Made by a program: the position numbers and the translations under genes. From positions 1-64,000 of the forward strand of contig NZ_LSNE01000007.1 in NCBI RefSeq assembly GCF_001565895.1: a DNA stretch of 64,000 nucleotides. Reading direction: 5' to 3'. This DNA is from Paraglaciecola hydrolytica (GTDB lineage Bacteria; Pseudomonadota; Gammaproteobacteria; Enterobacterales; Alteromonadaceae). The first letter of the stretch is position 1, and every line of letters begins with the position of its first letter. This document shows positions 1-64,000 of the stretch, in pieces. The notes under the pieces are model-generated. The model was not told the DNA's origin and made no database searches. It was given only the letters and a program-made list of their open reading frames with translations.

Positions 1-92
1 TGCTTAGAGGCGGCAGGAGGTATTAAATATGTGGATCAGTTTTCGATGCAAATTAGGGGGTAAAGTGGATCAGTTCTGGATGCAAATTAACA
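1..92. mobile_element. Terminal end of an IS21-like insertion sequence (partial)
   Basis: Two nearly identical 25-base direct copies lie at 31-55 and 65-89 (both start GTGGATCAGTT and end GATGCAAATTA), 34 bases apart. Multiple internal copies of a GTGGATCAGTT-type segment next to a terminal CA are typical of IS21-family ends. I place the boundary at the CA at 91-92, since the cas8/cas5-like reading frame starts to make sense just after it. The transposase genes and the other end are outside the window, so the family call is from end architecture only. Confidence 0.5.
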
Positions 93-700
93 AGCGATTT
101 GGATTAAAAGTTGATTTTCAGGAGTTTGCAATTTGCCTCCATAGCTACAGTTTTCACAAAAGAGGCATAACCAAAGAGCAATACTACACAATTAATGACG
201 TCCAAAAAATTCCTGGAATTGTTGATTCAAGGCAATGTGATTTTTTATTAAGTTTGTTAATAAAGGTTAATTATTTAGAGTTAGATAAGGAGCATATTTT
301 AGCCTGCCTCCCGCAAAAACTTTGTGGAGGGGCGGTCCATATTGGATTACCAAACCTATCTTCAGTTGACGTTTATAATGACTTTAAACACGCTGTGGAA
401 GCAATACCTCTTACAAAAGGGAAATGGCTAGCTATTGATGATTCAAATAACCCTTTTAATAACGTCTTTGACATGATGAGTAAAATTGAAAAAAGAGACG
501 ATCTCGTTGCAGGATGTGTTGGTTATCACTTTTTAGAATTGCCTGAAGATAAGATTGGATCACTGGACAACATTCAGCATGTTTTTGCTGAGCCAATTTT
601 AGCTGCGGTTCGCATGTCTAGTTTTGTGTTTGGCGATACCCATGAGAAGTTGATTTGGCAATATCAAAAAAACTCAACTAGTTTGTACTTAACTAATTAG
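29..700 (+). pseudogene. cas8f: cas8/cas5 fusion (Cascade large subunit), 3' fragment cut by an IS end
   Basis: In I-F3 transposons the Cas8-Cas5 fusion sits directly upstream of cas7 and recognises the PAM within the TniQ-Cascade complex. Here only about 200 C-terminal residues remain. The C-terminal stretch with GYHFLELP, then HVFAEPILAAVRM, is like the end of the Csy2/Cas5f part. The first 21 codons of the open frame (ATG at 29) are read out of the insertion-sequence end, so this ATG is not the native start. A CAST Cas8/5 is normally over 600 residues. The gene ends 14 bases before cas7 and shares its operon. The loss of the N-terminal part should disable target recognition unless an intact copy exists elsewhere. 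Identification rests mainly on position and C-terminal motifs. Confidence 0.7.
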
Positions 701-714
701 TAGGAGTTTTTTAT

Positions 715-1755
715 ATGAGGCTGCCAACAAAATTGAGTTATCAGCGTTCAATTTCTCCCAGCATGGCAGTGTTTTTTTCTGTAGATACAAATGGAAACCA
801 ATCTCCATTAGAAATCAGCACAGTGAAAGTATTGGGGCAAAAAGAGAGTGCTTCTGAAGGTTTTTCTGGAGGAATGGAGCTAAAAAAAGAAGTGAGTCAT
901 AAACGATTGGCTGAAGGTAATCCTCACACTATTGATTTTTGTTATGCGCCAGCAAATTCAACACATTTGCTTTGCAAGTTCTCCTGTACTGTCGATGCCA
1001 GTTCTTTGAAGCCAAGAGTGTGTAATAACGAGGAAGTAGAAAAGGCTTTAGTTGAATTTGTGCAAAATTATCAGAAGGTGGGTGGGTTCAGATATTTATC
1101 TGAACGGTACCTTAAAAATATTTTGAGTGGAAATTGGCTTTGGCGGAATCAAAAAACTCGGGACACAACTATTGAACTTAATACTTCTGGGGGGCATTCA
1201 ATAAACATCAGTGGCATTAACAGAAAACAATTTGAACCCGAATGGAATAAGGCAGTAACGCATTGGGATGACGTTGTGAACGAATTTGAAAATGCGCTCT
1301 GCTCACCACAAAAATACATGTTTTGTGAAGTCACTGCTAAGTTGACAGTGCCCATTGCTCACGAAATTTACCCTAGTCAAGCCTTTGTGGAAAAAGGTAG
1401 TAAGTTTGATAAAAGTCGAACTTATCAAGAAACTTACCTCGAACAAAAAAGAACCGCTATCATAGGGGCGTATAAAGTAGGTGCTGCAATTGCCAGTATT
1501 GATGATTGGTATGAAAATGCGGATTTAGCTGTGAGAGTTGGAAGCTTCGCAGTAGATAAGGAAAAAGATACTATTTATCGCCATCCAGTGACAAAAAAAG
1601 ACCTTTTTTCTCTGCTTAATATTATCGAAGACATTACTGGCAATCTGCGTTCTTGTTTTGGCAAATCCAAGGATAAATTAGTTAATTGTAAAGACGCTCA
1701 TTTTATTGCAGCGAATTTAATTAAAGGTGGTTTATTTGGAATGGGGTCCAAATAG
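715..1755 (+). CDS. cas7f: Cas7f (Csy3-type) Cascade backbone protein, CAST type I-F3
   Basis: Cas7 coats the crRNA spacer in six copies and forms the backbone of the TniQ-Cascade DNA-targeting complex. The 346-residue protein opens with RLPTKLSYQRSISPS, has GNPHTIDFC near residue 75, NILSGNWLWRN near 140, AAIASIDDWY near 260, IYRHP near 290 and ends with ANLIKGGLFGMG. These blocks match the CAST I-F3 Cas7 of Vibrio cholerae Tn6677 as I remember it, and length is normal for the family. A ribosome site (TAGGAG) lies about 8 bases before the ATG. It sits between the cas8/5 fragment and cas6 in one operon, with cas6 starting at the next base. No frameshift or stop interrupts it. Confidence 0.92.
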   Translation: MRLPTKLSYQRSISPSMAVFFSVDTNGNQSPLEISTVKVLGQKESASEGFSGGMELKKEVSHKRLAEGNPHTIDFCYAPANSTHLLCKFSCTVDASSLKPRVCNNEEVEKALVEFVQNYQKVGGFRYLSERYLKNILSGNWLWRNQKTRDTTIELNTSGGHSINISGINRKQFEPEWNKAVTHWDDVVNEFENALCSPQKYMFCEVTAKLTVPIAHEIYPSQAFVEKGSKFDKSRTYQETYLEQKRTAIIGAYKVGAAIASIDDWYENADLAVRVGSFAVDKEKDTIYRHPVTKKDLFSLLNIIEDITGNLRSCFGKSKDKLVNCKDAHFIAANLIKGGLFGMGSK

Positions 1756-2361
1756 TTGAACGCGCGTTACTACTTCAAGATTACTTTTTTACCTTTTGAT
1801 TGTAATTCGAGTTTTCTGATTGGGCGCTGCTTAAAAATCCTTCATGGGTTTAGCAAAAGAAATGAAATAAACGATATTGGTGTCACTTTTCCTGAATGGG
1901 ACGATAGCGGGCCAGGTAAAACTTTGGGGTTCGTCAGTGTTAGTTTAAGTCACTTAAATTTATTAATTGAGCAGCAATATTTTCTAGAAATGCAAAAATT
2001 AAAGTACTTTGATATTTCAGATATAAAGCAAATTTTAGGTACGACGCACCAGGAAGTTACTTTTATCCGCAATCAGGCGATTGACCAGATATCAGCTAAG
2101 TCGATACAAAGACAAATAAACCGATCTAAAAAAAGAGCTGAAAGTCGGGGGGATATATATAACCCCAAAGTAGAAACCAAGAAAAATCTGACTTTTCAGC
2201 TTTTCCATAAAATTCCGATGAGTAGTTCCAGTAGCGGTTTTAATTTTTCTTTAAGTATTCAGTGTGTAAAAATGGATGAGACATTGAATGATCGATTTTC
2301 TAGTTATGGGCTCTCGAATAAAACTAATTTTGTTAGTTCAGTTCCTAAGCATCTACCCTAA
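1756..2361 (+). CDS. cas6f: Cas6f (Csy4-type) crRNA-processing endoribonuclease, CAST type I-F3
   Basis: Cas6f cuts the CRISPR transcript 3' of the repeat hairpin and stays bound to the crRNA 3' handle. The 201-residue protein starts YYFKITFLP, carries LHGF with a candidate catalytic His at residue 30, an Arg/Lys-rich helix around residues 115-135 (RQINRSKKRAESRG) suited to gripping the repeat stem, and the family C-terminal block FSSYGLSN. I use the TTG at 1756, which directly follows the cas7 stop codon; no ATG fits the homologous N-terminus. Translation is probably coupled to cas7. The CRISPR array it would process begins about 125 bases downstream. Confidence 0.9.
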   Translation: MNARYYFKITFLPFDCNSSFLIGRCLKILHGFSKRNEINDIGVTFPEWDDSGPGKTLGFVSVSLSHLNLLIEQQYFLEMQKLKYFDISDIKQILGTTHQEVTFIRNQAIDQISAKSIQRQINRSKKRAESRGDIYNPKVETKKNLTFQLFHKIPMSSSSSGFNFSLSIQCVKMDETLNDRFSSYGLSNKTNFVSSVPKHLP

Positions 2362-2424
2362 TTTATTTCATGTTACCCAAGCTGTTGAATTACCTAAATA
2401 AATATTCAAATAAATTAAAAAGGT

Positions 2425-2484
2425 ATTTGACACTATTTAGTTTTAAACTATTGTATTAAATAGTGTTTTGTATATTTTGGTACT
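2425..2484 (+). promoter_or_regulatory. CRISPR leader with promoter and a 9-bp inverted repeat
   Basis: Between the cas6 stop and the first repeat is a TTGACA (2427-2432) with a TATTGT 16 bases later (2449-2454), a plausible sigma-70 promoter for the array. A perfect 9-bp inverted repeat, CACTATTTA (2431-2439) and TAAATAGTG (2457-2465), brackets the -10 region. This is the geometry of a repressor operator. I-F3 transposons are reported to carry an Xre-type regulator that controls guide expression; whether this repeat is its site is my inference. Confidence 0.5.
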
Positions 2485-2632
2485 GCTCTCTGCCGCATAG
2501 GCAGTTAATAACCATTTAATGGGTCTTCTAGCTCTTTCGCAATAGCTCTCTGCCGCATAGGCAGTTAAAAATTAGATGAATGAATGTCCTCACCATAACC
2601 CTGAAGTATCTGCCGAATAGGCAGTTTGAGCT
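2485..2632 (+). CRISPR. Three-repeat I-F type mini CRISPR array with a divergent last repeat
   Basis: Three 28-base repeats (2485-2512, 2545-2572, 2605-2632) are spaced exactly 60 bases apart, leaving two 32-base spacers (2513-2544 and 2573-2604). Repeats 1 and 2 share GCTCTCTGCCGCATAGGCAG with the I-F hairpin CTGCCG-CATA-GGCAG, then TTAAnAA. Repeat 3 differs (AGTAT before the hairpin, an A in the loop side, TTTGAGCT after it). In I-F3 transposons the terminal atypical repeat marks the private homing guide, so spacer 2 is the candidate. Neither spacer matches the sequence just outside the right end. Confidence 0.9.
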
Positions 2633-2800
2633 TCAACTGATGCTGGGAGCGAATTAGTAAAATAGGGCTTTTTGCTATGGACAATCTTGCATTATCAAAT
2701 ATTCCATGAAGATAGGTTAACTATGGCCGATTTTCTTTTTGAAAAACAAATTTGTAATTTTATTACATTACTACAAAATTCTATTCAAAGTAGACATATT

Positions 2801-2907
2801 AAATGACAAGATATGCTTGGTATTTATTGTGACACGATATGCTTGTAAATTACTTAAATCATTGATTTTTGTCTATTTAGTGATGACAAGATATGCTTGG
2901 ATCAACA
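2801..2907 (+). mobile_element. CAST right end: three TnsB-type repeats and terminal ATCAACA
   Basis: Three copies of TGACAmGATATGCTTG lie at about 2804-2819, 2830-2845 and 2884-2899. The last runs straight into GATCAACA, ending at 2907. Read from outside inwards the end is TGTTGATCCAAGCATATCTT, which carries the TGTTGAT terminus of Tn6677-like elements followed by a TnsB-binding repeat. Tn7-like elements bind TnsB to several such repeats at each end. The apparent open frame through this stretch (2739-2960) translates the repeats as TRYA twice and is not a gene. Confidence 0.82.
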
Positions 2908-2969
2908 GATTAAGAGATTTTCAAGATTTAGCTGCTACAAAAATTGCTACAGTGAAATAAGGAATACTT

Positions 2970-3254
2970 ATGCTTGCTGTAGCAAATTTTTCCCATCTTT
3001 ATTGTCGTAATAAACACTATTATCTTCGTTTAACTCTGTATCAAAAACAGCTTTGGATTAGTCTTAAAACAGACTCACTAGATTTAGCGGTCAATGTTCG
3101 CTCACCAATTAAACCTTTGTTATACAATGTATTAGTGTTCACTGAATTAAAAAGATACGCCGCGCGATGTGGTATTAGCTCTGTTGATAGCATAACGAGA
3201 CTTTGTAAAACATCGCAGATAGTTCGGTTTTTGTGTTGCCCTCCCTATATCTAA
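2970..3254 (+). pseudogene. Truncated integrase-like (tyrosine recombinase N-terminal) fragment
   Basis: The first 50 residues (HLYCRNKHYYLRLTLYQKQ, then WISLKTDSLDLA) look like the N-terminal, arm-binding part of phage or island integrases, which usually read xYxRxxxPxx-xxSLKTxxxxxA. The remaining 45 residues match nothing I know and no catalytic R-H-R-Y domain follows before the stop, so this is probably a remnant. It has a ribosome site (AAGGAA) 9 bases before the ATG. It begins 62 bases outside the transposon end. An imperfect inverted repeat (2937-2951 with 2977-2991) overlies its start. It could instead be a small unknown gene. Confidence 0.4.
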
Positions 3255-3412
3255 AGACACGTAATTCTTACAAGCTATGCAGTAAATCTTACGATTTTTA
3301 TCTCACTGACTATACTTAATATTCATTAAGTTATTGATATACATAATATATCAGTGGCTGGTCTGTAACTTGCTGCGTTTAATACACAATGTTTCAATAG
3401 CGGAGAAATACT

Positions 3413-4165
3413 ATGTATGCAGGTCTGAGAGATGTTAAGCGTTTTACCATTGCAGCCACTGATGGTGACATTGGTATTAGCAAAGATTTTTTGTTTGATG
3501 ATCGTGCATGGACAGTGAGATATATGTATGTGGATACCCATAAGTGGTTGCCTTTGGGGGAAAAGGTACTTATTTCACCCGTCTCTTTGCACAGCATTGA
3601 TATCAAAGATGAAAAAATTCATGTGACCTTGTCTAAAGAGCAAGTTGAAGATAGCCCATCGATTGATGAACACAAAACCGTTTCACGGGATTATGAAGCG
3701 CTTTATTTTCAGTATTTTGGTTATGGTTATTACTGGACAGGCCCAGGAGCTTGGGGCGAATTTGCTTACCCTACTGCGCTGGCTCAGGTGCAGACGCTGC
3801 CTGAACGAGCTGAACTTGAAAAAGTGGATACAGGATCTCAGGCTAATCATTTGCGTTCTATTAATGAATTGCAAGGTTACGAAGTGAAAGCCAAAGATGG
3901 AAACTTTGGTCAGGTTCACGATCTAATTCTGGATACCGAAAATTGGGAGATTCCGTTAATTGTCATTGATACTCATCAGATTTTGCCGGGTGGTAAAAAA
4001 GTTTTAGTGGCGCCTAAACACATTAACTCCATCAACTGGTTGGAAAAAAATGTGGGCTGCCATTTGAGTGTTGATGCCATTAAACATTGTCCTGAATACG
4101 ATCCAGAGCGCTTAAATGATAGCGTTTATCAGCAAAAAGTAAGACAGCAATTATTAGCCTTATAG
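3413..4165 (+). CDS. Tandem PRC-barrel domain protein
   Basis: The 250-residue product contains two PRC-barrel-like modules, roughly residues 5-75 and 145-215. Each has the pattern of a strand with DGDIGISKDFLFDD or DGNFGQVHDLILD followed by Y/V-IDTHxxLPxGxKVLxxP. PRC-barrels occur in RimM, photosynthetic reaction centre subunit H and many small stress-related proteins, where they bind RNA or partner proteins. A linker rich in Tyr, Gly and Trp (YFGYGYYWTGPGAWGE, about residues 100-115) separates them. There is no signal peptide, so it should be cytoplasmic. It is transcribed alone, with a ribosome site (GGAG) 8 bases before the ATG and a strong terminator after it. Molecular role unknown. Confidence 0.8.
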   Translation: MYAGLRDVKRFTIAATDGDIGISKDFLFDDRAWTVRYMYVDTHKWLPLGEKVLISPVSLHSIDIKDEKIHVTLSKEQVEDSPSIDEHKTVSRDYEALYFQYFGYGYYWTGPGAWGEFAYPTALAQVQTLPERAELEKVDTGSQANHLRSINELQGYEVKAKDGNFGQVHDLILDTENWEIPLIVIDTHQILPGGKKVLVAPKHINSINWLEKNVGCHLSVDAIKHCPEYDPERLNDSVYQQKVRQQLLAL

Positions 4166-4197
4166 TTATTAACGTTGTAGACGCTAAACTCAATATG

Positions 4198-4235
4198 CAG
4201 AGCAAAGTCAAATAAGTCACTTTGCTCTGTTTTTT
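4198..4235 (+). terminator. Rho-independent terminator of the PRC-barrel gene
   Basis: CAGAGCAAAGT (4198-4208) pairs perfectly with ACTTTGCTCTG (4219-4229), and a run of T follows (4230-4235). It lies 33 bases after the stop codon and separates this gene from acnA. Confidence 0.85.
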
Positions 4236-4295
4236 CGCAAGCAATAGTCGCTAAAAAATTGCCCAAGACGACAAGCACCAATACGGAGCCATGCC

Positions 4296-7031
4296 ATGCC
4301 TAATTCATCACCCTATCTACAAACACTGTCAGTTGACGGTAAAAACTATCAGTATTACAGCCTCGCGACGCTGGCGGGAGTTTATGATCTCTCGCGTTTA
4401 CCCTTTGCTGCTAAGTTACTATTAGAGAACTTGCTGCGCCATAGTGAGCAGCCCTTTGTTCAGCCTGATGATATTAGTACGCTCGCCAAATGGGATGTAT
4501 TAAACACCGTGGCAACAGAAATTGCCTTTGTGCCATCCCGCGTGGTTTTGCAAGATTTTACCGGTGTGCCGGCGGTTGTCGATCTCGCCGCAATGCGCGA
4601 TGCCATGGTGGCGCTGGGTGGCTCACCACAAAAAATTAACCCTTTAAAACCTGTTGAACTGGTAATTGACCATTCCGTGATGGTGGATTTTTTTGCACAA
4701 AAAGATGCTTTTAGTAAAAACACCGCAAAGGAAGTTGAGCGTAATAAAGAACGTTATCAATTTTTGCGTTGGGGGCAGAATGCTTTAGATAATTTTAAAG
4801 TAGTACCACCAGGTAAAGGCATAGTGCATCAGGTTAATTTGGAATATCTCGCCCGTGTGGTTTTTATTGACCCGCTGACACAAGGGAGCAGCAGTGCTGG
4901 CATGTTATACCCAGATACTCTAGTTGGGACCGATTCTCACACCACTATGATCAATGGTCTTGGTGTTTTGGGTTGGGGCGTAGGAGGTATCGAAGCCGAA
5001 GCTGCGATGTTAGGACAACCTGTGACAATGTTGATCCCTGAGGTAGTGGGCATGGAAATTACCGGTAATTTACCGGCCGGTACTACCGCGACAGATTTAG
5101 TGCTTACCATCACTGAAAAACTTCGTCAGTTTGGCGTGGTGGGTAAATTTGTTGAATTTTTTGGTGAAGGTATAAAACATCTGACCTTAGCGGATCGTGC
5201 CACTATCGCCAATATGGCGCCTGAGTATGGTGCGACGTGTGGTTTGTTTCCTTTGGACGAACAAACTGTGACCTACCTGAAATTGACCGGTAGGGATGAA
5301 CATCAAATTGAAGTGATCAAAGCTTATGCCCAAGCTCAGGGCATGTGGGGATCGGCAGCCCAGCAAACTGCGGCCTATCACGCCACCCTAAGTCTTAAAC
5401 TTAATGATGTGGTGAGTTCTATCGCAGGCCCTAAACGCCCTCAGGATCGCATCGCTTTAACAGACGCCGCCAGTCAGTTTAAACATTGGTTATCACAGCA
5501 AGAAAAATTGCTCATTGCTACCGACGACCCTGAAAAAGGCCGTTTCGAAAATGAAGGTGGCCAACAGACTTCGCCTAACGATGAGAAATCTTTACAAGCT
5601 TTATGTGATTATAACGGCCAGCAATTTAGTCTTAAAGACGGCGCAGTAGTCATTGCTGCCATCACCAGTTGTACTAATACTTCTAACCCATCGGTGTTAG
5701 TTGCTGCTGGTTTGGTGGCGAGAAAAGCGCGAGCGCTAGGTTTGTCCGTCAAACCTTGGGTTAAAACCAGTTTTGCGCCAGGTTCGCAAGTCGTGACTGA
5801 ATACCTTGATAAAGCCAAGCTAACAGACGACCTCGAAGCAATGGGGTTCCATCTGGTAGGTTACGGTTGTACGACCTGCATCGGTAATTCGGGCCCATTG
5901 CCCGAGCCAATAAGTAAGGCCATTCGCGCTGCTAAACTGAATGTGAGCGCGGTATTGTCGGGTAATCGTAATTTTGAAGGGCGTATTCACGCTGATGTCA
6001 AAGCTAATTACTTAGCCTCACCTCCCTTAGTGGTCGCTTATGCCTTGGCGGGCAACATGGATATTGATTTAGTTAATGAGCCTTTGGGTACCTCAAAAGA
6101 CGGTAAACCTGTATATATGCGTGATATCTGGCCAACTAACGACGAAATACAACAACTTGTTACTCAAGTGGTGAACAGTGAGATGTTCAGTGAACGTTAT
6201 GCCCATATATTTGAAGGTGACGAATGCTGGAATAGTTTGCAGGTTGTCGACAGTGCTCAATATAACTGGCCAGATTCAACTTACGTTAAAAAGCCGACGT
6301 TTTTTGCGGGCATGAGCTTAAAGCCTGAACCGCAAACGACGATTAAAGACGCCCGTTGTTTGCTTAAACTGGGTGATTCGGTGACCACTGATCACATTTC
6401 TCCTGCGGGCAGTATAGCCCCGGATGGCCCCGCTGCTGAGTATTTACGCGAACAGGGTGTTGAGGAACAAGACTTTAATTCTTTTGGTTCACGACGCGGT
6501 AACCATGAAGTCATGATGCGCGGTACCTTTGCCAATATCAGACTGAAAAATCAGTTGGCGCCCGGCACCGAAGGGGGCTGGACGCGTTTTCAACCTTCAG
6601 GCGAACAGATGAGCGTATTTGCGGCTGCGATGGAATATCAGCGGCAGAATATCCCTTGTATTGTTATCGCGGGTAAAGAATATGGCACAGGCAGTTCTCG
6701 GGATTGGGCAGCTAAAGGGCCTTTATTACTGGGGGTAAAAGTGGTGCTGGCAGAAAGTTACGAACGTATCCATCGTTCCAATTTAATTGGCATGGGGATT
6801 TTGCCCTTACAATTTAACAGTGGTCAAAATGCTGCGAGCTTGAAACTGGATGGTACTGAACAATACACCATAGAGCCAATCATTCTGGGGCAACAAGAGG
6901 TTGAGGTGAGTGTGAAAAAAGACCGCGCCAGGTTTAACTTTAAGGCGCGGATCAGAATCGATACCCCCAATGAGTTTAGCTATTTCAGCCATGGTGGGAT
7001 CTTGCAATATGTGCTGCGCAGCCTGAACTAA
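4296..7031 (+). CDS. acnA: Aconitate hydratase A
   Basis: Interconverts citrate and isocitrate through cis-aconitate in the TCA and glyoxylate cycles, in the cytosol. At 911 residues it is the AcnA/IRP1-type monomer. The three cysteines that hold the 4Fe-4S cluster are C459 (in TSCTNTSNP), C525 and C528 (in GCTTCIGNSG), with the same 66-residue spacing as in E. coli AcnA. VGTDSHTTMINGLGVLGWG and the swivelling C-terminal domain with GTGSSRDWAAKGP complete the active site. It stands alone between the PRC-barrel gene and a convergent glycosidase; no prp genes are next to it, so a role in the methylcitrate cycle is not indicated. Intact. Confidence 0.97.
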   Translation: MPNSSPYLQTLSVDGKNYQYYSLATLAGVYDLSRLPFAAKLLLENLLRHSEQPFVQPDDISTLAKWDVLNTVATEIAFVPSRVVLQDFTGVPAVVDLAAMRDAMVALGGSPQKINPLKPVELVIDHSVMVDFFAQKDAFSKNTAKEVERNKERYQFLRWGQNALDNFKVVPPGKGIVHQVNLEYLARVVFIDPLTQGSSSAGMLYPDTLVGTDSHTTMINGLGVLGWGVGGIEAEAAMLGQPVTMLIPEVVGMEITGNLPAGTTATDLVLTITEKLRQFGVVGKFVEFFGEGIKHLTLADRATIANMAPEYGATCGLFPLDEQTVTYLKLTGRDEHQIEVIKAYAQAQGMWGSAAQQTAAYHATLSLKLNDVVSSIAGPKRPQDRIALTDAASQFKHWLSQQEKLLIATDDPEKGRFENEGGQQTSPNDEKSLQALCDYNGQQFSLKDGAVVIAAITSCTNTSNPSVLVAAGLVARKARALGLSVKPWVKTSFAPGSQVVTEYLDKAKLTDDLEAMGFHLVGYGCTTCIGNSGPLPEPISKAIRAAKLNVSAVLSGNRNFEGRIHADVKANYLASPPLVVAYALAGNMDIDLVNEPLGTSKDGKPVYMRDIWPTNDEIQQLVTQVVNSEMFSERYAHIFEGDECWNSLQVVDSAQYNWPDSTYVKKPTFFAGMSLKPEPQTTIKDARCLLKLGDSVTTDHISPAGSIAPDGPAAEYLREQGVEEQDFNSFGSRRGNHEVMMRGTFANIRLKNQLAPGTEGGWTRFQPSGEQMSVFAAAMEYQRQNIPCIVIAGKEYGTGSSRDWAAKGPLLLGVKVVLAESYERIHRSNLIGMGILPLQFNSGQNAASLKLDGTEQYTIEPIILGQQEVEVSVKKDRARFNFKARIRIDTPNEFSYFSHGGILQYVLRSLN

Positions 7032-7065
7032 GGCATACATTAAACTCGTTTTTGTTGGGTGCGTT

Positions 7066-8088
7066 TTAATTGTCCGTGTTTTCTAAGTGGGTGATGCGGC
7101 TGTTTAACTCAGCCGGATCAACCACCGGCCAGCCTTTATCCCAGCTCATAGGCAAAATACGTAACTTTTGAATACCCTTGTCGGCAGCTTCGTAGGCATG
7201 TAATACCAAGTAGACCTGACCATCAAAGCTATAAGCTGCGTTATGACCTAAGCCAGGCCAGTCTTTATTGCCTTGCATGACAAGACTACCGCCACCTTTC
7301 ATCAAGTCTTTACCGTCTTTGTCTAGATAGGGACCGCCAACTGATTTAGCGCGCCCGACTCTGACGTTGTAGTCGCTGCTGGCGCCGCGACAACATTTAT
7401 CAAAGGAGACAAATAGATAGTAATAATTGTTTTTGTGGAAAATAAAAGGCGCTTCGATAGCACCGTTTTTGTCGCCTTCTATGCTTGCATCCGGATTACG
7501 CGGGCGAGCGGCTATGCTGTGCCATTCTTGAGGCTGAGCTAAACGAGTCAGATCATCGTCTAATTTGACTAATTTTAGCCCGGCCCAGAACGAACCAAAA
7601 CTCATCCAATATTGCTTGTTTTCATCTTGGATAATGGCAGGATCAATGGCGTTCCAGTCATCACGCTCGGGTACCGACTGGAGAACAATGCCCTGATCTA
7701 CCCATAGATAATCTTGAGACTTTGGATCCAAAGTCTTATTAACCGTGACACCGATAGCCGAAGTATTTTTACCAAAGGCCGAAACGGAATAATACAGATA
7801 GAATTTGCCGTCTTTTTGAATAATATCCGGCGCCCATAAATGCCCACTAAAACCTGGGGCGATGCGCTGCGCCCAACTTGGTTCGTCTTTAAATACCCGC
7901 CCGGCTAATTGCCAGTTGACCATATCTTTGGATTGATAATAAGTAATACCGGGGCCAGTGCTGAACACATAATAGGTATCACCCTCTTTAGCCATGACCG
8001 GATCATGCACTTCTACTTGTTTAGCTTGAGCGAAGTTAAGCAATAAACAAACGCTGCTTATAAATAAAGTGATGTAACACTTGGTCAT
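7066..8088 (-). CDS. Secreted GH43 endo-1,5-alpha-L-arabinanase
   Basis: Glycoside hydrolase family 43, most like endo-arabinanases that cut the alpha-1,5 backbone of arabinan. The 340-residue protein starts with a signal peptide (about residues 1-22, ending NFAQA) and so works outside the inner membrane. The five-bladed propeller catalytic residues are visible: general base D29 (EVHDPVMA), the pKa-tuning Asp in NAIDPAII near residue 135, and the general acid Glu in GAIEAPFIF near residue 210. HLWAPDI is a further family block. It is divergent from the exo-acting GH43 at 8354, and a TTGTAATACAA operator lies 46 bases upstream of its start. Substrate (arabinan rather than xylan) is inferred from sequence type and neighbours. 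Confidence 0.85.
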   Translation of the reverse strand: MTKCYITLFISSVCLLLNFAQAKQVEVHDPVMAKEGDTYYVFSTGPGITYYQSKDMVNWQLAGRVFKDEPSWAQRIAPGFSGHLWAPDIIQKDGKFYLYYSVSAFGKNTSAIGVTVNKTLDPKSQDYLWVDQGIVLQSVPERDDWNAIDPAIIQDENKQYWMSFGSFWAGLKLVKLDDDLTRLAQPQEWHSIAARPRNPDASIEGDKNGAIEAPFIFHKNNYYYLFVSFDKCCRGASSDYNVRVGRAKSVGGPYLDKDGKDLMKGGGSLVMQGNKDWPGLGHNAAYSFDGQVYLVLHAYEAADKGIQKLRILPMSWDKGWPVVDPAELNSRITHLENTDN

Positions 8089-8134
8089 GTAAAAATCCTG
8101 CTAATGATCAATTTTATCCCTTATGCTAGCATAA

Positions 8135-8145
8135 TTGTAATACAA
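8135..8145. promoter_or_regulatory. Palindromic operator for the GntR regulator (site 1)
   Basis: TTGTAATACAA is a perfect odd palindrome in the divergent space between the two GH43 genes. The same motif recurs before the SSS symporter and the TSUP gene. FadR-subfamily GntR proteins bind short palindromes of this type, and one is encoded nearby at 11445. Assignment is by co-occurrence. Confidence 0.55.
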
Positions 8146-8167
8146 TATTAACAATGAATTATTGATG

Positions 8168-8309
8168 TATACTCAAAATCATTGGAATTGCGCGGCGGCG
8201 GCAAATGAATTCAACCCGATGAGCTTAGCCCTACTAAGTGCAATACGGTTGGCGAATGTGGTGAATGAGAGCAGCCAACAAGCACGCAACTTTAAGGATG
8301 AAGGGTATA
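8168..8309 (+). repeat. Dispersed MITE-like repeat, copy 1
   Basis: About 142 bases starting TATACTC and ending GGGTATA, so the termini are imperfect inverted repeats. It contains ATTGGAATTGCGCGGCGGCGG and GCAGCCAACAA. A second, reverse-oriented copy sits at 36187-36325 and shares these blocks in the same order, with variation in the middle. No gene is encoded. Its size and structure suit a non-autonomous element or a REP/ERIC-like unit. Confidence 0.7.
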
Positions 8310-8353
8310 TTTAATGTGTATCTGCCACAAGAATACAACGGAGTCCTGGCCTT

Positions 8354-9412
8354 ATGCCTGAGTTAAAAATGAACACAATATTTAAACATTCACTGCTGAG
8401 TATTACTCTGCTGAATATTTTTAGCACATCAGTATTAGCTCAGAGTTTAACTGAGCTTACTCAGCCAGCAAGCCACCTAAATATTGATAACCCAATCGTA
8501 TTACAACGGGCAGATCCTTGGATTATTAAAGATCCAAAAACTGGCTGTTATCAATTTATTGGTACTTCTCCTTTGTTTGATCAAATTGAAATCCGCAGTG
8601 CCTGTCGGATCAACGATCTTAAGTTGGCCGAATCTAAAGTTATTTGGCAAAAACATTCAAGCGGCAATATGGGCGCGCATATTTGGGCACCTGAGTTGCA
8701 CTATTTTAACGATAGCTGGTACATCTATTTTGCCGCAGGAGAGGTTGAAGATCCCTGGCGCATCCGTATGTATGTATTAGCCAATACGAATACCGATCCC
8801 GCACAGGGTGAATGGCAGGAGTTAGGCCAAATACTGACGCCGACTGACAGTTTTTCACTGGATGCCACTACCTTTGAACACCAAGGAAAGCGCTATTTGA
8901 TTTGGGCACAAATGAACGAACCCCGCACGTATAACTCAGCTTTGTTGATGGCACAGATGAATAGCCCAACCAGTATTACTGGTCCAATAATGACTTTAAC
9001 TGAGCCTACTTTAGACTGGGAAATGCAAGGTTATAAAGTCAATGAAGGTGCTGCGGTGCTCATTCGGCACGGTAAAGTATTTGTAACCTATTCAGGTGCC
9101 GCCACTGACGAACGTTATGCCATGGGGTTGTTATGGGCTGATGCTAACAGCGATTTAATGGACGCAAAAAACTGGCATAAATCAGCGGAGCCGGTATTCA
9201 GTACCAAAGCGGATATTGGCCGTTTTGGCCCCGGTCATAATAGCTTTTCCGTTGCTGAGGATGGTGTTACCGACTTGTTGATTTACCACAGTCGAGACTA
9301 TCTGAAGTTACAGGGTAGTCCTTTGAGTGATCCTAATCGCCATGCTCGTGCGCGACCTATTTACTGGGACGCACAAGGATTTCCGTTATTTATGAATGAG
9401 TTAGCTGATTAG
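8354..9412 (+). CDS. Secreted GH43 exo-alpha-1,5-L-arabinofuranosidase-like enzyme
   Basis: Family 43 hydrolase of 352 residues, nearest to the exo-acting arabinofuranosidases that release arabinose from the ends of arabino-oligosaccharides. Signal peptide at about residues 10-30 (hydrophobic stretch, then SVLAQ). Catalytic residues fit: base Asp in QRADPWII, second Asp in SLDATTF, general acid Glu in VNEGAAVLI; HIWAPELHY is the family block after the first blade. A ribosome site (GGAG) lies 10 bases before the ATG used; a start at the internal ATG at 8369 would also keep the signal peptide. It pairs with the divergent endo-enzyme, and a bidirectional terminator separates it from the convergent symporter. 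Confidence 0.82.
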   Translation: MPELKMNTIFKHSLLSITLLNIFSTSVLAQSLTELTQPASHLNIDNPIVLQRADPWIIKDPKTGCYQFIGTSPLFDQIEIRSACRINDLKLAESKVIWQKHSSGNMGAHIWAPELHYFNDSWYIYFAAGEVEDPWRIRMYVLANTNTDPAQGEWQELGQILTPTDSFSLDATTFEHQGKRYLIWAQMNEPRTYNSALLMAQMNSPTSITGPIMTLTEPTLDWEMQGYKVNEGAAVLIRHGKVFVTYSGAATDERYAMGLLWADANSDLMDAKNWHKSAEPVFSTKADIGRFGPGHNSFSVAEDGVTDLLIYHSRDYLKLQGSPLSDPNRHARARPIYWDAQGFPLFMNELAD

Positions 9413-9429
9413 TATATTTAACGAGATAT

Positions 9430-9468
9430 AAAAAAGCCCCTGTCGATAACATCAACAGGGGCTTTTTT
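9430..9468. terminator. Bidirectional terminator
   Basis: AAAAAGCCCCTGT and ACAGGGGCTTTTTT form a 13-bp stem with an 11-base loop, and give a T run in both directions. It lies between the convergent GH43 and symporter genes and can serve both. Confidence 0.9.
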
Positions 9469-9481
9469 TATAGCGTGTTTA

Positions 9482-11110
9482 CTACCAGAAACGGTAGTAG
9501 ATAAACACGGTAATACCTAGAATACCTGCGGTATGCACGTAGTCCCAGATATCCATAGTCGCGACGACTTCCCGTAATCTGGCTTTGCCTAAGCTACCAA
9601 AGGTTAGGCCATCAATTTGTTCGTCAGTGGCTTGTTTGGTAAAGACACTGGTAACAATCATCACCACACAAACAATCACAAATAACAGGATACAGAAGTA
9701 TAACCAGTTCATATCAGTCACTGGCGCAAAAATAGTGCCTTGTAAGGACTCTTTGAAAGGTAACAGTACCAATCTGAACATGCCTAAAATGAAACCAGCG
9801 ACTAAGCCAATAAAACCCGCGGCAGGGGTGATTTTTTTAGTGATCAAACCTAATAAAAATACGGCTGCGATGCCAGGGGCAATAAGTGATTGCACACTTT
9901 GTAAGTATTCATAAAGCACATCAGCAATCAAACTCATTACGGGTATCCACAACATACCCAGTATTACCACTACTACGGTTGCCCAGCGACCAACACTTAG
10001 TAAGTGTTTTTCAGACGACTCTGGTTTGAATTTTTTATAAAAATCGATAGTAAATAGTGTGGCTGAAGAGTTAAACAGCGAGGCCAGTGAGCTCATCAGT
10101 GCCGCAAAAATTCCACCGATAACAATACCCTTTATACCAGATGGAAGTAATTCAGATACCAACGTCGGAAAGGCTTGGTCAGGACTATCATAGTGAATGA
10201 TGCCTTTAACCTTTAAAGCATAAGCAATCATGCCTGGTACTAAAAAGATAAATACCGGTAACAGTTTGAGGTAACCGGCTAACATAGTGCCTCGACGAGC
10301 TTCTTTGATGCCTTTGGCCGACAATACTCGTTGCACGATATATTGATCGGTACACCAGTACCAAAAACCGATAATAAATGAGCCAAAAATAATACCAGGC
10401 CAAGGGAAGTTTTCATCTGATGCTGAACGGATCAAGTGCATATTAGCGCCGTTAATACGCTCTACTTCTGCCCAGCCGCCTACTTTATCGAGGCCAACCA
10501 CTAAGATAACCACCGAGCCGATAATCAGTACCGGGGTTTGCAAAACGGAAGTCCACATTATAGCCCTCATGCCACCTAATACCGTATAGATACCCGTGAT
10601 ACCGACTAAACCAAAAGCACAGATCCAGAAGAAATCGATACCGTAGATGGAATCAATGCCCAAGATGGTTTGCAGCGCAATGGCACCGGCGTACACAGTT
10701 ACCGCGACTTTAGTTAGTACATAACTTACTAGTGAGATAATGGATAAAAACGTACGAGAAGCCGAGTTATAACGACGTTCCAGAAACTCTGGCATGGTGT
10801 AAACCTTGCTGCTCCAGTAAAAAGGTACAAACACCCAACCAAGCAATAAGATGATCCACGATTGTAATTCCCAGTGTGCCAAGGCCATGCCTGACTGAGC
10901 ACCTGCGCCAGACAAACCTACTAAATGCTCTGAGCCGATATTGGAAGCAAAAATGGAGGCACCGATCACCAACCAACTGGCATTACGTCCGGCCAGAAAA
11001 TAGTCTGCGGTATCTTGGCCTTTTTGGCGCATCGAAAACCACACCACGCCAATCAGTAATACAAAAAAGCCTGCTAATACCAGCCAGTCCAGAGTACTTA
11101 ATTCAATCAT
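9482..11110 (-). CDS. Sodium:solute symporter (SSS family), probable sugar transporter
   Basis: Na+-driven uptake carrier in the inner membrane, 542 residues with about 13-14 hydrophobic helices. The sequence ADYFLAGRNASWLVIGASIFASNIGSEHLVG is the sugar-type SSS signature seen in Vibrio SglT, and the later WTDQYIVQR-like segment (FWYWCTDQYIVQRVL) is the sugar-site region of that branch. It is placed between arabinan hydrolases and their likely regulator, and a TTGTATTACAA operator lies about 70 bases before its start. L-arabinose or short arabino-oligosaccharides are therefore the likely cargo, an inference from context. It is convergent with the exo-GH43. Confidence 0.85.
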   Translation of the reverse strand: MIELSTLDWLVLAGFFVLLIGVVWFSMRQKGQDTADYFLAGRNASWLVIGASIFASNIGSEHLVGLSGAGAQSGMALAHWELQSWIILLLGWVFVPFYWSSKVYTMPEFLERRYNSASRTFLSIISLVSYVLTKVAVTVYAGAIALQTILGIDSIYGIDFFWICAFGLVGITGIYTVLGGMRAIMWTSVLQTPVLIIGSVVILVVGLDKVGGWAEVERINGANMHLIRSASDENFPWPGIIFGSFIIGFWYWCTDQYIVQRVLSAKGIKEARRGTMLAGYLKLLPVFIFLVPGMIAYALKVKGIIHYDSPDQAFPTLVSELLPSGIKGIVIGGIFAALMSSLASLFNSSATLFTIDFYKKFKPESSEKHLLSVGRWATVVVVILGMLWIPVMSLIADVLYEYLQSVQSLIAPGIAAVFLLGLITKKITPAAGFIGLVAGFILGMFRLVLLPFKESLQGTIFAPVTDMNWLYFCILLFVIVCVVMIVTSVFTKQATDEQIDGLTFGSLGKARLREVVATMDIWDYVHTAGILGITVFIYYRFW

Positions 11111-11180
11111 TTTTTATTCTCACAAATTGTGAATTAGTTAATATCAGTGTCTTTTTCTCACAGATTTGGATATTGACATA

Positions 11181-11191
11181 TTGTATTACAA
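11181..11191. promoter_or_regulatory. Palindromic operator for the GntR regulator (site 2)
   Basis: TTGTATTACAA, flanked as TTGACATA-TTGTATTACAA. Read on the minus strand it is TTGTAATACAATATGTCAA, 18 of 19 bases the same as site 3 before the TSUP gene. It would cover the -10 region of the symporter promoter. The rest of the 334-base divergent spacer (11111-11444) shows nothing else I can name. Confidence 0.55.
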
Positions 11192-11444
11192 ATGAGAAGT
11201 GTTAGCTGAATGTTAATTAAAAATAAATATTTTCGGCTAAGCCATATATTCTGCGTTGATTATTTTTGAATTAGATCCCTTCTTTAAATAAGGAGTCTCT
11301 ACAAAATGTCGCCTTGTCTAAATGGTCTTAAAATCCTTATGAAACGCACAATATGAGGTGTATGAATATAAACACATTGACCTTACGTCATTTAAAATTA
11401 TGATAAGATAATCAAACAACGGATATTTGAAGTGAATAATCAAC

Positions 11445-12164
11445 ATGGCCTTAATAGAAAACCTTAATTTGTCAGATCGTGTTACACAGGAGTTAGGGTT
11501 AGCCATTATTTCCGGCAAATATTCCAACGAATCGGGTTTCCCCAGCGAAGCTAAAATGTGTGAAGACTACGGTGTCAGCCGTACTTCTATTCGCGAAGCT
11601 GTAAAAATGCTGGGCGCCAAGGGTTTAATCACTTCACGTCCGAGAAAAGGCATAGTGGTAGAGCCTGCCACAAAATGGAATTTATACGATACCAGCATCT
11701 TACGCTGGATGTTGGATAGCAGCCCTTCATTGCAGGTATTAAGAGAATTTTTGCAAATGCGTATGGCCATCGAGCCACAAGCGGCAGCCTTGGCTGCACA
11801 ATTTGCCACAGACGAACAGATCCAACAGATTGAAAAAGCCTTAAACGCCATGATTGCTGCGGGCAATGATCCCAGCTTGTCACTGCATGAAGCTGATATT
11901 GCCTTTCATACCAGCATCTTGGCCGCCAGCAATAACCGTTTTATTTTGCAACTACGAGATTTTGTTAGTACCGCATTAAATGTCAGTATTCAGCACACCA
12001 CACCAGCTAAAGGCAGTATCAAAGCAATTATTGAAGAGCATGACAAAGTCTATCGCGCCATCAGTTTGCGCCAACCAGAGCGTGCCAAAAGCATGACAGC
12101 CTATTTGATCGATGAAGCCATCATCTTTATCGATGCAGAGATTGCCAAACAAGAACAAAAATAA
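11445..12164 (+). CDS. GntR-family transcriptional regulator, FadR (FCD) subfamily
   Basis: DNA-binding regulator of 239 residues. The N-terminal winged helix-turn-helix (about 5-75) has the GntR signature FPSEAKMCEDYGVSRTSIREAVKML-LITSRPRKG. The C-terminal all-helical FCD ligand domain (about 95-225) has the Asp/His metal-site pattern (LHEADIAFHTSILAASNN and EEHDKVYRAI). Members sense sugar acids or other small carboxylates and bind short palindromes. It lies between the symporter (divergent) and the SDR gene (same strand, 70 bases on), and three copies of a TTGTAnTACAA palindrome surround the locus. It is therefore the probable local arabinan/arabinose regulator. Ligand unknown. Confidence 0.87.
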   Translation: MALIENLNLSDRVTQELGLAIISGKYSNESGFPSEAKMCEDYGVSRTSIREAVKMLGAKGLITSRPRKGIVVEPATKWNLYDTSILRWMLDSSPSLQVLREFLQMRMAIEPQAAALAAQFATDEQIQQIEKALNAMIAAGNDPSLSLHEADIAFHTSILAASNNRFILQLRDFVSTALNVSIQHTTPAKGSIKAIIEEHDKVYRAISLRQPERAKSMTAYLIDEAIIFIDAEIAKQEQK

Positions 12165-12234
12165 GCGGTATGACGTTTGAAAACCAGCGAAACATCGCCA
12201 ATATCCATAATGAAAATACATTCAAGAGCATTAA

Positions 12235-13014
12235 ATGTCTGCCAATAATGATCAGATAAACCAATACCCGAGTCTCAAACACAGGCACGTTTTTATTACG
12301 GGCGGTGCAACGGGAATTGGTGCCGAGTTGGTGCGTGCGTTTTATCAGCAAGGTGCCTTCGTCAGCTTCATCGATATTGACGAGCCTGCCAGTCAACAAT
12401 TATGTGCGGACATTACGGGGAGTGATCGCCAACGTTTACAATATTTTATGTGTGATATTCGTAACATTCCGCAACTGCTTGAAACCATTCATCATGCTAG
12501 AAACCAATTTGGCGATGTATCGGTTTTGGTGAATAACGCAGCAAATGACGCCCGCCACGATACCGAAACCTTGTCAGTGGAATATTGGGATGATCAGATG
12601 GCAGTGAATTTGCGCCCTAACTTTTTTACCGCGCAGGCTGTAGTTGCGCACATGAAACGTTTAGGTGGCGGCAGTATTATTAATCTGGGTTCGATAAGTT
12701 GGCGTATTAAACAAGACTTTATGCCGGTTTATACCACCGCCAAAGCAGCTCTCGAAGGCATGACCCGTACGCTGGCTAAACATCATGGTCGCGATAATAT
12801 TCGGGTTAATACCTTAATACCTGGTTGGGTCATGACCGAAAAGCAAATCTCTCATCGCCTGCAAGCCGGCGACTTTGAAGATATTCGTAAAAATCAATGC
12901 ATCAAAGAAACCCTCGAAGCCTCACATATTGCCAGCGCCGCCTTATTTTTAGCTTCTGACGACAGCAAAATGATCACCGCTCAATCGATTATTGTAGATG
13001 GAGGGTGGGTTTAG
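12235..13014 (+). CDS. Short-chain dehydrogenase, probable aldose (arabinose/xylose-type) 1-dehydrogenase
   Basis: NAD(P)-dependent SDR of 259 residues. Rossmann glycine motif TGGATGIGAEL near residue 20, the NNAANDARHD segment near residue 97 that is typical of sugar 1-dehydrogenases such as Caulobacter xylose dehydrogenase, catalytic Ser in LGSISW, and Y-x3-K in VYTTAKAAL. The C-terminus IIVDGGWV is complete. Oxidising an aldopentose to its lactone would start a non-phosphorylating route. The nearby regulator and hydrolases suggest L-arabinose, but no lactonase or dehydratase is in view. Cotranscribed with the GntR gene. Substrate is inferred. Confidence 0.75.
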   Translation: MSANNDQINQYPSLKHRHVFITGGATGIGAELVRAFYQQGAFVSFIDIDEPASQQLCADITGSDRQRLQYFMCDIRNIPQLLETIHHARNQFGDVSVLVNNAANDARHDTETLSVEYWDDQMAVNLRPNFFTAQAVVAHMKRLGGGSIINLGSISWRIKQDFMPVYTTAKAALEGMTRTLAKHHGRDNIRVNTLIPGWVMTEKQISHRLQAGDFEDIRKNQCIKETLEASHIASAALFLASDDSKMITAQSIIVDGGWV

Positions 13015-13230
13015 CTTTATTTGAAAGAAGCAACGAGTGGCACGGGAAATGAATTATGAGCTGCGCACACTTATTGCTGCGCGATAAAGAATGCGCTGTT
13101 GCGAAGCGATAGGTGCACGAAGTGACTATTTCTTAGTAGCGTCAGGCCATGTTTGGTAAGCGCAGCTTATGTGCTTTTCCATCCACTTTACCCAGCGACA
13201 AACATTGTATCAATCCTGAACTCATGATAT

Positions 13231-13249
13231 TTATAATACAATATGTCAA
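13231..13249. promoter_or_regulatory. Palindromic operator for the GntR regulator (site 3)
   Basis: TTATAATACAATATGTCAA differs at one base from the minus-strand form of site 2. It lies 28 bases before the TSUP start. The preceding 210 bases (13015-13230) contain no gene that I can recognise. Confidence 0.5.
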
Positions 13250-13276
13250 TTGTAAGTGCGCGTAGTTAAAAAATAA

Positions 13277-13990
13277 ATGATATTAGCTTTACATGATTGG
13301 GCTTTAGTTTATCTAATACTCATTACAGGTGCCTGTTTACAAGGGCTCATCGGCTTTGGGCTGGGTTTGTTTAGTGCGCCTCTTCTATTTTTAATCGCCC
13401 CGCAGTTAGTGCCAGTGCCAATGATCCTTAATGCGCTGGTCATCACTCTAGCCTTGTTGCTGGCTAATCGCAGATATGTTGACAAACAACTGGCGCCATT
13501 TTCGATTTTAGGTGGCAGTGTTGGCGTGTTTTTGGCTACCGCAGTATTTACTTTGCTTGATTTAGCTCAGTATCAAATACTCTTCGGCCTGTCGATAGTG
13601 TGTGCGGTGTTATTGTCGGTAGCGGGTTTTACCCCTCGTGTATCGGGTGTCAGTAGTGCTATTGCTGGTACCTTGTCTGGTTTTATGGGCACGTTAACCT
13701 CGGCTGGTGGTGCACCTATGGGGCTGCTGTATCAAACTGCCCATCAGCAGCAAATTAAAGCGAATCTAAGTTTGTTTTTTGTCTATATCAATGCTTTGAG
13801 TATTTTATCGCTGAGCATGGCTGATGTGGTCAATAAACAAGATTTGTTATTGTTTGTATATAGTGTTCCGGCTGTCATTGTGGGTTATGTCTTGTCATTG
13901 TTTTTCAGGCGGTATTTGAATCTCAATGTGATCCGCCCGTTGATCCTGTTTATCGCTTTTTGCTCTGGGCTTGTTTGTATATTTGCCTGA
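13277..13990 (+). CDS. TSUP (TauE/SafE-type) membrane permease
   Basis: Integral inner-membrane protein of 237 residues with about seven to eight helices. The glycine-rich GACLQGLIGFGLGLFSAPLLF at residues 18-38 and the repeat-half motif GTLSGFMGTLTSAGGAPMG near residue 135 are those of the TauE/SafE/YfcA family, which moves organic anions, often as exporters. The GntR-type operator just upstream suggests coregulation with the arabinan genes, so a sugar acid or other anion from that pathway is a reasonable but unproven cargo. No good ribosome site is visible before the ATG. Confidence 0.82.
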   Translation: MILALHDWALVYLILITGACLQGLIGFGLGLFSAPLLFLIAPQLVPVPMILNALVITLALLLANRRYVDKQLAPFSILGGSVGVFLATAVFTLLDLAQYQILFGLSIVCAVLLSVAGFTPRVSGVSSAIAGTLSGFMGTLTSAGGAPMGLLYQTAHQQQIKANLSLFFVYINALSILSLSMADVVNKQDLLLFVYSVPAVIVGYVLSLFFRRYLNLNVIRPLILFIAFCSGLVCIFA

Positions 13991-14213
13991 TACTTTTAAT
14001 ATATCAAGGTCATACAGACACTCGTTTAACAAGCTACCCATCCTGAACTTTTCTCATTAAATTTAAGCGTTTAATTAGGTTTTTAGCTTAAATTATATTT
14101 AGCAAGTTAACTGCTACAATTCAGAATTGATTTTATACATAACTGGCTGATATTGTTTATTTTCCGTTAATTAAACAGCAGTTTAGTTATGTGCGTATGT
14201 AAAGGCGACATTA

Positions 14214-15512
14214 ATGAGTGAAGAGCACAACGTTCGATCTAAAATGACTTCTGTAGAGTTAGTTTTAGGTGTCCTCGCAGTCTTATCAGTAATTCTATTA
14301 CTTATCCCTACGGATCTAATTAAGTTTCACAAAACCCTCATCGCCAGTGACTATGATGCCCACCTGTATAAAGATAATGGACTGAGTGAGATACGTTGGC
14401 TCGACCAAGAAAAACAGTTGTGGGAATGTGTACTCAATGATCAGCACATTACGCCCTTTTGTAGCATGCAATTAGATATTATCGATGAACATGGAAAAGG
14501 TATTAACCTGAGTGATTATGATTCCATGACGATCTGGCTTAATTATACGGGTGAAGCGGAGCACCTTAGGGTATATCTGCGTAACCGCAATCCGCAATAC
14601 TTTGTATTGGGCGATATCACTTCAACAAAATATAATGTGGTTGAGGTGCCGGTTAGTCAACTTAAAGACGGCTTGGTGATTGATATGAACAATATCAACG
14701 TCGCTGACTGGTGGCTAAGTTCCCATAAAATACCTTTGCAGCTATCCCGCCCTGAATTTGAAGATGTGGTCTATCTGGAAATTCAGACTGGCTCACAAAG
14801 TCGAGAGGGAGTTCATCAAATCCAGCTAGAAAAGGTCGAATGGCAGGGGGCTTGGTTAACTCAGGCTGCACTTTACAAGATCATCATTCTGGTATGGATA
14901 ATGTTTATTTTTGCCATACTGATTTATCGTATTGTGGCGCTCAATATTCAGTTAAAAAATAATCAGCGTTATCAAAAAGAATTGATTTCAATTAATGATT
15001 TTTTGAATTTAAAAAATAAGAAGTTTGAAGACTTGGCAAAAACCGATCCCTTGACGGGGTTGCATAATCGTTTGGGTATACGTGATGCTTTGTATGAAGG
15101 TTTAAACAACTGGAAAAATCAGCGTCAGCCCTTTTCTTTTGTATTAATTGATATAGATCATTTTAAACGACTTAACGACACTTATGGTCACGACATGGGT
15201 GATAAAGTACTGCAGCTTACGGCACTGCAGCTAGGTAAAAACATTCGGCGTACAGACTTTTTAGCTCGCTGGGGCGGTGAGGAATTTATTTTAGTTTGCC
15301 CAAATACCACCCTAGACGAAGCCGAAGTCGTGGCGGAGTTTTTACGGGACAAAATAGAGCATATGGATATCGATAGTGATCACGCCATTACCGCAAGTTT
15401 TGGGGTATCATCAATGTCCGAACCTGATCTTAAAAAGCTATTTAAGAGTGCCGACGATGCCCTTTATCAGGCTAAAGAACAAGGCAGAAACCGCGTGGTG
15501 ACGAGTATTTAG
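14214..15512 (+). CDS. Membrane diguanylate cyclase with periplasmic sensor region
   Basis: Makes cyclic di-GMP from two GTP. The 432-residue protein has a first membrane helix at about 13-33, a periplasmic beta-rich domain of about 190 residues (resembling carbohydrate-binding-like sensor folds), a second helix at about 222-243, a short coiled coil and a C-terminal GGDEF domain from about 275. The active-site loop reads RWGGEEF, the active variant, and the substrate Asp lies in IDIDHFKRLND. I see no RxxD inhibitory site exactly five residues before GGEEF. Transcribed alone; signal unknown. Confidence 0.9.
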   Translation: MSEEHNVRSKMTSVELVLGVLAVLSVILLLIPTDLIKFHKTLIASDYDAHLYKDNGLSEIRWLDQEKQLWECVLNDQHITPFCSMQLDIIDEHGKGINLSDYDSMTIWLNYTGEAEHLRVYLRNRNPQYFVLGDITSTKYNVVEVPVSQLKDGLVIDMNNINVADWWLSSHKIPLQLSRPEFEDVVYLEIQTGSQSREGVHQIQLEKVEWQGAWLTQAALYKIIILVWIMFIFAILIYRIVALNIQLKNNQRYQKELISINDFLNLKNKKFEDLAKTDPLTGLHNRLGIRDALYEGLNNWKNQRQPFSFVLIDIDHFKRLNDTYGHDMGDKVLQLTALQLGKNIRRTDFLARWGGEEFILVCPNTTLDEAEVVAEFLRDKIEHMDIDSDHAITASFGVSSMSEPDLKKLFKSADDALYQAKEQGRNRVVTSI

Positions 15513-15578
15513 TCTTCATAAAATAAAGTTTTTATTACGGTAAATTGAAGCTTGTATAATGTTGTTGCTTTGTTTCGC

Positions 15579-17207
15579 CTAGCTGGATTGCTTAAAAATT
15601 TGGGGTTTGTAGTGCATTTTTTTAGCGATTTCATCCAGCCGTTTTTTATTGGCGGTGCTGAGCCTACGATGTTGTAACTCGACTAAAAATTCCGTGCTGT
15701 TAATTTCTTTATATTGGTTCATTTCAGCATCAACGAGGCTTTGTAAGAGGTTGAGACTAAAAGCAATTTCTCGGGGAAAAAGAGTATAAGCGCGGTGGAA
15801 ATCCTCGATGGCATGTTTAAAACGCTGAGCGGTGTGTTTTTCCAAGCCACGTTTATTCAGTTTCAGCGCCATAGGTTTACGTTCGCCAATGGCTTCTTCA
15901 CTGCGCATCACTAAGATAGTAGAAATAGTTTTTTCATTACTTTCATCTATATCTTTGAGTTTTTCTTGACTGAGTTCCAGTAGGTTTTTGGCTTGTTCTA
16001 AGTCGCCGATATTGCGCCATGCGTTAATCGCATCAAACAAGGTAGGTATGTCGGCCTCTTGCAGTTTATCCATGCCGCTGCGGTTGAGAATTTCTCGGAC
16101 TTTTTCGGTATTGCCTTCCAATTGTGCGATGGCAGCATGCATATAATCTTTTCTGAGTACCAGTTGTTCGTCTGAGGTTCTGCGACCTGCTGAACCAATT
16201 AAAAATCGAGCAATTTGCAAGTCTTCCGCTCGCTCATTTTCTGCTTTGTCTTCGGCTTCTATTAGATAACAACGGGCAAGCTCTAAGGTGATTTCGTCAA
16301 AGCGCTCCCGTATAGAACGATTGGATTCACGTTTTTTCTCGAGCAAATTTATGGCTTCTTGCCCCCGCTCTTGAGCCTGATAAATATAGGCTTTTAAGCG
16401 TGTTGCCGATAACGATAACTCGCCTTCGCGAATTTGCTGAATGTAGTTTTCGGCGCGATTATATTGGTTGTTATTAATACAAATACGCGCCAGCCATTCG
16501 CAGGCTTTATCGCTGGTTAACTGAGATTCGGTTAGTTCATGCAGTAATAACTGACTTTCTTCAATGCGATGGTCGAGAAATAAATTTTGAATTAAGCCCC
16601 ATTTTGCCCAGATGATTTTATCCGAACCTTTAAGGATTTCTCGATATAACTCGGCCGCTTCATTGTAGCGCTCGAGCTTAGTGAGTATGCGGGCTTTCAG
16701 TTTGATTAACGAGCTGAGCTTACGTGGGTTTTCGTTTTTATCGAGCAAGATATCGGTAATGACTAAGGCTTGTGCATAGTTATTGTCGTCCATCAATTCA
16801 TATACTGGCAGTAAGTACTGATGTAACTTGATACTACTTTCGATATTTTTCGACAAATTGCGGATAGTGTAAGGTTTGATCACCAAAGCTTCGGGATGAA
16901 TATCCACAATCTGGCCAATGATTAAAGGCAGGCGATCTGAGGTGATAAACATGATGCAAGTAGAATGTTGGATCAAGCGATCGCGTTTTAGTTCTTGAAC
17001 AACCTCCACCCCATTTTTATTTTGCCCTAAGTGAAAATCCATGAGCAATAAATCTGGTTTTTGTAGTCTGATGTTGTTTTTTAATTCTCTACCACTACTG
17101 AAACAGTGGATTTCGTTAAAACCCATATCTAATAAGTGGTTGCGCAGGTTAGCCCTAGCTAATCCGTTGTCTTCAACCACAGCAACTTTAATTTTTTCAA
17201 TCAACAT
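15579..17207 (-). CDS. Receiver-domain protein with TPR repeats
   Basis: Response-regulator receiver at about residues 3-120, with KVAVVEDNGLAR at the N-terminus (acidic pocket E-D), phosphoacceptor Asp in LLMDFHLG and the conserved Lys in VIKPYT. It is followed by about 400 residues of helical TPR-like repeats and no DNA-binding or enzymatic output. Such proteins act through protein contacts. I start at 17207, where the receiver fold begins; the frame is open up to an ATG at 17249, which would add 14 residues. It is convergent with the diguanylate cyclase gene, and no kinase is adjacent. Partner unknown. Confidence 0.82.
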   Translation of the reverse strand: MLIEKIKVAVVEDNGLARANLRNHLLDMGFNEIHCFSSGRELKNNIRLQKPDLLLMDFHLGQNKNGVEVVQELKRDRLIQHSTCIMFITSDRLPLIIGQIVDIHPEALVIKPYTIRNLSKNIESSIKLHQYLLPVYELMDDNNYAQALVITDILLDKNENPRKLSSLIKLKARILTKLERYNEAAELYREILKGSDKIIWAKWGLIQNLFLDHRIEESQLLLHELTESQLTSDKACEWLARICINNNQYNRAENYIQQIREGELSLSATRLKAYIYQAQERGQEAINLLEKKRESNRSIRERFDEITLELARCYLIEAEDKAENERAEDLQIARFLIGSAGRRTSDEQLVLRKDYMHAAIAQLEGNTEKVREILNRSGMDKLQEADIPTLFDAINAWRNIGDLEQAKNLLELSQEKLKDIDESNEKTISTILVMRSEEAIGERKPMALKLNKRGLEKHTAQRFKHAIEDFHRAYTLFPREIAFSLNLLQSLVDAEMNQYKEINSTEFLVELQHRRLSTANKKRLDEIAKKMHYKPQIFKQSS

Positions 17208-17347
17208 ATTTAAAGTAGATTTGTTTCTTGCATCTTTGCAGCATAACACGCGAGTGGAAACATAAAATAATAGAAATTGTTTGGCAGTGATACCCAGTCA
17301 TTGAAGTGTATACAGAAGTTGGCAATGGCTTAGCTAAAAATTTAGGC

Positions 17348-17363
17348 TTAACGTTAACGTAAA
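17348..17363. promoter_or_regulatory. LiuR-like operator before the valine operon
   Basis: TTAACGTTAACGTAAA is a near-perfect palindrome and fits the MerR-family LiuR motif (TTTACGTwAACGTAAA-like) described for branched-chain amino acid degradation genes in Gammaproteobacteria. It lies 71 bases before mmsA, and the regulator gene is not in the window. Confidence 0.55.
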
Positions 17364-17434
17364 GGTAAAAACTTTGTTACAGTGGCTAACATATTATTAA
17401 CGGGCATTATGGCTCTTTTAAGCACAGGTAAATT

Positions 17435-18946
17435 ATGCAGCAGGTTCCTTTATTAATTAATGGTGAGTTTATTCGCTCTCAGTCTACACATTTTATTGAA
17501 GTAACTAACCCCGCCAACAACAGTCTTATTGCTCAGGCTCCTTGTGCCACCGACGATGAACTAGCAGATGCCGTCGCTGCGGCTAAACATGCTTTTTTAA
17601 GCTGGCGTGAAGTGCCGGCACCAGAGCGCGCTCGTGTGATGATGTCTTATCAACAATTGCTGAAAGACCATCATGATGAAATCGCTACTATCTTGAGTCA
17701 GGAAACCGGCAAAACTTTGGCTGATGCCAAAGGTGATGTATGGCGTGGAATTGAAGTGGTTGAACAGGCGATGAATGTAGGCTCCTTAATGATGGGTGAA
17801 ACCGCTGAAAACGTCGCCCGTGGCATAGATACGTATAGTTATATTCAACCCTTGGGAGTATGCCTTGGCATTACGCCTTTTAACTTTCCGGCCATGATCC
17901 CGCTATGGATGTTTCCTTTGGCCATTGCTTGTGGCAATACCTTTATTTTAAAACCTTCAGAGCAAGACCCACTCACCCCAATGAAACTCGCCGAGTTGTT
18001 TATGCAGGCTGGGGCACCAAAAGGGGTATTAAACGTTATTCATGGTGGTAAAGAGCAGGTTAATAAATTACTGGCAGAGCCGGAAATACGTGCTGTGTCT
18101 TTTGTGGGATCTGTGCCCGTCGGTCAGCATATCTACAAAACCGCTACTGATAATATGAAACGCGCTCAGTGTTTTGCTGGGGCTAAAAACCATTCGGTGA
18201 TCATGCCTGATGCCAATAAAACGCAAGTATTGAATAACTTAGTGGGGGCTTCGGTTGGTGCTGCGGGGCAACGTTGCATGGCCATTTCGGTAGCCGTCTT
18301 TGTTGGTCCTGCCAAAGAGTGGATCCCTGAATTAGCCGCTTTAATCAAAGCAGTAAAACCCGGTTTGTGGGATGACCCAAATGCCGGTTTTGGACCCTTG
18401 ATCAGCCCGCAAGCCAAACAAAAAGTATTGGCCTTAATTCAACAAGGCAAAGAGCAGGGCGCGGAGTGTTTAGTGGATGGTTCAGGCTTTAGTTTGCCCG
18501 GCTATGAAGCTGGCAATTGGGTTGGCCCCACGGTATTTAGCAATGTTGACGAAAGTATGGCCATATATCAGCAAGAAATTTTTGGCCCAGTATTGTGCTG
18601 CATGGCGGTTGATACCTTAGAAGAGGCTATCGCTTTGGTGAACCGCAACCCCTATGGCAATGGCACCTCTATCTTTACCAATAGTGGTGGTGCGGCACGT
18701 AAATACCAACACGAAATTGAAGTCGGGCAGGTGGGTATTAACGTGCCTATTCCCGTGCCACTGCCGTTCTTTTCATTTACGGGTTGGAAAAACTCTTTCT
18801 ACGGTGACTTACACGCCTATGGCAAACAAGCCATCCGTTTTTATACTGAAACCAAAACCGTCACGGCCCGTTGGTTTGATGAAGAAGCCCAAGCAGGTGG
18901 TACATCTGGTAAGGATGAACCTAACATGACCATTTCATTACGTTAG
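17435..18946 (+). CDS. mmsA: Methylmalonate-semialdehyde dehydrogenase (CoA-acylating)
   Basis: Converts methylmalonate semialdehyde to propionyl-CoA with NAD+ and CoA, the final step of distal valine degradation. The 503-residue aldehyde dehydrogenase has the nucleophile C281 in GQRCMAIS, the [13 protein letters not shown] segment typical of CoA-acylating MMSDH, and EIFGPVL near the C-terminus. Instead of the usual catalytic-base glutamate, MMSDH enzymes lack it, as seems to be the case here ([14 protein letters not shown]). It heads a five-gene operon; the next gene starts 9 bases after its stop. A LiuR-like operator lies upstream. Confidence 0.95.
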
Positions 18947-18955
18947 GAGCAGCAG

Positions 18956-20113
18956 ATGAATTTTAATTTTACTGATGATCAAATCGCCTTTGCTGAAACC
19001 GCAAAGCAGTTTGCAGAGCAAGAGTTAGCTCCTAATGCCGCCTTGTGGGATAAAGAACATATCTTTCCTAAGGCCACTATTCAAAAAGCCGGAGAGCTTG
19101 GATTTTGTTCACTTTATACTCCTGAAGATGCCGGTGGTTTAGGCCTAAGCCGTTTGGATTCTTCGATCATTTTTGAGCAATTAGCCATGGGTTGCACTGC
19201 AACCACAGCCATGATGACTATCCATAATATGGCAACGTGGATGATAGCGACGTGGGGCACTGACAGTGCTAAAGCCAAATACTGCCCCGTATTAGTTACC
19301 GGTGAACACCTTGCGTCTTATTGTTTAACTGAGCCAGGTTCGGGCTCTGATGCTGCGGCCATGCGCTCAACAGCGGTATTAGATGGCGATGCCTATGTGC
19401 TTAATGGCTCAAAAATGTTTATCTCTGGCGCTGGTGAAACCGAAGTCTTAGTGGTGATGGCGCGTACTGGCGAAGCTGGCCCTAAAGGTATTTCAGCCTT
19501 TATCGTTGATGCTGATGCGACTGGAGTGGTTTATGGCAAAGCCGAAGAAAAAATGGGGTGGAATGCCCAGCCAACACGGCTGATCAGTTTTGATAATGTG
19601 CGCATTCCAGTTGAAAACCTACTAGGTGAAGAAGGGCAGGGATTTTCTTTTGCCATGAAAGGTTTGGATGGTGGGCGTATTAACATCGCTACTTGCTCAA
19701 TTGGCACCGCCCAACAGGCACTTACTACCGCCAAAAACTACATGTTAGAGCGCAGTCAATTTGGCAAACCGCTGGCGGCGTTCCAAGCGCTACAATTTAA
19801 ACTAGCCGACATGGCCACCGAATTAGTGGCGGCACGGCAGATGGTTAGATTAGCGGCATTTAAACTCGATCAACAAGACCCAGAGTGCAGTGCTTATTGT
19901 GCCATGGCCAAACGTTTTGCCACTGATGTGGGTTTTGAAGTGTGTAATCAGGCCCTGCAAATTCATGGTGGTTATGGTTATATTAAAGAGTATCCGCTAG
20001 AACGTTATGTGCGTGATGTACGGGTACATCAAATTCTCGAAGGCACTAATGAAATTATGCGTTTGATCGTGGGACGTCGTTTATTGGCAGAAAATGCCGG
20101 TGATATTCTTTAG
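18956..20113 (+). CDS. Isobutyryl-CoA dehydrogenase (acyl-CoA dehydrogenase family)
   Basis: FAD enzyme that oxidises isobutyryl-CoA to methacrylyl-CoA in valine catabolism. The 385 residues give the normal four-helix/beta/four-helix acyl-CoA dehydrogenase. Signatures are YCLTEPGSGSDAAAM near residue 122, RSQFGKPLAAFQALQFKLADM near 262, IHGGYGYIKEYPLERYVRD near 337, and the catalytic base E362 in ILEGTNEIMR. Substrate is inferred from the operon, which has all the neighbouring valine steps. A ribosome site (AGGAG) lies 7 bases before the ATG. Confidence 0.92.
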   Translation: MNFNFTDDQIAFAETAKQFAEQELAPNAALWDKEHIFPKATIQKAGELGFCSLYTPEDAGGLGLSRLDSSIIFEQLAMGCTATTAMMTIHNMATWMIATWGTDSAKAKYCPVLVTGEHLASYCLTEPGSGSDAAAMRSTAVLDGDAYVLNGSKMFISGAGETEVLVVMARTGEAGPKGISAFIVDADATGVVYGKAEEKMGWNAQPTRLISFDNVRIPVENLLGEEGQGFSFAMKGLDGGRINIATCSIGTAQQALTTAKNYMLERSQFGKPLAAFQALQFKLADMATELVAARQMVRLAAFKLDQQDPECSAYCAMAKRFATDVGFEVCNQALQIHGGYGYIKEYPLERYVRDVRVHQILEGTNEIMRLIVGRRLLAENAGDIL

Positions 20114-20132
20114 GTTTGGATAAGGGGCCAAC

Positions 20133-21281
20133 ATGAGTGAGCAACCCAAAGTATTGTTTGAGTTAATTCACTGCCAAAACGGTAGCTGTATTGGGCTTGC
20201 TAGCCTCAATAAACCCAAGGCCTTAAACGCCTTAGACAGTGACATGATTACCTTGCTCACTGTGCAACTTGAAGCGTGGAAGCAGGATCCTAGTATCTGC
20301 ATGTTGGTGCTTGACAGCCAATTAGATAAAGCATTTTGTGCGGGTGGCGATGTGGTGGCTATGCATAAAGCCATGGCTGCAAACCGCGGTAAGCTAGCCC
20401 CCCAAGTCTTGCAAGATTTTTTTACTCACGAATATCAACTTGATTATCTTATTCATAGCTATAAAAAGCCTATTTTGGTTTGGGGCCACGGCATCGTTAT
20501 GGGCGGCGGTTTGGGACTCATGGCCGGAGCGAGTCACCGCATTGTCACTGAAACATCCCGTATTGCCATGCCTGAAATCAACATAGGTTTGTATCCTGAT
20601 GTGGGCGGCAGCTATTTTTTAAATAAGATGCCAGCAGGTTGTGGCCTTTTTTTAGGATTAACTGGTGCCAGCATTAATGCTGCTGATGCCCTATATTGTC
20701 AACTAGCAGATTATGTTATCCCCCATGCCAATAAAGCCGCTTTTATTCAGCGTTTACAACAAACTGATTGGCAAAGCGATGCTCAGGTTAACCATTTATT
20801 GTTATATGCCCTGTGCCGTGAAAGCGAAGATAAAAATGTCTTGCCCAACGCTAACTTAATCATCTATCAAAGCCTGTTCACTGAGTTGGCCTCTTATGCC
20901 ACAGTCGCTGAGGTAGAGCGACATATACTGACCATGAACAGAGCTGAGGATAAGTGGTTTAGCAAAGCGCAACAGACCTTAAAAGCGGGTTCCAACATCA
21001 CTAAACATTTGGTGTTTGAACAACTTAAACGTGGGCGTGAATTATCCTTAGATGAGTGTTTTAGGATGGAGTTAGTCATGTCCTGTCATTGCGGCACGGT
21101 GGGGGAGTTTCAGGAAGGAGTACGGGCTCTGTTAATCGACAAAGACAACCAACCACAATGGCTTTATCCCAATGTAGAAGCGGTACCTGCTGATATTATC
21201 GAGGGATTTTTTGATTCTCCGTGGTCAGTCACACAACATCCTCTGGCCACCCTAGGTGCCAAGGCCTTAGTTAAAAATTAA
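20133..21281 (+). CDS. 3-hydroxyisobutyryl-CoA hydrolase
   Basis: Removes CoA from 3-hydroxyisobutyryl-CoA, a crotonase-fold thioesterase step specific to valine breakdown. At 382 residues it is longer than enoyl-CoA hydratases, as expected for HIBCH. FCAGGDVVAM forms the oxyanion hole near residue 70; GHGIVMGGGLGLMAGASHRI and the catalytic Glu/Asp region MPEINIGLYPDVGGSYFLNK follow near 115-170. No separate enoyl-CoA hydratase is in this operon, so hydration of methacrylyl-CoA must be done by an enzyme encoded elsewhere or by a broad-range protein. Confidence 0.92.
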   Translation: MSEQPKVLFELIHCQNGSCIGLASLNKPKALNALDSDMITLLTVQLEAWKQDPSICMLVLDSQLDKAFCAGGDVVAMHKAMAANRGKLAPQVLQDFFTHEYQLDYLIHSYKKPILVWGHGIVMGGGLGLMAGASHRIVTETSRIAMPEINIGLYPDVGGSYFLNKMPAGCGLFLGLTGASINAADALYCQLADYVIPHANKAAFIQRLQQTDWQSDAQVNHLLLYALCRESEDKNVLPNANLIIYQSLFTELASYATVAEVERHILTMNRAEDKWFSKAQQTLKAGSNITKHLVFEQLKRGRELSLDECFRMELVMSCHCGTVGEFQEGVRALLIDKDNQPQWLYPNVEAVPADIIEGFFDSPWSVTQHPLATLGAKALVKN

Positions 21282-21292
21282 GTAGGTAAGAT

Positions 21293-22210
21293 ATGCAATC
21301 TAATCCAAAAATCAGCTTTATCGGTTTAGGTAATATGGGCGCTCCCATGGCTTTAAACCTACTAAAAGCAGGCATGCAGGTTTGTGTGTTTGATTTAATG
21401 CCTCAGGCTGTGGCTAAGTTGGTAGAACAAGGCGCTAGTGGCGCAGCTTCTGTCCTTGAAGTAGTTAAAGATGCAGATGTCGTAATTTCTATGCTTCCTG
21501 CTGGCAAACATGTTGAGGCGCTGTATTTAGGTAGTGAACAACACGGTGGTTTGATCTCGGTGCTGGCAAAAAATTGTTTAGTCATCGACTCCAGCACTAT
21601 TGATGCTGCCACCGCGCAAAAAGTCGGTAAAGCACTGGCTACACAAGGTCTACGTTTTATTGATGCGCCGGTATCTGGCGGTGTAGGGGGAGCTACCGCA
21701 GGTACTCTTACTTTTATCGTGGGCGGTGAGCAACAAGACTATCAAGATGCCTTACCGGTATTGCAACTTATGGGTAAAAACATCTTTCATGCCGGTGCTT
21801 TAGGAGCTGGGCAAGTGGCTAAAATCTGCAATAACATGCTGTTGTCGGTCTTGATGGTCGGCACGTCAGAAGCCTTGCAACTAGCCATAGATAACGGCTT
21901 AGATCCCAAAGTGGTATCCGATATTATGTTGCAAAGTTCAGGACGTAATTGGACCTTAGAACTGTATAACCCTTGCCCAGATGTGATGCCCAACGTGCCT
22001 TCATCAAAAGCTTATCAAGGTGGATTTATGGTCGATTTGATGAAAAAGGACCTCGGTTTAGCTATGGATACCGCGGTAAAAAGCCAGTCATCAACACCCA
22101 TGGGCTCACTTGCGCAAAGTTTGTATGCCATGCACAGTTTACAGGGTAATGGCCAACTCGACTTTTCAAGTATTTTTTCAATGTTTTCCAAACATTCAAA
22201 CAAGGATTAA
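21293..22210 (+). CDS. mmsB: 3-hydroxyisobutyrate dehydrogenase
   Basis: Oxidises 3-hydroxyisobutyrate to methylmalonate semialdehyde, the substrate of mmsA in the same operon. The 305-residue beta-hydroxyacid dehydrogenase has the signature FIGLGNMGAPMALNLLKAG at the N-terminus, the substrate-binding DAPVSGGVGGA near residue 122, and the catalytic Lys in KICNNMLL near residue 177. It ends 4 bases before the next ATG. Product and cofactor (NAD+) follow family knowledge. Confidence 0.95.
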   Translation: MQSNPKISFIGLGNMGAPMALNLLKAGMQVCVFDLMPQAVAKLVEQGASGAASVLEVVKDADVVISMLPAGKHVEALYLGSEQHGGLISVLAKNCLVIDSSTIDAATAQKVGKALATQGLRFIDAPVSGGVGGATAGTLTFIVGGEQQDYQDALPVLQLMGKNIFHAGALGAGQVAKICNNMLLSVLMVGTSEALQLAIDNGLDPKVVSDIMLQSSGRNWTLELYNPCPDVMPNVPSSKAYQGGFMVDLMKKDLGLAMDTAVKSQSSTPMGSLAQSLYAMHSLQGNGQLDFSSIFSMFSKHSNKD

Positions 22211-22214
22211 ACAC

Positions 22215-22976
22215 ATGCAATTGAAAGATTCAGTTATCGCGATTACGGGTGCCGCTCAGGGTTTAGGTAAAGCTATGGCCTTAGAATTTGCAGAGCAAGG
22301 CGCGCACATTGCCTTGTTAGATATGCAAGCCGAAGCGCTTGATGACGCCGCAGCCGAGCTGGTGGCCTTAGGTGTTAAAGCCAAAGGTTTTGTGGTTAAC
22401 GTTACAGATGAAGCACAAGTAGAGGCTACTTTTTCCGCCATCGTCGCTGAATTTGGCCAATTGAATGGATTGATTAACAGCGCGGGCATTATGCGTGACG
22501 GTATGTTGCTTAAGGTTAAAGAAGGCAAGGTAGTAGACAAAATGTCACGCCAACAATTTCAATCAGTTCTCGATGTTAACGTCACCGGTACCTTTTTGTG
22601 CAGCCGTGAAGCTGCAGCGCAAATGGTTGAGACAAAGAGCCAAGGAGTGATCATCAACCTATCTTCGGTTTCCCGTGGTGGCAATATGGGGCAAAGCAAT
22701 TACTCTGCATCTAAAGCCGCAGTGGCGACCATGACAGTGACCTGGGCAAAAGAGCTTGCCCGTTTTGGTATACGCACCGGTTGTATCGCTCCAGGTTTGG
22801 TGGATACCGCCATGGCCCAACAAATGCGCCCCGAAATGCGTGAACTCTTTATCAAAAGTGTACCTGCCGGACGTTTAGCTGATGTTAGCGAATTAGCTCA
22901 CGCCGCCAAGTTTATCTTCGAAAATGACTATTTTACCGGCCGTACCTTGGAATTGGATGGCGGAACTAGAGTATAG
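22215..22976 (+). CDS. SDR oxidoreductase of the valine operon (FabG-like)
   Basis: Rossmann-fold short-chain dehydrogenase of 253 residues: TGAAQGLGKA near residue 11, NSAGIM near 90, catalytic Ser in NLSSVSRGG, and Y-x3-K in NYSASKAAV; C-terminus LELDGGTRV. I start at the ATG at 22215, which has AAGGA 8 bases upstream; the longer open frame to 22110 would overlap mmsB by 101 bases. It resembles 3-oxoacyl-ACP reductases and 3-hydroxyacyl-CoA dehydrogenases, and similar SDRs close valine operons in related marine bacteria. Exact substrate unknown. Confidence 0.82.
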   Translation: MQLKDSVIAITGAAQGLGKAMALEFAEQGAHIALLDMQAEALDDAAAELVALGVKAKGFVVNVTDEAQVEATFSAIVAEFGQLNGLINSAGIMRDGMLLKVKEGKVVDKMSRQQFQSVLDVNVTGTFLCSREAAAQMVETKSQGVIINLSSVSRGGNMGQSNYSASKAAVATMTVTWAKELARFGIRTGCIAPGLVDTAMAQQMRPEMRELFIKSVPAGRLADVSELAHAAKFIFENDYFTGRTLELDGGTRV

Positions 22977-23037
22977 GTTTTTACTATGAGATTTAGAGCC
23001 GTCTTTTGCATTGCGATTCAGCAATAAACCCAGAAGA

Positions 23038-23090
23038 AAGCCATAAATACTGCGAACACAAAAGGTAGTTATGGCTTTGATATTTTTATT
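23038..23090 (+). terminator. Probable terminator at the end of the valine operon
   Basis: AAAGCCATAA (23038-23047) pairs with TTATGGCTTT (23069-23078), and GATATTTTTATT follows. The 21-base loop is long for a terminator. It lies between the convergent SDR and rpiA genes. Confidence 0.5.
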
Positions 23091-23092
23091 AT

Positions 23093-23746
23093 TTAAAACT
23101 GTCTCACACCCGCATCACCGGCTACCAAAACCACATCGGCACCACGGGCGGCAAATAGTCCGTTGGTGACTACACCCACTATGTTATTTAACTGCTTTTC
23201 TAACTCAATGGGTTTGAGTATTTCGAGGTTGTAAACATCTAGTATTACGTTGCCGTTGTCAGTCACTACACCTTGCCGATAAACCGGATCACCGCCGAGT
23301 TTTACTATCTCTCGGGCGACATAAGAGCGTGCCATGGGTATGACTTCTACTGGCAAGGGGAAGTTACCTAATACCCCTACTTCTTTGCTGTCATCCACGA
23401 TGCAAATAAACTTTTTAGCGACAGACGAGACGATCTTTTCGCGGGTTAAAGCTGCGCCACCACCTTTGATCATGTGTTTGTGTTGGGTAACTTCGTCCGC
23501 ACCATCAACATAGATATCAAATGAGGCTACTGAATTGAGATCAAATACTTCTATGCCTAAGGCTTGTAATCGTTTGGTGGAGGCTTCAGAGCTAGAAACT
23601 GCCCCTTTGATTTTGTCTTTAACGCTAACCAGTGCGTCGATAAAATAATTGATGGTAGAGCCTGTGCCTACGCCAATAATGGTGTCATTTTCGATAAAGG
23701 CGATAGCGGCTAGTGCAGCAGCTTGTTTCTTTTGATCTTGGGTCAT
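23093..23746 (-). CDS. rpiA: Ribose-5-phosphate isomerase A
   Basis: Interconverts ribose 5-phosphate and ribulose 5-phosphate in the pentose phosphate pathway. About 217 residues, normal length. Family blocks: [14 protein letters not shown] near residue 27, [10 protein letters not shown] near 80 with the active-site Asp, [14 protein letters not shown] near 92, and [12 protein letters not shown] near 160. I start at the ATG at 23746 ([10 protein letters not shown]), like E. coli MTQDELKK; the open frame continues three codons to a TTG. It is first in a stretch of minus-strand genes with ygfA, and works downstream of the ribokinase found 4 kb away. Confidence 0.97.
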
Positions 23747-23802
23747 AGCAGTCAATTAATGATGTTGTTGCGATTGGGGTGTTAGTGTAACTCAAGAGCG
23801 GA

Positions 23803-24405
23803 CTAAACTGATCCCTTGAGTGTAAAAATTTGACTGGGTGTGACTATGCCGTGCAGGGGAATATCCCACGCTTGCATTGGCAAACTGTCAGCTTGCTGAC
23901 AGTCATGGGCTAAACCGAGGACCTGAGTCGAATGCCTATCAGTATTTAATGCCGCCAGTGTGCGATCGTAATAACCACCGCCCATGCCTAAGCGATTACC
24001 CTGTAGATCAAAGGCGACCAAAGGCGTAAAAATAATATCAATAGCTTGGAGAGCAACAACTTTATCTGTGTTGTATTGAGGTTCGGCTATACCGTATTTA
24101 TTACTCGTTAATGGCCAATGGGCTTGATGTTCAATAAATACCAAATGGCCAGGCAAGTTTGGATCAAGTAAGGGTAACAGTGTCGTTTTACCTTGTTGCC
24201 AACAATATTCCAGCAGGTATTGGCTGTCTATTTCACCATCGTTAGCCAGATAAAAAGCGATAGTTTTAGCCGTTAAAAAAGTGGGATCATTAATGCAGCG
24301 CGCCACTACATCTTGGGCAGCTTGAGTTTGTTGGCTGGGACTAAGTGCGCGGCGCAGTGCACGGTAATGTTGGCGCAGTGTTGCGCGGTGATCAACAGCA
24401 GACAT
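23803..24405 (-). CDS. ygfA: 5-formyltetrahydrofolate cyclo-ligase
   Basis: ATP-dependent conversion of 5-formyl-THF to 5,10-methenyl-THF. The 200-residue protein has a Lys/Arg-rich N-terminus (RQHYRALRRALS), YLANDGEIDSQYLL near residue 52, and the ATP-site GNRLGMGGGYYDRTL near residue 137, all family signatures. In E. coli this gene follows the 6S RNA gene ssrS; here ssrS is about 4.2 kb away on the same strand with five genes in between. It lies 5 bases after the stop of the upstream hybrid kinase gene and is probably cotranscribed. Confidence 0.95.
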   Translation of the reverse strand: MSAVDHRATLRQHYRALRRALSPSQQTQAAQDVVARCINDPTFLTAKTIAFYLANDGEIDSQYLLEYCWQQGKTTLLPLLDPNLPGHLVFIEHQAHWPLTSNKYGIAEPQYNTDKVVALQAIDIIFTPLVAFDLQGNRLGMGGGYYDRTLAALNTDRHSTQVLGLAHDCQQADSLPMQAWDIPLHGIVTPSQIFTLKGSV

Positions 24406-24410
24406 AGTTG

Positions 24411-26027
24411 TTAATTTTGTGATAAATACTGCGTGAGTACTGCAAGCAATTTATCCCCTTCCACAGGTTTAGTTAAAAAATCATCAAACACCGAAGGGGA
24501 ATTTTTGGTTCTTTCGTGTTCAAAGGTATCGGCTGAGAGCGCTACAATAGGCATAGGACTTAGATTTTTCCGGATATATTCACTGGTTTCAATGCCATTC
24601 ATGCCGGGCAGATGAATATCCATAAAAATCAGCTCAAATACCTCATCTTGTAAAACCTCTAACGCAGCTTCACCTGAGTCTACAATTGTGGCACTTAAAT
24701 TATAAGTAGCTAACATTGCTTCGATAACCACTTGATTAATTTCATTATCTTCAACTACTAATATGCGGCTTTGTGGTTTGAATAGTGGTTTGCTATCGAC
24801 CGGAGAAGGCTCAGGTGTATTGCCAGTCGGTAAGTGTAAAGGTAACTCTATGCTAAAAGTACTGCCAAATTGCGGCTCGCTTTGTACTTTGATATTACCC
24901 TGCATGAGTTCAACCAAACTTTTGGTGATGGCTAAACCGAGACCTGAACCTTGAGTTTTTTTGTTATCTCCAACCTGTTGAAAAGGACTAAATAGTTTAG
25001 CTTTGTCGGCATGACAGATGCCAATGCCTTGATCCTGTACACTCAAACATAAGCGGTCTTGACGGTTACTCAAACTCACCATGACACTTTTATAAGGTGG
25101 TGTGTACTTAATCGCATTACTGACTAAGTTAAGCACAATTTGCCCAAATTTAGCTTCGTCTAACATGATCATTTTGGGCATGTCAGTGGCAATATCAGTC
25201 TGCAAATCAAGATGTTTTTCTTGAGCGCTCAGGGCCAGGATACCGTTTAATCGGCTCATTAAGTTCCTAATATTACACGGGCTGGGATCAAGGGACATCA
25301 TGCCCGCTTCAATTTTATTGATATCCAGTACAGTGTTGATAACACCTAATAAACGTTTACCGCTGTATTCAATATGTCGCAGATATTCGCGCAGTTTATC
25401 ATCGTCAACTGCTTGATTTTCATCTTGAATTAACAATCCGCTAAAGCTAATGATGGCATTGAGTGGAGTGCGCAACTCATGACTCATATTAGATAAAAAT
25501 GCGGTTTTGTTTTTGTCATGTTCTTTTAATAACTTGATTTTACGGCGTAATTCCATTTGCGAAATAACATTGCGACCTAATATAGCTAAAGCATTAGCTT
25601 GAAATTCGTTTAATTTTTTCGGTTTATGGTCAATTGCGCATAACGTACCAATAGCTAATCCTTCGGGAGTGATAAGCGGAGTCCCGGCATAAAAACGAAC
25701 GTTGGGTTTATTGGTTACTAAGGGATTATCAAAAAAACGTGGGTCTTGTAAGGCATCTTCGACTTCAAAAAGGTTTTGTTGATGAATGGCGTGGGCGCAA
25801 AACGCAATATCTCTGGGGGTTTCTTTAGCATCCAATCCCACCGACGCTTTAAACCACTGACGTTTGGGATCCACTAAACTGATGAGGGCTATGGGAGTTT
25901 CGCATATTTCAGAGGCTAGTTGGGCTAACTCATCAAACACTCGTTCTTCTTCAGTATCGAGAATATCGTAGTCAAGTAAGGCTTTGAGTCGGGCTTCTTC
26001 GTTATCAGTGGGGGGGGCTACCTGCAT
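24411..26027 (-). CDS. GAF-domain hybrid histidine kinase
   Basis: Cytoplasmic sensor of 538 residues with no membrane helix. A GAF domain spans about 20-155 (ending TLCAIDHKPKKL, the form found with chromophore- or redox-linked GAFs). HisKA follows at about 172-245 with the phosphorylated His in FLSNMSHELRTPLNAI, then a HATPase with GIGICHADKAKLFSPFQQV and GSGLGLAITKSLVELM, and a C-terminal receiver at about 415-535 with VEDNEIN, Asp in IFMDIHLPGMNG and Lys in FLTKPV. The downstream phosphorelay partner is not adjacent. Just upstream of ygfA. Confidence 0.92.
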   Translation of the reverse strand: MQVAPPTDNEEARLKALLDYDILDTEEERVFDELAQLASEICETPIALISLVDPKRQWFKASVGLDAKETPRDIAFCAHAIHQQNLFEVEDALQDPRFFDNPLVTNKPNVRFYAGTPLITPEGLAIGTLCAIDHKPKKLNEFQANALAILGRNVISQMELRRKIKLLKEHDKNKTAFLSNMSHELRTPLNAIISFSGLLIQDENQAVDDDKLREYLRHIEYSGKRLLGVINTVLDINKIEAGMMSLDPSPCNIRNLMSRLNGILALSAQEKHLDLQTDIATDMPKMIMLDEAKFGQIVLNLVSNAIKYTPPYKSVMVSLSNRQDRLCLSVQDQGIGICHADKAKLFSPFQQVGDNKKTQGSGLGLAITKSLVELMQGNIKVQSEPQFGSTFSIELPLHLPTGNTPEPSPVDSKPLFKPQSRILVVEDNEINQVVIEAMLATYNLSATIVDSGEAALEVLQDEVFELIFMDIHLPGMNGIETSEYIRKNLSPMPIVALSADTFEHERTKNSPSVFDDFLTKPVEGDKLLAVLTQYLSQN

Positions 26028-26130
26028 ACAGGCTCATTCCATGTCAGAAACTATCTGACTAAATTAGCCTAAGATTGAAAGTAATACAAATCAGCACCTT
26101 AGACTAATGTAAGCCAAAATAAATTCGCGA

Positions 26131-27078
26131 CTATGCCCGTGCGTAGGTATCCAAATAAAGTTGGGTGATGCGTTGTATATCTACCTGAGTAGCAACCTTG
26201 ATTTGACGAGCATTTAACCAATCTGCACTGGTAGTGGAATTGACGGGCGCAATCGAGGTTTGACCGATATTGAGTGGATCAGTCGATACTCTGGCATGGC
26301 CAACTTGAAATTCAAACAACGTTGGATCAACCAAGTGGGCTAATGGCATGGTATCGTGGAAAAAACATACTTTGTCTGCACGATGCTCTGAATAAAATTC
26401 CACATAAAATTGTGCGGCATCATGCACAAAGCCACCAAACTTTTGATTACAGGCTTTGAGTTTATTCAGAAACTCTAGTGAGAATGGGACTTGTAGGGTT
26501 ACGTCTAGGCCAAACATGGTGACTTCCCAGTCTGCAGCAAATACGATCTCTGCAGCATAGGCGTCATTCCAGATATTGGCTTCGGCCACAGGCGTAACAT
26601 TACCCTGCACAAAAGCTGCACCACCCATAATGGACACCCCTTTGATCAATTTGGGTAGTTCGGGTTCAAGACGCAGGGCTAAGGCCAGATTACCCAAAGG
26701 ACCAATAGCAACGATGGTGACCTCACCGGGATACTGGCGCGCCATATCCACAATAAACTGCGCAGAGCTGCGAGGATCTAATTTTGCTTTGGTGGCGGGC
26801 GGAAAATTAATATTACCAAACCCATCATCGCCATGCACAAAGTGGGCGTAAGTCGATTCTTTACCTACCCAAGCTCTGCTTACACCTTTACATACTGGAA
26901 TATCCTTACCGGCCAATTCACATAAGGTCAGGGCATTTTGCGCGGCCATTTCAACTGGGACATTGCCAAATACGGTAGTTAAACCCAGTACTTCAATTTC
27001 GGGTGATTGAAAAGCAAAGAAGATGGCCATCGCATCATCAATACCGGGATCTGTATCTAAAATTATTTTGTGGCTCAT
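26131..27078 (-). CDS. Inosine/uridine-preferring nucleoside hydrolase
   Basis: Splits ribonucleosides into base and ribose. 315 residues; the N-terminal calcium-binding signature is ILDTDPGIDDAMAI (Asp cluster), and the calcium/substrate site IWNDAYAAEIVF lies near residue 170. IMGGA and AIGPLGNLALAL are further family blocks. The released ribose can be phosphorylated by the ribokinase encoded just upstream (33-base gap) and then enter the pentose pathway through rpiA, so this is a nucleoside-ribose salvage group. No signal peptide, so it acts in the cytosol. Confidence 0.93.
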   Translation of the reverse strand: MSHKIILDTDPGIDDAMAIFFAFQSPEIEVLGLTTVFGNVPVEMAAQNALTLCELAGKDIPVCKGVSRAWVGKESTYAHFVHGDDGFGNINFPPATKAKLDPRSSAQFIVDMARQYPGEVTIVAIGPLGNLALALRLEPELPKLIKGVSIMGGAAFVQGNVTPVAEANIWNDAYAAEIVFAADWEVTMFGLDVTLQVPFSLEFLNKLKACNQKFGGFVHDAAQFYVEFYSEHRADKVCFFHDTMPLAHLVDPTLFEFQVGHARVSTDPLNIGQTSIAPVNSTTSADWLNARQIKVATQVDIQRITQLYLDTYARA

Positions 27079-27111
27079 AAGGTTCTCACTTTGCTTTAGA
27101 ATGAGTTGAAA

Positions 27112-28005
27112 TTAGCTGCGTTTGGCTAAAAATCGACTGACTTCTTCTTTAGTTGGAATAGATTGGGCTGCTCCTGCTTTGGTCACTGCTAGTGCTGATG
27201 CAGCGCAGGCTTTAAGCAAGGCAGATTTAGAATCACTGTGATCTGCGTAGGCCGATAAAAAGTAACCGATAAAAGTATCACCTGCGGCGGTGGTATCAAC
27301 AGCGGTGACTTCAAAGGCCGGAACATCAATGGTTTTATCTTTTTTAAGCATGCGTACACCAGCCTTGCCTAAGGTGATCAGTACTTCGGCATGGGGCCAT
27401 TCTTGGCGAAAATAAGCTTCAATTTTGTCGAGGTTTTCATGGCCAGAAATCTCCTCGGCTTCTACCTCGTTGACGATCAGTAAATCGATACAATGATGAG
27501 GTAGGTGTTTAACGGATTCGGTCATTGGAGCTGGATTAAAAGCCACTTTGAGGCCTTTTTCTTTAGCCTGTAATAATACTTGATCGATACCACTGGTTTC
27601 ATTTTGAGTCAGTACCCAATCACTGGATTTTGCGGCGTCTAAGGCATACATAATGTCTTTGGAGGTTAGTTCGTGATTGGCCCCACCAAATAACACTATG
27701 GCATTTTCACCTGAAGGCGTGACTTGAATTATCGCATGACCCGACGCGGTTTCGGTGCAACTAACATGTTTGCAATTAATGTTTTCACGGATCAGGGTTT
27801 GCTTAAAAGTGGCATCGGCTTCATTCACCTTTCCCACATGCCAAACTTCAGATCCTGCTCTGGCCAGTGCGATAGACTGATTGGCGCCTTTACCACCTAA
27901 TAAACGTTGATAATCAGAGGACGCTAAGGTTTCACCAGGCTGCACAAAGTGATCGACCTGATAAACATGATCAACATTAATAGAACCAAAATTTATGACT
28001 GCCAT
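27112..28005 (-). CDS. rbsK: Ribokinase
   Basis: Phosphorylates ribose to ribose 5-phosphate with ATP. About 297 residues, PfkB family. N-terminal GSINVDHVYQVDHFVQPGET, LGGKGANQSIALARAG near residue 38, and the C-terminal PfkB signature AVDTTAAGDTFIGYFLSAY with the catalytic Asp near residue 250. I start at the ATG at 28005 because GAGGAGGC lies 7 bases upstream; the open frame to 28047 adds 14 residues of non-family sequence. Upstream of the nucleoside hydrolase gene and probably cotranscribed with it. No ribose ABC transporter is nearby. Confidence 0.92.
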   Translation of the reverse strand: MAVINFGSINVDHVYQVDHFVQPGETLASSDYQRLLGGKGANQSIALARAGSEVWHVGKVNEADATFKQTLIRENINCKHVSCTETASGHAIIQVTPSGENAIVLFGGANHELTSKDIMYALDAAKSSDWVLTQNETSGIDQVLLQAKEKGLKVAFNPAPMTESVKHLPHHCIDLLIVNEVEAEEISGHENLDKIEAYFRQEWPHAEVLITLGKAGVRMLKKDKTIDVPAFEVTAVDTTAAGDTFIGYFLSAYADHSDSKSALLKACAASALAVTKAGAAQSIPTKEEVSRFLAKRS

Positions 28006-28165
28006 GGAATGCGCCTCCTCATAATCTCGCCGCCACATCCTTGCCAAATTCGCAGTTTGTTGGTGAGATGTTGTTAATAAACGTGCAATATAACGTTAAC
28101 TTGACCATTTGGTCTAGTCGCTATTTGCCTTTATCGCAAAAATGACCGACAACGTTAAGCATGTG

Positions 28166-28576
28166 CTAGGCAAAAATAGCTGAGAGGCGCTGTAAAAAGC
28201 CATTTTTTGCTTGGTATTCGCTGGTGTTAGTCAAAAATAGTCGTATAGAAACTGTTGCACCATGACCCCAAGGCCACCATGCCACCATAAATTTAGGTTG
28301 CGAGTGCAATTCTTGACTCAGTAGTTGTTGATTTTTAATTAATTTGGCAAAAAATCCAGCGCGATGGTGAATTTCATGTGGGGCTTTTTTGATAGACTTA
28401 GCATCCCACTGGCAAGGCAGGATTTGCTGCAAGGTAGCCATTACCTGCTGTTGTTTATCCACTGAAAACTCGGCTAACATCACTCGATGAAAATCGTTGT
28501 ATTGCCATTTAACCAAGGGTGATAAAGCTTCAATCACCGTTTTTCCATAAGTTTGTAATTGTTCTGCTTGGTTCAT
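28166..28576 (-). CDS. Hypothetical protein downstream of 6S RNA
   Basis: I do not recognise this 136-residue protein. It is soluble in appearance, with two charged helices in the first half, a KKAPHEIHHRAGFFAKLIKNQQ segment near residue 60-80 and a Trp-rich MVAWWPWGHGATVSIRLFL near residue 95-113. Codon usage is like its neighbours, and it lies just 30 bases after the 6S RNA, in the slot held by ygfA in E. coli. No strong ribosome site is visible. Probably a real gene of unknown role. Confidence 0.6.
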   Translation of the reverse strand: MNQAEQLQTYGKTVIEALSPLVKWQYNDFHRVMLAEFSVDKQQQVMATLQQILPCQWDAKSIKKAPHEIHHRAGFFAKLIKNQQLLSQELHSQPKFMVAWWPWGHGATVSIRLFLTNTSEYQAKNGFLQRLSAIFA

Positions 28577-28605
28577 ATGACTACCAGTGATTAATAAAAA
28601 TCAGG

Positions 28606-28787
28606 GTGCCTCCCAAAATCCCGCTGTTCAGTGTAAGCCCGTGAACCGAAAGTTCAGGGCGGAAGTATCATCACTACCGTAGGCTTCTCGATACGGGTCG
28701 AGCCTGCACAATAGTAATGGAATCAACTTCCAGGTTGTAAAGCATCGGCCAGGGACATAACTAAACTGGCAAAGACTCCAGGAGGCA
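28606..28787 (-). ncRNA. ssrS: 6S RNA
   Basis: Read on the minus strand, the 182-base RNA starts TGCCTCC and ends GGGAGGCA, giving the closing stem. It contains the hallmark GGCTCGACCCGTATCGAGAAG-like hairpin (compare GCTCGGTCCGTCCGAGAAG in E. coli) and, towards the 3' side, CCCTGAACTTTCGGTTCACGGG. These are the conserved arms of gammaproteobacterial 6S RNA, which mimics an open promoter and binds sigma-70 RNA polymerase in stationary phase. A T-rich stretch follows the 3' end. It is divergent from ygfB, as in many Gammaproteobacteria. Ends are approximate by several bases. Confidence 0.88.
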
Positions 28788-28960
28788 TAAAAAGTGCGTG
28801 ATTAGGTTGCTACTTCACTGCTGTAACTTATATCACGGCCCATAGTATAAACTGGTCTTGCCACGATTTACTATGTTGATTTTTGTCTATCATAGTCAAG
28901 TTCTGGGCATCAGATGCGCAGGGTGGTAGCATTACTACTCAAATTACGAGAGAGATTATT

Positions 28961-29530
28961 TTGAATACCAGCAGTCAAGTTTTTGAATCTTTAAGCGCCT
29001 TACTTGAGCGCAATAATATTTTAACCAGTGCCGCCGAGGTGCAGGGCATGATTTGCGGCATGTTAGGCGGTGGTATGCCTTTGGAGTCCCAAGATTGGTT
29101 AGAGCCACTGGCTGATGTGATTAATCAGGGTGAGTCTTTGCCTAAAGAGGTAATAAGCGCGTTTAAATCTTTGTTTGATGCCACTTGCCAACAGCTAGTT
29201 GAAGGTGATTTTGCGCTGGTATTATGTTTGCCCGATGACGCTGCCCCCATTAATGATCGTGGTCATGCTTTGTTAAACTGGGTACACGGATTTTTATTGG
29301 GCTTTGGTTTACATCAGGCGGATTTAACCGGTTGTTCGGAAGATGTGAAAGAAGGTCTCGAAGATTTTGCAGAAATCGCCCGCATGGACGAAGAAATGAC
29401 AGAAGACGAAGAGTCAGAGCAAGCTTTGTTTGAAGTGATGGAATATGTGCGAGTGACTGTGATGTTATGTTTCAATGAATTAGGTAAATCGGCAGAACAG
29501 CAACAAGGTGAGCCTAAAACGGTTCATTAG
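28961..29530 (+). CDS. ygfB: UPF0149 family protein YgfB
   Basis: Small acidic cytoplasmic protein of about 189 residues. Family blocks: EVQGMICGMLGGGM near residue 22, LCLPDDAAPINDRGHALLNWVHGFLLGFGL near residue 90-120, and VMEYVRVTVML near the C-terminus. Biochemical role in most bacteria is unknown. I choose the TTG at 28961 since GAGAG lies about 9 bases upstream and the N-terminus then matches the family; a longer TTG start at 28883 is open. It leads the ygfB-pepP-ubiI operon and is divergent from ssrS. Confidence 0.9.
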   Translation: MNTSSQVFESLSALLERNNILTSAAEVQGMICGMLGGGMPLESQDWLEPLADVINQGESLPKEVISAFKSLFDATCQQLVEGDFALVLCLPDDAAPINDRGHALLNWVHGFLLGFGLHQADLTGCSEDVKEGLEDFAEIARMDEEMTEDEESEQALFEVMEYVRVTVMLCFNELGKSAEQQQGEPKTVH

Positions 29531-29581
29531 AATTTTACACTCTGTCTCACTCTAGGTTTAGTTAACGAGTTGTCACCCAAT

Positions 29582-30928
29582 ATGCTCACCAATACCGAAT
29601 TTTCTAGCCGCCGTCAGCAACTTGCTCAAGGTATGTTGCCCAATAGTATTTGTCTGATCCCTGCGGCCCAGTTAGTTACTCGCAGTCGCGACACCGAATA
29701 TGCCTTTCGGCAGGACAGTTATTTTCATTATCTATGTGGCTTTCCTGAGCCGCAGGCGTGGTTAGTGCTCTCTAACCAGAATCGCGCTAAAAATCCTAAA
29801 ACAGTAAAATCACTGAGTATTTTGTTTTGTTTGGACAAAGACGAACAGGCTGAAATTTGGCAAGGCCGACGTTTTGGCCCGCGTCAGGCAAAAAAACACT
29901 TTGAGCTAGATAAAGCTTTTAGCCTAGATGAACTGGACGAGCACTTACTTGAGTTGTTGGACGGCCACGATAATCTGTATTTTGCCCAAGGTCATAATAC
30001 TGAAGCAGACGAGTTAGTTTTTGCCCTGTTACAGGCTTTGCGAGAAGCACCCAAACAAAGTATGCAAGCACCCGCTAATTTGGTGGATGTACGTCCTTTA
30101 TTGGATGAAATGCGTTTGTTTAAATCACCAGCCGAAATAGCCATTATGCGTGAGGCTGCTCAGATCTCTGGTAAGGCTCATATCCGTGCGATGGAAAGTG
30201 CCAAAGCTGGGCTGAATGAATATCATCTTGAAGCTCATATTCATCATGAATTTGCCATGCATGGTGCTAAAAATCCGGCTTACGGCACTATTGTGGGCAG
30301 CGGAGTTAATGCCTGTATTTTGCATTACACCCAAAATAATCAAACATTGAATGCTGGTGATTTGGTCTTGATCGATGCAGGGTGTGAGCTTCAGGGATAT
30401 GCCGCCGACATTACCCGTACTTTTCCGGTATCCGGGCAATTTTCCGCAGCGCAAAAGCAGCTCTATCAATTGGTGCTTGATGCCCAATCAGCCGCTTTAG
30501 TTCAAGTCAAACCAGGCTCGACCTTCAAACAAATAGGTGATGCGGCGATCAAAGTGATTACTCAGGGACTGATAGACTTAGGTTTGCTGTCAGGTAGCTT
30601 GGCTTTTAATCTCGACAAACAGCTTTATCGTGATTTTTTTATGCACGGCATTGGCCACTGGTTAGGTTTAGATGTGCATGATGTAGGGCATTACAAAATC
30701 GCTGGACAAGACCGTTCTTTGCAAGCAGGCATGGTCTTGACTATCGAGCCAGGCATTTATGTGGCACCTGACGCCGATGTTGACGACTGTTGGTTGGGTA
30801 TAGGTATTCGTATTGAGGATAACGTGCTATTGACCGATGACGGCTTTGAAAATTTAACCCAAGCTACGCCTAAAACCATTGTCGACATTGAATCACTGAT
30901 GGCACACCAGCAAAATGGCAAAAGCTAA
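29582..30928 (+). CDS. pepP: Xaa-Pro aminopeptidase
   Basis: Removes an N-terminal residue followed by proline; dimanganese pita-bread enzyme. About 448 residues. The N-terminal creatinase-like domain has RRQQL and RQDSYFHYLCGFPEP. The metal ligands are visible: Asp in LIDAGCEL and AADITRTFPV, His in HGIGHWLGLDVHD, Glu in LTIEPGIYV and Glu in IRIEDNVLL. I prefer the ATG at 29582, which gives an N-terminus like E. coli PepP; the frame is open to a TTG at 29570. Its stop codon overlaps the start of ubiI by one base. Confidence 0.95.
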   Translation: MLTNTEFSSRRQQLAQGMLPNSICLIPAAQLVTRSRDTEYAFRQDSYFHYLCGFPEPQAWLVLSNQNRAKNPKTVKSLSILFCLDKDEQAEIWQGRRFGPRQAKKHFELDKAFSLDELDEHLLELLDGHDNLYFAQGHNTEADELVFALLQALREAPKQSMQAPANLVDVRPLLDEMRLFKSPAEIAIMREAAQISGKAHIRAMESAKAGLNEYHLEAHIHHEFAMHGAKNPAYGTIVGSGVNACILHYTQNNQTLNAGDLVLIDAGCELQGYAADITRTFPVSGQFSAAQKQLYQLVLDAQSAALVQVKPGSTFKQIGDAAIKVITQGLIDLGLLSGSLAFNLDKQLYRDFFMHGIGHWLGLDVHDVGHYKIAGQDRSLQAGMVLTIEPGIYVAPDADVDDCWLGIGIRIEDNVLLTDDGFENLTQATPKTIVDIESLMAHQQNGKS

Positions 30929-32145
30929 TGCAAACTTTTGATGTAGCAGTTATTGGGGCGGGAATTGTCGGTTTAGTGCAAGCGCTGGCACTCAAGTCCA
31001 GTGGTTTGAAAGTCGCATTAATCGACAGTCAAAATGCACCCGAGACGCCTGTTGGTCCTGCTAAATTGCGGGTTAGCGCCTTAACACTAGCGACACAAAA
31101 TGTACTAACTGCCTTAGGTGCGTGGCAAAAACTGGATACAAGCCGGATTGCGCCCTACCACTCAATGTCGGTATGGGAGCAAGACAGTTTTGCCAAGATT
31201 GAATTTGCGGCTAGGGACGTTAAACAAGCACAACTCGGTTATATTGTTGAGAATCAAGCAGTGCTTGCTAGTTTGTGGCATCAAGCCGCATGTGCCAACT
31301 TTATAGAATTGTTTGCCGAGAGCCCAATCAAACAGTTAGCCTTATCACCTCAAGGCAGTTTTATCAGTTTAGCCGATGAACGTATGCTGACTGCACGTTT
31401 AGTGATTGGTGCCGATGGCGCGAATTCATTGGTGCGCAAAGTGGCGAATTTCCCGCAGACTTTTTGGGACTATGAACAACATGCCATAGTGGCAACCATT
31501 CTTACCTCAGTGCCTCATGACAATGTGGCTCGGCAAATTTTCACAGGCTCTGGTCCCTTGGCCTTTTTACCCTTGTGGGATCAGCAGCATTGCTCGATAG
31601 TTTGGTCTCAAGACGAAGCGCAAGCGAGTATGTTAATGTCTTTGTCTGATACCGAGTTTAATAAAGCGCTGACAGCGGCCTTTGATGGGCAACTTGGTTT
31701 GTGTGAACTTGTCAGCGTGCGCCAGTCTTTTCCTTTAAAAATGTCTTATGCGCGTCAGTGGCTCAGTCAAGGTGTCGCGATAGTGGGAGATGCTGCCCAT
31801 ACTATCCATCCATTAGCAGGACAGGGCGCTAATTTGGGCATATTAGATGCGGCAGCGCTGGCTGAACAAATCTGTACTTTAGTGGCACAGGATAAAGACT
31901 TTAGTTTGCTCAGAAATTTACGCCCTTTTGAACGTTGGCGTAAAACAGAAACTTTAAAAATGATTGCTGCGATGGAAGGTTTTAAACGTTTGTTTGCGGG
32001 TAATGCGACGGGCAAAAAGCTGTTACGTGATCTTGGTTTGAATGCGGTAAACCAATTACCTCAAAGTAAAAATACTATAATCAAACATGCCATGGGTTTA
32101 GCCGGTGAGTTACCCACATTGGCAAAATCTCTTGAGCTTAGCTAA
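30928..32145 (+). CDS. ubiI: Ubiquinone biosynthesis FAD hydroxylase UbiI
   Basis: Flavin monooxygenase that hydroxylates C5 of the ubiquinone ring. 405 residues: FAD-binding GAGIVGLVQALAL at the N-terminus, VIGADGANSLVRK near residue 155, and GDAAHTIHPLAGQGANLG near residue 285. Within the UbiH/UbiI pair it fits UbiI (VisC) better: VWEQDSFAKIEF, FWDYEQHAIVATI, FLPLWD and KKLLRDLGL match E. coli UbiI segments. In E. coli ubiH lies between pepP and ubiI; here pepP overlaps this gene directly, so ubiH must be elsewhere or this enzyme covers more than one step. Confidence 0.88.
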   Translation: MQTFDVAVIGAGIVGLVQALALKSSGLKVALIDSQNAPETPVGPAKLRVSALTLATQNVLTALGAWQKLDTSRIAPYHSMSVWEQDSFAKIEFAARDVKQAQLGYIVENQAVLASLWHQAACANFIELFAESPIKQLALSPQGSFISLADERMLTARLVIGADGANSLVRKVANFPQTFWDYEQHAIVATILTSVPHDNVARQIFTGSGPLAFLPLWDQQHCSIVWSQDEAQASMLMSLSDTEFNKALTAAFDGQLGLCELVSVRQSFPLKMSYARQWLSQGVAIVGDAAHTIHPLAGQGANLGILDAAALAEQICTLVAQDKDFSLLRNLRPFERWRKTETLKMIAAMEGFKRLFAGNATGKKLLRDLGLNAVNQLPQSKNTIIKHAMGLAGELPTLAKSLELS

Positions 32146-32154
32146 GGAAATCAG

Positions 32155-32391
32155 ATGTTAAAACCCTTTGTGGTTGCTGTTTTTGGAGTCTATTTACTGA
32201 GCGCTTGTGCCCAGCAAAAAAGCAATGTGGCCACGCCTAAACAAGAGGGCGAAATAAACTCCAAGCCTTTAAGTGCCAATTGTTTGCATGCTAAGCAGGA
32301 GTTAGACAAGGCAGTGCAAGCGGGGGAGCACAATAGTCTGCATGAACTGAAGCGCAATATTGAATTGTATTGTGTGTGGCGACGTTATTAA
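32155..32391 (+). CDS. Small lipoprotein
   Basis: 78 residues with a signal peptide and a lipobox (LLSAC) placing the lipidated Cys at residue 18. The mature part is short and helical, with NCLHAKQELDKAV and IELYC. A related layout is found in the lipoprotein at 33562 (KCQQAKLDLVEV, IMQYC), so the two look like paralogs with a conserved Cys near each end. It starts 9 bases after ubiI and probably shares that operon; a 7-base tandem array begins just after its stop. Function unknown. Confidence 0.75.
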   Translation: MLKPFVVAVFGVYLLSACAQQKSNVATPKQEGEINSKPLSANCLHAKQELDKAVQAGEHNSLHELKRNIELYCVWRRY

Positions 32392-32398
32392 TATCTTT

Positions 32399-32495
32399 AG
32401 AAACTAGAAACTAGAAACTAGAAACTAGAAACTAGAAACTAGAAACTAGAAACTAGAAACTAGAAACTAGAAACTAGAAACTAGAAACTAGAAAC
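32399..32495. repeat. Tandem array of the 7-base unit AAACTAG (about 14 copies)
   Basis: Perfect head-to-tail copies fill the space between a lipoprotein gene and ybaK. The same unit, inverted (CTAGTTT), recurs at 55454-55520, and two copies lie at 39324-39339. Each copy creates a CTAG site. Perfect identity suggests slippage and length variation between strains. Confidence 0.95.
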
Positions 32496-32512
32496 GGAAC
32501 TTTGATAAACAC

Positions 32513-32980
32513 ATGACACCCGCCATTAATTTACTCAAACAAGCCAAAATAAGTCATAAGGTGCATGAGTACCAACATGATGCACAGTATGAATCTTATG
32601 GCTTAGAAGCGGCTGAAAAACTCAATATTGAGCCTGAACGAGTATTTAAAACCTTAGTGGTCAAGCTCGACAATGGACAGTTAGCCGTGGGGATTTTGCC
32701 GGTTAATCAAATGCTGAGCATGAAAGCCATGGCAAAGGCCTTAAATGCTAAAAAGGCCGAGATGGCTGACAAAGTCGCAGTACAACGCAGTACGGGATAT
32801 GTATTAGGTGGTGTAAGTCCTTTAGCCCAGAAAAAACGCCTCAAAACCGTGATTGATCAAAGTGCTCAAGAGTTTGTTAGTATTTTTATTAGTGGTGGAC
32901 GCCGTGGACTAGAAATCGAACTAGCCGCTACGGATTTGGCTAAAGTGACACAAGGGCAGTTTTTTAGCATTGCTGTTTAA
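32513..32980 (+). CDS. ybaK: Cys-tRNA(Pro)/Cys-tRNA(Cys) deacylase YbaK
   Basis: Trans-editing enzyme that removes Cys wrongly attached to tRNA(Pro). 155 residues, YbaK/EbsC fold. The family core is clear: VFKTLVVKLDNGQLAVGILPVNQMLSMK near residue 42-68, GYVLGGVSPLAQKKRLKTVID near residue 95-115, and a C-terminal SGGRRGLEIELAATDL. The active-site Lys is probably in FKTLV. The start follows the AAACTAG array by 18 bases (AACGGAAC before it), so array length could affect upstream expression. Confidence 0.93.
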   Translation: MTPAINLLKQAKISHKVHEYQHDAQYESYGLEAAEKLNIEPERVFKTLVVKLDNGQLAVGILPVNQMLSMKAMAKALNAKKAEMADKVAVQRSTGYVLGGVSPLAQKKRLKTVIDQSAQEFVSIFISGGRRGLEIELAATDLAKVTQGQFFSIAV

Positions 32981-33056
32981 TGTTTTAGTCTATCTGTGGT
33001 AAACAGGTAGTCCTAGTTAAAAGTTTTACGCATTAATAGCTTTCGAGGTTATTACA

Positions 33057-33485
33057 GTGAATAAAGCTCATGGTGAATATAAGTTAGTATTGTCTGGAAA
33101 TATCATGTTTACCGTTGCACTTGGCCCTTGGAATGCAGAGTGCGTTGATAGTTTTATGCAGGATTATTATCAATTAATATTACCTCTGCACGGCAGTCGC
33201 TGGGGAAATTTAATCATTTTACATGGAGAAAGTTTACTTATTCCTGCGGCTGAATATTTGTTGGCAAAGGCTGTCATGATCAGTGTTAGTCAGGGGCTTA
33301 CTGATGTTGCAATCGTCCTGAGTAATTCTTCTGTTCAAACTAGCACTGAGGCGCAATTTCTCAATGTGTATAAATCATCTGGTCTAAATTTACGTACATT
33401 TCAGTGTGATACAGCGGCGTTAGCGTGGTTAATTCAACAAGGACTACGTTGTGACGATGGCAAAATTTTACGCAATCTCGCCTGA
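33057..33485 (+). CDS. Hypothetical protein, STAS-like fold possible
   Basis: 142 residues with no signal peptide. The layout LVLSGNIMFTVALGPWNAECVDSF, then WGNLIILHGESLLIPAAEYLLAKAV and DVAIVLSNSS is alternating beta and alpha as in SpoIIAA/STAS-like proteins, but no motif is decisive. GTG start with GAGG 10 bases upstream. It stands alone between ybaK and a small lipoprotein gene. Function unknown. Confidence 0.6.
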   Translation: MNKAHGEYKLVLSGNIMFTVALGPWNAECVDSFMQDYYQLILPLHGSRWGNLIILHGESLLIPAAEYLLAKAVMISVSQGLTDVAIVLSNSSVQTSTEAQFLNVYKSSGLNLRTFQCDTAALAWLIQQGLRCDDGKILRNLA

Positions 33486-33561
33486 GTATTGCAACTTACT
33501 ATTGGCTTAATCGATTTTTCGGTTGCCAACCTAAATATTTATTTAAAAAAGAGAGTGTTAA

Positions 33562-33828
33562 ATGAAATTTACTATCCCGTTGTTATTTGTTGCTGTTGTG
33601 GGCTTGAGTGCTTGCCAAACCAAGCCTGTCAGTGATGAAGCTATTATTGATAGTGTTGCAGCAGAAACTAAAAAGCAACAAGCTAACAAAAAAGAGGGAG
33701 GAGAGCCTAATCCGGCAAAGTGTCAGCAGGCAAAATTAGATCTGGTTGAAGTCGAAAGTGCTCAAGATATTCCACAAATCAATAGAGTAAAAGCCGCCAT
33801 TATGCAGTATTGCGATAATATTAAATAA
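33562..33828 (+). CDS. Small lipoprotein, paralog of the one at 32155
   Basis: 88 residues: signal peptide, lipobox GLSAC with the lipidated Cys at residue 18, a Lys/Glu-rich linker, then KCQQAKLDLVEV and a C-terminal IMQYC. The spacing of the two later Cys residues resembles that in the protein at 32155, hinting at a disulfide in the periplasm. GAGAG lies upstream of the ATG. Its stop codon TAA forms the first bases of a 9-base tandem array. Function unknown. Confidence 0.75.
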   Translation: MKFTIPLLFVAVVGLSACQTKPVSDEAIIDSVAAETKKQQANKKEGGEPNPAKCQQAKLDLVEVESAQDIPQINRVKAAIMQYCDNIK

Positions 33829-33929
33829 AGCAGTTAAAGCAGTTAAAGCAGTTAAAGCAGTTAAAGCAGTTAAAGCAGTTAAAGCAGTTAAAGCAGTTAA
33901 AGCAGTTAAAGCAGTTAAAGCAGTTAAAA
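33827..33929. repeat. Tandem array of a 9-base unit GCAGTTAAA (about 11 copies)
   Basis: Perfect copies starting at the stop of the lipoprotein gene and ending a few bases before the stop of the convergent gene at 33933. Because 9 is a multiple of 3 the array is open in several frames (LTALTAL on the minus strand), but that frame has no start signal of its own and is not a gene. Confidence 0.95.
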
Positions 33930-33932
33930 GAG

Positions 33933-34859
33933 TTAATTTAGTTTGAGCCACAACTCGCTGCGCCCCAAGGGGGCTGTAGCGGGTAACAATGGGTTTGCTA
34001 ACTCAATGATCCGGCGTTTGGTATTGATGACCTTTTCAACCTGTTCTCCGAAATATTGCATAAATAGTTTATTAAATGAACCGTCCAGAAGAGCTGTTTC
34101 GAGACCATCTAAAATAACCTTTGCTAAGTCATGATTATCTTTATTTACATAGAAATAAAATGCGGTGGGGTAGTGAATTATCACACTTGGCTCAATGGCG
34201 ATATTCAAATTTTTATGGTTCAGGTAGTCTTGATCTATTTCGAGGATAGAGCGGGGGAAATAGTCAAAGCGCCCTTTACTGAGCATGCCAAACAAACCCT
34301 CAAAGTCTGAGCCTTTTGCCACTGTTAGGCCATTGGCTTCCAGTATTTCAGTATCACTCCAGGTATGGTATTGGCCAGGTATCAGTTTTTTAAAAGCCTC
34401 TAAGTTATGCACGTTTTTAAATAGATCGAGCTGATTTCTTCTAACCAAGGGTATACACCAACCTTGTAAACCTTTTAGAAGAGGAAAATGTACAGCACGA
34501 TGCTTTTGTTCTCTTTCTAAAGTAGAGCCTGCAAATACAACATGTAGGCCATCGTCGCTGGCGAGTAATTCAAAATTACGATCTTTAGGAATGTGTGCAC
34601 CTAAGGGCTGAACGTGATAGCGCTTATTTTTGTTATAGCTAAGAGCATGTTCCAACAACAAACTGTAGTAATAGTCGTTGGCGGTTCCCGGAAAAATCAC
34701 CGTTTGTATTTCTTGGCTGTAAGCAAGTTTGCTACACAGGATAAGTAACAGGGCTAAATGCGATTTTTTGCGACCATACTGTGTTTGTGACTTGAGCCGG
34801 ACATGCCAAATTTCATGAATAAAACGGCTAAAAGGCATAGCAATGTTTCTCGTCTTCAT
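33933..34859 (-). CDS. Periplasmic solute-binding-like protein
   Basis: 308 residues, fold resembling family 3 extracellular solute-binding proteins. An unusually long charged N-terminus (about 1-32) precedes the hydrophobic signal segment SHLALLLILCSKLAYS, so the true start may be the internal Met at residue 8 or a later one. The mature part contains AYSQEIQTVIFPG, DGLHVVFAGSTLEREQ and a C-terminal YFGEQVEKVI. No transporter genes are near, so it may feed a sensor or act alone. Similar orphan binding proteins occur in many Alteromonadales. Ligand unknown. Confidence 0.65.
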   Translation of the reverse strand: MKTRNIAMPFSRFIHEIWHVRLKSQTQYGRKKSHLALLLILCSKLAYSQEIQTVIFPGTANDYYYSLLLEHALSYNKNKRYHVQPLGAHIPKDRNFELLASDDGLHVVFAGSTLEREQKHRAVHFPLLKGLQGWCIPLVRRNQLDLFKNVHNLEAFKKLIPGQYHTWSDTEILEANGLTVAKGSDFEGLFGMLSKGRFDYFPRSILEIDQDYLNHKNLNIAIEPSVIIHYPTAFYFYVNKDNHDLAKVILDGLETALLDGSFNKLFMQYFGEQVEKVINTKRRIIELANPLLPATAPLGRSELWLKLN

Positions 34860-35013
34860 CGGGTATAGTGTTACATTATGCTTATTAAAACAGATGCTTC
34901 TGACAGATTCTATTCTGTACTCACTATTTCAAGTGTAGTTGAATAACCTACAGTATTATTTGTAAATCAAAACATACACTTGCAAACCGATAATAAGAGA
35001 CAAGTCCTCACTT

Positions 35014-35766
35014 ATGTTAGAACTATTTGGTTATTCACTGACTTACGCTACTTTTGCCATGTTATTGCTGGTGGCATTTTTTATTGGTATGGCAAAAACT
35101 GGGGTACATGGTAGCTCGATGTTTGCAGTGCCACTGTTGGCGATTATTTTTGGTGGCAAAATGTCGGCAGGGTTAATGTTACCCATGTTGATCATGGCCG
35201 ACTTATTTGCAGTTAAATACTATCATCGCCATGCAAACTGGAGTTACCTGCTTAAGCTTTTTCCCTCGGCAGCTATTGGGGTGTTGATTGGTACCTACTT
35301 AGGTCAGATGATCGATGATGAGGTATTTCGTAATGTCATGAGTGTGATCATTTTTGTCAGCTTAGCCATTATGTTATGGATGGAAAAAGCCAACAAAGAC
35401 ACTATCCCCGACTATCTGTGGTTTGCCATATTGATGGGTACCTTGGGCGGCATCACTACCATGATAGGTAATTTGGCGGGGTCGGTGATGGCACTGTATT
35501 TACTCAGTATGCGTTTACCTAAAAATGTTTACATAGGTACGGCGGCTTGGTTCTTTTTAGCAATTAACCTGTTTAAAGTGCCTTTTCATATTTTTAGTTG
35601 GCACAGCATTAGTCTTAATTCGTTTTATCTAAATTTACTCTGTTTACCCGCTATTGCTTTAGGTGCTTGGGCTGGGATTTGGGTGGTAAAACGCATACCT
35701 GAGAAATATTATCGCTGGTTAGTGATTAGCATGACCGCTTTGGCAGCTGGGTTTATGCTGATATAA
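35014..35766 (+). CDS. TSUP (TauE/SafE-type) membrane permease
   Basis: 250 residues with about seven to eight membrane helices. FFIGMAKTGVHGSSMFAVPLLAIIFGGKMSAG near residue 22 and MGTLGGITTMIGNLAGSVMALYLLS near residue 145 are the two duplicated family motifs. TSUP proteins carry sulfite, sulfonates or other organic anions. A rhodanese gene follows in the same direction within 60 bases, which is a frequent pairing and points to a sulfur compound as cargo (inference). No close relation to the TSUP gene at 13277 beyond family. Confidence 0.85.
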   Translation: MLELFGYSLTYATFAMLLLVAFFIGMAKTGVHGSSMFAVPLLAIIFGGKMSAGLMLPMLIMADLFAVKYYHRHANWSYLLKLFPSAAIGVLIGTYLGQMIDDEVFRNVMSVIIFVSLAIMLWMEKANKDTIPDYLWFAILMGTLGGITTMIGNLAGSVMALYLLSMRLPKNVYIGTAAWFFLAINLFKVPFHIFSWHSISLNSFYLNLLCLPAIALGAWAGIWVVKRIPEKYYRWLVISMTALAAGFMLI

Positions 35767-35824
35767 ACAATTAGTTAGCCTAGTATAAAGGGTGAGTTGT
35801 TCATTTGGTTTAATGGAGGTTTTT

Positions 35825-36178
35825 ATGTATAAACGAGTATTTCGGATTTTAATCAGTTTAGTTTTTGTGGTTTTTTATGCTCAAGCACAGGCACAAGACG
35901 TTGATCTTGCTCAAACCCTTGTTATTGACGTAAGAACGCAAGAAGAGTGGCAAGACGCTCACCTTGATGATGCAAAATTAATCCCTTGGGAAGGCATAGT
36001 CGCTGAAACCGATAAGCTCGGGTTAGATAAGAAACAAGCTATTGCCTTATTTTGTCGCAGTGGAAATCGCGCCGGTAAAGCTATGGCCTTGCTTAATGCA
36101 GCAGGTTACAGCAATGTGGTAAATCTAGGCAGTTTAGAGCAAGCCGCACAAGCCTTAGAGAAGCCTATTACCCATTGA
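35825..36178 (+). CDS. Secreted single-domain rhodanese
   Basis: Sulfurtransferase domain of about 117 residues after a signal peptide (YKRVFRILISLVFVVFYAQAQAQ), hence periplasmic. The catalytic loop is CRSGNRAG with the persulfide Cys near residue 80, preceded by IDVRTQEEWQDAHLDDA. I start at the ATG at 35825, which has GGAGG 5 bases upstream; an in-frame upstream start at 35792 adds 11 residues. It follows the TSUP permease and may act on the same sulfur compound. Confidence 0.88.
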   Translation: MYKRVFRILISLVFVVFYAQAQAQDVDLAQTLVIDVRTQEEWQDAHLDDAKLIPWEGIVAETDKLGLDKKQAIALFCRSGNRAGKAMALLNAAGYSNVVNLGSLEQAAQALEKPITH

Positions 36179-36186
36179 GCTGTATT

Positions 36187-36325
36187 TATACCCTTCATCC
36201 CGCGCGCCGTCCGCTTGAAACTGCACGTTTGTTGGCTGCACTCACACTCCAATCACTTAGTAAGGTTAAGCTCATGGGGCTGAGTTCCTTTGCCGCCGCC
36301 GTGCAATTCCAATGAATTTGTTGAT
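36187..36325 (-). repeat. Dispersed MITE-like repeat, copy 2
   Basis: Reverse-oriented relative of the element at 8168: it begins with TATACCCTTCATCC, the complement of the GGATGAAGGGTATA end of copy 1, and contains GCCGCCGCCGTGCAATTCCAAT near its other end. The middle part differs between copies. The rest of the 412-base gap (36326-36590) shows no further gene. Confidence 0.7.
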
Positions 36326-36590
36326 AGTAGTTAACTCAAACGACAATCACCATCCCAATCAAACTAATCAAAATCAGGTAGCTCAAAACTAGTTTCTGAG
36401 TTAGCTGCTGCCGTTAAATAATTTTGTCATGTAAGTTAATTATTATCTGTCTCTCAACTCATCTGAATTGAAACAAATAGCAAATTTTGTTGTCTCAACA
36501 GGGTGTCTCAAAAGTACGCTGTCTCGATTGCCCATTTGCCAAAAGATTGATGAGTAAAAGCAATACTAATATTGGAACTGAGAAATAATC

Positions 36591-36890
36591 ATGCAATTAA
36601 CCATATATTCGCAAAATTTAACCATAACGGGCCAATTGAAAGAATTTTTTGCTCGAAAAGTAAGAGCCATTTTTACCAAAACCCAAGAAAAGATCCGCAA
36701 AATCACCATCAACTTTACTTCAGAAGAAAGCCCTAAAGGGGTTAAGACCATTCTATGCAAAGTACAAGTGGTATTATTTGGTTTACCTTCAATATTGGCG
36801 GTTTGTAAACACCAAAATATGCATAAAGCCTCTGCACTCGCTTTGAGTTCGGCGAGTTTGGCTCTAGAAAAGCAATTTCCTCAGAGTTGA
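36591..36890 (+). CDS. hpf: Ribosome hibernation promoting factor (HPF/RaiA family)
   Basis: 99 residues, short-form HPF/YfiA fold: MQLTIYSQNLTITGQLKEFFARKV at the N-terminus and a basic helix with ITINFTSEESPKGVK. Such proteins bind the 30S decoding site and park ribosomes in stationary phase. Compared with E. coli HPF the usual acidic loop is short and the C-terminal part (HKASALALSSASLALEKQF) is atypical. It stands alone before ahpC, not next to rpoN, so it is probably an extra copy. Family call firm, exact subtype less so. Confidence 0.75.
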   Translation: MQLTIYSQNLTITGQLKEFFARKVRAIFTKTQEKIRKITINFTSEESPKGVKTILCKVQVVLFGLPSILAVCKHQNMHKASALALSSASLALEKQFPQS

Positions 36891-36988
36891 AAACTCTGAT
36901 TTGAACAAATAACACATTTTGCATTCAATAAAACGATTAAGACAATCTATTAGTTCAATTTTAATGATTGGTGCGTAACACCTACTAT

Positions 36989-37028
36989 CCTCTTCGAGAT
37001 TTACTTTAACTAAAACCTATTGAAGAGG
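36989..37028 (+). promoter_or_regulatory. Inverted repeat masking the ahpC ribosome site
   Basis: CCTCTTC (36989-36995) is complementary to GAAGAGG (37022-37028), which is part of the ahpC ribosome-binding site just before the ATG at 37036. If the transcript starts upstream of 36989, the site could be folded away. The function is inferred. Confidence 0.35.
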
Positions 37029-37035
37029 AAGAACC

Positions 37036-37605
37036 ATGTACCAATCCATTATCAACTCCAGCTTATTACCTTTCAAAGCTACGGCTTTTCATAACGGTGA
37101 ATTTATTGAAGTCACCGAAAAAAGTGTATTAGGTAAATGGGCCATTTTTATGTTTTACCCTGCTGACTTTACTTTTGTCTGCCCCACTGAACTAGGTGAC
37201 TTGGCTGACCATTACGCGCAATTGCAAGCAATGGGCGTTGAAGTGTATTCGGTGTCAACTGATACACACTTTACCCATAAAGCCTGGCACGATACTTCTG
37301 ACACCATTGCTAAAATCAAATACCCCATGATTGGCGACCCTACTGGCCGTATTACTCGTAACTTTGGTGTGATGATCGAAGAAGACGGCTTAGCTCTGCG
37401 CGGTACCTTCGTGATCAATCCAGAAGGTGTGATCAAAGTCGCTGAAATTCATGACTTAGGTATTGGTCGTTCTGCTTCTGAACTATTACGTAAAGTGCAG
37501 GCCGCTCAGTACGTTGCAACTCACGACGGTGAAGTATGCCCAGCTAAATGGCAGCCAGGTGAAGCTACCCTTGCTCCTTCGTTAGATCTTGTTGGCAAAA
37601 TCTAA
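37036..37605 (+). CDS. ahpC: Alkyl hydroperoxide reductase subunit C (peroxiredoxin)
   Basis: Typical two-Cys peroxiredoxin that reduces H2O2 and organic peroxides. 189 residues with the peroxidatic C49 in FVCPTE and the resolving C168 in [22 protein letters not shown] and the GGLG/YF-type C-terminal part of sensitive peroxiredoxins are as expected. It pairs with ahpF 111 bases downstream, which recycles it. GAGGAAG precedes the ATG. A GGGTGGC-GCCACCC hairpin (37630-37648) lies between the two genes, which may let ahpC be made in excess. Confidence 0.97.
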
Positions 37606-37629
37606 TTTGCCAGTGGTGAAATAAACTGA

Positions 37630-37648
37630 GGGTGGCCTTAAGCCACCC
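37630..37648 (+). terminator. Intergenic hairpin between ahpC and ahpF
   Basis: GGGTGGC and GCCACCC form a 7-bp stem with a 5-base loop, 24 bases after the ahpC stop. No proper T run follows, so it is more likely an attenuator or a 3' stabiliser of ahpC mRNA than a full terminator. Confidence 0.4.
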
Positions 37649-37716
37649 TTGAATTCACCCAAGATGCTCAGAATAAAACCCTAATTGATCATGCATAAGC
37701 GCATAGGAATACCAAG

Positions 37717-39315
37717 ATGTTAGATGCTAAATTAAGTACTCAACTGAAAGCCTATTTACAAAACCTTAAAACCGAAGTGCAATTACATATTGCCTTGGAT
37801 GCTGTGGCTCATCCTAGTAAATCAAATGAAATCAGTGAGTTGGCAAATGAAATCGCGCAACTGTCTGATTTGGTTACTGTTATGCCACAACAAGATAGCA
37901 GCGTCCGTGTTCCTTCTTTACAAGTGGTATCAGCTGTTAATAATACGCGCATGACTTTTGCGGGTGTGCCTTTAGGTCACGAATTTACCTCTTTAGTCTT
38001 GGCCTTGTTACATAGTGGTGGTCATCCACTAAAAATTAGCCAAGAACAAATCGAATTTATTAAAGCTCTGGATGGAGACTTTGAGTTTGAAACCTTTGTT
38101 TCGCTCAGTTGCCAGACTTGCCCGGGAGTAGTGCAGGCCCTCAATATGATGGCTGCCCTTAATCCCAATATTCGCCATACCATGATTGACGGTAGCTTGT
38201 TTCAAGATGAAGTAACTAAGCGCAATATCATGGCAGTGCCTAGTGTTTTTCTAAATGGTGAAACTTTCAGTCAGGGCGCAGTGACTATCGATCAAATTCT
38301 GAAAAAAATTGATCCCAGTAGCGGTAAAAAACAGGTTGAGCTGTTAAAGCAAAAAGCAGCCTTTGAAATGTTGATCATTGGTGGTGGTCCGGCAGGTGCC
38401 GCTGCAGCGATTTATGCCGCACGCAAAGGTTTACGCACTGGCATAGTGGCCGACAAATTTGGTGGTCAAGTTGCTGAAACAGTAGGCATAGAAAACTTTA
38501 TATCAGTCAAAGCTACCGAAGGCCCCAAATTAGTCTCTGGCCTTGAAGAGCACGTTCGTGATTATCCGGTGGATATCATGAGCGATAACCAAGCAGTTAA
38601 ACTTACGCGCATTGCCTCTGAAATGGGCAACGTGATTAATGTTGAACTGGCTAATGGCGCAACCCTAAGTAGCCAAGCGGTAATCGTTGCCACCGGGGCA
38701 AGATGGCGCGAAATGAATGTACCGGGTGAGCAACAATACCGTGGTAAAGGTGTGGCGTATTGCCCGCACTGTGATGGCCCCTTGTTTAAAGGTAAACGGG
38801 TGGCGGTGATTGGTGGTGGTAACTCGGGTATCGAAGCTGCTATTGACTTAGCCAATATCGTTGAACAAGTTACCGTACTGGAGTTTGATACAAAACTGCG
38901 CGCCGACAAGGTATTGCAAGATAAAGCCAATTCTATGGGTAATATCGAGATTATCTTAAATGCGCAAACCACCGAAGTACTGGGTGATGGTACGCGGGTA
39001 AGCGGTTTAACTTATACCGACCGCAGTGACAACAGCAGCAAACATGTTGAGCTGGCTGGGATCTTTGTACAAATCGGTTTGGTGCCCAATACCGAATGGT
39101 TAAAAGGTGATATTGAGTTGACCAACCGTGGTGAGATAGTGGTGAGCCAAAAAGGCGAAACTTCTATCCCTGGGGTATTTGCAGCAGGTGACGTAACGAC
39201 TTCACCTTATAAACAAATCATTATTGCTATGGGTGACGGCGCCAATGCCGCACTAGGTGCTTTTGATTTTTTGATACGCCAAACCCTGCCGGTCAAACAA
39301 AACCAAGCAGCGTAA
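37717..39315 (+). CDS. ahpF: Alkyl hydroperoxide reductase subunit F
   Basis: FAD/NADH disulfide reductase that recycles AhpC. 532 residues: an N-terminal tandem thioredoxin-like part with the CxxC pair C132/C135 (SCQTCPGV), then FAD binding [17 protein letters not shown] near residue 220, the second CxxC C349/C352 (YCPHCDGP), NAD binding [14 protein letters not shown] and the C-terminal [14 protein letters not shown]. Cys positions agree with E. coli AhpF within four residues. Intact. Confidence 0.97.
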
Positions 39316-39323
39316 TAGCTTTA

Positions 39324-39478
39324 GAAACTAGAAACTAGATGCTAGATTCTAGTAGCTAGTTAAAAACACCACTGAGAGCGCTGTTTTACAAGACTTCGCT
39401 CTTGGCTTCCGCTTTAACTAGTCACTATTTACTAGCATCTAGCATCTAGCCGCTGCTCCTCCTTTTTAGCTAGTTTCT
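39324..39478. repeat. CTAG-rich degenerate repeat region before the efflux operon
   Basis: Starts with two copies of GAAACTA, then GATGCTAGATTCTAGTAGCTAG, and later TTTAACTAGTCACTATTTACTAGCATCTAGCATCTAG. The phrase ACTAGyCACTATTTACTAG is the same as in the 44-base array on the far side of the efflux operon (43774-44037). Non-coding. Confidence 0.8.
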
Positions 39479-39603
39479 ATCCACTTCTTCATCACTTGTG
39501 ACAAATGTCATAAACATATTGTGACTTTTAGCCTATTCGCTGTTGTTAATTTTATGTAATGATAGTCTTGTATACTAAATAATCGATTACTGCAGGGAAT
39601 GAG

Positions 39604-40644
39604 ATGAGTGTGAACGACAAAAGTGAGCTGTTACAACAACTTAAAATAGACAGAAATCAAGCCCCCGTCGCCGCAGGTATTAAATTTTGGCAACTTATAT
39701 TGGTTGTTGTGCTGTGTGTCTCAGTGTCGATCTGGTTAACTTTAAAGTTTGCCCTTGTTCCTGCTAGTCAAACTCCGCAAATAAGCAACTCAAAAACACA
39801 AGTAGTAACAAGCGCTGGCACAACTCAAGTTAACAGCTCTGCTCCTAGCCCTAAAGTAAATAAGTCTCTTGACAATAACAGCATCCTTAATTCTTCTGGT
39901 TATATTACCGCGCGACGTATGGCTACCGTGTCATCAGAAGTCATGGGCCTGATCACCGAAGTCAATGTTGAAGAAGGCATGGAAGTGGAGCAAGGACAAA
40001 TTCTTGCGCGCCTAGATGATGCAATTGCTAAAGTGAATTACGACTACTCAGTGGCGCAAATTGCAGTACTGCAAGCTAGGCGTAAGTCCATAGTCGCTAA
40101 CCTCGACGAAGCCAAATCCAACTACCAGCGGGTGCTTAATAATAGCTATTCAAGTGATGCTGATCGCACGCGTACCTTTGCGGCTCAGCAAAGTCTATTG
40201 GCTAATTTAGAAAGCGCTGAAGCTGATTTATTGTTGGCTAAAATTGAAGTCCGTCGCCAACAAGAGCGTTTGGATGATCACACTATTCGTGCCCCTTTTG
40301 GCGGTGTAGTCACGCAGAAAAACGCTCAACCCGGTGAAATAGTCGCGCCTTCATCGGCAGGTGGTGGTTTTACCCGTACCGGTATTTGCACCATAGTGGA
40401 TATGAGTTCACTGGAAATTGAAGTAGACGTTAACGAGTCCTTTATCGGGCGGGTTTATCCTGGGCAAAAGGTCGAAGCCACACTTGACGCCTATCCTGAT
40501 TGGACTATTCCAGCCTCGGTTATTGCCACTATTCCAACCGCCGACAGGGCAAAAGCAACAGTACAAGTACGCATTAAAATTGAATTAAACGATGCTCGAA
40601 TTCTGCCCGACATGGGTGTAAAAGTCGGGTTTTTAAAAGATTAA
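39604..40644 (+). CDS. Periplasmic adaptor (membrane fusion) protein of an ABC efflux pump
   Basis: HlyD/MacA-type adaptor, 346 residues. One membrane anchor at about residues 27-50, a low-complexity linker, lipoyl half-motif GYITARRMATVSSEVMGLITEVNVEEGMEVEQGQ near residue 98-130, a coiled-coil hairpin (about 140-225) and the second lipoyl half with TIRAPFGGVVTQKNAQPGEIV near residue 230. It heads an operon with an ATPase and two FtsX permeases and would link them to an outer-membrane channel. Substrate unknown. Confidence 0.9.
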   Translation: MSVNDKSELLQQLKIDRNQAPVAAGIKFWQLILVVVLCVSVSIWLTLKFALVPASQTPQISNSKTQVVTSAGTTQVNSSAPSPKVNKSLDNNSILNSSGYITARRMATVSSEVMGLITEVNVEEGMEVEQGQILARLDDAIAKVNYDYSVAQIAVLQARRKSIVANLDEAKSNYQRVLNNSYSSDADRTRTFAAQQSLLANLESAEADLLLAKIEVRRQQERLDDHTIRAPFGGVVTQKNAQPGEIVAPSSAGGGFTRTGICTIVDMSSLEIEVDVNESFIGRVYPGQKVEATLDAYPDWTIPASVIATIPTADRAKATVQVRIKIELNDARILPDMGVKVGFLKD

Positions 40645-40676
40645 CCTCAGAAATCTGAGCAGAAAAGGAAATGAAG

Positions 40677-41375
40677 ATGACTACAGAAAATCTATTTGAA
40701 CTAAAAAATGTCGCCAAACTTTTTACCAAGGGCAAAGAAACCATCAGCATATTTGAAGGCCTTAATATGCACATTAAAAAAGGTGACTTTATGGCCATCA
40801 TGGGGCCTTCTGGCTCTGGTAAAACCACCTTGTTAAATTTGCTTGGTGGAGTCGACCAACCTTCCAGTGGTGAGATCTCCTTTGACGGCCAGCGCATTGA
40901 TAACCTCAGTGAAAGCCAGCTCGCCAAATGGCGCGCCAACAACATAGGTTTTATCTTCCAGTTTTATAATCTAATGCCCATGCTCAATGCGGCTAAAAAC
41001 GTCGAATTGCCTTTGTTACTAACTAACCTCAGCAGTAGCGAGCGTAAAAAACAAGTGGCCACCGCCCTTGAGTTGGTGGGTTTAAGTGACAGAGCCAAAC
41101 ATATGCCCAGTGAAATGTCCGGTGGTCAGCAACAGCGTGTGGCGATTGCTCGCGCCGTGGTATCTGATCCCACGTTTTTATTGTGTGATGAGCCCACCGG
41201 TGATCTTGATCGCCAAACCGCCGATGAAATTCTCGAAATGCTGCAATTACTAAATAGTAAATTTGGTAAAACCATAGTAATGGTGACCCATGATCCTTCC
41301 GCAGCAAAATATGCCACTCATACTGTGCATTTAAATAAGGGGAAATTTGTTAAAGCAGAGGAATTATTGGTATGA
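40677..41375 (+). CDS. ABC transporter ATPase (MacB/LolD type)
   Basis: ATP-binding subunit, about 232 residues. Walker A GPSGSGKTT near residue 38, Q-loop FIFQFYNLMP near 87, signature SGGQQQRVAIARA near 140, Walker B LLCDEPTGDLD near 160 and the switch His in MVTHD. The Q-loop and TGDLD are those of the LolD/MacB/FtsE group that pairs with FtsX permeases. I start at the second ATG (40677), 7 bases after AAGGA; the first ATG at 40671 is too near that site. It overlaps the next gene by 4 bases. Confidence 0.95.
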   Translation: MTTENLFELKNVAKLFTKGKETISIFEGLNMHIKKGDFMAIMGPSGSGKTTLLNLLGGVDQPSSGEISFDGQRIDNLSESQLAKWRANNIGFIFQFYNLMPMLNAAKNVELPLLLTNLSSSERKKQVATALELVGLSDRAKHMPSEMSGGQQQRVAIARAVVSDPTFLLCDEPTGDLDRQTADEILEMLQLLNSKFGKTIVMVTHDPSAAKYATHTVHLNKGKFVKAEELLV

Positions 41376-42529
41376 AAGACTTCTACTTAATTTACAAAAA
41401 CCTGACCCGTAAAAAGATGCGGCTGTTTTTGACGACCTTTGCGATTTTTATCGCCTTCCTCATCTTTGGCGCAATCATGACGCTGCGCAGCGCGCTTAAT
41501 TCAGGCATCGAAATGTCGGCGGACAACCGTTTAGTAGTCATGCATAAAATAAGTTTTACCAACCCGCTGCCTTATGCTTATGTGAATAAAGTCAAGGCGA
41601 TGGATGGGGTTAAAGATGTAACTCACGCAAATTGGTTTGGTGGTTATTTTCAAGAGCCAACCAATCAAGTTGTGACTATGGCGGTGGATCCAGAATCTTA
41701 TTTAAGTGTGTATCCTGAATTGGTGGTTGAGCCTGAGCAACTGGAAAATTGGACAAAAGACCAAAGTGGTATCTTAATCGGCGAACGCATTGCCAAAGCT
41801 AATAACTGGCAGATTGGTGATCGTATTCCACTATCGTCCAATATTTTTTCACAAAAAACCGGCGGTCAAACCTGGGACTTTACGGTCGATGGGATTTTTA
41901 AAGGCAATGACGCAAAAGTGGATACCGGTTATGCCTTGATCCACTATAAGTACTTTAACGAAACCCAAGCTTGGGGCGGTGACAGCATAGGTTGGTTGAT
42001 TTTAACCACCACCGATCCGGCCTTAAATGAACAAGTTTCCAAAGCAATTGATGAGAATTTTGCTAATTCCAACTCGGAAACCAAGACCAGTACTGAACAG
42101 GCCTTTAACAAAGCCTTTATCGATCAGATTGGCAATATCGGGCTGATTATTTTTGGCGTGGTATTTATGGCCTTTTTCACCATTTTGATTGTGGTTGGCA
42201 ATACCATGGTACTGGCGATACGCGAACGCACCAACGAAATTGCCGTGCTAAAAACCTTGGGTTTTGAATCCTCACGAATTTTTAAAATGGTTTTAGTTGA
42301 ATCCTGTTTATTGGCTTTTTTGGGCGGCTTATTCGGCATTGGTGGTGCTTATTTGATCGTGCAAGGGGCTGCAAAAGAAATGGCGCGCTTTTTACCTAAC
42401 CTGATATTGGATGAAGCTATATTCGGCCAAGCGCTGATTTACATGCTGGTATTGGGTCTGATCACCGGTATAGCGCCCGCCATCAGTGCGCTGCGTTTAA
42501 ACATTGTTACCGCATTTAGCAGGGGATAG
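41372..42529 (+). CDS. ABC transporter permease, FtsX/MacB family (first)
   Basis: 385 residues, one N-terminal membrane helix (about 19-39), a large periplasmic MacB-core domain (about 40-250) and three C-terminal helices. FtsX motif: AIRERTNEIAVLKTLGFESSRIFKMVLVES near residue 285-315. It overlaps the ATPase gene and sits 2 bases before the second permease, so the pump is likely a heterodimer. Mechanotransmission rather than transport through the membrane core is known for the family. Confidence 0.93.
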   Translation: MKDFYLIYKNLTRKKMRLFLTTFAIFIAFLIFGAIMTLRSALNSGIEMSADNRLVVMHKISFTNPLPYAYVNKVKAMDGVKDVTHANWFGGYFQEPTNQVVTMAVDPESYLSVYPELVVEPEQLENWTKDQSGILIGERIAKANNWQIGDRIPLSSNIFSQKTGGQTWDFTVDGIFKGNDAKVDTGYALIHYKYFNETQAWGGDSIGWLILTTTDPALNEQVSKAIDENFANSNSETKTSTEQAFNKAFIDQIGNIGLIIFGVVFMAFFTILIVVGNTMVLAIRERTNEIAVLKTLGFESSRIFKMVLVESCLLAFLGGLFGIGGAYLIVQGAAKEMARFLPNLILDEAIFGQALIYMLVLGLITGIAPAISALRLNIVTAFSRG

Positions 42530-42531
42530 TT

Positions 42532-43719
42532 ATGAGTACTCTTTTATCGCAAAGCGCCGCCGTTATTAAAATGAACATTCAGAGTTTACCTCGGCGTTTA
42601 TGGATGTCGCTGGCTATGGTGTTTGCTAGTGCCGTGGTAGTGGCGATTTTACTGGCTTTTTTGGCCATGTCGAAAGGATTTGAAGCCACTATGGAAAGTG
42701 CAGGCTCAGATAATGTGGCCTTTTTTATACGCACTGGCTCAGCGGCGGAACTCAACAGTTCGGCGGGTAGAGATCAGGTTAACTTAATTGAAAATTCCCC
42801 CGGCATTAAACGTGACGAACAAGGTCCGATGGTGTCCCCTGAGCTCTATGTGATTGTGGATGGCATTAAAAAATCCACCCAACAAGAAGCAAATTTACCC
42901 TTACGTGGATTAGATCAACGTGGTGTCAACATGCGCAAAGGTTTTACTCTAGTGGCGGGGCGTATGTTTAATCCCGGTACGGATGAACTGATTGTAGGGG
43001 CTGGTGTAGTAAGTCAGTTTGACGGTTTTGAATTGGGCCAGGAAATCCGTTTTGGCAAAAATACCTGGAAAGTGGTTGGGGTGTTTTCTACCGGCGGCAA
43101 TGTATTTGAAAGTGAGTTATGGGCTGATGCCAAGGTTATTCAAAACCTTTATAACCGTGGCAGCTCCTATCAGTCAGTACGCGCGGTGATGGAATCTCCT
43201 GACAGTTTAGGTGCCATCAACGAGTATTTAAAATCCGAGCCACGTTTAACTCATGAAGCCCAAGCCGAGTCGAGCTATTTTGCCGAACAAGGAAAAAGCC
43301 TGAGTTATATGGCCATATTTGGCTGGGTAATCAGCTCGATAATGGCCTTAGGTGCGTTGGCAGGCGCTTTAAATACCATGTATACCTCGGTATCCGATAG
43401 AGCCATGGAAATAGCTACCTTACGAGCAATAGGCTTTAGCAGTTTTTCAGCCTTTATTGGCACCATGGCTGAAGCCATGACCTTGGCGGTAGTGGGCAGT
43501 TTAGTGGGGTCCTTAGCGGCCTTTATCTTTTTTGATGGTTTAAGTACCTCGACCTTGGGAGGCAGTTTTACTCAGGTGGTATTTAGTTTTAGCCTTACGC
43601 CAGAGTTATTTACCAAAGGCATTAGCATGGCCTTGGTGATTGGTTTTATCAGTGGATTTTTCCCTGCATGGCGAGCTGCCAGAGTACCAGTGATCGTGGC
43701 GTTTCAAAGCGGCAGGTAG
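42532..43719 (+). CDS. ABC transporter permease, FtsX/MacB family (second)
   Basis: 395 residues with the same topology as its neighbour: N-terminal helix about 24-45, periplasmic domain, three C-terminal helices. The coupling segment is VSDRAMEIATLRAIGFSSFSAF near residue 285-305. Last gene of the adaptor-ATPase-permease operon; followed by a long CTAG-rich tandem array with no obvious terminator. Confidence 0.93.
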   Translation: MSTLLSQSAAVIKMNIQSLPRRLWMSLAMVFASAVVVAILLAFLAMSKGFEATMESAGSDNVAFFIRTGSAAELNSSAGRDQVNLIENSPGIKRDEQGPMVSPELYVIVDGIKKSTQQEANLPLRGLDQRGVNMRKGFTLVAGRMFNPGTDELIVGAGVVSQFDGFELGQEIRFGKNTWKVVGVFSTGGNVFESELWADAKVIQNLYNRGSSYQSVRAVMESPDSLGAINEYLKSEPRLTHEAQAESSYFAEQGKSLSYMAIFGWVISSIMALGALAGALNTMYTSVSDRAMEIATLRAIGFSSFSAFIGTMAEAMTLAVVGSLVGSLAAFIFFDGLSTSTLGGSFTQVVFSFSLTPELFTKGISMALVIGFISGFFPAWRAARVPVIVAFQSGR

Positions 43720-43773
43720 ACAAGCAGTAAATAGAGGCTAGTAAATAGCAAAGCAGTAAATAGAGACTAGAGA

Positions 43774-44037
43774 CTAGAGACTAGCCACTATTTACTAGCG
43801 TCTAGCCACTGCTCTTGCTTTTAACTAGCCACTATTTACTAGTCTCTAGCCACTGCACTCGCTTTTAACTAGCCACTATTTACTAGTCTCTAGCCACTGC
43901 TCTTGCTTTTAACTAGCCACTATTTACTAGTCTCTAGCCACTGCTCTTGCTTTTAACTCGTCACTATTTACTAGTCTCTAGCCTCTGCTCTTGATTTTAA
44001 CTCGTCACTATTTACTAGCATCTATCTACTGCATTTA
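43774..44037. repeat. Tandem array of a 44-base CTAG-rich unit (six copies)
   Basis: Units start at about 43774, 43818, 43862, 43906, 43950 and 43994, exactly 44 bases apart. Each reads CTTTTAACTAGCCACTATTT, then ACTAGTCTCTAGCCACTGCT and CTTG, with small changes in the last two copies. The preceding 43725-43773 has GTAAATAGAGACTAG, an inverted form. It fills most of the 381-base gap before the serine hydrolase; nothing else was seen there. Confidence 0.93.
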
Positions 44038-44100
44038 TCTTGGCTTTTATCCGCTTTGCTTTATATTGAGCAAAATGTAAAGTTTATGTTAAGGATGGCT

Positions 44101-45333
44101 ATGCGGATAAAGTTGAGTACTCAAGGAATAGTGTTAGGTTTTATGCTGACACTGTTAGTTCTCTTAGGCTTTTATCATCATAATATCCAACGTTTATCTA
44201 CCGCTATAACCCTCTACGACGCTGACAAAATCGCCCACAACTTTCTGAGTATGTACCAACACTTTACGGCCAAACGTATTGAAGCCAGCGCTAAACCTTT
44301 TTATTTTGCAGTACATTACCAAAGCTTGCCCGAAACCTTTGAATATGAGGGGGAAACCCTATCGCTTGAGACGTTTTTAAGCGATACACAAACTCACGGC
44401 CTGATGGTGATTAAAGCGGGTGAGATAGTGTCTGAGCAGTATTTTTTAGAAAACAAAGCGGACAAACAGCATATTTCTTTTTCATTGGCTAAATCCTTTG
44501 TGTCGGCTTTGGTTGGCATTGCGATTAACGAAGGACATATCCAAAGTATTGAGCAACAAGTGACTGACTATGTACCAGAACTTATCGGTACTGGTTATGA
44601 CGGAGCGCGGATAAAAGACGTATTGCAAATGTCTTCGGGTGTGAAATTTAATGAAGACTACGGAGACTTTTTTTCTGACATTAATCGTTTTTCTCGTGCC
44701 ATCGCTTTTGGTACCTCACTGGATAGTTTTAGTGCTTCGTTAACGCGTGAGCATGAGCCAGGCACCTATCATCATTATGTCAGCATAGATACTCAGGTTT
44801 TAGGTATGATCCTGACAAGGGCAACCGGTCGTAGTTTAAGTGATTATCTGCATGAAAAAATCTGGCAACCTATGGGCATGCAAGATCCTGCTTATTGGTT
44901 AGCAGATGATCAAGGTGTGGAACTGGCACTAGGTGGCTTAAACGTCACATTGCGTGATTATGCCAAATTTGGTTGGTTATATTTACATCAAGGTCGCTGG
45001 CTAAATGCCCGTGGTGAAAGCATGCAAATCGTGCCACAACAATGGGTCTTAAACTCAGTTACCCCTGATGCACCACACCTACAAGCTGGCGAAAACAATC
45101 CGGCTTCAAGTTCGGTTGATGGTTATGGGTATCAATGGTGGATCCCACTCGGTGCTGAGGATGAATTTATGGCCAAGGGTATTTATGGGCAGTACATTTA
45201 TATTGATCCTGATCAGGACTTGGTGATAGTTAAAAACTCTGCCAACCCACATTATACCGACAAAACCCAGCAGTGGGGAGCAAAAACGATAGCCTTATTT
45301 CGAGCTATCAGTCGACATTTTGCTGAGCCTTAG
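44101..45333 (+). CDS. Serine hydrolase of the beta-lactamase class C family
   Basis: About 410 residues with an N-terminal hydrophobic anchor or signal (GIVLGFMLTLLVLLGFY). The nucleophile is in SLAKS (S-x-x-K) near residue 138, the second motif Y-x-x in HYVSIDTQVLGM near 220, and the C-terminal GYGYQWW near 345 resembles the esterase/amidohydrolase branch (6-aminohexanoate-dimer hydrolase-like) rather than true beta-lactamases. I start at 44101 because AAGGA is 5 bases upstream; the frame is open to 44056. Transcribed alone; substrate unknown. Confidence 0.83.
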   Translation: MRIKLSTQGIVLGFMLTLLVLLGFYHHNIQRLSTAITLYDADKIAHNFLSMYQHFTAKRIEASAKPFYFAVHYQSLPETFEYEGETLSLETFLSDTQTHGLMVIKAGEIVSEQYFLENKADKQHISFSLAKSFVSALVGIAINEGHIQSIEQQVTDYVPELIGTGYDGARIKDVLQMSSGVKFNEDYGDFFSDINRFSRAIAFGTSLDSFSASLTREHEPGTYHHYVSIDTQVLGMILTRATGRSLSDYLHEKIWQPMGMQDPAYWLADDQGVELALGGLNVTLRDYAKFGWLYLHQGRWLNARGESMQIVPQQWVLNSVTPDAPHLQAGENNPASSSVDGYGYQWWIPLGAEDEFMAKGIYGQYIYIDPDQDLVIVKNSANPHYTDKTQQWGAKTIALFRAISRHFAEP

Positions 45334-45466
45334 AAAGCCCATAGTTTACTGTGGATTAGTCGATGCCAAATCAATAATGAAATGTTATGCTCAAAAAACA
45401 CCATCAATACCAAGCTGAATAGGCAATATAATCAGTACTATTTAGCCAAACAAGGAAGAAACCAAG

Positions 45467-46798
45467 TTGTTAAACGTATTATTAGTCGATGACGACATTG
45501 AGTTTACGGATGTAGCTAGTCAGATCATTGAATTTCTCGGACATACGGTAGCAGCAGTGCAAAACCTGCAAGAAGCCCGTAATTTGTTGGAATATAATCA
45601 GTTTGATCACATATTTTTAGATTTTATGTTACCCGATGGTAGCGGATTACATCTAATTGATCATCTTACTCAAACAGGTTCAACATCCTACATTACGATG
45701 ATAACGGGCCACCCTTCGGTTAAAGGTATGCTGGCTGGTTTATGTGGCCCTAAAGTCGACTATTTGCTCAAACCTTTGCAAAGGGAAGATTTGGAATCGG
45801 CCTTAAATCGCAAATCCAGCAAACGTAAATCTACCACTCAACACACAGGGCCTAAGCGCCATTTTGGCTGTTTAATTGGTGAGTCTGAGTCCATGCGTAA
45901 TCTCTACACTATGATAGAGCGGGTCTCGCAAACCTCGGCTAACGTACTGTTAATGGGCGAAAGTGGGGTGGGTAAAGAAGTGGTGGCACAAGCTATTCAT
46001 AGCGCTAGCAAGATTGAAGGTCCGCTGGTGGCAACTAACTGTGGTGCTATGTCGAAAGAGTTGATTGGCAGCGAACTATTTGGTCATGAAAAAGGTTCTT
46101 TTACGGGGGCAGTGGCACAGAAAAAAGGGGTATTTGAACGTGCTAATAATGGCACTTTGTTTTTAGATGAAGTCACCGAAATGCCCATTGATATGCAACC
46201 TAATTTGTTGCGGGTATTAGAAACTAAAAAAGTCATTCGTGTTGGTGGTACAAGTGAAGTCAGTGTTAATTGCCGAGTCGTCTCGGCTACTAATCGTAAT
46301 TTAGCTGAACTGGCAGAAACTAAGGTGATGCGTGAAGACATCTACTTTCGATTAGCGGTGTTTCCTATTGATATTCCGCCACTGCGTGAACGTACCAGTG
46401 ATATTCCTTTATTGGCGCAAGTATTTCTGAGTGAGTTAAATGAAGAATATGGCGCGGCGCTCAAGTGGCAAGAAGCTCAATTGCAACGTTTAGCTGACTA
46501 CGAATGGCCGGGTAATGTGCGCGAATTACGACATACTGTGCATCGGTCTTTTATCATGTCTGATATGCAAGGTTCTGATGTTGCTTTACCTGAGAGTTTT
46601 AAATCACCTTTCGCCAAAGTGAGTAAACAGACTAATAGTATTAGTGCTGGGCAAACTATCGAAGATGTTGAAAAACAATTGATCACGGCCACCCTCACAA
46701 AAGTTGATGGTAATAAAACCCTCGCGGCAGAAATGCTCGGGATCAGTACTAAAACCTTGTACAACCGCTTACATGCCTACGGAGATTTTGATGACTGA
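45467..46798 (+). CDS. Sigma-54-dependent response regulator (NtrC family)
   Basis: 443 residues: receiver (1-120, phosphoacceptor D52 in FLDFMLPDG), AAA+ domain with Walker A GESGVGKEV near 170, the sigma-54 contact loop GSFTGA (usually GAFTGA) near 208, Walker B GTLFLDEV, and a Fis-type helix-turn-helix at the C-terminus (NKTLAAEMLGISTKTLYNRL). The TTG start has AAGGAAG 9 bases upstream. The next gene starts inside its last codons. It opens the signalling cluster and is probably controlled by one of the kinases that follow. Confidence 0.93.
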   Translation: MLNVLLVDDDIEFTDVASQIIEFLGHTVAAVQNLQEARNLLEYNQFDHIFLDFMLPDGSGLHLIDHLTQTGSTSYITMITGHPSVKGMLAGLCGPKVDYLLKPLQREDLESALNRKSSKRKSTTQHTGPKRHFGCLIGESESMRNLYTMIERVSQTSANVLLMGESGVGKEVVAQAIHSASKIEGPLVATNCGAMSKELIGSELFGHEKGSFTGAVAQKKGVFERANNGTLFLDEVTEMPIDMQPNLLRVLETKKVIRVGGTSEVSVNCRVVSATNRNLAELAETKVMREDIYFRLAVFPIDIPPLRERTSDIPLLAQVFLSELNEEYGAALKWQEAQLQRLADYEWPGNVRELRHTVHRSFIMSDMQGSDVALPESFKSPFAKVSKQTNSISAGQTIEDVEKQLITATLTKVDGNKTLAAEMLGISTKTLYNRLHAYGDFDD

Positions 46799-47006
46799 TA
46801 ACATCAAAGATCTCGCTCAACTAGTACACGATGCGCGTGGCCCATTAAATAAAATATCGATGAATGCCGAACTGGTTAAATTGGTATTAGAAAACGACCT
46901 GCCCAAAGAAAAAGCCTTGCAAGCCTTGCAGGCCATTATTAAAAATTGTCAGGACTGTAGTACTCATTTGCAGGCTATAACTGCTTTGGGGAAAGCGTCC
47001 AAATAG
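46791..47006 (+). CDS. Stand-alone HisKA-like (dimerization/phosphotransfer) miniprotein
   Basis: 71 residues. The stretch LAQLVHDARGPLNKISMNAELVKLVLE follows the H-box pattern of histidine kinases (H-[ED]-x-R-x-P-L-x-x-I) and is followed by a second helix, giving a bare DHp hairpin without any ATPase domain. Its start overlaps the end of the sigma-54 regulator gene (ATGACTGA), so they are translationally coupled. It could be a phosphotransfer or decoy partner for the regulator. Role inferred from motif and position. Confidence 0.7.
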   Translation: MTDNIKDLAQLVHDARGPLNKISMNAELVKLVLENDLPKEKALQALQAIIKNCQDCSTHLQAITALGKASK

Positions 47007-47049
47007 TTGGGCAGTTTGTTATACATTGAGCCAATTTAAGAGTTAAATA

Positions 47050-48543
47050 ATGCTGAAAATAAAATGGTTAGAAAATACTAAAATAAGCTGGGGGCTTATC
47101 AGCATAATAGTTATTGGGGTCATCTTTGCTAATGCCTTACTGGCGCGTAAGACCATTAATACCTTAGCTACCACTCAGGAAAGTTTGTTAAAGGCCAGTG
47201 ATATACTTAATGAACTCAACCGCCTGCATGTGCTGATTTTGTCTGCTGAATCTGGGCAACGAGGTTATTTACTGACCGAAAATGCGGAGTACCTTGCACC
47301 CTATGCTGATGCCTTAAGCGAACTGAATTTACAATTAAAAACGGTGGCGGCTATTCGTTCAGAGTTGCCAGGCCAGAAAGCTAAAATCGATACCTTACTT
47401 ACCCTCACTCAGGATAAATTAGATGAACTAACCACTTCGGTAGGTTTAGCCTTATCAGATCAAGAGCGCCAAGCCATAAAATTGGTGATGACAGGTAAAG
47501 GGCGTGAGCTGTATCGCGACATTCGGCAAACCTTTGAAGAAGTTGAAGGTACTGAAACACGTTATCGTCAGTTGCTGTTTACTAAATTGGCTGCAACTGA
47601 GCATGAAGCGCAGATAACTTTTATGATTTCAGCAATCACCAGCTCGCTGTTGTTAATTGGCATGGTATTTTTGGCTAGGTTGAATTTACGTATTGAACAA
47701 CAACATAAAGCCGAACTGATAGAGCAAAATGAAGTGTTGCAAAACAAGGTTGAAGAACGCACTGCTGAACTTAAGTTATATTCACAAGAGCTTAAATTGA
47801 GTAATCGTGAACTAGAAGATTTTGCCTTTGTAGCCTCACATGATCTACAGGAGCCTTTACGTAAAATCAGGGCCTTTGGTGATAGGCTGCAAACGAACTA
47901 TACCAGTATGTTGGATGACAGGGGCGCGGATTATATCAATCGTATGCGCAATGCTGCCGAACGTATGTCTGATTTGATTAATGATTTACTTGAGTTTTCG
48001 CGGATCACCACAAGGGGTAAAGACTTTGTCGCGACAGATCTAAATCAAACAATCACTACAGTATTAGATGATTTAGAAATAGCCATTACTGAATCAAACG
48101 CTAGAGTAGAACGTTGTGACTTACCTGAAGTCGATGCTGATCCCAGTCAAATGTACCAGTTGTTTCTTAATCTGATTTCGAATGCTGTCAAATTCAAAAA
48201 AGCGGATGTGCCAACAACAATTACCTTTAACTATCATCTTGAACACAGTGAACATGCCGACAAACTGGATGAGGATTGGCATATTATTACTATCAGTGAT
48301 ACCGGTATTGGCTTTGAACAAGAATATGCAGACAAGATTTTTTCACCCTTTCAACGTTTACATTCGCGCGAGGAATATAAAGGCACGGGGATTGGTTTAG
48401 CCGTGTGTCGGCGTATTGTTGAAAGGCATTTTGGTGTGATAACAGCAAGTAGCGAACCCGGTATTGGCTCGGTATTTACCATCAAAATATCTGCCAGCCT
48501 TATTAATTTACATTTAGACAGGGAGCAAAGAAATGCCATTTAG
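47050..48543 (+). CDS. CHASE3 membrane histidine kinase
   Basis: 497 residues. First membrane helix at about 15-35, a periplasmic CHASE3 domain (about 40-180, with SAESGQRGYLLTENAEYL), second helix near 190-208, a coiled coil (IEQQHKAELIEQNEVLQNKVEERTAELK), HisKA with the His in FVASHDLQEPLRKIRAFG near residue 275, and a HATPase with NLISNAVKFKK, GIGFEQEYADKIFSPFQRLH and GTGIGLAVCRRIV. The S-H-D-L-Q-E-P-L form is typical of phytochrome-like and Rcp1-partnered kinases, in line with the Rcp1-like receiver whose gene overlaps its end. Confidence 0.93.
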   Translation: MLKIKWLENTKISWGLISIIVIGVIFANALLARKTINTLATTQESLLKASDILNELNRLHVLILSAESGQRGYLLTENAEYLAPYADALSELNLQLKTVAAIRSELPGQKAKIDTLLTLTQDKLDELTTSVGLALSDQERQAIKLVMTGKGRELYRDIRQTFEEVEGTETRYRQLLFTKLAATEHEAQITFMISAITSSLLLIGMVFLARLNLRIEQQHKAELIEQNEVLQNKVEERTAELKLYSQELKLSNRELEDFAFVASHDLQEPLRKIRAFGDRLQTNYTSMLDDRGADYINRMRNAAERMSDLINDLLEFSRITTRGKDFVATDLNQTITTVLDDLEIAITESNARVERCDLPEVDADPSQMYQLFLNLISNAVKFKKADVPTTITFNYHLEHSEHADKLDEDWHIITISDTGIGFEQEYADKIFSPFQRLHSREEYKGTGIGLAVCRRIVERHFGVITASSEPGIGSVFTIKISASLINLHLDREQRNAI

Positions 48544-48994
48544 CAAAACGCGTTCAATAACCATTTTAATGGCTGATGATGATGAAGATGATCGTTTGTT
48601 AACCCAAGATGCCCTCAAAGAAAGTCGAGTACTAAACCAACTATATTGTGTTGAAGATGGTGTTGAGTTGCTCAAATACTTACGCCGTGAAGATAAATAT
48701 AGCGATAAAACCTTGTATCCCAAACCGGGACTCATTTTACTCGATTTGAATATGCCACGTATGGATGGGCGCGAAGCGCTACAGCAAATTAAGGCTGATC
48801 CACTGTTAAAAGGTATCCCTGTGGTTATCCTAACAACCTCTCAGCAAGAGGAAGACATGGTGAAAGGTTACGGTTTAGGTGCAGCATCCTATATTACCAA
48901 ACCCGTTAATTTTGAAGGTTTAGTGGGCTTGATGAAGGCGATAGGCAGTTATTGGGTTGAATTTGTTGAACTACCGAGTGACGACTGTGAATAA
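48533..48994 (+). CDS. Single-domain response regulator (Rcp1-like)
   Basis: 153 residues, receiver only. Acidic triad in LMADDDEDDRLL, phosphoacceptor Asp in ILLDLNMPRMDGREAL near residue 66, conserved Thr in VILTTS and Lys in YITKPVNF. It overlaps the upstream kinase gene by 11 bases. The extended beta-4/alpha-4 pattern and NMPRMDG are of the Rcp1 group served by H-D-L-Q-E-P-L kinases. It probably passes phosphate on to another domain in this cluster. Confidence 0.92.
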   Translation: MPFSKTRSITILMADDDEDDRLLTQDALKESRVLNQLYCVEDGVELLKYLRREDKYSDKTLYPKPGLILLDLNMPRMDGREALQQIKADPLLKGIPVVILTTSQQEEDMVKGYGLGAASYITKPVNFEGLVGLMKAIGSYWVEFVELPSDDCE

Positions 48995-49015
48995 GTTAGA
49001 CAGAGTAGCCTGAAA

Positions 49016-50998
49016 ATGGTGATTAAAAGCGCGCGTATTTTGTTGGTGGAGGATGATGAAGATGATTACATCCTCACCAGTGACTCGCTCGCACAACTTG
49101 AATCTTATTGTTTTGATATTGAGTGGGTAACGGATTCTAAACAGGCGCTCGATAAATTAATACACGACGATTTTGATATTTGTTTGCTGGATTATCAACT
49201 TGGGGCTCAAAGTGGTTTAGAGGTATTACGTCAGGCTGAACAAAAAAACTGTAATACCCCGATTATCATGCTTACCGGTCAAACCGATGACAGTTTAGAT
49301 AAATATGCCCTTGCGGCAGGCGCTGTCGATTATTTAAACAAAGATGAGATATCCACCGATCGTTTTGCCAGAGCCGTGCGTTATGCCCTAGCTCGAAATG
49401 ATGCGACCAAAGAACGTTTAGAGCGACTAAAAGCCGAAACCCAAAATCGCTCCAAAGACCGTTTTTTAGCGCATCTCAGCCATGAACTGCGTACTCCTCT
49501 TACCTCAATTTTGGGTTACACAGAATTATTACTCAACAGCGAAAAAGCCCAGCAGGCGGCTTCTGAACTGAATATTATTTTGAGTAATGGCAAACATTTG
49601 TTGAGTTTGTTAAACGATGTATTAGATCTATCTAAAATCGCCGCTGACAAACTAGAGCTTAATCCGAGCCAAATACAACTGGACAGTTTTATCGCTGATG
49701 TATTTTATTTATTGCAAATCAACGCCCAAGATAAAGGCTTAACTCTGGTTGTAGAAAGCACCTCACTTTTACCGGTAAGTATTTATGCTGATGCCACACG
49801 ATTACGCCAGATATTAATTAACCTGACCTACAACGCGATTAAATTTACTGAACAAGGGCAAGTCACGATCAAATTAGCCATGCAAGGTAGCGGGACTAAT
49901 GAGCAGTTGTCCTTTGCCGTACAGGATACTGGTATGGGGATCCCACCCGCCCGCCTGAATAGTATTTTTAAACCTTTTGAGCAAATCGAAGACATCGTTA
50001 CTCGTAAAGAATCTGGTGCGGGTCTGGGTTTGGCAATTTGTACCGAACTGGTAAAACGTATGGGGGGCGAGCTTGCTGTGGAGTCGCAACCTGGAGTAGG
50101 CAGTTGTTTTCGTTTTGCGATTACTCCTGGTGACATCACTCATGTCAGCAGGCAAATGTTAACCTTTGATAAAACTGCCCATGCAAATAAAACGGAATTT
50201 TTGCCCACCTTGAGCGGTAGAGTGCTAGTGGTAGACGATGCCAATGACATTCGACATTTAATCAAAAATATCTGTATTAATTTTGGTTTACAGACCGAAA
50301 CTGCGCGTAACGGTTTAATAGCTTTAGAGAAATGCCAGCAGTCAATGGCACAGCAACAACCTTATGATTTGGTGTTAATGGATGTGCATATGCCGGTGAT
50401 GGATGGCAGAGAAGCCATCGCCAAGATCCGTCAGTTAGGGTTTGAATCACCGGTGATTGCAGTGACTGCCGCTGCATTAAAAGGGGTTAAGCATTCGCTG
50501 TTAGCGATTGGATTTTCAGATGTATTGTACAAACCCCTCAATAAAACCGCCTTGTATCTGAGCCTAAGCCACTATTTATCTGACAGTGCTAAGTCAGACA
50601 GTGTTAAGTCTGAGAGTGGATTGGCTGATGAGCTTAAACACAGCCCTGCAGTATTACCCTACGATATCTTGTTGGTTGAAGATGATCACGACGCTGCTGA
50701 GATCACGCAACTGTTATTACAAAGTTTAGGCGCCACTGTGGCAGTGGCAGCCAATGCACAGGAGTGTTTAACCTTATTAAAAGGTCACAGTGTGTACGGC
50801 AAGATTTTATTGGATCTCCAACTACCTGATTTGGATGGCCTAAGTTTAGCGGCACAGATCAGGCTGCTGCATCCTGCGGCGGAAATTGTTGTTGTCAGTG
50901 GCTCACAGGTAAATCAGCTTGAATTAGACAAACTAGGTATTAAACAAGCCCTACTTAAACCTCTGAACCTGGCTAAGTTACAAAGCCTCCTGCATTAG
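49016..50998 (+). CDS. Hybrid histidine kinase with receiver-HisKA-HATPase-receiver-receiver layout
   Basis: 660 residues, cytoplasmic. N-terminal receiver (about 1-125; VEDDEDDYIL, CLLDYQLG), HisKA with FLAHLSHELRTPLTSILGY near 155, HATPase with NLTYNAIKF and GAGLGLAICTELVKRM, then receiver 2 (about 405-520; VLVVDDANDIRH, LVLMDVHMPVMDG) and receiver 3 (about 548-660; DILLVEDDHDAAE, ILLDLQLPDLDG). A Ser/Asp/Lys-rich linker (SDSAKSDSVKSES) joins the last two. Three receivers around one kinase allow several inputs and outputs. Final gene of the signalling cluster. Confidence 0.93.
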   Translation: MVIKSARILLVEDDEDDYILTSDSLAQLESYCFDIEWVTDSKQALDKLIHDDFDICLLDYQLGAQSGLEVLRQAEQKNCNTPIIMLTGQTDDSLDKYALAAGAVDYLNKDEISTDRFARAVRYALARNDATKERLERLKAETQNRSKDRFLAHLSHELRTPLTSILGYTELLLNSEKAQQAASELNIILSNGKHLLSLLNDVLDLSKIAADKLELNPSQIQLDSFIADVFYLLQINAQDKGLTLVVESTSLLPVSIYADATRLRQILINLTYNAIKFTEQGQVTIKLAMQGSGTNEQLSFAVQDTGMGIPPARLNSIFKPFEQIEDIVTRKESGAGLGLAICTELVKRMGGELAVESQPGVGSCFRFAITPGDITHVSRQMLTFDKTAHANKTEFLPTLSGRVLVVDDANDIRHLIKNICINFGLQTETARNGLIALEKCQQSMAQQQPYDLVLMDVHMPVMDGREAIAKIRQLGFESPVIAVTAAALKGVKHSLLAIGFSDVLYKPLNKTALYLSLSHYLSDSAKSDSVKSESGLADELKHSPAVLPYDILLVEDDHDAAEITQLLLQSLGATVAVAANAQECLTLLKGHSVYGKILLDLQLPDLDGLSLAAQIRLLHPAAEIVVVSGSQVNQLELDKLGIKQALLKPLNLAKLQSLLH

Positions 50999-51194
50999 TT
51001 TTTTGTTTTTGCACTCATTGAGTAATAGTTTCATCAGCCGTGTAAAAACTGCCTACTATCTAACGCTATTTATCATTTAATAACCACAAAATGTAAAATT
51101 AATCTTTAAAAATCATACTGTTATGTCATGGCCTTGAAGTGGCACATCCTTCGCATTGTTTAGGTTACTTCTAATAAATGCGAGTGAGAGCAGT

Positions 51195-51632
51195 ATGAAA
51201 ATTTTTGAAGCCATTCGTCAGGATCATGAAAAACAGCGCTTGTTAATGAAAGTACTGATGGAAACCTCTGGTGATAGTCCCAGTCGTAGTACCTTTTTTA
51301 AGGAGCTAAAAGCTGAATTGGCAAAACATGCTATCGCTGAAGAGCGCCACTTTTATGTACCACTAATGGCTAGTGATAACACCATTGAACCATCCAGACA
51401 TGCTATTGCTGAACATCACGAAATTGATGAATTGGTCGAAAAACTTGAGCAAACTGCCATGAGTTCATCGGCGTGGTTACTGCACATGAAAACCTTGCAA
51501 GAAAGAGTGTTGCATCATCTGAGCGAAGAAGAGCACGAATTTTTTCAGCAAGCGGGTAAGGTATTAAGCGCAGAGCAAAAAGACCAATTAGCCACGGCGT
51601 ATAAAAACGAAATGCTCTCACATCATGGGTGA
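51195..51632 (+). CDS. Hemerythrin-like HHE domain protein
   Basis: 145 residues, four-helix HHE cation-binding fold. Iron-ligand candidates are H11 in IRQDHEKQR, the H-x3-E of HAIAEERHF, HHEIDEL and the C-terminal HHLSEEEHEFF. Such proteins bind O2 or NO, or handle peroxides, at a di-iron site. I start at 51195 with GAGAG 6 bases upstream; the upstream codons to 51156 look non-coding. It follows the signalling cluster and ends in its own terminator. Confidence 0.85.
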   Translation: MKIFEAIRQDHEKQRLLMKVLMETSGDSPSRSTFFKELKAELAKHAIAEERHFYVPLMASDNTIEPSRHAIAEHHEIDELVEKLEQTAMSSSAWLLHMKTLQERVLHHLSEEEHEFFQQAGKVLSAEQKDQLATAYKNEMLSHHG

Positions 51633-51699
51633 TTAAGCGCATTCAGCTTAAGCAGCGCCAATTAGGCAAAAGTTTGTTGGGAAGGATTACCCAACATTT

Positions 51700-51743
51700 G
51701 ACTTGGTTAGCCCTCAGTTTACTGAGAGCGCCAAGTCTTTTTT
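51700..51743 (+). terminator. Rho-independent terminator after the hemerythrin-like gene
   Basis: ACTTGG (51701-51706) pairs with CCAAGT (51731-51736), with an inner CTCAG-TTTA-CTGAG stem, and TTTTTT follows. Confidence 0.75.
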
Positions 51744-51794
51744 GCTTGAAAGCTAAAGTTCCATTTCCCTTTAATTACAGCAATAGGAGCCGCT

Positions 51795-53411
51795 ATGTTT
51801 ATCATCAAATATTATCTTGCTGCGGCAATATTGAGTTTTGTGCTGGCATATTTTTCTACGTATTTTGTTTTCAATATTATTTTTATATGGATTGGTTTAT
51901 CACTGGCGGCGGTGAGTAGTGCCTATCTATTACAAATGCCGAGTATTTTTCGTAAAAAACAAGATGGTACTATACCGCTAACAATACGTTGGCTGTTTAT
52001 CCCGTTTTTAGCGGGTGTGCAGCTTTATAATCTTTGGGCGAGAAAACGTGACAAGGTGCCCGCTATACAACAAATAGACGACAAGTTATTTTTAGCATGT
52101 CGGCTTTTTTCTGCTGACATGCCCGAGCTACATGCTAAAGGTGTTAAAGCCTTGGTTGATGTTACCGCTGAATTTGATGGTTTAGACTGGACAGCTCACG
52201 CCGAGGATTTAGCTTACTTGAACGTACCTGTGCTTGATCATCAAAGCCCCAAAAAGCAAGACTTGATGCATGCCATGCACTGGATCGCCAATCAGCAACG
52301 TGCTGGCAAACCAGTGGTAGTGCATTGCGCGCTGGGGCGAGGGCGCTCGGTATTAGTGGTGGCGGCGTATTTATTGTGCCGTTACCCACAACTTAGCGTC
52401 GAACAAGCGCTTAAACGCATTAACGATATCCGGCAAACCGCGGCGCTGAATCGTTCGCAGCTTAAAGCTTTAATCAAAATTCATCGAAATGGTGGTTTAG
52501 ACTTGCGTAAACCTGCTTGGTTGATAGCTAATCCGGTATCCGGTGGGGCTAAATGGCAAATTTATAAAGAGGAAATAGAACAGCGTTTTGCTGGGCACTT
52601 TCAGCTTAAAATGGTTGAAACTACCAAACAAATAAGTGCGGGTGAGTTGGCGCAACAGGCTATCGCTGAAGGGGCGACCACCATTATTGCCTGTGGTGGC
52701 GACGGTACCTTGTCGGCAGTTGCTGCTGAATTAATTAATACCGAACTAACCCTCGGCATTATCCCCTTAGGTACAGCTAATGCCTTAGCCCATGTATTGT
52801 TTGGCCTAAAAAGTAAAATCATCCCGATAGAAGTGGCTTGTGAACATATCATTGCTGGGCAAGTGCAAAAGATTGATACCGCTTACTGCAACCAACATTT
52901 GGTACTGCTAGTGGTGGGTATTGGATTTGAGCAAAAAATGATTGCCTCTGCTGATCGTGAACAAAAAGATCAAGGTGGCCAACTGGCCTATTTACGTGCG
53001 CTGTGGGATGCCGTGAATCAAAATGAACCCCACACTTTGCATATCACCGTTGATCAACAAGCACCACAAACCATCGAAGCCTGCAGTTTAATTGTTGCTA
53101 ACGCCGCGCCGTTTTTAACCGTACTGGCGCAAGGTGGTGGAGAGCCAAATTTTCAAGATGGACAGTTAGACATTACCTGGCTACCCCCCAGAGATGATCC
53201 CCATGAGCATATCTACACCATGTCAGAGTTGGTCATGAGTGGCTTGTTTGAGGGATTTCAGCCAGAAAGTGTGGAATATACCAAAGCCCAAAAAATCAAA
53301 ATCAGCAGTGATAAACCCATAGATTATGTCATTGATGGTGAAAACTTTAAGGATGAAGAGTTAGTGATCTCCATTAATCCTTCTTCGCTAAACATACTGG
53401 TTAGCCAATAG
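51795..53411 (+). CDS. Membrane-anchored dual-specificity phosphatase fused to a diacylglycerol kinase
   Basis: 538 residues. Two hydrophobic helices at about 5-48 anchor it in the inner membrane. Residues about 90-235 form a dual-specificity (cysteine) phosphatase with the P-loop HCALGRGRS, giving C178 and R184 of the CX5R motif. Residues about 240-535 form a DAGK/lipid kinase catalytic domain with NPVSGGAKW and the ATP loop CGGDGTLSAVA near residue 300, then PLGTANALAH. Together it may dephosphorylate one lipid phosphate and phosphorylate another, or couple the two. Single gene with its own ribosome site (AGGAG). Confidence 0.88.
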   Translation: MFIIKYYLAAAILSFVLAYFSTYFVFNIIFIWIGLSLAAVSSAYLLQMPSIFRKKQDGTIPLTIRWLFIPFLAGVQLYNLWARKRDKVPAIQQIDDKLFLACRLFSADMPELHAKGVKALVDVTAEFDGLDWTAHAEDLAYLNVPVLDHQSPKKQDLMHAMHWIANQQRAGKPVVVHCALGRGRSVLVVAAYLLCRYPQLSVEQALKRINDIRQTAALNRSQLKALIKIHRNGGLDLRKPAWLIANPVSGGAKWQIYKEEIEQRFAGHFQLKMVETTKQISAGELAQQAIAEGATTIIACGGDGTLSAVAAELINTELTLGIIPLGTANALAHVLFGLKSKIIPIEVACEHIIAGQVQKIDTAYCNQHLVLLVVGIGFEQKMIASADREQKDQGGQLAYLRALWDAVNQNEPHTLHITVDQQAPQTIEACSLIVANAAPFLTVLAQGGGEPNFQDGQLDITWLPPRDDPHEHIYTMSELVMSGLFEGFQPESVEYTKAQKIKISSDKPIDYVIDGENFKDEELVISINPSSLNILVSQ

Positions 53412-53569
53412 GCCAATGATGTTAAAAATTAGCGCTGGGTAATAGATTAATACTATGAATTAATTAAAAAATTAACCCGTCAGTCAGCTACATTTCGACT
53501 ATTCCTTTAGCGGATGTAGCATGCATCCTCACTAATAATTGTTAAAAGACATCACTGGGCCAAACCTAA

Positions 53570-53695
53570 GAATGCCCAGATGTTTTAGTTGCTATACATA
53601 ATGATAGTTCTGGTTTCATTATCCATGCTGGCGTCACTAGCAAGATTACAATTGAATGTTGTCCTTGGTGTGGTGCAAATCTAGGTAAAAGATAA
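53570..53695 (+). pseudogene. Remnant of a small zinc-ribbon protein
   Basis: An open stretch of 41 codons translates to CPDVLVAIHNDSSGFIIHAG and ends IECCPWCGANLGKR-stop. A C-terminal hydrophobic-CPWCG-L/N-L ending is common in short cassette-type proteins of unknown function, which also have an N-terminal CxxC that is missing here. A stop precedes the frame at once. I take it as a 3' fragment. The rest of the 396-base gap (53412-53807) shows no other gene. Confidence 0.4.
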
Positions 53696-53807
53696 AGGTT
53701 ATTTGAACATGGCATTTAACCAGTTAAATTATCGGAAAACCACTCACTGACCCCGCTAAAGCGCTGTCGTTTTCTACGGCTTGGGGCATTAACCAGAGAC
53801 TTTACTT

Positions 53808-54368
53808 ATGGGACTATTGATATTTAGCATCAATGTTACGCTTGACGGTTGCATCGATCACCAAGAGGGAATAGCCGACGTCGAGACACATGCTTTTTTT
53901 ACTCGCCTCATGGATGAGTGTGGGGCGATGTTATGGGGTCGCACCACCTACGAAATGATGGAAAGTTACTGGCCGGAGGTGGCCCGTGGCGACATTGAGG
54001 CTGCACCCGCAATTCGAGAGTGGGCGGTCAAACTAGAGGCCAAGCAAAAGTATGTGGTGGCGTCTACGCGCAAGAACTTTCCGTGGGCCAATAGCCAACA
54101 CATCGCTGGCGACCTACGCACAGAGGTGCAGAAACTCAAGGATGCGACACCAACTGGTGTGCTCCTTGGTAGCAGTAAGCTCGCAGTAGAGCTTGATCGG
54201 CTGGATTTAATAGATGAGTACAAATTCCTCGTCCACCCTAGAATCGCAGGTCACGGCCCGACCTTATATCAGAGTGGGTTGACAAGCACGCGACGGCTTG
54301 AGTTAGTTTCGGCAACACCGCTTAGTAATGGTGCTGTTGCTATGCATTATCGGCGTTGCCAGAGCTAA
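53808..54368 (+). CDS. RibD C-terminal/dihydrofolate-reductase-like protein
   Basis: 186 residues of the RibD_C fold used by bacterial DHFR-like reductases. GLLIFSINVTLDGCIDH at the N-terminus, MLWGRTTYEMMESYWP near 45 and the NADPH loop GVLLGSSKLAVELDRLDLIDEYKFLVHP near 128-155. Family members with known roles reduce pteridines or act in riboflavin synthesis, but most are uncharacterised. The gene is visibly richer in G+C than its neighbours (for example GCCAAGCAAAAGTATGTGG regions) and sits beside a gene remnant, so acquisition is plausible. No strong ribosome site. Confidence 0.78.
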   Translation: MGLLIFSINVTLDGCIDHQEGIADVETHAFFTRLMDECGAMLWGRTTYEMMESYWPEVARGDIEAAPAIREWAVKLEAKQKYVVASTRKNFPWANSQHIAGDLRTEVQKLKDATPTGVLLGSSKLAVELDRLDLIDEYKFLVHPRIAGHGPTLYQSGLTSTRRLELVSATPLSNGAVAMHYRRCQS

Positions 54369-54423
54369 TACCTAAGTCATTAAAAGATACGCGTATTACC
54401 TAAGAGTTGAAATACGAGTAAGG

Positions 54424-54600
54424 CTGCTGAAATATATATTCATTGGAGTGCTCCTCTTCCTGACGGGATGTGTTTCAGGCATGCCCAAAAGAGAATGGTT
54501 TTATGTTTTGCCAGCTATGGTGAAGGGCTTTCATCAGTTTCTCGTTTCTGCACTTTCTTTTAAGATAAAAAAATACCCGCTGACGGGCGGGTATTTTTAA
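54424..54600 (+). pseudogene. Possible small lipoprotein-like frame without a clear start
   Basis: 58 codons read KYIFIGVLLFLTGCVSG, a good signal peptide with lipobox (LTGC), then a short tail that runs through the following terminator hairpin to a TAA. There is no ATG; CTG at 54424 or 54427 follows AAGG closely. The tail end is read out of hairpin DNA, so this looks like the 5' remnant of a lost lipoprotein gene. Confidence 0.35.
54568..54597. terminator. Bidirectional terminator after the BON-domain gene
   Basis: ATACCCGC and GCGGGTAT pair around a 6-base loop, with A and T runs on each side. It can stop the minus-strand BON gene and any plus-strand transcript. Confidence 0.8.
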
Positions 54601-54619
54601 TGGGATGATAAGTGCGTGA

Positions 54620-55165
54620 TTAACTAACAATTTGCAGCTTATCAATGACGTTTTTTACGTCATTAGTGCGTTTGGCAATGGCAATAGCTAAATCACGCTC
54701 TGCTTCACTGTCAACTTTACCCGTCAAGGTTACTGTACCTTTGTTGGCTTCCACTTCAATATCGAGGCCGCTGACTTCTGATTCAAATAACAGGCGGGTT
54801 TTCACCACTGTTTCAACCTTTGAATCTTTTAAATCGTCCATGATTTCAGAATCTTCTTCATTTTGGTTAACAACGGTAAGTTCGTTATTAACGTCGGTTA
54901 CGCCATCCAATGACATAATCAGTTCGGTCGCTAAGGCTTTGTCTACTTCACGTTCAACTTTGCCGGTTAACATAACCACGCCGTCTTTTACGTCAGTGTT
55001 GATATCAAACGAACTAAGGTGTTCGTTAAACAATAATGTGGTTTCGGCTTTGCCATCTATCCAAGCGTCTTTAGCGCTATCTTTCCAGCTGTCACCAGCA
55101 TTAACGGTTAAAGAAGCGGTTGTAAGAGCTACTGCAAGAACTACTGGTTTCATTGTAAATTTCAT
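54620..55165 (-). CDS. Periplasmic protein with two BON domains (OsmY-like)
   Basis: 181 residues with a signal peptide (MKPVVLAVALTTASLTVNAG). Two BON modules, about 45-110 and 120-180, each with the strand pattern GVVMLTGKVERE or GTVTLTGKVDSEAERDLA and D-V-NEL/VID. BON domains bind phospholipid, and OsmY protects the envelope under osmotic stress. I start at 55165, where AGGAG lies 8 bases upstream; a GTG at 55189 is open but falls before that site. It opens a group of small envelope or stress genes on this strand. Confidence 0.9.
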   Translation of the reverse strand: MKFTMKPVVLAVALTTASLTVNAGDSWKDSAKDAWIDGKAETTLLFNEHLSSFDINTDVKDGVVMLTGKVEREVDKALATELIMSLDGVTDVNNELTVVNQNEEDSEIMDDLKDSKVETVVKTRLLFESEVSGLDIEVEANKGTVTLTGKVDSEAERDLAIAIAKRTNDVKNVIDKLQIVS

Positions 55166-55453
55166 AAGTATTCTCCTGTTAATGTTCACAGTAACTAAAG
55201 CGATTCTTGTGCCAAATTATAACTTATTGAAATTTATAGATTAAATTCTAACATGAGGGTTTTGTGAGTAATATATAAGGGTAATTTTTACGGTATTTTT
55301 GTAAATAGTTCATAGCGCTAAAGCAGTAAATAGATACCAAATACTAGTTAAAAGCCGATGTCCTAACTCTCTAATAGCTAATGAATTTCATTTTTGGGGG
55401 AGGTATAAGAGTCAAATGACTTTGGTAATTTTGCGTGTTGCTCTTAGGTATAA

Positions 55454-55520
55454 TTCTAGTTTCTAGTTTCTAGTTTCTAGTTTCTAGTTTCTAGTTTCTA
55501 GTTTCTAGTTTCTAGTTTCT
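55454..55520. repeat. Tandem array of the 7-base unit CTAGTTT (about 9.5 copies)
   Basis: The complement of the AAACTAG unit at 32399. It runs to within the last codons of the DUF2254 gene, so the array reaches the coding end. A single degenerate piece (GCAGTAAATAGATACCAAATACTAGTTAAAAG, 55321-55352) of the 44-base family lies just before. Confidence 0.93.
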
Positions 55521-56831
55521 GCTTTTTTTCTGACTGATCCGCTCAAGTCGTTTGCTGATGTCATCTCGATCACGGCTCGACATCGATGATTGGTTTAACA
55601 CTTCTGCAATTGCCTTAGATTGGTCAAAAACAAAGTCGCTGTGCTCCTTAGTTTGAGCCTGTATAGAGATTGACTCAAGGCCCTCAACTAGGCGTATGGT
55701 GACAGCAATACTGTCTTTTGCGTATTGTCGTATTTGATTAAATGCGGCTTGGCCAAGTCCACTAAAGGTAAATGCTCTGCTTATTAAGCGTAATTTGTCT
55801 TCATCATCATAATAGGCGGAAGCTGGGAATTGGCGCTGGGTTAATTTACATAGCATGGCACTAAGTTTATCCACACAGCTTATTGCAGTATAAGGATCAT
55901 TGATACCTGGTGACAGAGCTCTGACGGCTATTTCAACCAATTGGTGAATAGCAAATTCCGGATCCTGTATTGGTGTACGTTTTGCGCCTAAAACAACGTT
56001 ATTTAGTATAACGCTATGCTCAGGAGCGGGTTTATCCTGCTGGTAAAATACGCTCATGATTGTGGCATCTTTTGTAATAAAATCCCCAGCGGCGACCACC
56101 ACTTCAAAACCCATGTCAAAGTCTGAGCCCAACTCCAACAGCTTATCTATATTAACGGTTTGCACATAACCATCGCTTAGGGCTCTTATTTCAGATTGCC
56201 CTTGGAATAAGTCATATAGTTTATCGGGGTTAGATTGTTGCGTTGGCTTAGAGTTGGAATAATCGGGGAACAGACGAGCTATATTACTTTGTAATTGGCA
56301 ATAGACTTGTTCAATGACGTTGTCTGCTTGAATCGAATGGGCCACATGATGAATAAAATAAATCAATACCCCTACACCAACAAAAGCTAAAGCGATAGCA
56401 ACATAAACAGATAATCCAGGAATAAAATCGCTTTGATCTGTTGATTTGATGGCTTGTAAAATCAACAGGCAGTATACAAATATGGCAACAAACATACCCA
56501 GTACAAATTGTGTTCCTTGATCTGACATAAAGTTTCGGATCAGGCGCGGACCAAATTGTGATGAGGCAAGCGTCAAGGCAACCACAGTGATCGAAAACGC
56601 AATACTGGTGATGGTAATCATTGACGTAGCTATGGTGGTTAAAATGGCGCGAATGGATTCTGGTGAAATTTGGTAAAAGTACTGCAACATCTCTGAGTTG
56701 GATGTTTGATAAGCGCCATCAATAATTAATAACACGCTTGCCATTAAGGTGGCACAACAAACCATCAATGATGGGACTAACCAAAAACTGGTACGTATCG
56801 ATTCCAGTATGGTTTGTAATTTACTATTCAT
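55512..56831 (-). CDS. DUF2254 membrane protein
   Basis: 439 residues with four predicted membrane helices in the first 160 residues (about 17-40, 60-85, 105-128, 140-162) and a large cytoplasmic C-terminal part. ITSIAFSITVVALTLASSQFGPRLIRNF near residue 75-102 and ALSPGINDPYTAISCVDKL near 305 are DUF2254 hallmarks. Function is unknown; the family is widespread in Proteobacteria. The stop codon borders the CTAGTTT array. Monocistronic. Confidence 0.87.
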   Translation of the reverse strand: MNSKLQTILESIRTSFWLVPSLMVCCATLMASVLLIIDGAYQTSNSEMLQYFYQISPESIRAILTTIATSMITITSIAFSITVVALTLASSQFGPRLIRNFMSDQGTQFVLGMFVAIFVYCLLILQAIKSTDQSDFIPGLSVYVAIALAFVGVGVLIYFIHHVAHSIQADNVIEQVYCQLQSNIARLFPDYSNSKPTQQSNPDKLYDLFQGQSEIRALSDGYVQTVNIDKLLELGSDFDMGFEVVVAAGDFITKDATIMSVFYQQDKPAPEHSVILNNVVLGAKRTPIQDPEFAIHQLVEIAVRALSPGINDPYTAISCVDKLSAMLCKLTQRQFPASAYYDDEDKLRLISRAFTFSGLGQAAFNQIRQYAKDSIAVTIRLVEGLESISIQAQTKEHSDFVFDQSKAIAEVLNQSSMSSRDRDDISKRLERISQKKSRN

Positions 56832-56953
56832 TATGACTTCCGTTTATGTTGCACAAATTTAACAGTAGTACATAAAGCGTATTCTGCTTTGGGGATATAC
56901 TGGATGCTGCCAGTTAAGCTGCCAACGTTGGTAAAGTGAGATGACAGGCTAGT

Positions 56954-57124
56954 TTATTTTTGGCGTTTTTTAGCAAATAAGAGTAAGCCAAAAAAGCCGA
57001 TTAAACATAACACACCAAAGGCTGACAGCAGCGAGAGTAAAAACCCCTGTTCACCTAATGATGTCACAGAAAATAAAAAACCGATGGAAATAAGGAAGAC
57101 GATTAGTAATATTGAAATTTTCAT
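56954..57124 (-). CDS. Small two-helix membrane protein
   Basis: 56 residues: KISILLIVFLISIGFLFSV, then a second hydrophobic helix ending LFAKKRQK. A proper ribosome site (GGAGA, 8 bases before the ATG) and positive-inside C-terminus support a real gene. It is transcribed on the minus strand with the entericidin-like lipoprotein upstream but is separated from it by a terminator. Function unknown. Confidence 0.65.
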   Translation of the reverse strand: MKISILLIVFLISIGFLFSVTSLGEQGFLLSLLSAFGVLCLIGFFGLLLFAKKRQK

Positions 57125-57155
57125 AATTCAGTCTCCGATCATTACAGACTAAAAA

Positions 57156-57190
57156 AGTAAAGACTCAAAAGAGCAAGCTCTTTTGAGTCT
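57156..57190 (-). terminator. Terminator of the entericidin-like gene
   Basis: GACTCAAAAGAG and CTCTTTTGAGTC form a perfect 12-bp stem with a 4-base loop, and on the minus strand a T-rich tail follows. Confidence 0.8.
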
Positions 57191-57197
57191 ACTTTGA

Positions 57198-57392
57198 TTA
57201 ACAGTCGGTGTCTTTTGCATCAACACCTTCTTTGACTTCTTCACAGGCATCTTCGACAGCATTGCCTGCATCAGTCACGGTTTTATCGAGTTTTTCACCT
57301 AACTCTTCAGCGTTGTTATCTTCACAGGCAGTCATGCCAGCTAAAGAGGTAAGTAAAAGAGCCATAAGACCTAGATTTTTTAACTTGTTCAT
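57198..57392 (-). CDS. Small entericidin-like lipoprotein
   Basis: 64 residues: signal peptide MNKLKNLGLMALLLTSLAG, lipobox MTAC, then a short acidic helix (EELGEKLDKTVTDAGNAVEDACEEVKEGV) with two more Cys residues. The pattern of a tiny lipoprotein with KxxDxxxxAGxAxED resembles entericidins and other stress lipoproteins. GGAG precedes the ATG. It belongs to the group of small envelope genes between 54.6 and 57.7 kb. Confidence 0.72.
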   Translation of the reverse strand: MNKLKNLGLMALLLTSLAGMTACEDNNAEELGEKLDKTVTDAGNAVEDACEEVKEGVDAKDTDC

Positions 57393-57457
57393 AATAATTC
57401 TCCGTATGTTTTAGTAATGTAGTTAATTTTCCGTTCTGTAAAATAAATTGTTTTAAA

Positions 57458-57634
57458 TTACAAAGGGGGTGACTTACCGCGTAATGCATTCATGATTAAA
57501 GAGATAACCAGCAAAACGACAAATACAAAAAAGATGATTTTTGCAATACCTGCTGCTGTCCCTGCGATTCCACCAAATCCGAATACGGCGGCGACGATAG
57601 CGATGATTAAAAATGTTAATGCCCAGCCCAACAT
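57458..57634 (-). CDS. DUF1328 (YtjA/UPF0391) small membrane protein
   Basis: 58 residues, two helices: [29 protein letters not shown], then [20 protein letters not shown]. [31 protein letters not shown] is the family signature, so this is clearly a real gene although very short. GAGGAG lies 9 bases before the ATG. YtjA-like proteins are stress-induced and their role is unknown. Confidence 0.9.
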
Positions 57635-57890
57635 AAGATGTACTCCTCTTGTTTCAATTTAAGTTATATCAACTGCACTTAGCTTAAAGCTTGAATTGTG
57701 CCAAAGTATAAAAGTTTTTTAACTATTTGTTTTTAAAGGAATAAATTTACATTTTGATTTTATGCAGGAGAATTGGAAAGTATTGGCCATGCAATTTTTA
57801 CAAGTAAAAATGTAGAACTTGCCGATGAGTAAAGCAGTTTATGGCACAGACATAGACAAGGCCGTTAATAGCTAAAGCAGATGAATAGGA

Positions 57891-58658
57891 TTATTGATAT
57901 TTTTTTTGCAGGGATTCGAGCACGCCTAAGTCACTCATGAGAGCTAATTCATGATCAACGGCTTTTACAAAGTCAGCTGTCACGCTTTTTTTAGAGAAAA
58001 TGAAATAAGTGGCTTGTCTGGAAACAACAAAGTCGCTGGGGCTTATTTGGGCATTCAAATCGAGTTTTTTCAGTTCACTCATACCTAGAGTTAATTCTGA
58101 AATAAAACCGTCTATCCGGCCTATTTCTAACATATTCCACAGCGCTTGGCGGCTGGTATTAGGGTGGATCAACCTGGCAAAGTTTTTATCAGCCAATAAG
58201 CTGTTGAATTCATCACTGTAAATGACGTTAATCTGCGTGCCAATTCTGAGCTGATATTTTTGGATATCTTGCAGACTCGTTATTGAATATTTATTGATGT
58301 CTTCAGTGCGCATAAATAATACGTTGGCTGATTCAAACGCTAAGTCTGAATACCACGCAAACTGCTGACGATCTTGAGTTTTATAAGCTCCACCCATTAT
58401 ATCAATACGCCCGTTTTCCAGTTCTACGATTGATCTGGCCCAGGGCATTTGCACAAATTTTATTTTACAGTCCAGTTTAGCCAATACCCTTTGCATCAGT
58501 TCAATATCGCGACTGATATGCAGTTCATCCGGCGATTTTTGCTGCAGCGGATTATCATTGTTCCAGCCCATGGTTTTTTGACACTCTGCTGGTGCCGCAA
58601 ATGCAGTACTTATGCTGCTCAGTAATAAAATCAACAGGAATTGAGATTTTAATATCAT
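57891..58658 (-). CDS. Periplasmic solute-binding protein, family 3 type
   Basis: 255 residues with a signal peptide (about 1-21, SISTAFAAPA). The bilobal SBP_bac_3 pattern is seen in CKIKFVQMPWARSIVELENGRIDIMGGAYKTQDRQQF near residue 62-98 and in the C-terminal VESLQKKY-like end. No permease or ATPase gene is near. It could be an orphan binding protein for an amino acid or small acid, and is distinct from the one at 33933. Confidence 0.8.
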   Translation of the reverse strand: MILKSQFLLILLLSSISTAFAAPAECQKTMGWNNDNPLQQKSPDELHISRDIELMQRVLAKLDCKIKFVQMPWARSIVELENGRIDIMGGAYKTQDRQQFAWYSDLAFESANVLFMRTEDINKYSITSLQDIQKYQLRIGTQINVIYSDEFNSLLADKNFARLIHPNTSRQALWNMLEIGRIDGFISELTLGMSELKKLDLNAQISPSDFVVSRQATYFIFSKKSVTADFVKAVDHELALMSDLGVLESLQKKYQ

Positions 58659-58854
58659 TAGCGATAGTTATCTTTTAAGCCGTAATACTATTTTTTAATA
58701 GTAGGCTAAATGTCAGTTTATTGAACACTACTTTTTCTAACATTTTGTTGCGCTTATTTAAGTGTTTACCATTTATTTAATGGAGTTGGTATTCGTTAAA
58801 CTCTTGCTAGACGGTTTAAATATGTGGATTACTGCGCTGTTGTTTAATATGCGG

Positions 58855-58886
58855 CAGCAAGCGCCGGATAAATAAGGCGCTTGCTG
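58855..58886 (-). terminator. Hairpin after the chemoreceptor gene
   Basis: CAGCAAGCGCC and GGCGCTTGCTG are perfect 11-base arms around a 10-base loop, 22 bases downstream of the MCP stop. No T run follows, so its role as terminator is uncertain. Confidence 0.5.
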
Positions 58887-58907
58887 TTTGTTACTGCTTG
58901 GCCAATA

Positions 58908-60794
58908 TTATGATTTATGACTTAATTTAAATTGCTCAACAATATGATGTAGTTCGGTCGCCAGTTCGGCCAAAGCATTACTGGTTTCGAGGGTTTGACT
59001 GGTCGCAAGGGTTGATTCTTGAGCGATGTCGTTGATATTAATGATGTTACGATCGATTTCTGCCGCGACGGCATTTTGTTCTTCTGCGGCGCTAGCTATT
59101 TGGAAATTTTGTTCGCTGATAGACGATACCGCACTGGTAATTTTATCCAGCGCGCCACCCGCGACATCCGCTTGTTCAACACAACGTTGCGCTTGTTCGC
59201 GCCCTTTGGCCATCACGGCGACTGCTGAGCGTGTGCGACTTTGTAAGCGTTCAATAATCACACTGATTTCTTGAGTCGATTTCTGTGTCCTGGAAGCTAA
59301 GGTTCTGACTTCATCGGCAACCACAGCAAAACCGCGACCTTGCTCACCAGCCCGAGCGGCTTCGATAGCAGCATTTAAGGCCAACAAATTAGTTTGATCG
59401 GCGATAGAGCCAATCACCTGCAGCGTAGTGGTAATATTGCCCGCTTCCAGTTGCAGTTGGTCCATCTCAGACGAAATTTCAACTACCTGTGTAGCCAAGT
59501 TACGGATACCTGATACAGTATCCACCACTAATTGGCGACCTCGCACTGACTCATCATCGGCAAGGCGGGATGCCTCAGCTGCTTCACTGGCGGATCGTGC
59601 CACTTCTTTCACTGTGGCGGTCATTTCTTCCATGGCAGAGGCGACTGATTCGGTTTCAATTTTCTGACGTTGCACACCACTGTGAGTCGTATTGGTGATC
59701 ATGGTTAATTCTTCAGATGAGGCACTGAGCTGCATTGTGGATATTTTTACGGTGTTCATTGAATGCTCAAAACTAACCATCATTTCATTTAAAGCGGCGC
59801 CAACCTGATTAATTTCTTCGGCACCGTCAAACTCATAACGCAGGGTTAAGTCTTTGTTTGAACTGATGCGGTTCATCAAATTTTGCAAGTAATTAACCGG
59901 TTTAGAGATGCTCATTGCCGCCATCACTACAATGGCAATTACGGTCAGCATTATTACAATAGCGACTACCATAGATATAACGCTTGAGCGGGATGCGTTG
60001 TCCGCAATAGCGACTTTTAGATTGGCGCTTAAATCAGCTAATAACTCTTCAGTTTTATGCACTGTAGAACGCATTTCATTGAGAATGCCTTGCGAACTAG
60101 TCAAACCAATATTTTGCTGGCCTTCAACTAAAGTGTGAAAATTACTTTTATATAATTCGATACTAGCAAGGATTGCCGATTTGTTTGTGGCAGGTATGTC
60201 TGAGCGAGTCAGAAGGTTAGTAAATTGAGTGAAGTCTTCGTCAAACCTATCGAGGTATTTCATCTCAAGGCGTAACATAAAATCTTTTTCATGGCGGCGT
60301 AACATTAACATTTTCGCCAACAGATCCATCTGATTCAGTGTATTTATGCGTTGTTCGGCATCTTGCACCGCGGCCCGCAGTTTACCGTATAGGCCAGATT
60401 CTGGATCTAAGCCGAGGATTTTTTGCTCATCGACCATGAGGTTAAATACTTCTTGGTAATCGGTGAGTATGCCCTCTAACTTTTTGACTTTGCTTGCATC
60501 AAGATCTCGTTGTTGCAGGATTTCATCTAGATGCTCAGTGACTTCAAGTAGATGCTCAAAATCTTTATTAAAGGTCTGTTGATATTTCAAATCCAAACGC
60601 ATCATAAAGTCTTTTTCTGAACGACGTTGCAGCAACATGCCACTTTCTATTTCGCTGACTAGCAATTCTGCTTGAGCCAATTGTGCCTGACTATGGCTGG
60701 CGGATTTTTGTAAAATAATCAATCCACCCATGCCAATAACGACACATACAACAATAAAAATCAGTTTGTTTTTAATACTTTTAAGTGCGGACAT
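58908..60794 (-). CDS. Methyl-accepting chemotaxis protein with HBM-type sensor
   Basis: 628 residues. Membrane helix at about 9-28, then a periplasmic helical bimodular-like domain (about 40-265) that contains two copies of a [22 protein letters not shown] motif (also [22 protein letters not shown]), the hallmark of HBM sensors. A second helix lies at about 272-295, then HAMP (about 298-350) and the cytoplasmic signalling domain with the trimer tip [36 protein letters not shown] near 470-505. HBM receptors sense organic acids or, in some cases, other small anions. Monocistronic and divergent from the aminotransferase. Confidence 0.93.
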
Positions 60795-60855
60795 TTAGTG
60801 GATACCTTTACTCAGTGATGCAAGACTTGAGACTGCTAAGTTTAAATCTAGTAGA

Positions 60856-60883
60856 TTGTCAAAATTTGTCATATTAATGTCAC
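60856..60883. promoter_or_regulatory. Pho-box-like direct repeats (site 1)
   Basis: TTGTCAA (60856), TTGTCAT (60866) and ATGTCAC (60877) follow each other at 10-11 bases, the spacing of PhoB half-sites (CTGTCAT with 4-base gaps). It lies about 62 bases before the MCP start and 226 bases before the aminotransferase start. Weak but repeated evidence; the second site is at 61025. Confidence 0.4.
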
Positions 60884-61024
60884 ATGCTATTTGAGCCTAA
60901 ATACATGCAGCGCCAAATAGTGAATTAACCAGAATAAATTGAATTGTAACTTAGCATAGGTAACGGCCAAGCCTCATAAATCTTGATGTTAGCGGGCAAA
61001 TTTAGTCAAAGTAAAACCCCGTCG

Positions 61025-61042
61025 TTGTCATACAAATGTCTA
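61025..61042. promoter_or_regulatory. Pho-box-like direct repeats (site 2)
   Basis: TTGTCAT (61025-61031), ACAA, ATGTCTA (61036-61042): an 11-base period like PhoB boxes. It lies about 67 bases before the aminotransferase ATG, a normal activator position. Nothing else was seen in this 314-base divergent gap. Confidence 0.4.
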
Positions 61043-61108
61043 TAAAGTGAAATAAATGGTTCAAATTCACATGTTAGTTTTAGCCAAACTTGCTGTGAAT
61101 GAGTTCCA

Positions 61109-62857
61109 ATGAATCAAGCTATTATTGTTTATATCCTTGCGCTAATTTTGCTGCTTAGTGTATTACTCAAAATGCGGGTGCGATTGCAATTATCTCGAGC
61201 CAAACATGGCTCATTACGCGGTCATAGCAAGTGGTCGCGACGTATGGCGCGTTTAGTGCCGTTTTTCAGTTACGACGATGCTGTGTTTTTTATCAGCGAC
61301 GGAGCCCCTGCAAACATTGGTCAACAGCGGCGTTTGGCGCTGGCAGAGCTTGAAAAATCAATTAATACCCAATGTGCACTGACCTTAGCTTACTGTGAAC
61401 AGCTTGAAAGCAGTGTATCTGACCTGCAGTTTACCAGTCACTATCGTATTCCTTTTCCTTACCGTAATGGCTTGCCTAAGTGTTTTAAACTTGGCTCGAT
61501 AGCCGATGAAACCAAGGGGTCCAAAATCAAAGATTTGGACGGTAATTGGCGCTACGATTTGTCAGGCTCTTATGGGGTAAATGTATTTGGTTATGACTTT
61601 TATAAAGCCTGCATGGAAGAGGGCATAAACCAAACCAAACAATTAGGGCCGGTACTGGGCACTTATCATCCTCTGATTAACGACAATGTAGAGATGATCA
61701 AACAGATCTCGGGCTTAGACGAAGTGTCGTTTCATATGTCGGGTACTGAGGCCGTGATGCAAGCGGTACGTTTGGCCCGTTATCACACAGGTAAAAGTCA
61801 TTTAGTACGTTTTTGTGGTGCTTATCATGGCTGGTGGGATGGGGTGCAACCCGGAGTGGGCAATACCCGTGTTACCCACGATGTCTATACCTTAGCTGAC
61901 GAAAATGAACACAGTTTAAAAGTACTCGCGACCCGCAAAGACATTGCCTGTGTCTTAATTAATCCCTTGCAGGCTTTTCACCGCAATAACGATGCGCCTG
62001 CTGATACTGGCTTGCTCGCCAGTGAGCGTAAAACTGGCTTTGATAAACAAGCTTACAGTCGCTGGCTGGCACGTATTCGGCAGATCTGCACTGAACGTAA
62101 TATTGTGCTGATTTTTGATGAGGTATTTACCGGTTTTCGCTTAGCTTATCGTGGTGCTCAAGAATTTTACGGCATTCAAGCGGATATGGTCACCTATGGT
62201 AAAACCCTAGGAGGCGGTTTACCCATAGGCGTAGTGGCTGGTACTCACCAGTTAATGAAACGTTTTAAGTTAGAGCAACCGGCCCATGTATCGCTCGCCC
62301 GTGGCACCTTTAATTCTCACCCTTATGTAATGGGTGCTATGAATGTATTTTTAAAACGTATTCAAAGCGCTGAGATTCAACAGCAATATCAGCAATCTGA
62401 AGCCTTGTGGAATAGCCGTGTTGCCTATTTTAATCAACGTTTACAGGCTGAAAAACTGCCACTTAAGATCAGTAATATTCATTCTATTTTGTCGGTCAGT
62501 TACACCCTGCCAAGCCGTTACAACTGGATGTTGCAGTTCTACCTAAAAAATCATGGCGTGGAGTTGAGTTGGACAGGCACTGGGCGTTTGATCATGAGTT
62601 TTAGTTTTACAGATCAAGAATTCAAGGAGGTGGTGGAGTGTTTTGTCTCTGCCGCCCAGCAGATGCAGCAAGACCATTGGTGGTGGCAATCGCCCCAGTT
62701 GAGCAATAAAACCATTAAACGTCAGTTTTTATCCGACATGTTAAGCGCGAAATTTCCAATGATAGCAGGACTATTACCCAGACCTTTACTGGCTCTGGAA
62801 AAGCAGGCTCAGCAAATGCGGGCACAGCAAAACCACTTAACTAAACCAGTTAACTAA
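61109..62857 (+). CDS. Membrane-anchored class-III aminotransferase (glutamate-1-semialdehyde aminomutase-like)
   Basis: 582 residues, about 150 longer than HemL. An N-terminal helix (about 4-22) is followed by a basic stretch and an extra domain; the PLP fold runs from about 140. VSFHMSGTEAVMQAVRLARYHTGK near 205-230, FDEVFTGFRLAYRGAQ near 335 with the PLP-ring Asp, and the Schiff-base Lys in MVTYGKTLGGGLPIGV near 375. The GSA-type family also includes decarboxylase and transaminase enzymes of natural product synthesis. The membrane anchor and the PHP gene 12 bases downstream argue against haem synthesis. Substrate unknown. Confidence 0.82.
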   Translation: MNQAIIVYILALILLLSVLLKMRVRLQLSRAKHGSLRGHSKWSRRMARLVPFFSYDDAVFFISDGAPANIGQQRRLALAELEKSINTQCALTLAYCEQLESSVSDLQFTSHYRIPFPYRNGLPKCFKLGSIADETKGSKIKDLDGNWRYDLSGSYGVNVFGYDFYKACMEEGINQTKQLGPVLGTYHPLINDNVEMIKQISGLDEVSFHMSGTEAVMQAVRLARYHTGKSHLVRFCGAYHGWWDGVQPGVGNTRVTHDVYTLADENEHSLKVLATRKDIACVLINPLQAFHRNNDAPADTGLLASERKTGFDKQAYSRWLARIRQICTERNIVLIFDEVFTGFRLAYRGAQEFYGIQADMVTYGKTLGGGLPIGVVAGTHQLMKRFKLEQPAHVSLARGTFNSHPYVMGAMNVFLKRIQSAEIQQQYQQSEALWNSRVAYFNQRLQAEKLPLKISNIHSILSVSYTLPSRYNWMLQFYLKNHGVELSWTGTGRLIMSFSFTDQEFKEVVECFVSAAQQMQQDHWWWQSPQLSNKTIKRQFLSDMLSAKFPMIAGLLPRPLLALEKQAQQMRAQQNHLTKPVN

Positions 62858-62869
62858 GGCGGGTTGACC

Positions 62870-64000
62870 ATGTCAGTGCATCTACTCAGTAAAACTAAAC
62901 CAGAATTCCGACAGTCACTGGAGCAAGAGTTTGCAACGTTTATCGAGCTACAGGCCCAGCGATTTAATCCTAATAATTGCCTTAAAATCGACTTTCATTG
63001 TCATGATCACAATAGTGATGTGCCCGATGAACTTTGGGGACGCATACTACGATTACCCGAAACCTGGCTGAAAACCAAAAAACTGGTATCCACCTTAGTT
63101 GCCAATGGCAATTCAGCCCTGACAATCACTAACCACAATAATGCACGTTCTTGTTGGGAGCTAAAAGATAGCGGCCAAGATGTCTTAGTCGGCGCTGAAT
63201 TTACCTGCTACTTTCCAGAATATGAGTTGTTTATTCATGTGCTGACTTACGGTTTTAGCCGTGATCAGGAAGTGGTACTGAATAAAAAACGCCAGAATAT
63301 TTATGATTTTCTACGATATGCCGCCGACGAAGATATCCCGGTTATTTTGCCTCACCCTTTGTATTTTTATACCCGTAACGACTTAATCGACTTGTCGTTA
63401 TTTGAAAAACTGGCGGTGATGTTTTCGCGTTTTGAAGTATTAAACGGCCAGCGCGACCTGTGGCAAAGTGTCTTAACGCTTAATTGGCTACAAAGCCTAA
63501 CGCCTGAAAAAATCACTGAATACGCCAGACGGCACAATCTTAATCCAGCGACTTTTGGGGTTGATCCCAAGCAGCCTAAAGTGCTGACTGGCGGCTCGGA
63601 TGATCATACCGGAATTTTTGCAGGGCAGTGTGGCTCGTGGTTGTATGTGCCTAATTTGCAAGAAAGACTCAAAACAGAAAAGCCCTCAGAGTTAGCACTC
63701 GAAGCCCTGAAAAAAGGCAATATTGCACCTTTTGGTCAAATCGCTGAAAACCAAAAATTGAATATTTCCTTATTGGATTATTTTTCTCAAGTTGCGACCA
63801 AAATTAAAGATCCCGGTTTGTTACGTATCCTTTTACACCGTGGTTCTACCTGGGACAAAATTGGCTGTTTTGCCGTTTCTAATGTGTTGTTAGAGATGCA
63901 AAAACACAAAAAGACCATGAAGTTTTTCTCCTTTGTGCATGATGCCCTGCAAGGTAAAAAACCGAACAAACTGCTGAAGTGGCAGGTATCGAAAGACTAC
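62870..64000 (+). CDS. PHP-domain protein (incomplete at the window end)
   Basis: The visible 377 residues start 12 bases after the aminotransferase gene and run off the edge. The PHP metallohydrolase core is shown by IDFHCHDHNSDVP near residue 40, LTITNHNNA near 85, GAEFTCYF near 105, ILPHPLYFY near 165 and GGSDDHTG near 245, which supply the His/Asp metal ligands. Unlike polymerase-type PHP domains, the sequence has an extra helical region after about 260, so a larger fusion may follow downstream. Likely operon partner of the aminotransferase; substrate unknown. Confidence 0.78.
   Translation, partial: MSVHLLSKTKPEFRQSLEQEFATFIELQAQRFNPNNCLKIDFHCHDHNSDVPDELWGRILRLPETWLKTKKLVSTLVANGNSALTITNHNNARSCWELKDSGQDVLVGAEFTCYFPEYELFIHVLTYGFSRDQEVVLNKKRQNIYDFLRYAADEDIPVILPHPLYFYTRNDLIDLSLFEKLAVMFSRFEVLNGQRDLWQSVLTLNWLQSLTPEKITEYARRHNLNPATFGVDPKQPKVLTGGSDDHTGIFAGQCGSWLYVPNLQERLKTEKPSELALEALKKGNIAPFGQIAENQKLNISLLDYFSQVATKIKDPGLLRILLHRGSTWDKIGCFAVSNVLLEMQKHKKTMKFFSFVHDALQGKKPNKLLKWQVSKDY

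Follow-up and report, generated by a model that had tools for sequence, protein, structure and literature searches.

A probable remnant of a type I-F3 CRISPR-associated transposon in Paraglaciecola hydrolytica, most likely homed to the RNase P RNA gene

We analyzed a stretch of 64,000 nucleotides (the window) from a draft genome of Paraglaciecola hydrolytica. The first base of the window is also the first base of contig C7, and the assembly is 5.2 Mb in 20 contigs and is rated 100% complete. The window begins with the end of an IS21-family element, followed by Cas genes of the type I-F3 kind, a short CRISPR array, and a transposon end (Table 1). While cas7 and cas6 are intact, only the C-terminal part of the cas8/5 fusion is present. 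The gene order (cas8/5-cas7-cas6-array) is also that of Tn6677. The cas8/5 gene is truncated by the IS21-family element at the edge of the contig: the reading frame is open from an ATG at position 29, inside the insertion sequence (IS), and its product aligns (45%) with residues 434-643 of the 647-amino-acid Cas8/5 of a related transposon, L092, with the first 10 aligned residues derived from the IS.

Table 1. Features at the start of contig C7, in window coordinates
Feature	Position	Strand	Details
IS21-family element, right end	1..92	.	Cuts cas8/5; complete copy of 2,457 bp at C3:1101745-1104201
cas8/5, C-terminal remnant	93..697	+	About 201 codons; PADLOC Cas85f 2.1e-55, profile positions 417-625 of 631
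cas7 (Csy3 family, I-F3 type)	715..1755	+	Pfam Cas_Csy3 5.8e-64; TIGR02566 above cut-off
cas6 (Csy4 family)	1756..2361	+	TTG start; TIGR02563 2.3e-27
CRISPR repeat 1	2485..2512	+	
Spacer 1	2513..2544	+	32 nt
CRISPR repeat 2	2545..2572	+	
Spacer 2, probable homing guide for rnpB	2573..2604	+	32 nt; 23/32; 22/27 read positions; CC PAM; right end 49 bp off
CRISPR repeat 3, terminal, degenerate (atypical)	2605..2632	+	
TnsB-type site L3	2805..2819	+	
TnsB-type site L2	2831..2845	+	
IHF consensus WATCARNNNNTTR between L1 and L2	2855..2867	-	Offset 41, identical in L092 and L093
TnsB-type site L1	2885..2899	+	
Left-end terminal 8 bp, GATCAACA	2900..2907	+	
Target-site duplication GATTA	2908..2912	.	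Pairs with TAATC next to the right end, L144 9444-9448
Chromosomal flank	2913..3254	+	Sequence found after rnpB in congener G522, then a 94-aa ORF

An earlier note on this DNA had named the two intact genes as Cas7f and Cas6f, and both the Pfam and the TIGRFAM profiles agree. The note had also predicted that I-F3 models of Cas7 and Cas6 would give better matches than stand-alone Csy3 and Csy4. Among solved structures, the best matches to Cas7f are 7u5d (230.5 bits) and 6v9q (224.7 bits), versus 68.9 bits for the Csy3 structures 5uz9 and 5xlo; for Cas6f, the closest structures are 9gs9, 30ga, and 6v9q. In a tree of Cas7 sequences, the protein lies among the I-F3 rows and apart from three I-F1 rows, within a group of 22 rows (support 96/95) that includes elements at guaC (attachment-site labels were assigned by eye). 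Grouping with elements that home to guaC or yciA is one mark of the I-F3a branch; an RtaC-type Xre regulator is another. We considered whether this might be an ordinary type I-F1 defense locus that was cut by the contig edge, as the general models for Csy3 and Csy4 do accept Cas7 and Cas6. However, the Cas8/5 fusion is of the kind found in CASTs (CRISPR-associated transposons), Cas7 groups away from the I-F1 rows, and the locus is flanked by transposon ends and a target-site duplication, so the chance that it is a defense locus is vanishingly small. Among the open reading frames listed for positions 1-9000 of the window, no cas1, cas2, or cas3 was noticed by eye.

The array was described in the note as having three repeats, and this holds: three repeat hairpins, at 2490, 2550, and 2610, are spaced exactly 60 bp apart and enclose two 32-nt spacers. 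When we searched the genome with both spacers, allowing up to 3 mismatches, the only match was the array itself. Spacer 1 had no target in viral contigs either, and against plasmids and phages it had only weak partial matches (8 plasmid and 2 phage records, with E values of 3 to 9). The limit of 3 mismatches at first masked a target of spacer 2, which we recognized from the sequence that flanks the second end of the element.

Three repeats of the TnsB type and an ATCAACA terminus had also been reported at this end, correctly. Exact copies of GACANGATATGCTTG begin at 2805, 2831, and 2885, and the terminus is at 2907. Sites with up to 3 mismatches are no rarer than chance would predict (5 in the window versus 6.21 expected); the three exact sites cluster, and their offsets from the terminus (9, 63, and 89) recur in two related transposons, L092 and L093. 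By convention, the right end is the one that lies upstream of the tns genes (PMC11406308); therefore, the end in the window is the left end, and not part of a "right-hand half" as it had been called. Beyond the flanking duplication, the 94-amino-acid open reading frame resembles the start of an integrase by eye (Pfam gave only 0.27).

An inverted partner end flanked by GATTA had been predicted, and it is present elsewhere in the genome. On contig C3, positions 1104421-1104443 are identical to the end in the window over 23 bp, which is the only other match in the genome with zero mismatches. The C3 end has an identical terminus, three compact TnsB sites at 9, 30, and 53 bp from it, and the matching 5-bp duplication GATTA. 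Thus, the element has arrays of TnsB-type sites at both ends and a 5-bp duplication. The alternative that the note had named as counterevidence, a plain I-F locus lacking a partner end, did not turn up.

The C3 end lies 30 bp beyond rnpB, which encodes the RNase P RNA (Rfam, 5e-108). Spacer 2 matches rnpB at 23 of 32 positions overall and at 22 of the 27 positions that are read; the protospacer has a CC PAM, and the right end lies 49 bp away. Positions 1-11 match perfectly. Of the nine mismatches, five (at positions 15, 19, 20, 21, and 32) are not at every-sixth positions, while positions 12, 18, 24, and 30 have all drifted. The features of a homing guide are all present: a short array, an atypical repeat, and a right end within 46-52 bp of the protospacer. 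It might be argued that the match to rnpB is a coincidence and that the guide or selector behind the insertion has since been lost, given 9 mismatches out of 32, five of them at read positions. But a match of this kind has a chance of about 8e-9 (considering 7 offsets), the first 11 positions are perfect, and the PAM and the spacing are exactly as in I-F3 systems. The guides of L092 and L093, which served as controls, pair with their own targets about as imperfectly (25/32 and 23/32 matching; the target lies 51 and 50 bp from the right end, and the duplications at both ends are GGGTA and CCCAC, respectively). We consider coincidence to be very unlikely.

Congener G522 seems to show the empty site: its rnpB is followed by the sequence that flanks the left end in the window, without a CAST. 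This match, over 37 bp, was found at just one of the 21 rnpB loci that we searched, and the listed completeness and contamination of G522 are 94% and 9%. At the read positions, spacer 2 fits rnpB from E. coli and from G522 (24/27 each) at least as well as it fits rnpB from its own host (22/27). Across 395 genomes from the family, a pattern of the repeat end plus the rnpB seed matched three: P. hydrolytica itself, exactly, and two others (G438 and G707) with 2 mismatches, neither of which has CRISPR hairpins near the match.

The note had placed the cargo and tnsABC/tniQ to the left, but C7 begins at the first base of the window and cannot be extended leftward, and these genes were not found there. 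Instead, the C3 end retains 41 codons of an I-F3 tnsA, which is also cut by an IS21 copy. Over its 41 residues, the fragment shares 75.6% identity with TnsA from the two closest CASTs, and it matches TnsA at 13 of 20 loci in other genomes (E values of 7e-20 to 8e-7). In contrast, of the two other TnsA loci in its own genome, one gave an E value of 1.5 and the other gave no match. We did not find tniQ, the rest of tnsA, or the rest of cas8/5 in the 5.2-Mb assembly: there were matches to three TniQ, two TnsA, and one Cas8/5, and none of these provides the missing genes. The TniQ profile recovers 4/4 TniQ from I-F3 systems. None of the three TniQ in this genome adjoins cas genes; the two that we compared are both distant from I-F3 TniQ, and the third is TnsD by Pfam. 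A Tn7-like gene set at C3:111-116 kb was rejected as a source of the missing genes because of the distance of its TniQ and the comparison of TnsA.

Another Tn7-like set (tnsABC-tniQ-tnsD) lies on contig C17, which also begins at the left end of an IS21 element. If C17 and C7 were parts of one transposon, then C17 would supply tnsA, tnsB, tnsC, and two genes of the TniQ family. However, no GACANGATATGCTTG site on C17 comes closer than 3 mismatches, its TnsA is unlike the I-F3 fragment, its TniQ is distant from those of I-F3 systems, and C3 carries the true partner end, with its matching duplication. We rejected C17 as the missing half, which it is most improbable to be.

The complete IS21-family copy is 2,457 bp, with ends TGTTAATT/AATTAACA; it encodes IstB (PF01695, 5.4e-79) and has a Mu-type C-terminal domain at the position of istA. 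Although this istA/istB pair is as expected for the IS21 family, a target duplication cannot be paired among the copies here: across 12 pairings (3 left by 4 right flanks), none had a duplication of 4-8 bp. Therefore, the region may have been rearranged further, or the assembly may be wrongly joined at this repeat. The assembly does not connect C3 to C7, and on C3, the IS copy beside the tnsA fragment continues into a tRNA-linked integrase gene near mutY. In two congeners that have the PRC-barrel gene and rnpB on the same contig, the distance between them is about 604 kb in G479 and 727 kb in G502, which implies another rearrangement to the right of the element. We also compared mutY, yggX, rsmC, and the C3 integrase, by tblastn, to the rnpB loci of 20 congeners and to five PRC-barrel loci; there were no matches, so neither join is decided by synteny.

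Could the CAST be whole, with two IS21 insertions and an interior that is present in the cell but is missing from the draft assembly or was not recognized in it? The assembly is in 20 contigs and is broken at the IS21 repeat, but a single-copy interior should assemble, and the genome is rated 100% complete. Also, there is no I-F3-like TniQ by cas genes, no N-terminal part of Cas8/5, and no other fitting TnsA. A whole CAST is unlikely, and even then tnsA and cas8/5 would be broken.

Both ends, the duplication, the guide match, the spacing, and the two truncations can be read from the sequence, as can the lack of a fitting hit in the assembly for TniQ, the N-terminal part of Cas8/5, or TnsA. Most likely, and this is the best explanation that we have with good confidence, the element is what is left of a type I-F3 CAST that homed to rnpB and has since lost its transposition genes beside IS21. 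The Cas7/Cas6/array locus is derived from a type I-F3 CAST, and we file it as a remnant rather than as a working member because tnsA is down to 41 codons and there is no other fitting TnsA. The proposal of half of a CAST was thus right about the origin but not about completeness: as far as we searched, the element is not intact, and the opposite end carries only the 41 codons of tnsA.

In the scenario we propose, an I-F3a-like CAST would have entered the chromosome by RNA-guided homing. The terminal crRNA (spacer 2) would pair with the protospacer near the 3' end of rnpB, and the transposase would place the element 49 bp downstream of it, with the right end closest to the target; GATTA would be duplicated, and rnpB would stay whole. 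At some later time, IS21-family sequence would have become fixed both in cas8/5 and behind codon 41 of tnsA. A deletion anchored on IS21 would then have removed the remainder of tnsA along with tnsB, tnsC, the cargo, tniQ, and two thirds of cas8/5 from its N-terminal side, leaving RE-tnsA'-[IS21]-'cas8/5-cas7-cas6-array-LE. That tnsB and tnsC were lost along with tnsA, that a single deletion connects C3 and C7, and that events took this order are all inferred. The remnant is probably inactive, unable to move or target on its own, but both ends look as if a related TnsB could still recognize them.

The closest relatives are the type I-F3 CASTs of Aliiglaciecola sp. M165 (L093) and of an uncultured Alteromonadaceae bacterium (L092), with 62% for Cas7 and 75.6% for the start of TnsA. 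All three share the offsets of the left-end sites and of IHF, a similar compact right end, an atypical terminal repeat, and a spacing of 49-51 bp. Unlike the remnant, L092 and L093 retain tniQ and full-length cas8/5, and their guides point not to rnpB but to a gene that by eye resembles a hotdog thioesterase, at its 3' end. Tn6677 (VchCAST, I-F3a) and its kin have three TnsB sites per end, IHF acting between L1 and L2, and insertion 46-52 bp from the target (PMC10201428). The remnant resembles them in all three respects, but it lies at rnpB and lacks tniQ and most of tnsA and cas8/5; the homing sites named for I-F3a are guaC and yciA (PMC11406308). The I-F3b CASTs that home to ffs (SRP RNA) likewise have a diverged repeat next to a guide that targets a conserved gene for a structured RNA (PMC11406308), but the RNA gene is different, and the Cas7 tree places the remnant with guaC elements and away from the rows with ffs-like guides (labels by eye).

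Homing by I-F3 CASTs is reported to be mostly confined to four genes, with 94% at yciA, ffs, guaC, or rsmJ (PMC12774636). The sections of PMC11406308, PMC12774636, PMC12452197, and PMC8649781 drawn on here do not name rnpB among the I-F3 homing sites, and in the corresponding part of PMC9938897 it is a qPCR control; the original surveys or supplementary tables might mention it earlier. The element is of a known kind, and rnpB is apparently a new homing site for I-F3 CASTs and would add a further structured-RNA gene to those used. We lean slightly toward a broader view: that there is an I-F3 lineage with the RNase P RNA gene as its homing site, whose guide is conserved mainly at the positions read by Cascade and fits rnpB from distant hosts at least equally. 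Since rnpB is universal and highly conserved, one guide would serve very different hosts, a point that matters both for host range and for choosing safe landing sites. On this view, nearly all gammaproteobacteria would offer such a landing site, and the remnant, with both ends, could still be moved in trans by a related TnsB. The remnant also suggests a route of decay, in which an IS21-family element strips away the machinery while the ends, the array, and the guide persist, and it cautions against taking half-elements at contig edges for complete CASTs.

The features of a type I-F3 CRISPR-associated transposon (CAST) that the earlier note had reported were all confirmed: cas7, cas6, three repeats, three exact TnsB-type sites, and the ATCAACA terminus at 2907. 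The repeats are spaced exactly 60 bp apart and enclose two 32-nt spacers. The TnsB-type sites are 9, 63, and 89 bp from the terminus, with an IHF consensus at 41, which agrees with the left end of VchCAST, where IHF acts between L1 and L2 (excerpts of PMC10201428). Base 1 of the window is also base 1 of its contig, C7 (the assembly has 20 contigs and 5.22 Mb). It lies in an IS21-family element of 2,457 bp, which is followed by the C-terminal part of the Cas8/5 fusion, stop included. A predicted ORF starts within the IS and reads through in frame into cas8/5. At its right end, the IS has AGGAGG, 8 bases, and an ATG, reading outward (window 15-31; also from 6808 downwards in L144, a locus from contig C3); this ATG yields in-frame fusions with cas8/5 and with an integrase gene on C3.

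Features of the window and of contig C3
Feature	Location	Strand	Basis or remark
IS21-family element, terminal stretch	window 1-92		
Predicted ORF, IS into cas8/5	window 29-700		
cas8/5, C-terminal part	window 93-700		
cas7	window 715-1755		
cas6	window 1756-2361		
Region with integrase-like ORF	window 2970-3412		94 aa; by eye
6S RNA	window 28606-28787	-	Rfam RF00013, 9.9e-19
IS21 copy	C3:1104201 down to 1101745		next inward of tnsA fragment
Spacer 2 match	C3:1104493-1104524	rnpB strand	PAM CC
rnpB	L144 9474-9842		Rfam RF00010, 5e-108

We searched the genome for the inverted terminus, allowing three mismatches, and found six places. Two had no mismatch: the window end and C3:1104421-1104443. 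The other four had three mismatches each; one directly adjoins the C3 end, and three are on contigs C5 and C20. At the C3 end, the three TnsB-type sites are compact, at 9, 30, and 53 bp from its terminus, whereas those at the window end are spaced. TAATC adjoins the C3 terminus and is the complement of the GATTA that adjoins the window terminus; together they are one 5-bp duplication. The inverted, GATTA-flanked end that the earlier note had proposed to seek is thus present. By convention, the right end of such an element is the one that lies upstream of its tns genes (excerpts of PMC11406308), so C3 has the right end and the window has the left end, not the "right-hand half" as claimed.

Inward of the right end, just 41 codons of tnsA are left, with 75.6% identity to both of the closest relatives, which are I-F3 CASTs from an uncultured Alteromonadaceae bacterium (L092) and Aliiglaciecola sp. 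M165 (L093). This fragment matches 13 of 20 compared TnsA loci from other genomes; against its own genome's two other TnsA loci, it gave E = 1.5 for one and no match for the other. The whole assembly has three TniQ, two TnsA, and one Cas8/5 matches, and none of them provides the missing parts. (The TniQ profile recovers all four I-F3 TniQ tested.) Of this genome's three TniQ, two are only distantly related to I-F3 TniQ, and Pfam identifies the third as TnsD.

In the simplest account, a deletion anchored on IS21 sequence would fuse the remnants of tnsA and cas8/5. However, the assembly does not contain this join: on C3, the IS that follows the tnsA fragment leads into an integrase gene linked to a tRNA. 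The assembly contains four right and three left IS ends, and a 4-8 bp duplication was common to both flanks in none of the 12 pairings, so one has to allow for additional rearrangement or for an erroneous join at the IS repeat. Under either scenario, tnsA and cas8/5 are both cut. Another IS21 end lies at the start of contig C20 (L035 91-5912), against an apparent end of hsdS (by eye), near DarT-DarG and a type I restriction hsdR.

The 3' end of rnpB is followed 30 bp later by the C3 end. Within this gene, the protospacer of spacer 2 is separated by 44 bp from the duplication and by 49 bp from the right end. Spacer 2 is identical to the host's rnpB at 23 of 32 positions, including all of positions 1-11, with mismatches at 12, 15, 18, 19, 20, 21, 24, 30, and 32. 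Type I-F Cascade does not read every sixth base, and if these are left out, the match is 22/27. Across 281 bp on both strands, 2,000 shuffles of spacer 2 reached at most 19 read positions, and spacer 1 reached at most 13. A binomial estimate that allows 7 offsets puts the chance of the match at 8e-9.

We also compared spacer 2 to 21 rnpB loci from the genus, including the host's (one of the 22 genomes had no rnpB match). Thirteen loci, all with a CC PAM, score 21-24 of 27; the other eight score 16-17. E. coli rnpB also matches (24/27 read positions, 25/32 overall, PAM CC). The guide thus suits conserved rnpB in general, and several foreign genes suit it slightly better than the present host's: congener G522 has 24 matching read positions, like E. 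coli, and two further congeners have 23. Arrival of the element from elsewhere would fit this pattern.

G522 may also show the empty site: downstream of its rnpB, with no CAST in between, are 37 bp that are 94.6% identical to the window's left-end flank (alignment score 117, versus a maximum of 84 in 300 shuffles). It is the only one of the 21 rnpB loci to match this flank; this genome has a listed completeness of 94% and a listed contamination of 9%. The right-end terminus was absent from all 20 congener rnpB loci. Another rearrangement breakpoint appears to adjoin the element near the integrase-like ORF, since this ORF, which resembles an integrase start, ends abruptly ahead of a PRC-barrel gene that is far from rnpB in two congeners.

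L092 and L093 (Cas7 62%) have full-length genes in the order tniQ-cas8/5-cas7-cas6-array. Their right ends, located via TnsA (L178 and L179), carry the same duplications as their left ends, GGGTA and CCCAC, respectively. The terminal guide of each corresponds to the 3' end of a hotdog-thioesterase-like gene (named by eye) instead of rnpB; identity is 25/32 and 23/32, the PAMs are CA and CG, and the right end is 51 and 50 bp away, as compared to 49 bp for the window's element. Pooling these three elements, of which L092 and L093 are not mutually independent, mismatches are enriched at sixth positions (11/15 versus 14/81 elsewhere, P = 3.5e-5); singly, P = 0.015 for the window, and 0.057 and 0.015 for the two relatives. 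We tried eight guides on the sequences flanking 21 TnsA loci; a score of 20 read positions was reached only by those of L057, L092, and L093, either at the guide's own site or at that of one of the others. The guides of L053, L095, L099, and L100 did not match the flanks of their own TnsA loci, probably because the true homing spacer lies beyond the recognized repeats of such arrays.

In a tree of 39 Cas7 sequences (L111 was dropped for an in-frame stop, and L063, L069, and L102 were left out), the window's Cas7 pairs with L092 and L093 (99/95), apart from the three I-F1 sequences. The window, L092, and L093 lie within a group of 22 (96/95) that contains guaC-homing elements, and this placement suggests that the element is I-F3a-like. 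The genome also contains a Tn7-like set on C17 (L004 12147-19864 and L005 1-2779), with tnsA, tnsB, a 516-aa tnsC, TniQ, and TnsD (Pfam). An adjoining cassette encodes a reverse transcriptase (PADLOC RT_II-A, 1.4e-208), an NDT_II-A-like protein (6e-67), and a metallo-beta-lactamase-fold protein (LmuA, 2e-60). A second set, at C3:111333-116204 (L006 11334-16205), encodes a tnsA-like protein (205 aa), a transposase-like protein (640 aa), an ATPase-like protein (310 aa), and TniQ (471 aa). With the remnant, the genome therefore has parts of three Tn7-like elements.

Together, yciA, ffs, guaC, and rsmJ are stated to account for 94% of I-F3 homing (PMC12774636); further sites are cobO and ParM/StbA-family genes (PMC12452197) and, through a TniQ, parE (PMC11406308). 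In the papers that our literature search covered, including PMC9938897, we did not find rnpB or RNase P as a CAST or Tn7 site, although an earlier mention may exist. Among other I-F3-type TnsA loci, the genes at the right ends (named by eye) include guaC (L173, L176, and L182) and rsmJ (L177), as well as folE (L174) and oadB (L181 and L184). As putative homing genes, folE and oadB are not on the four-gene list of PMC12774636. Homing sites are therefore more varied than these four, and rnpB would be a rarer one.
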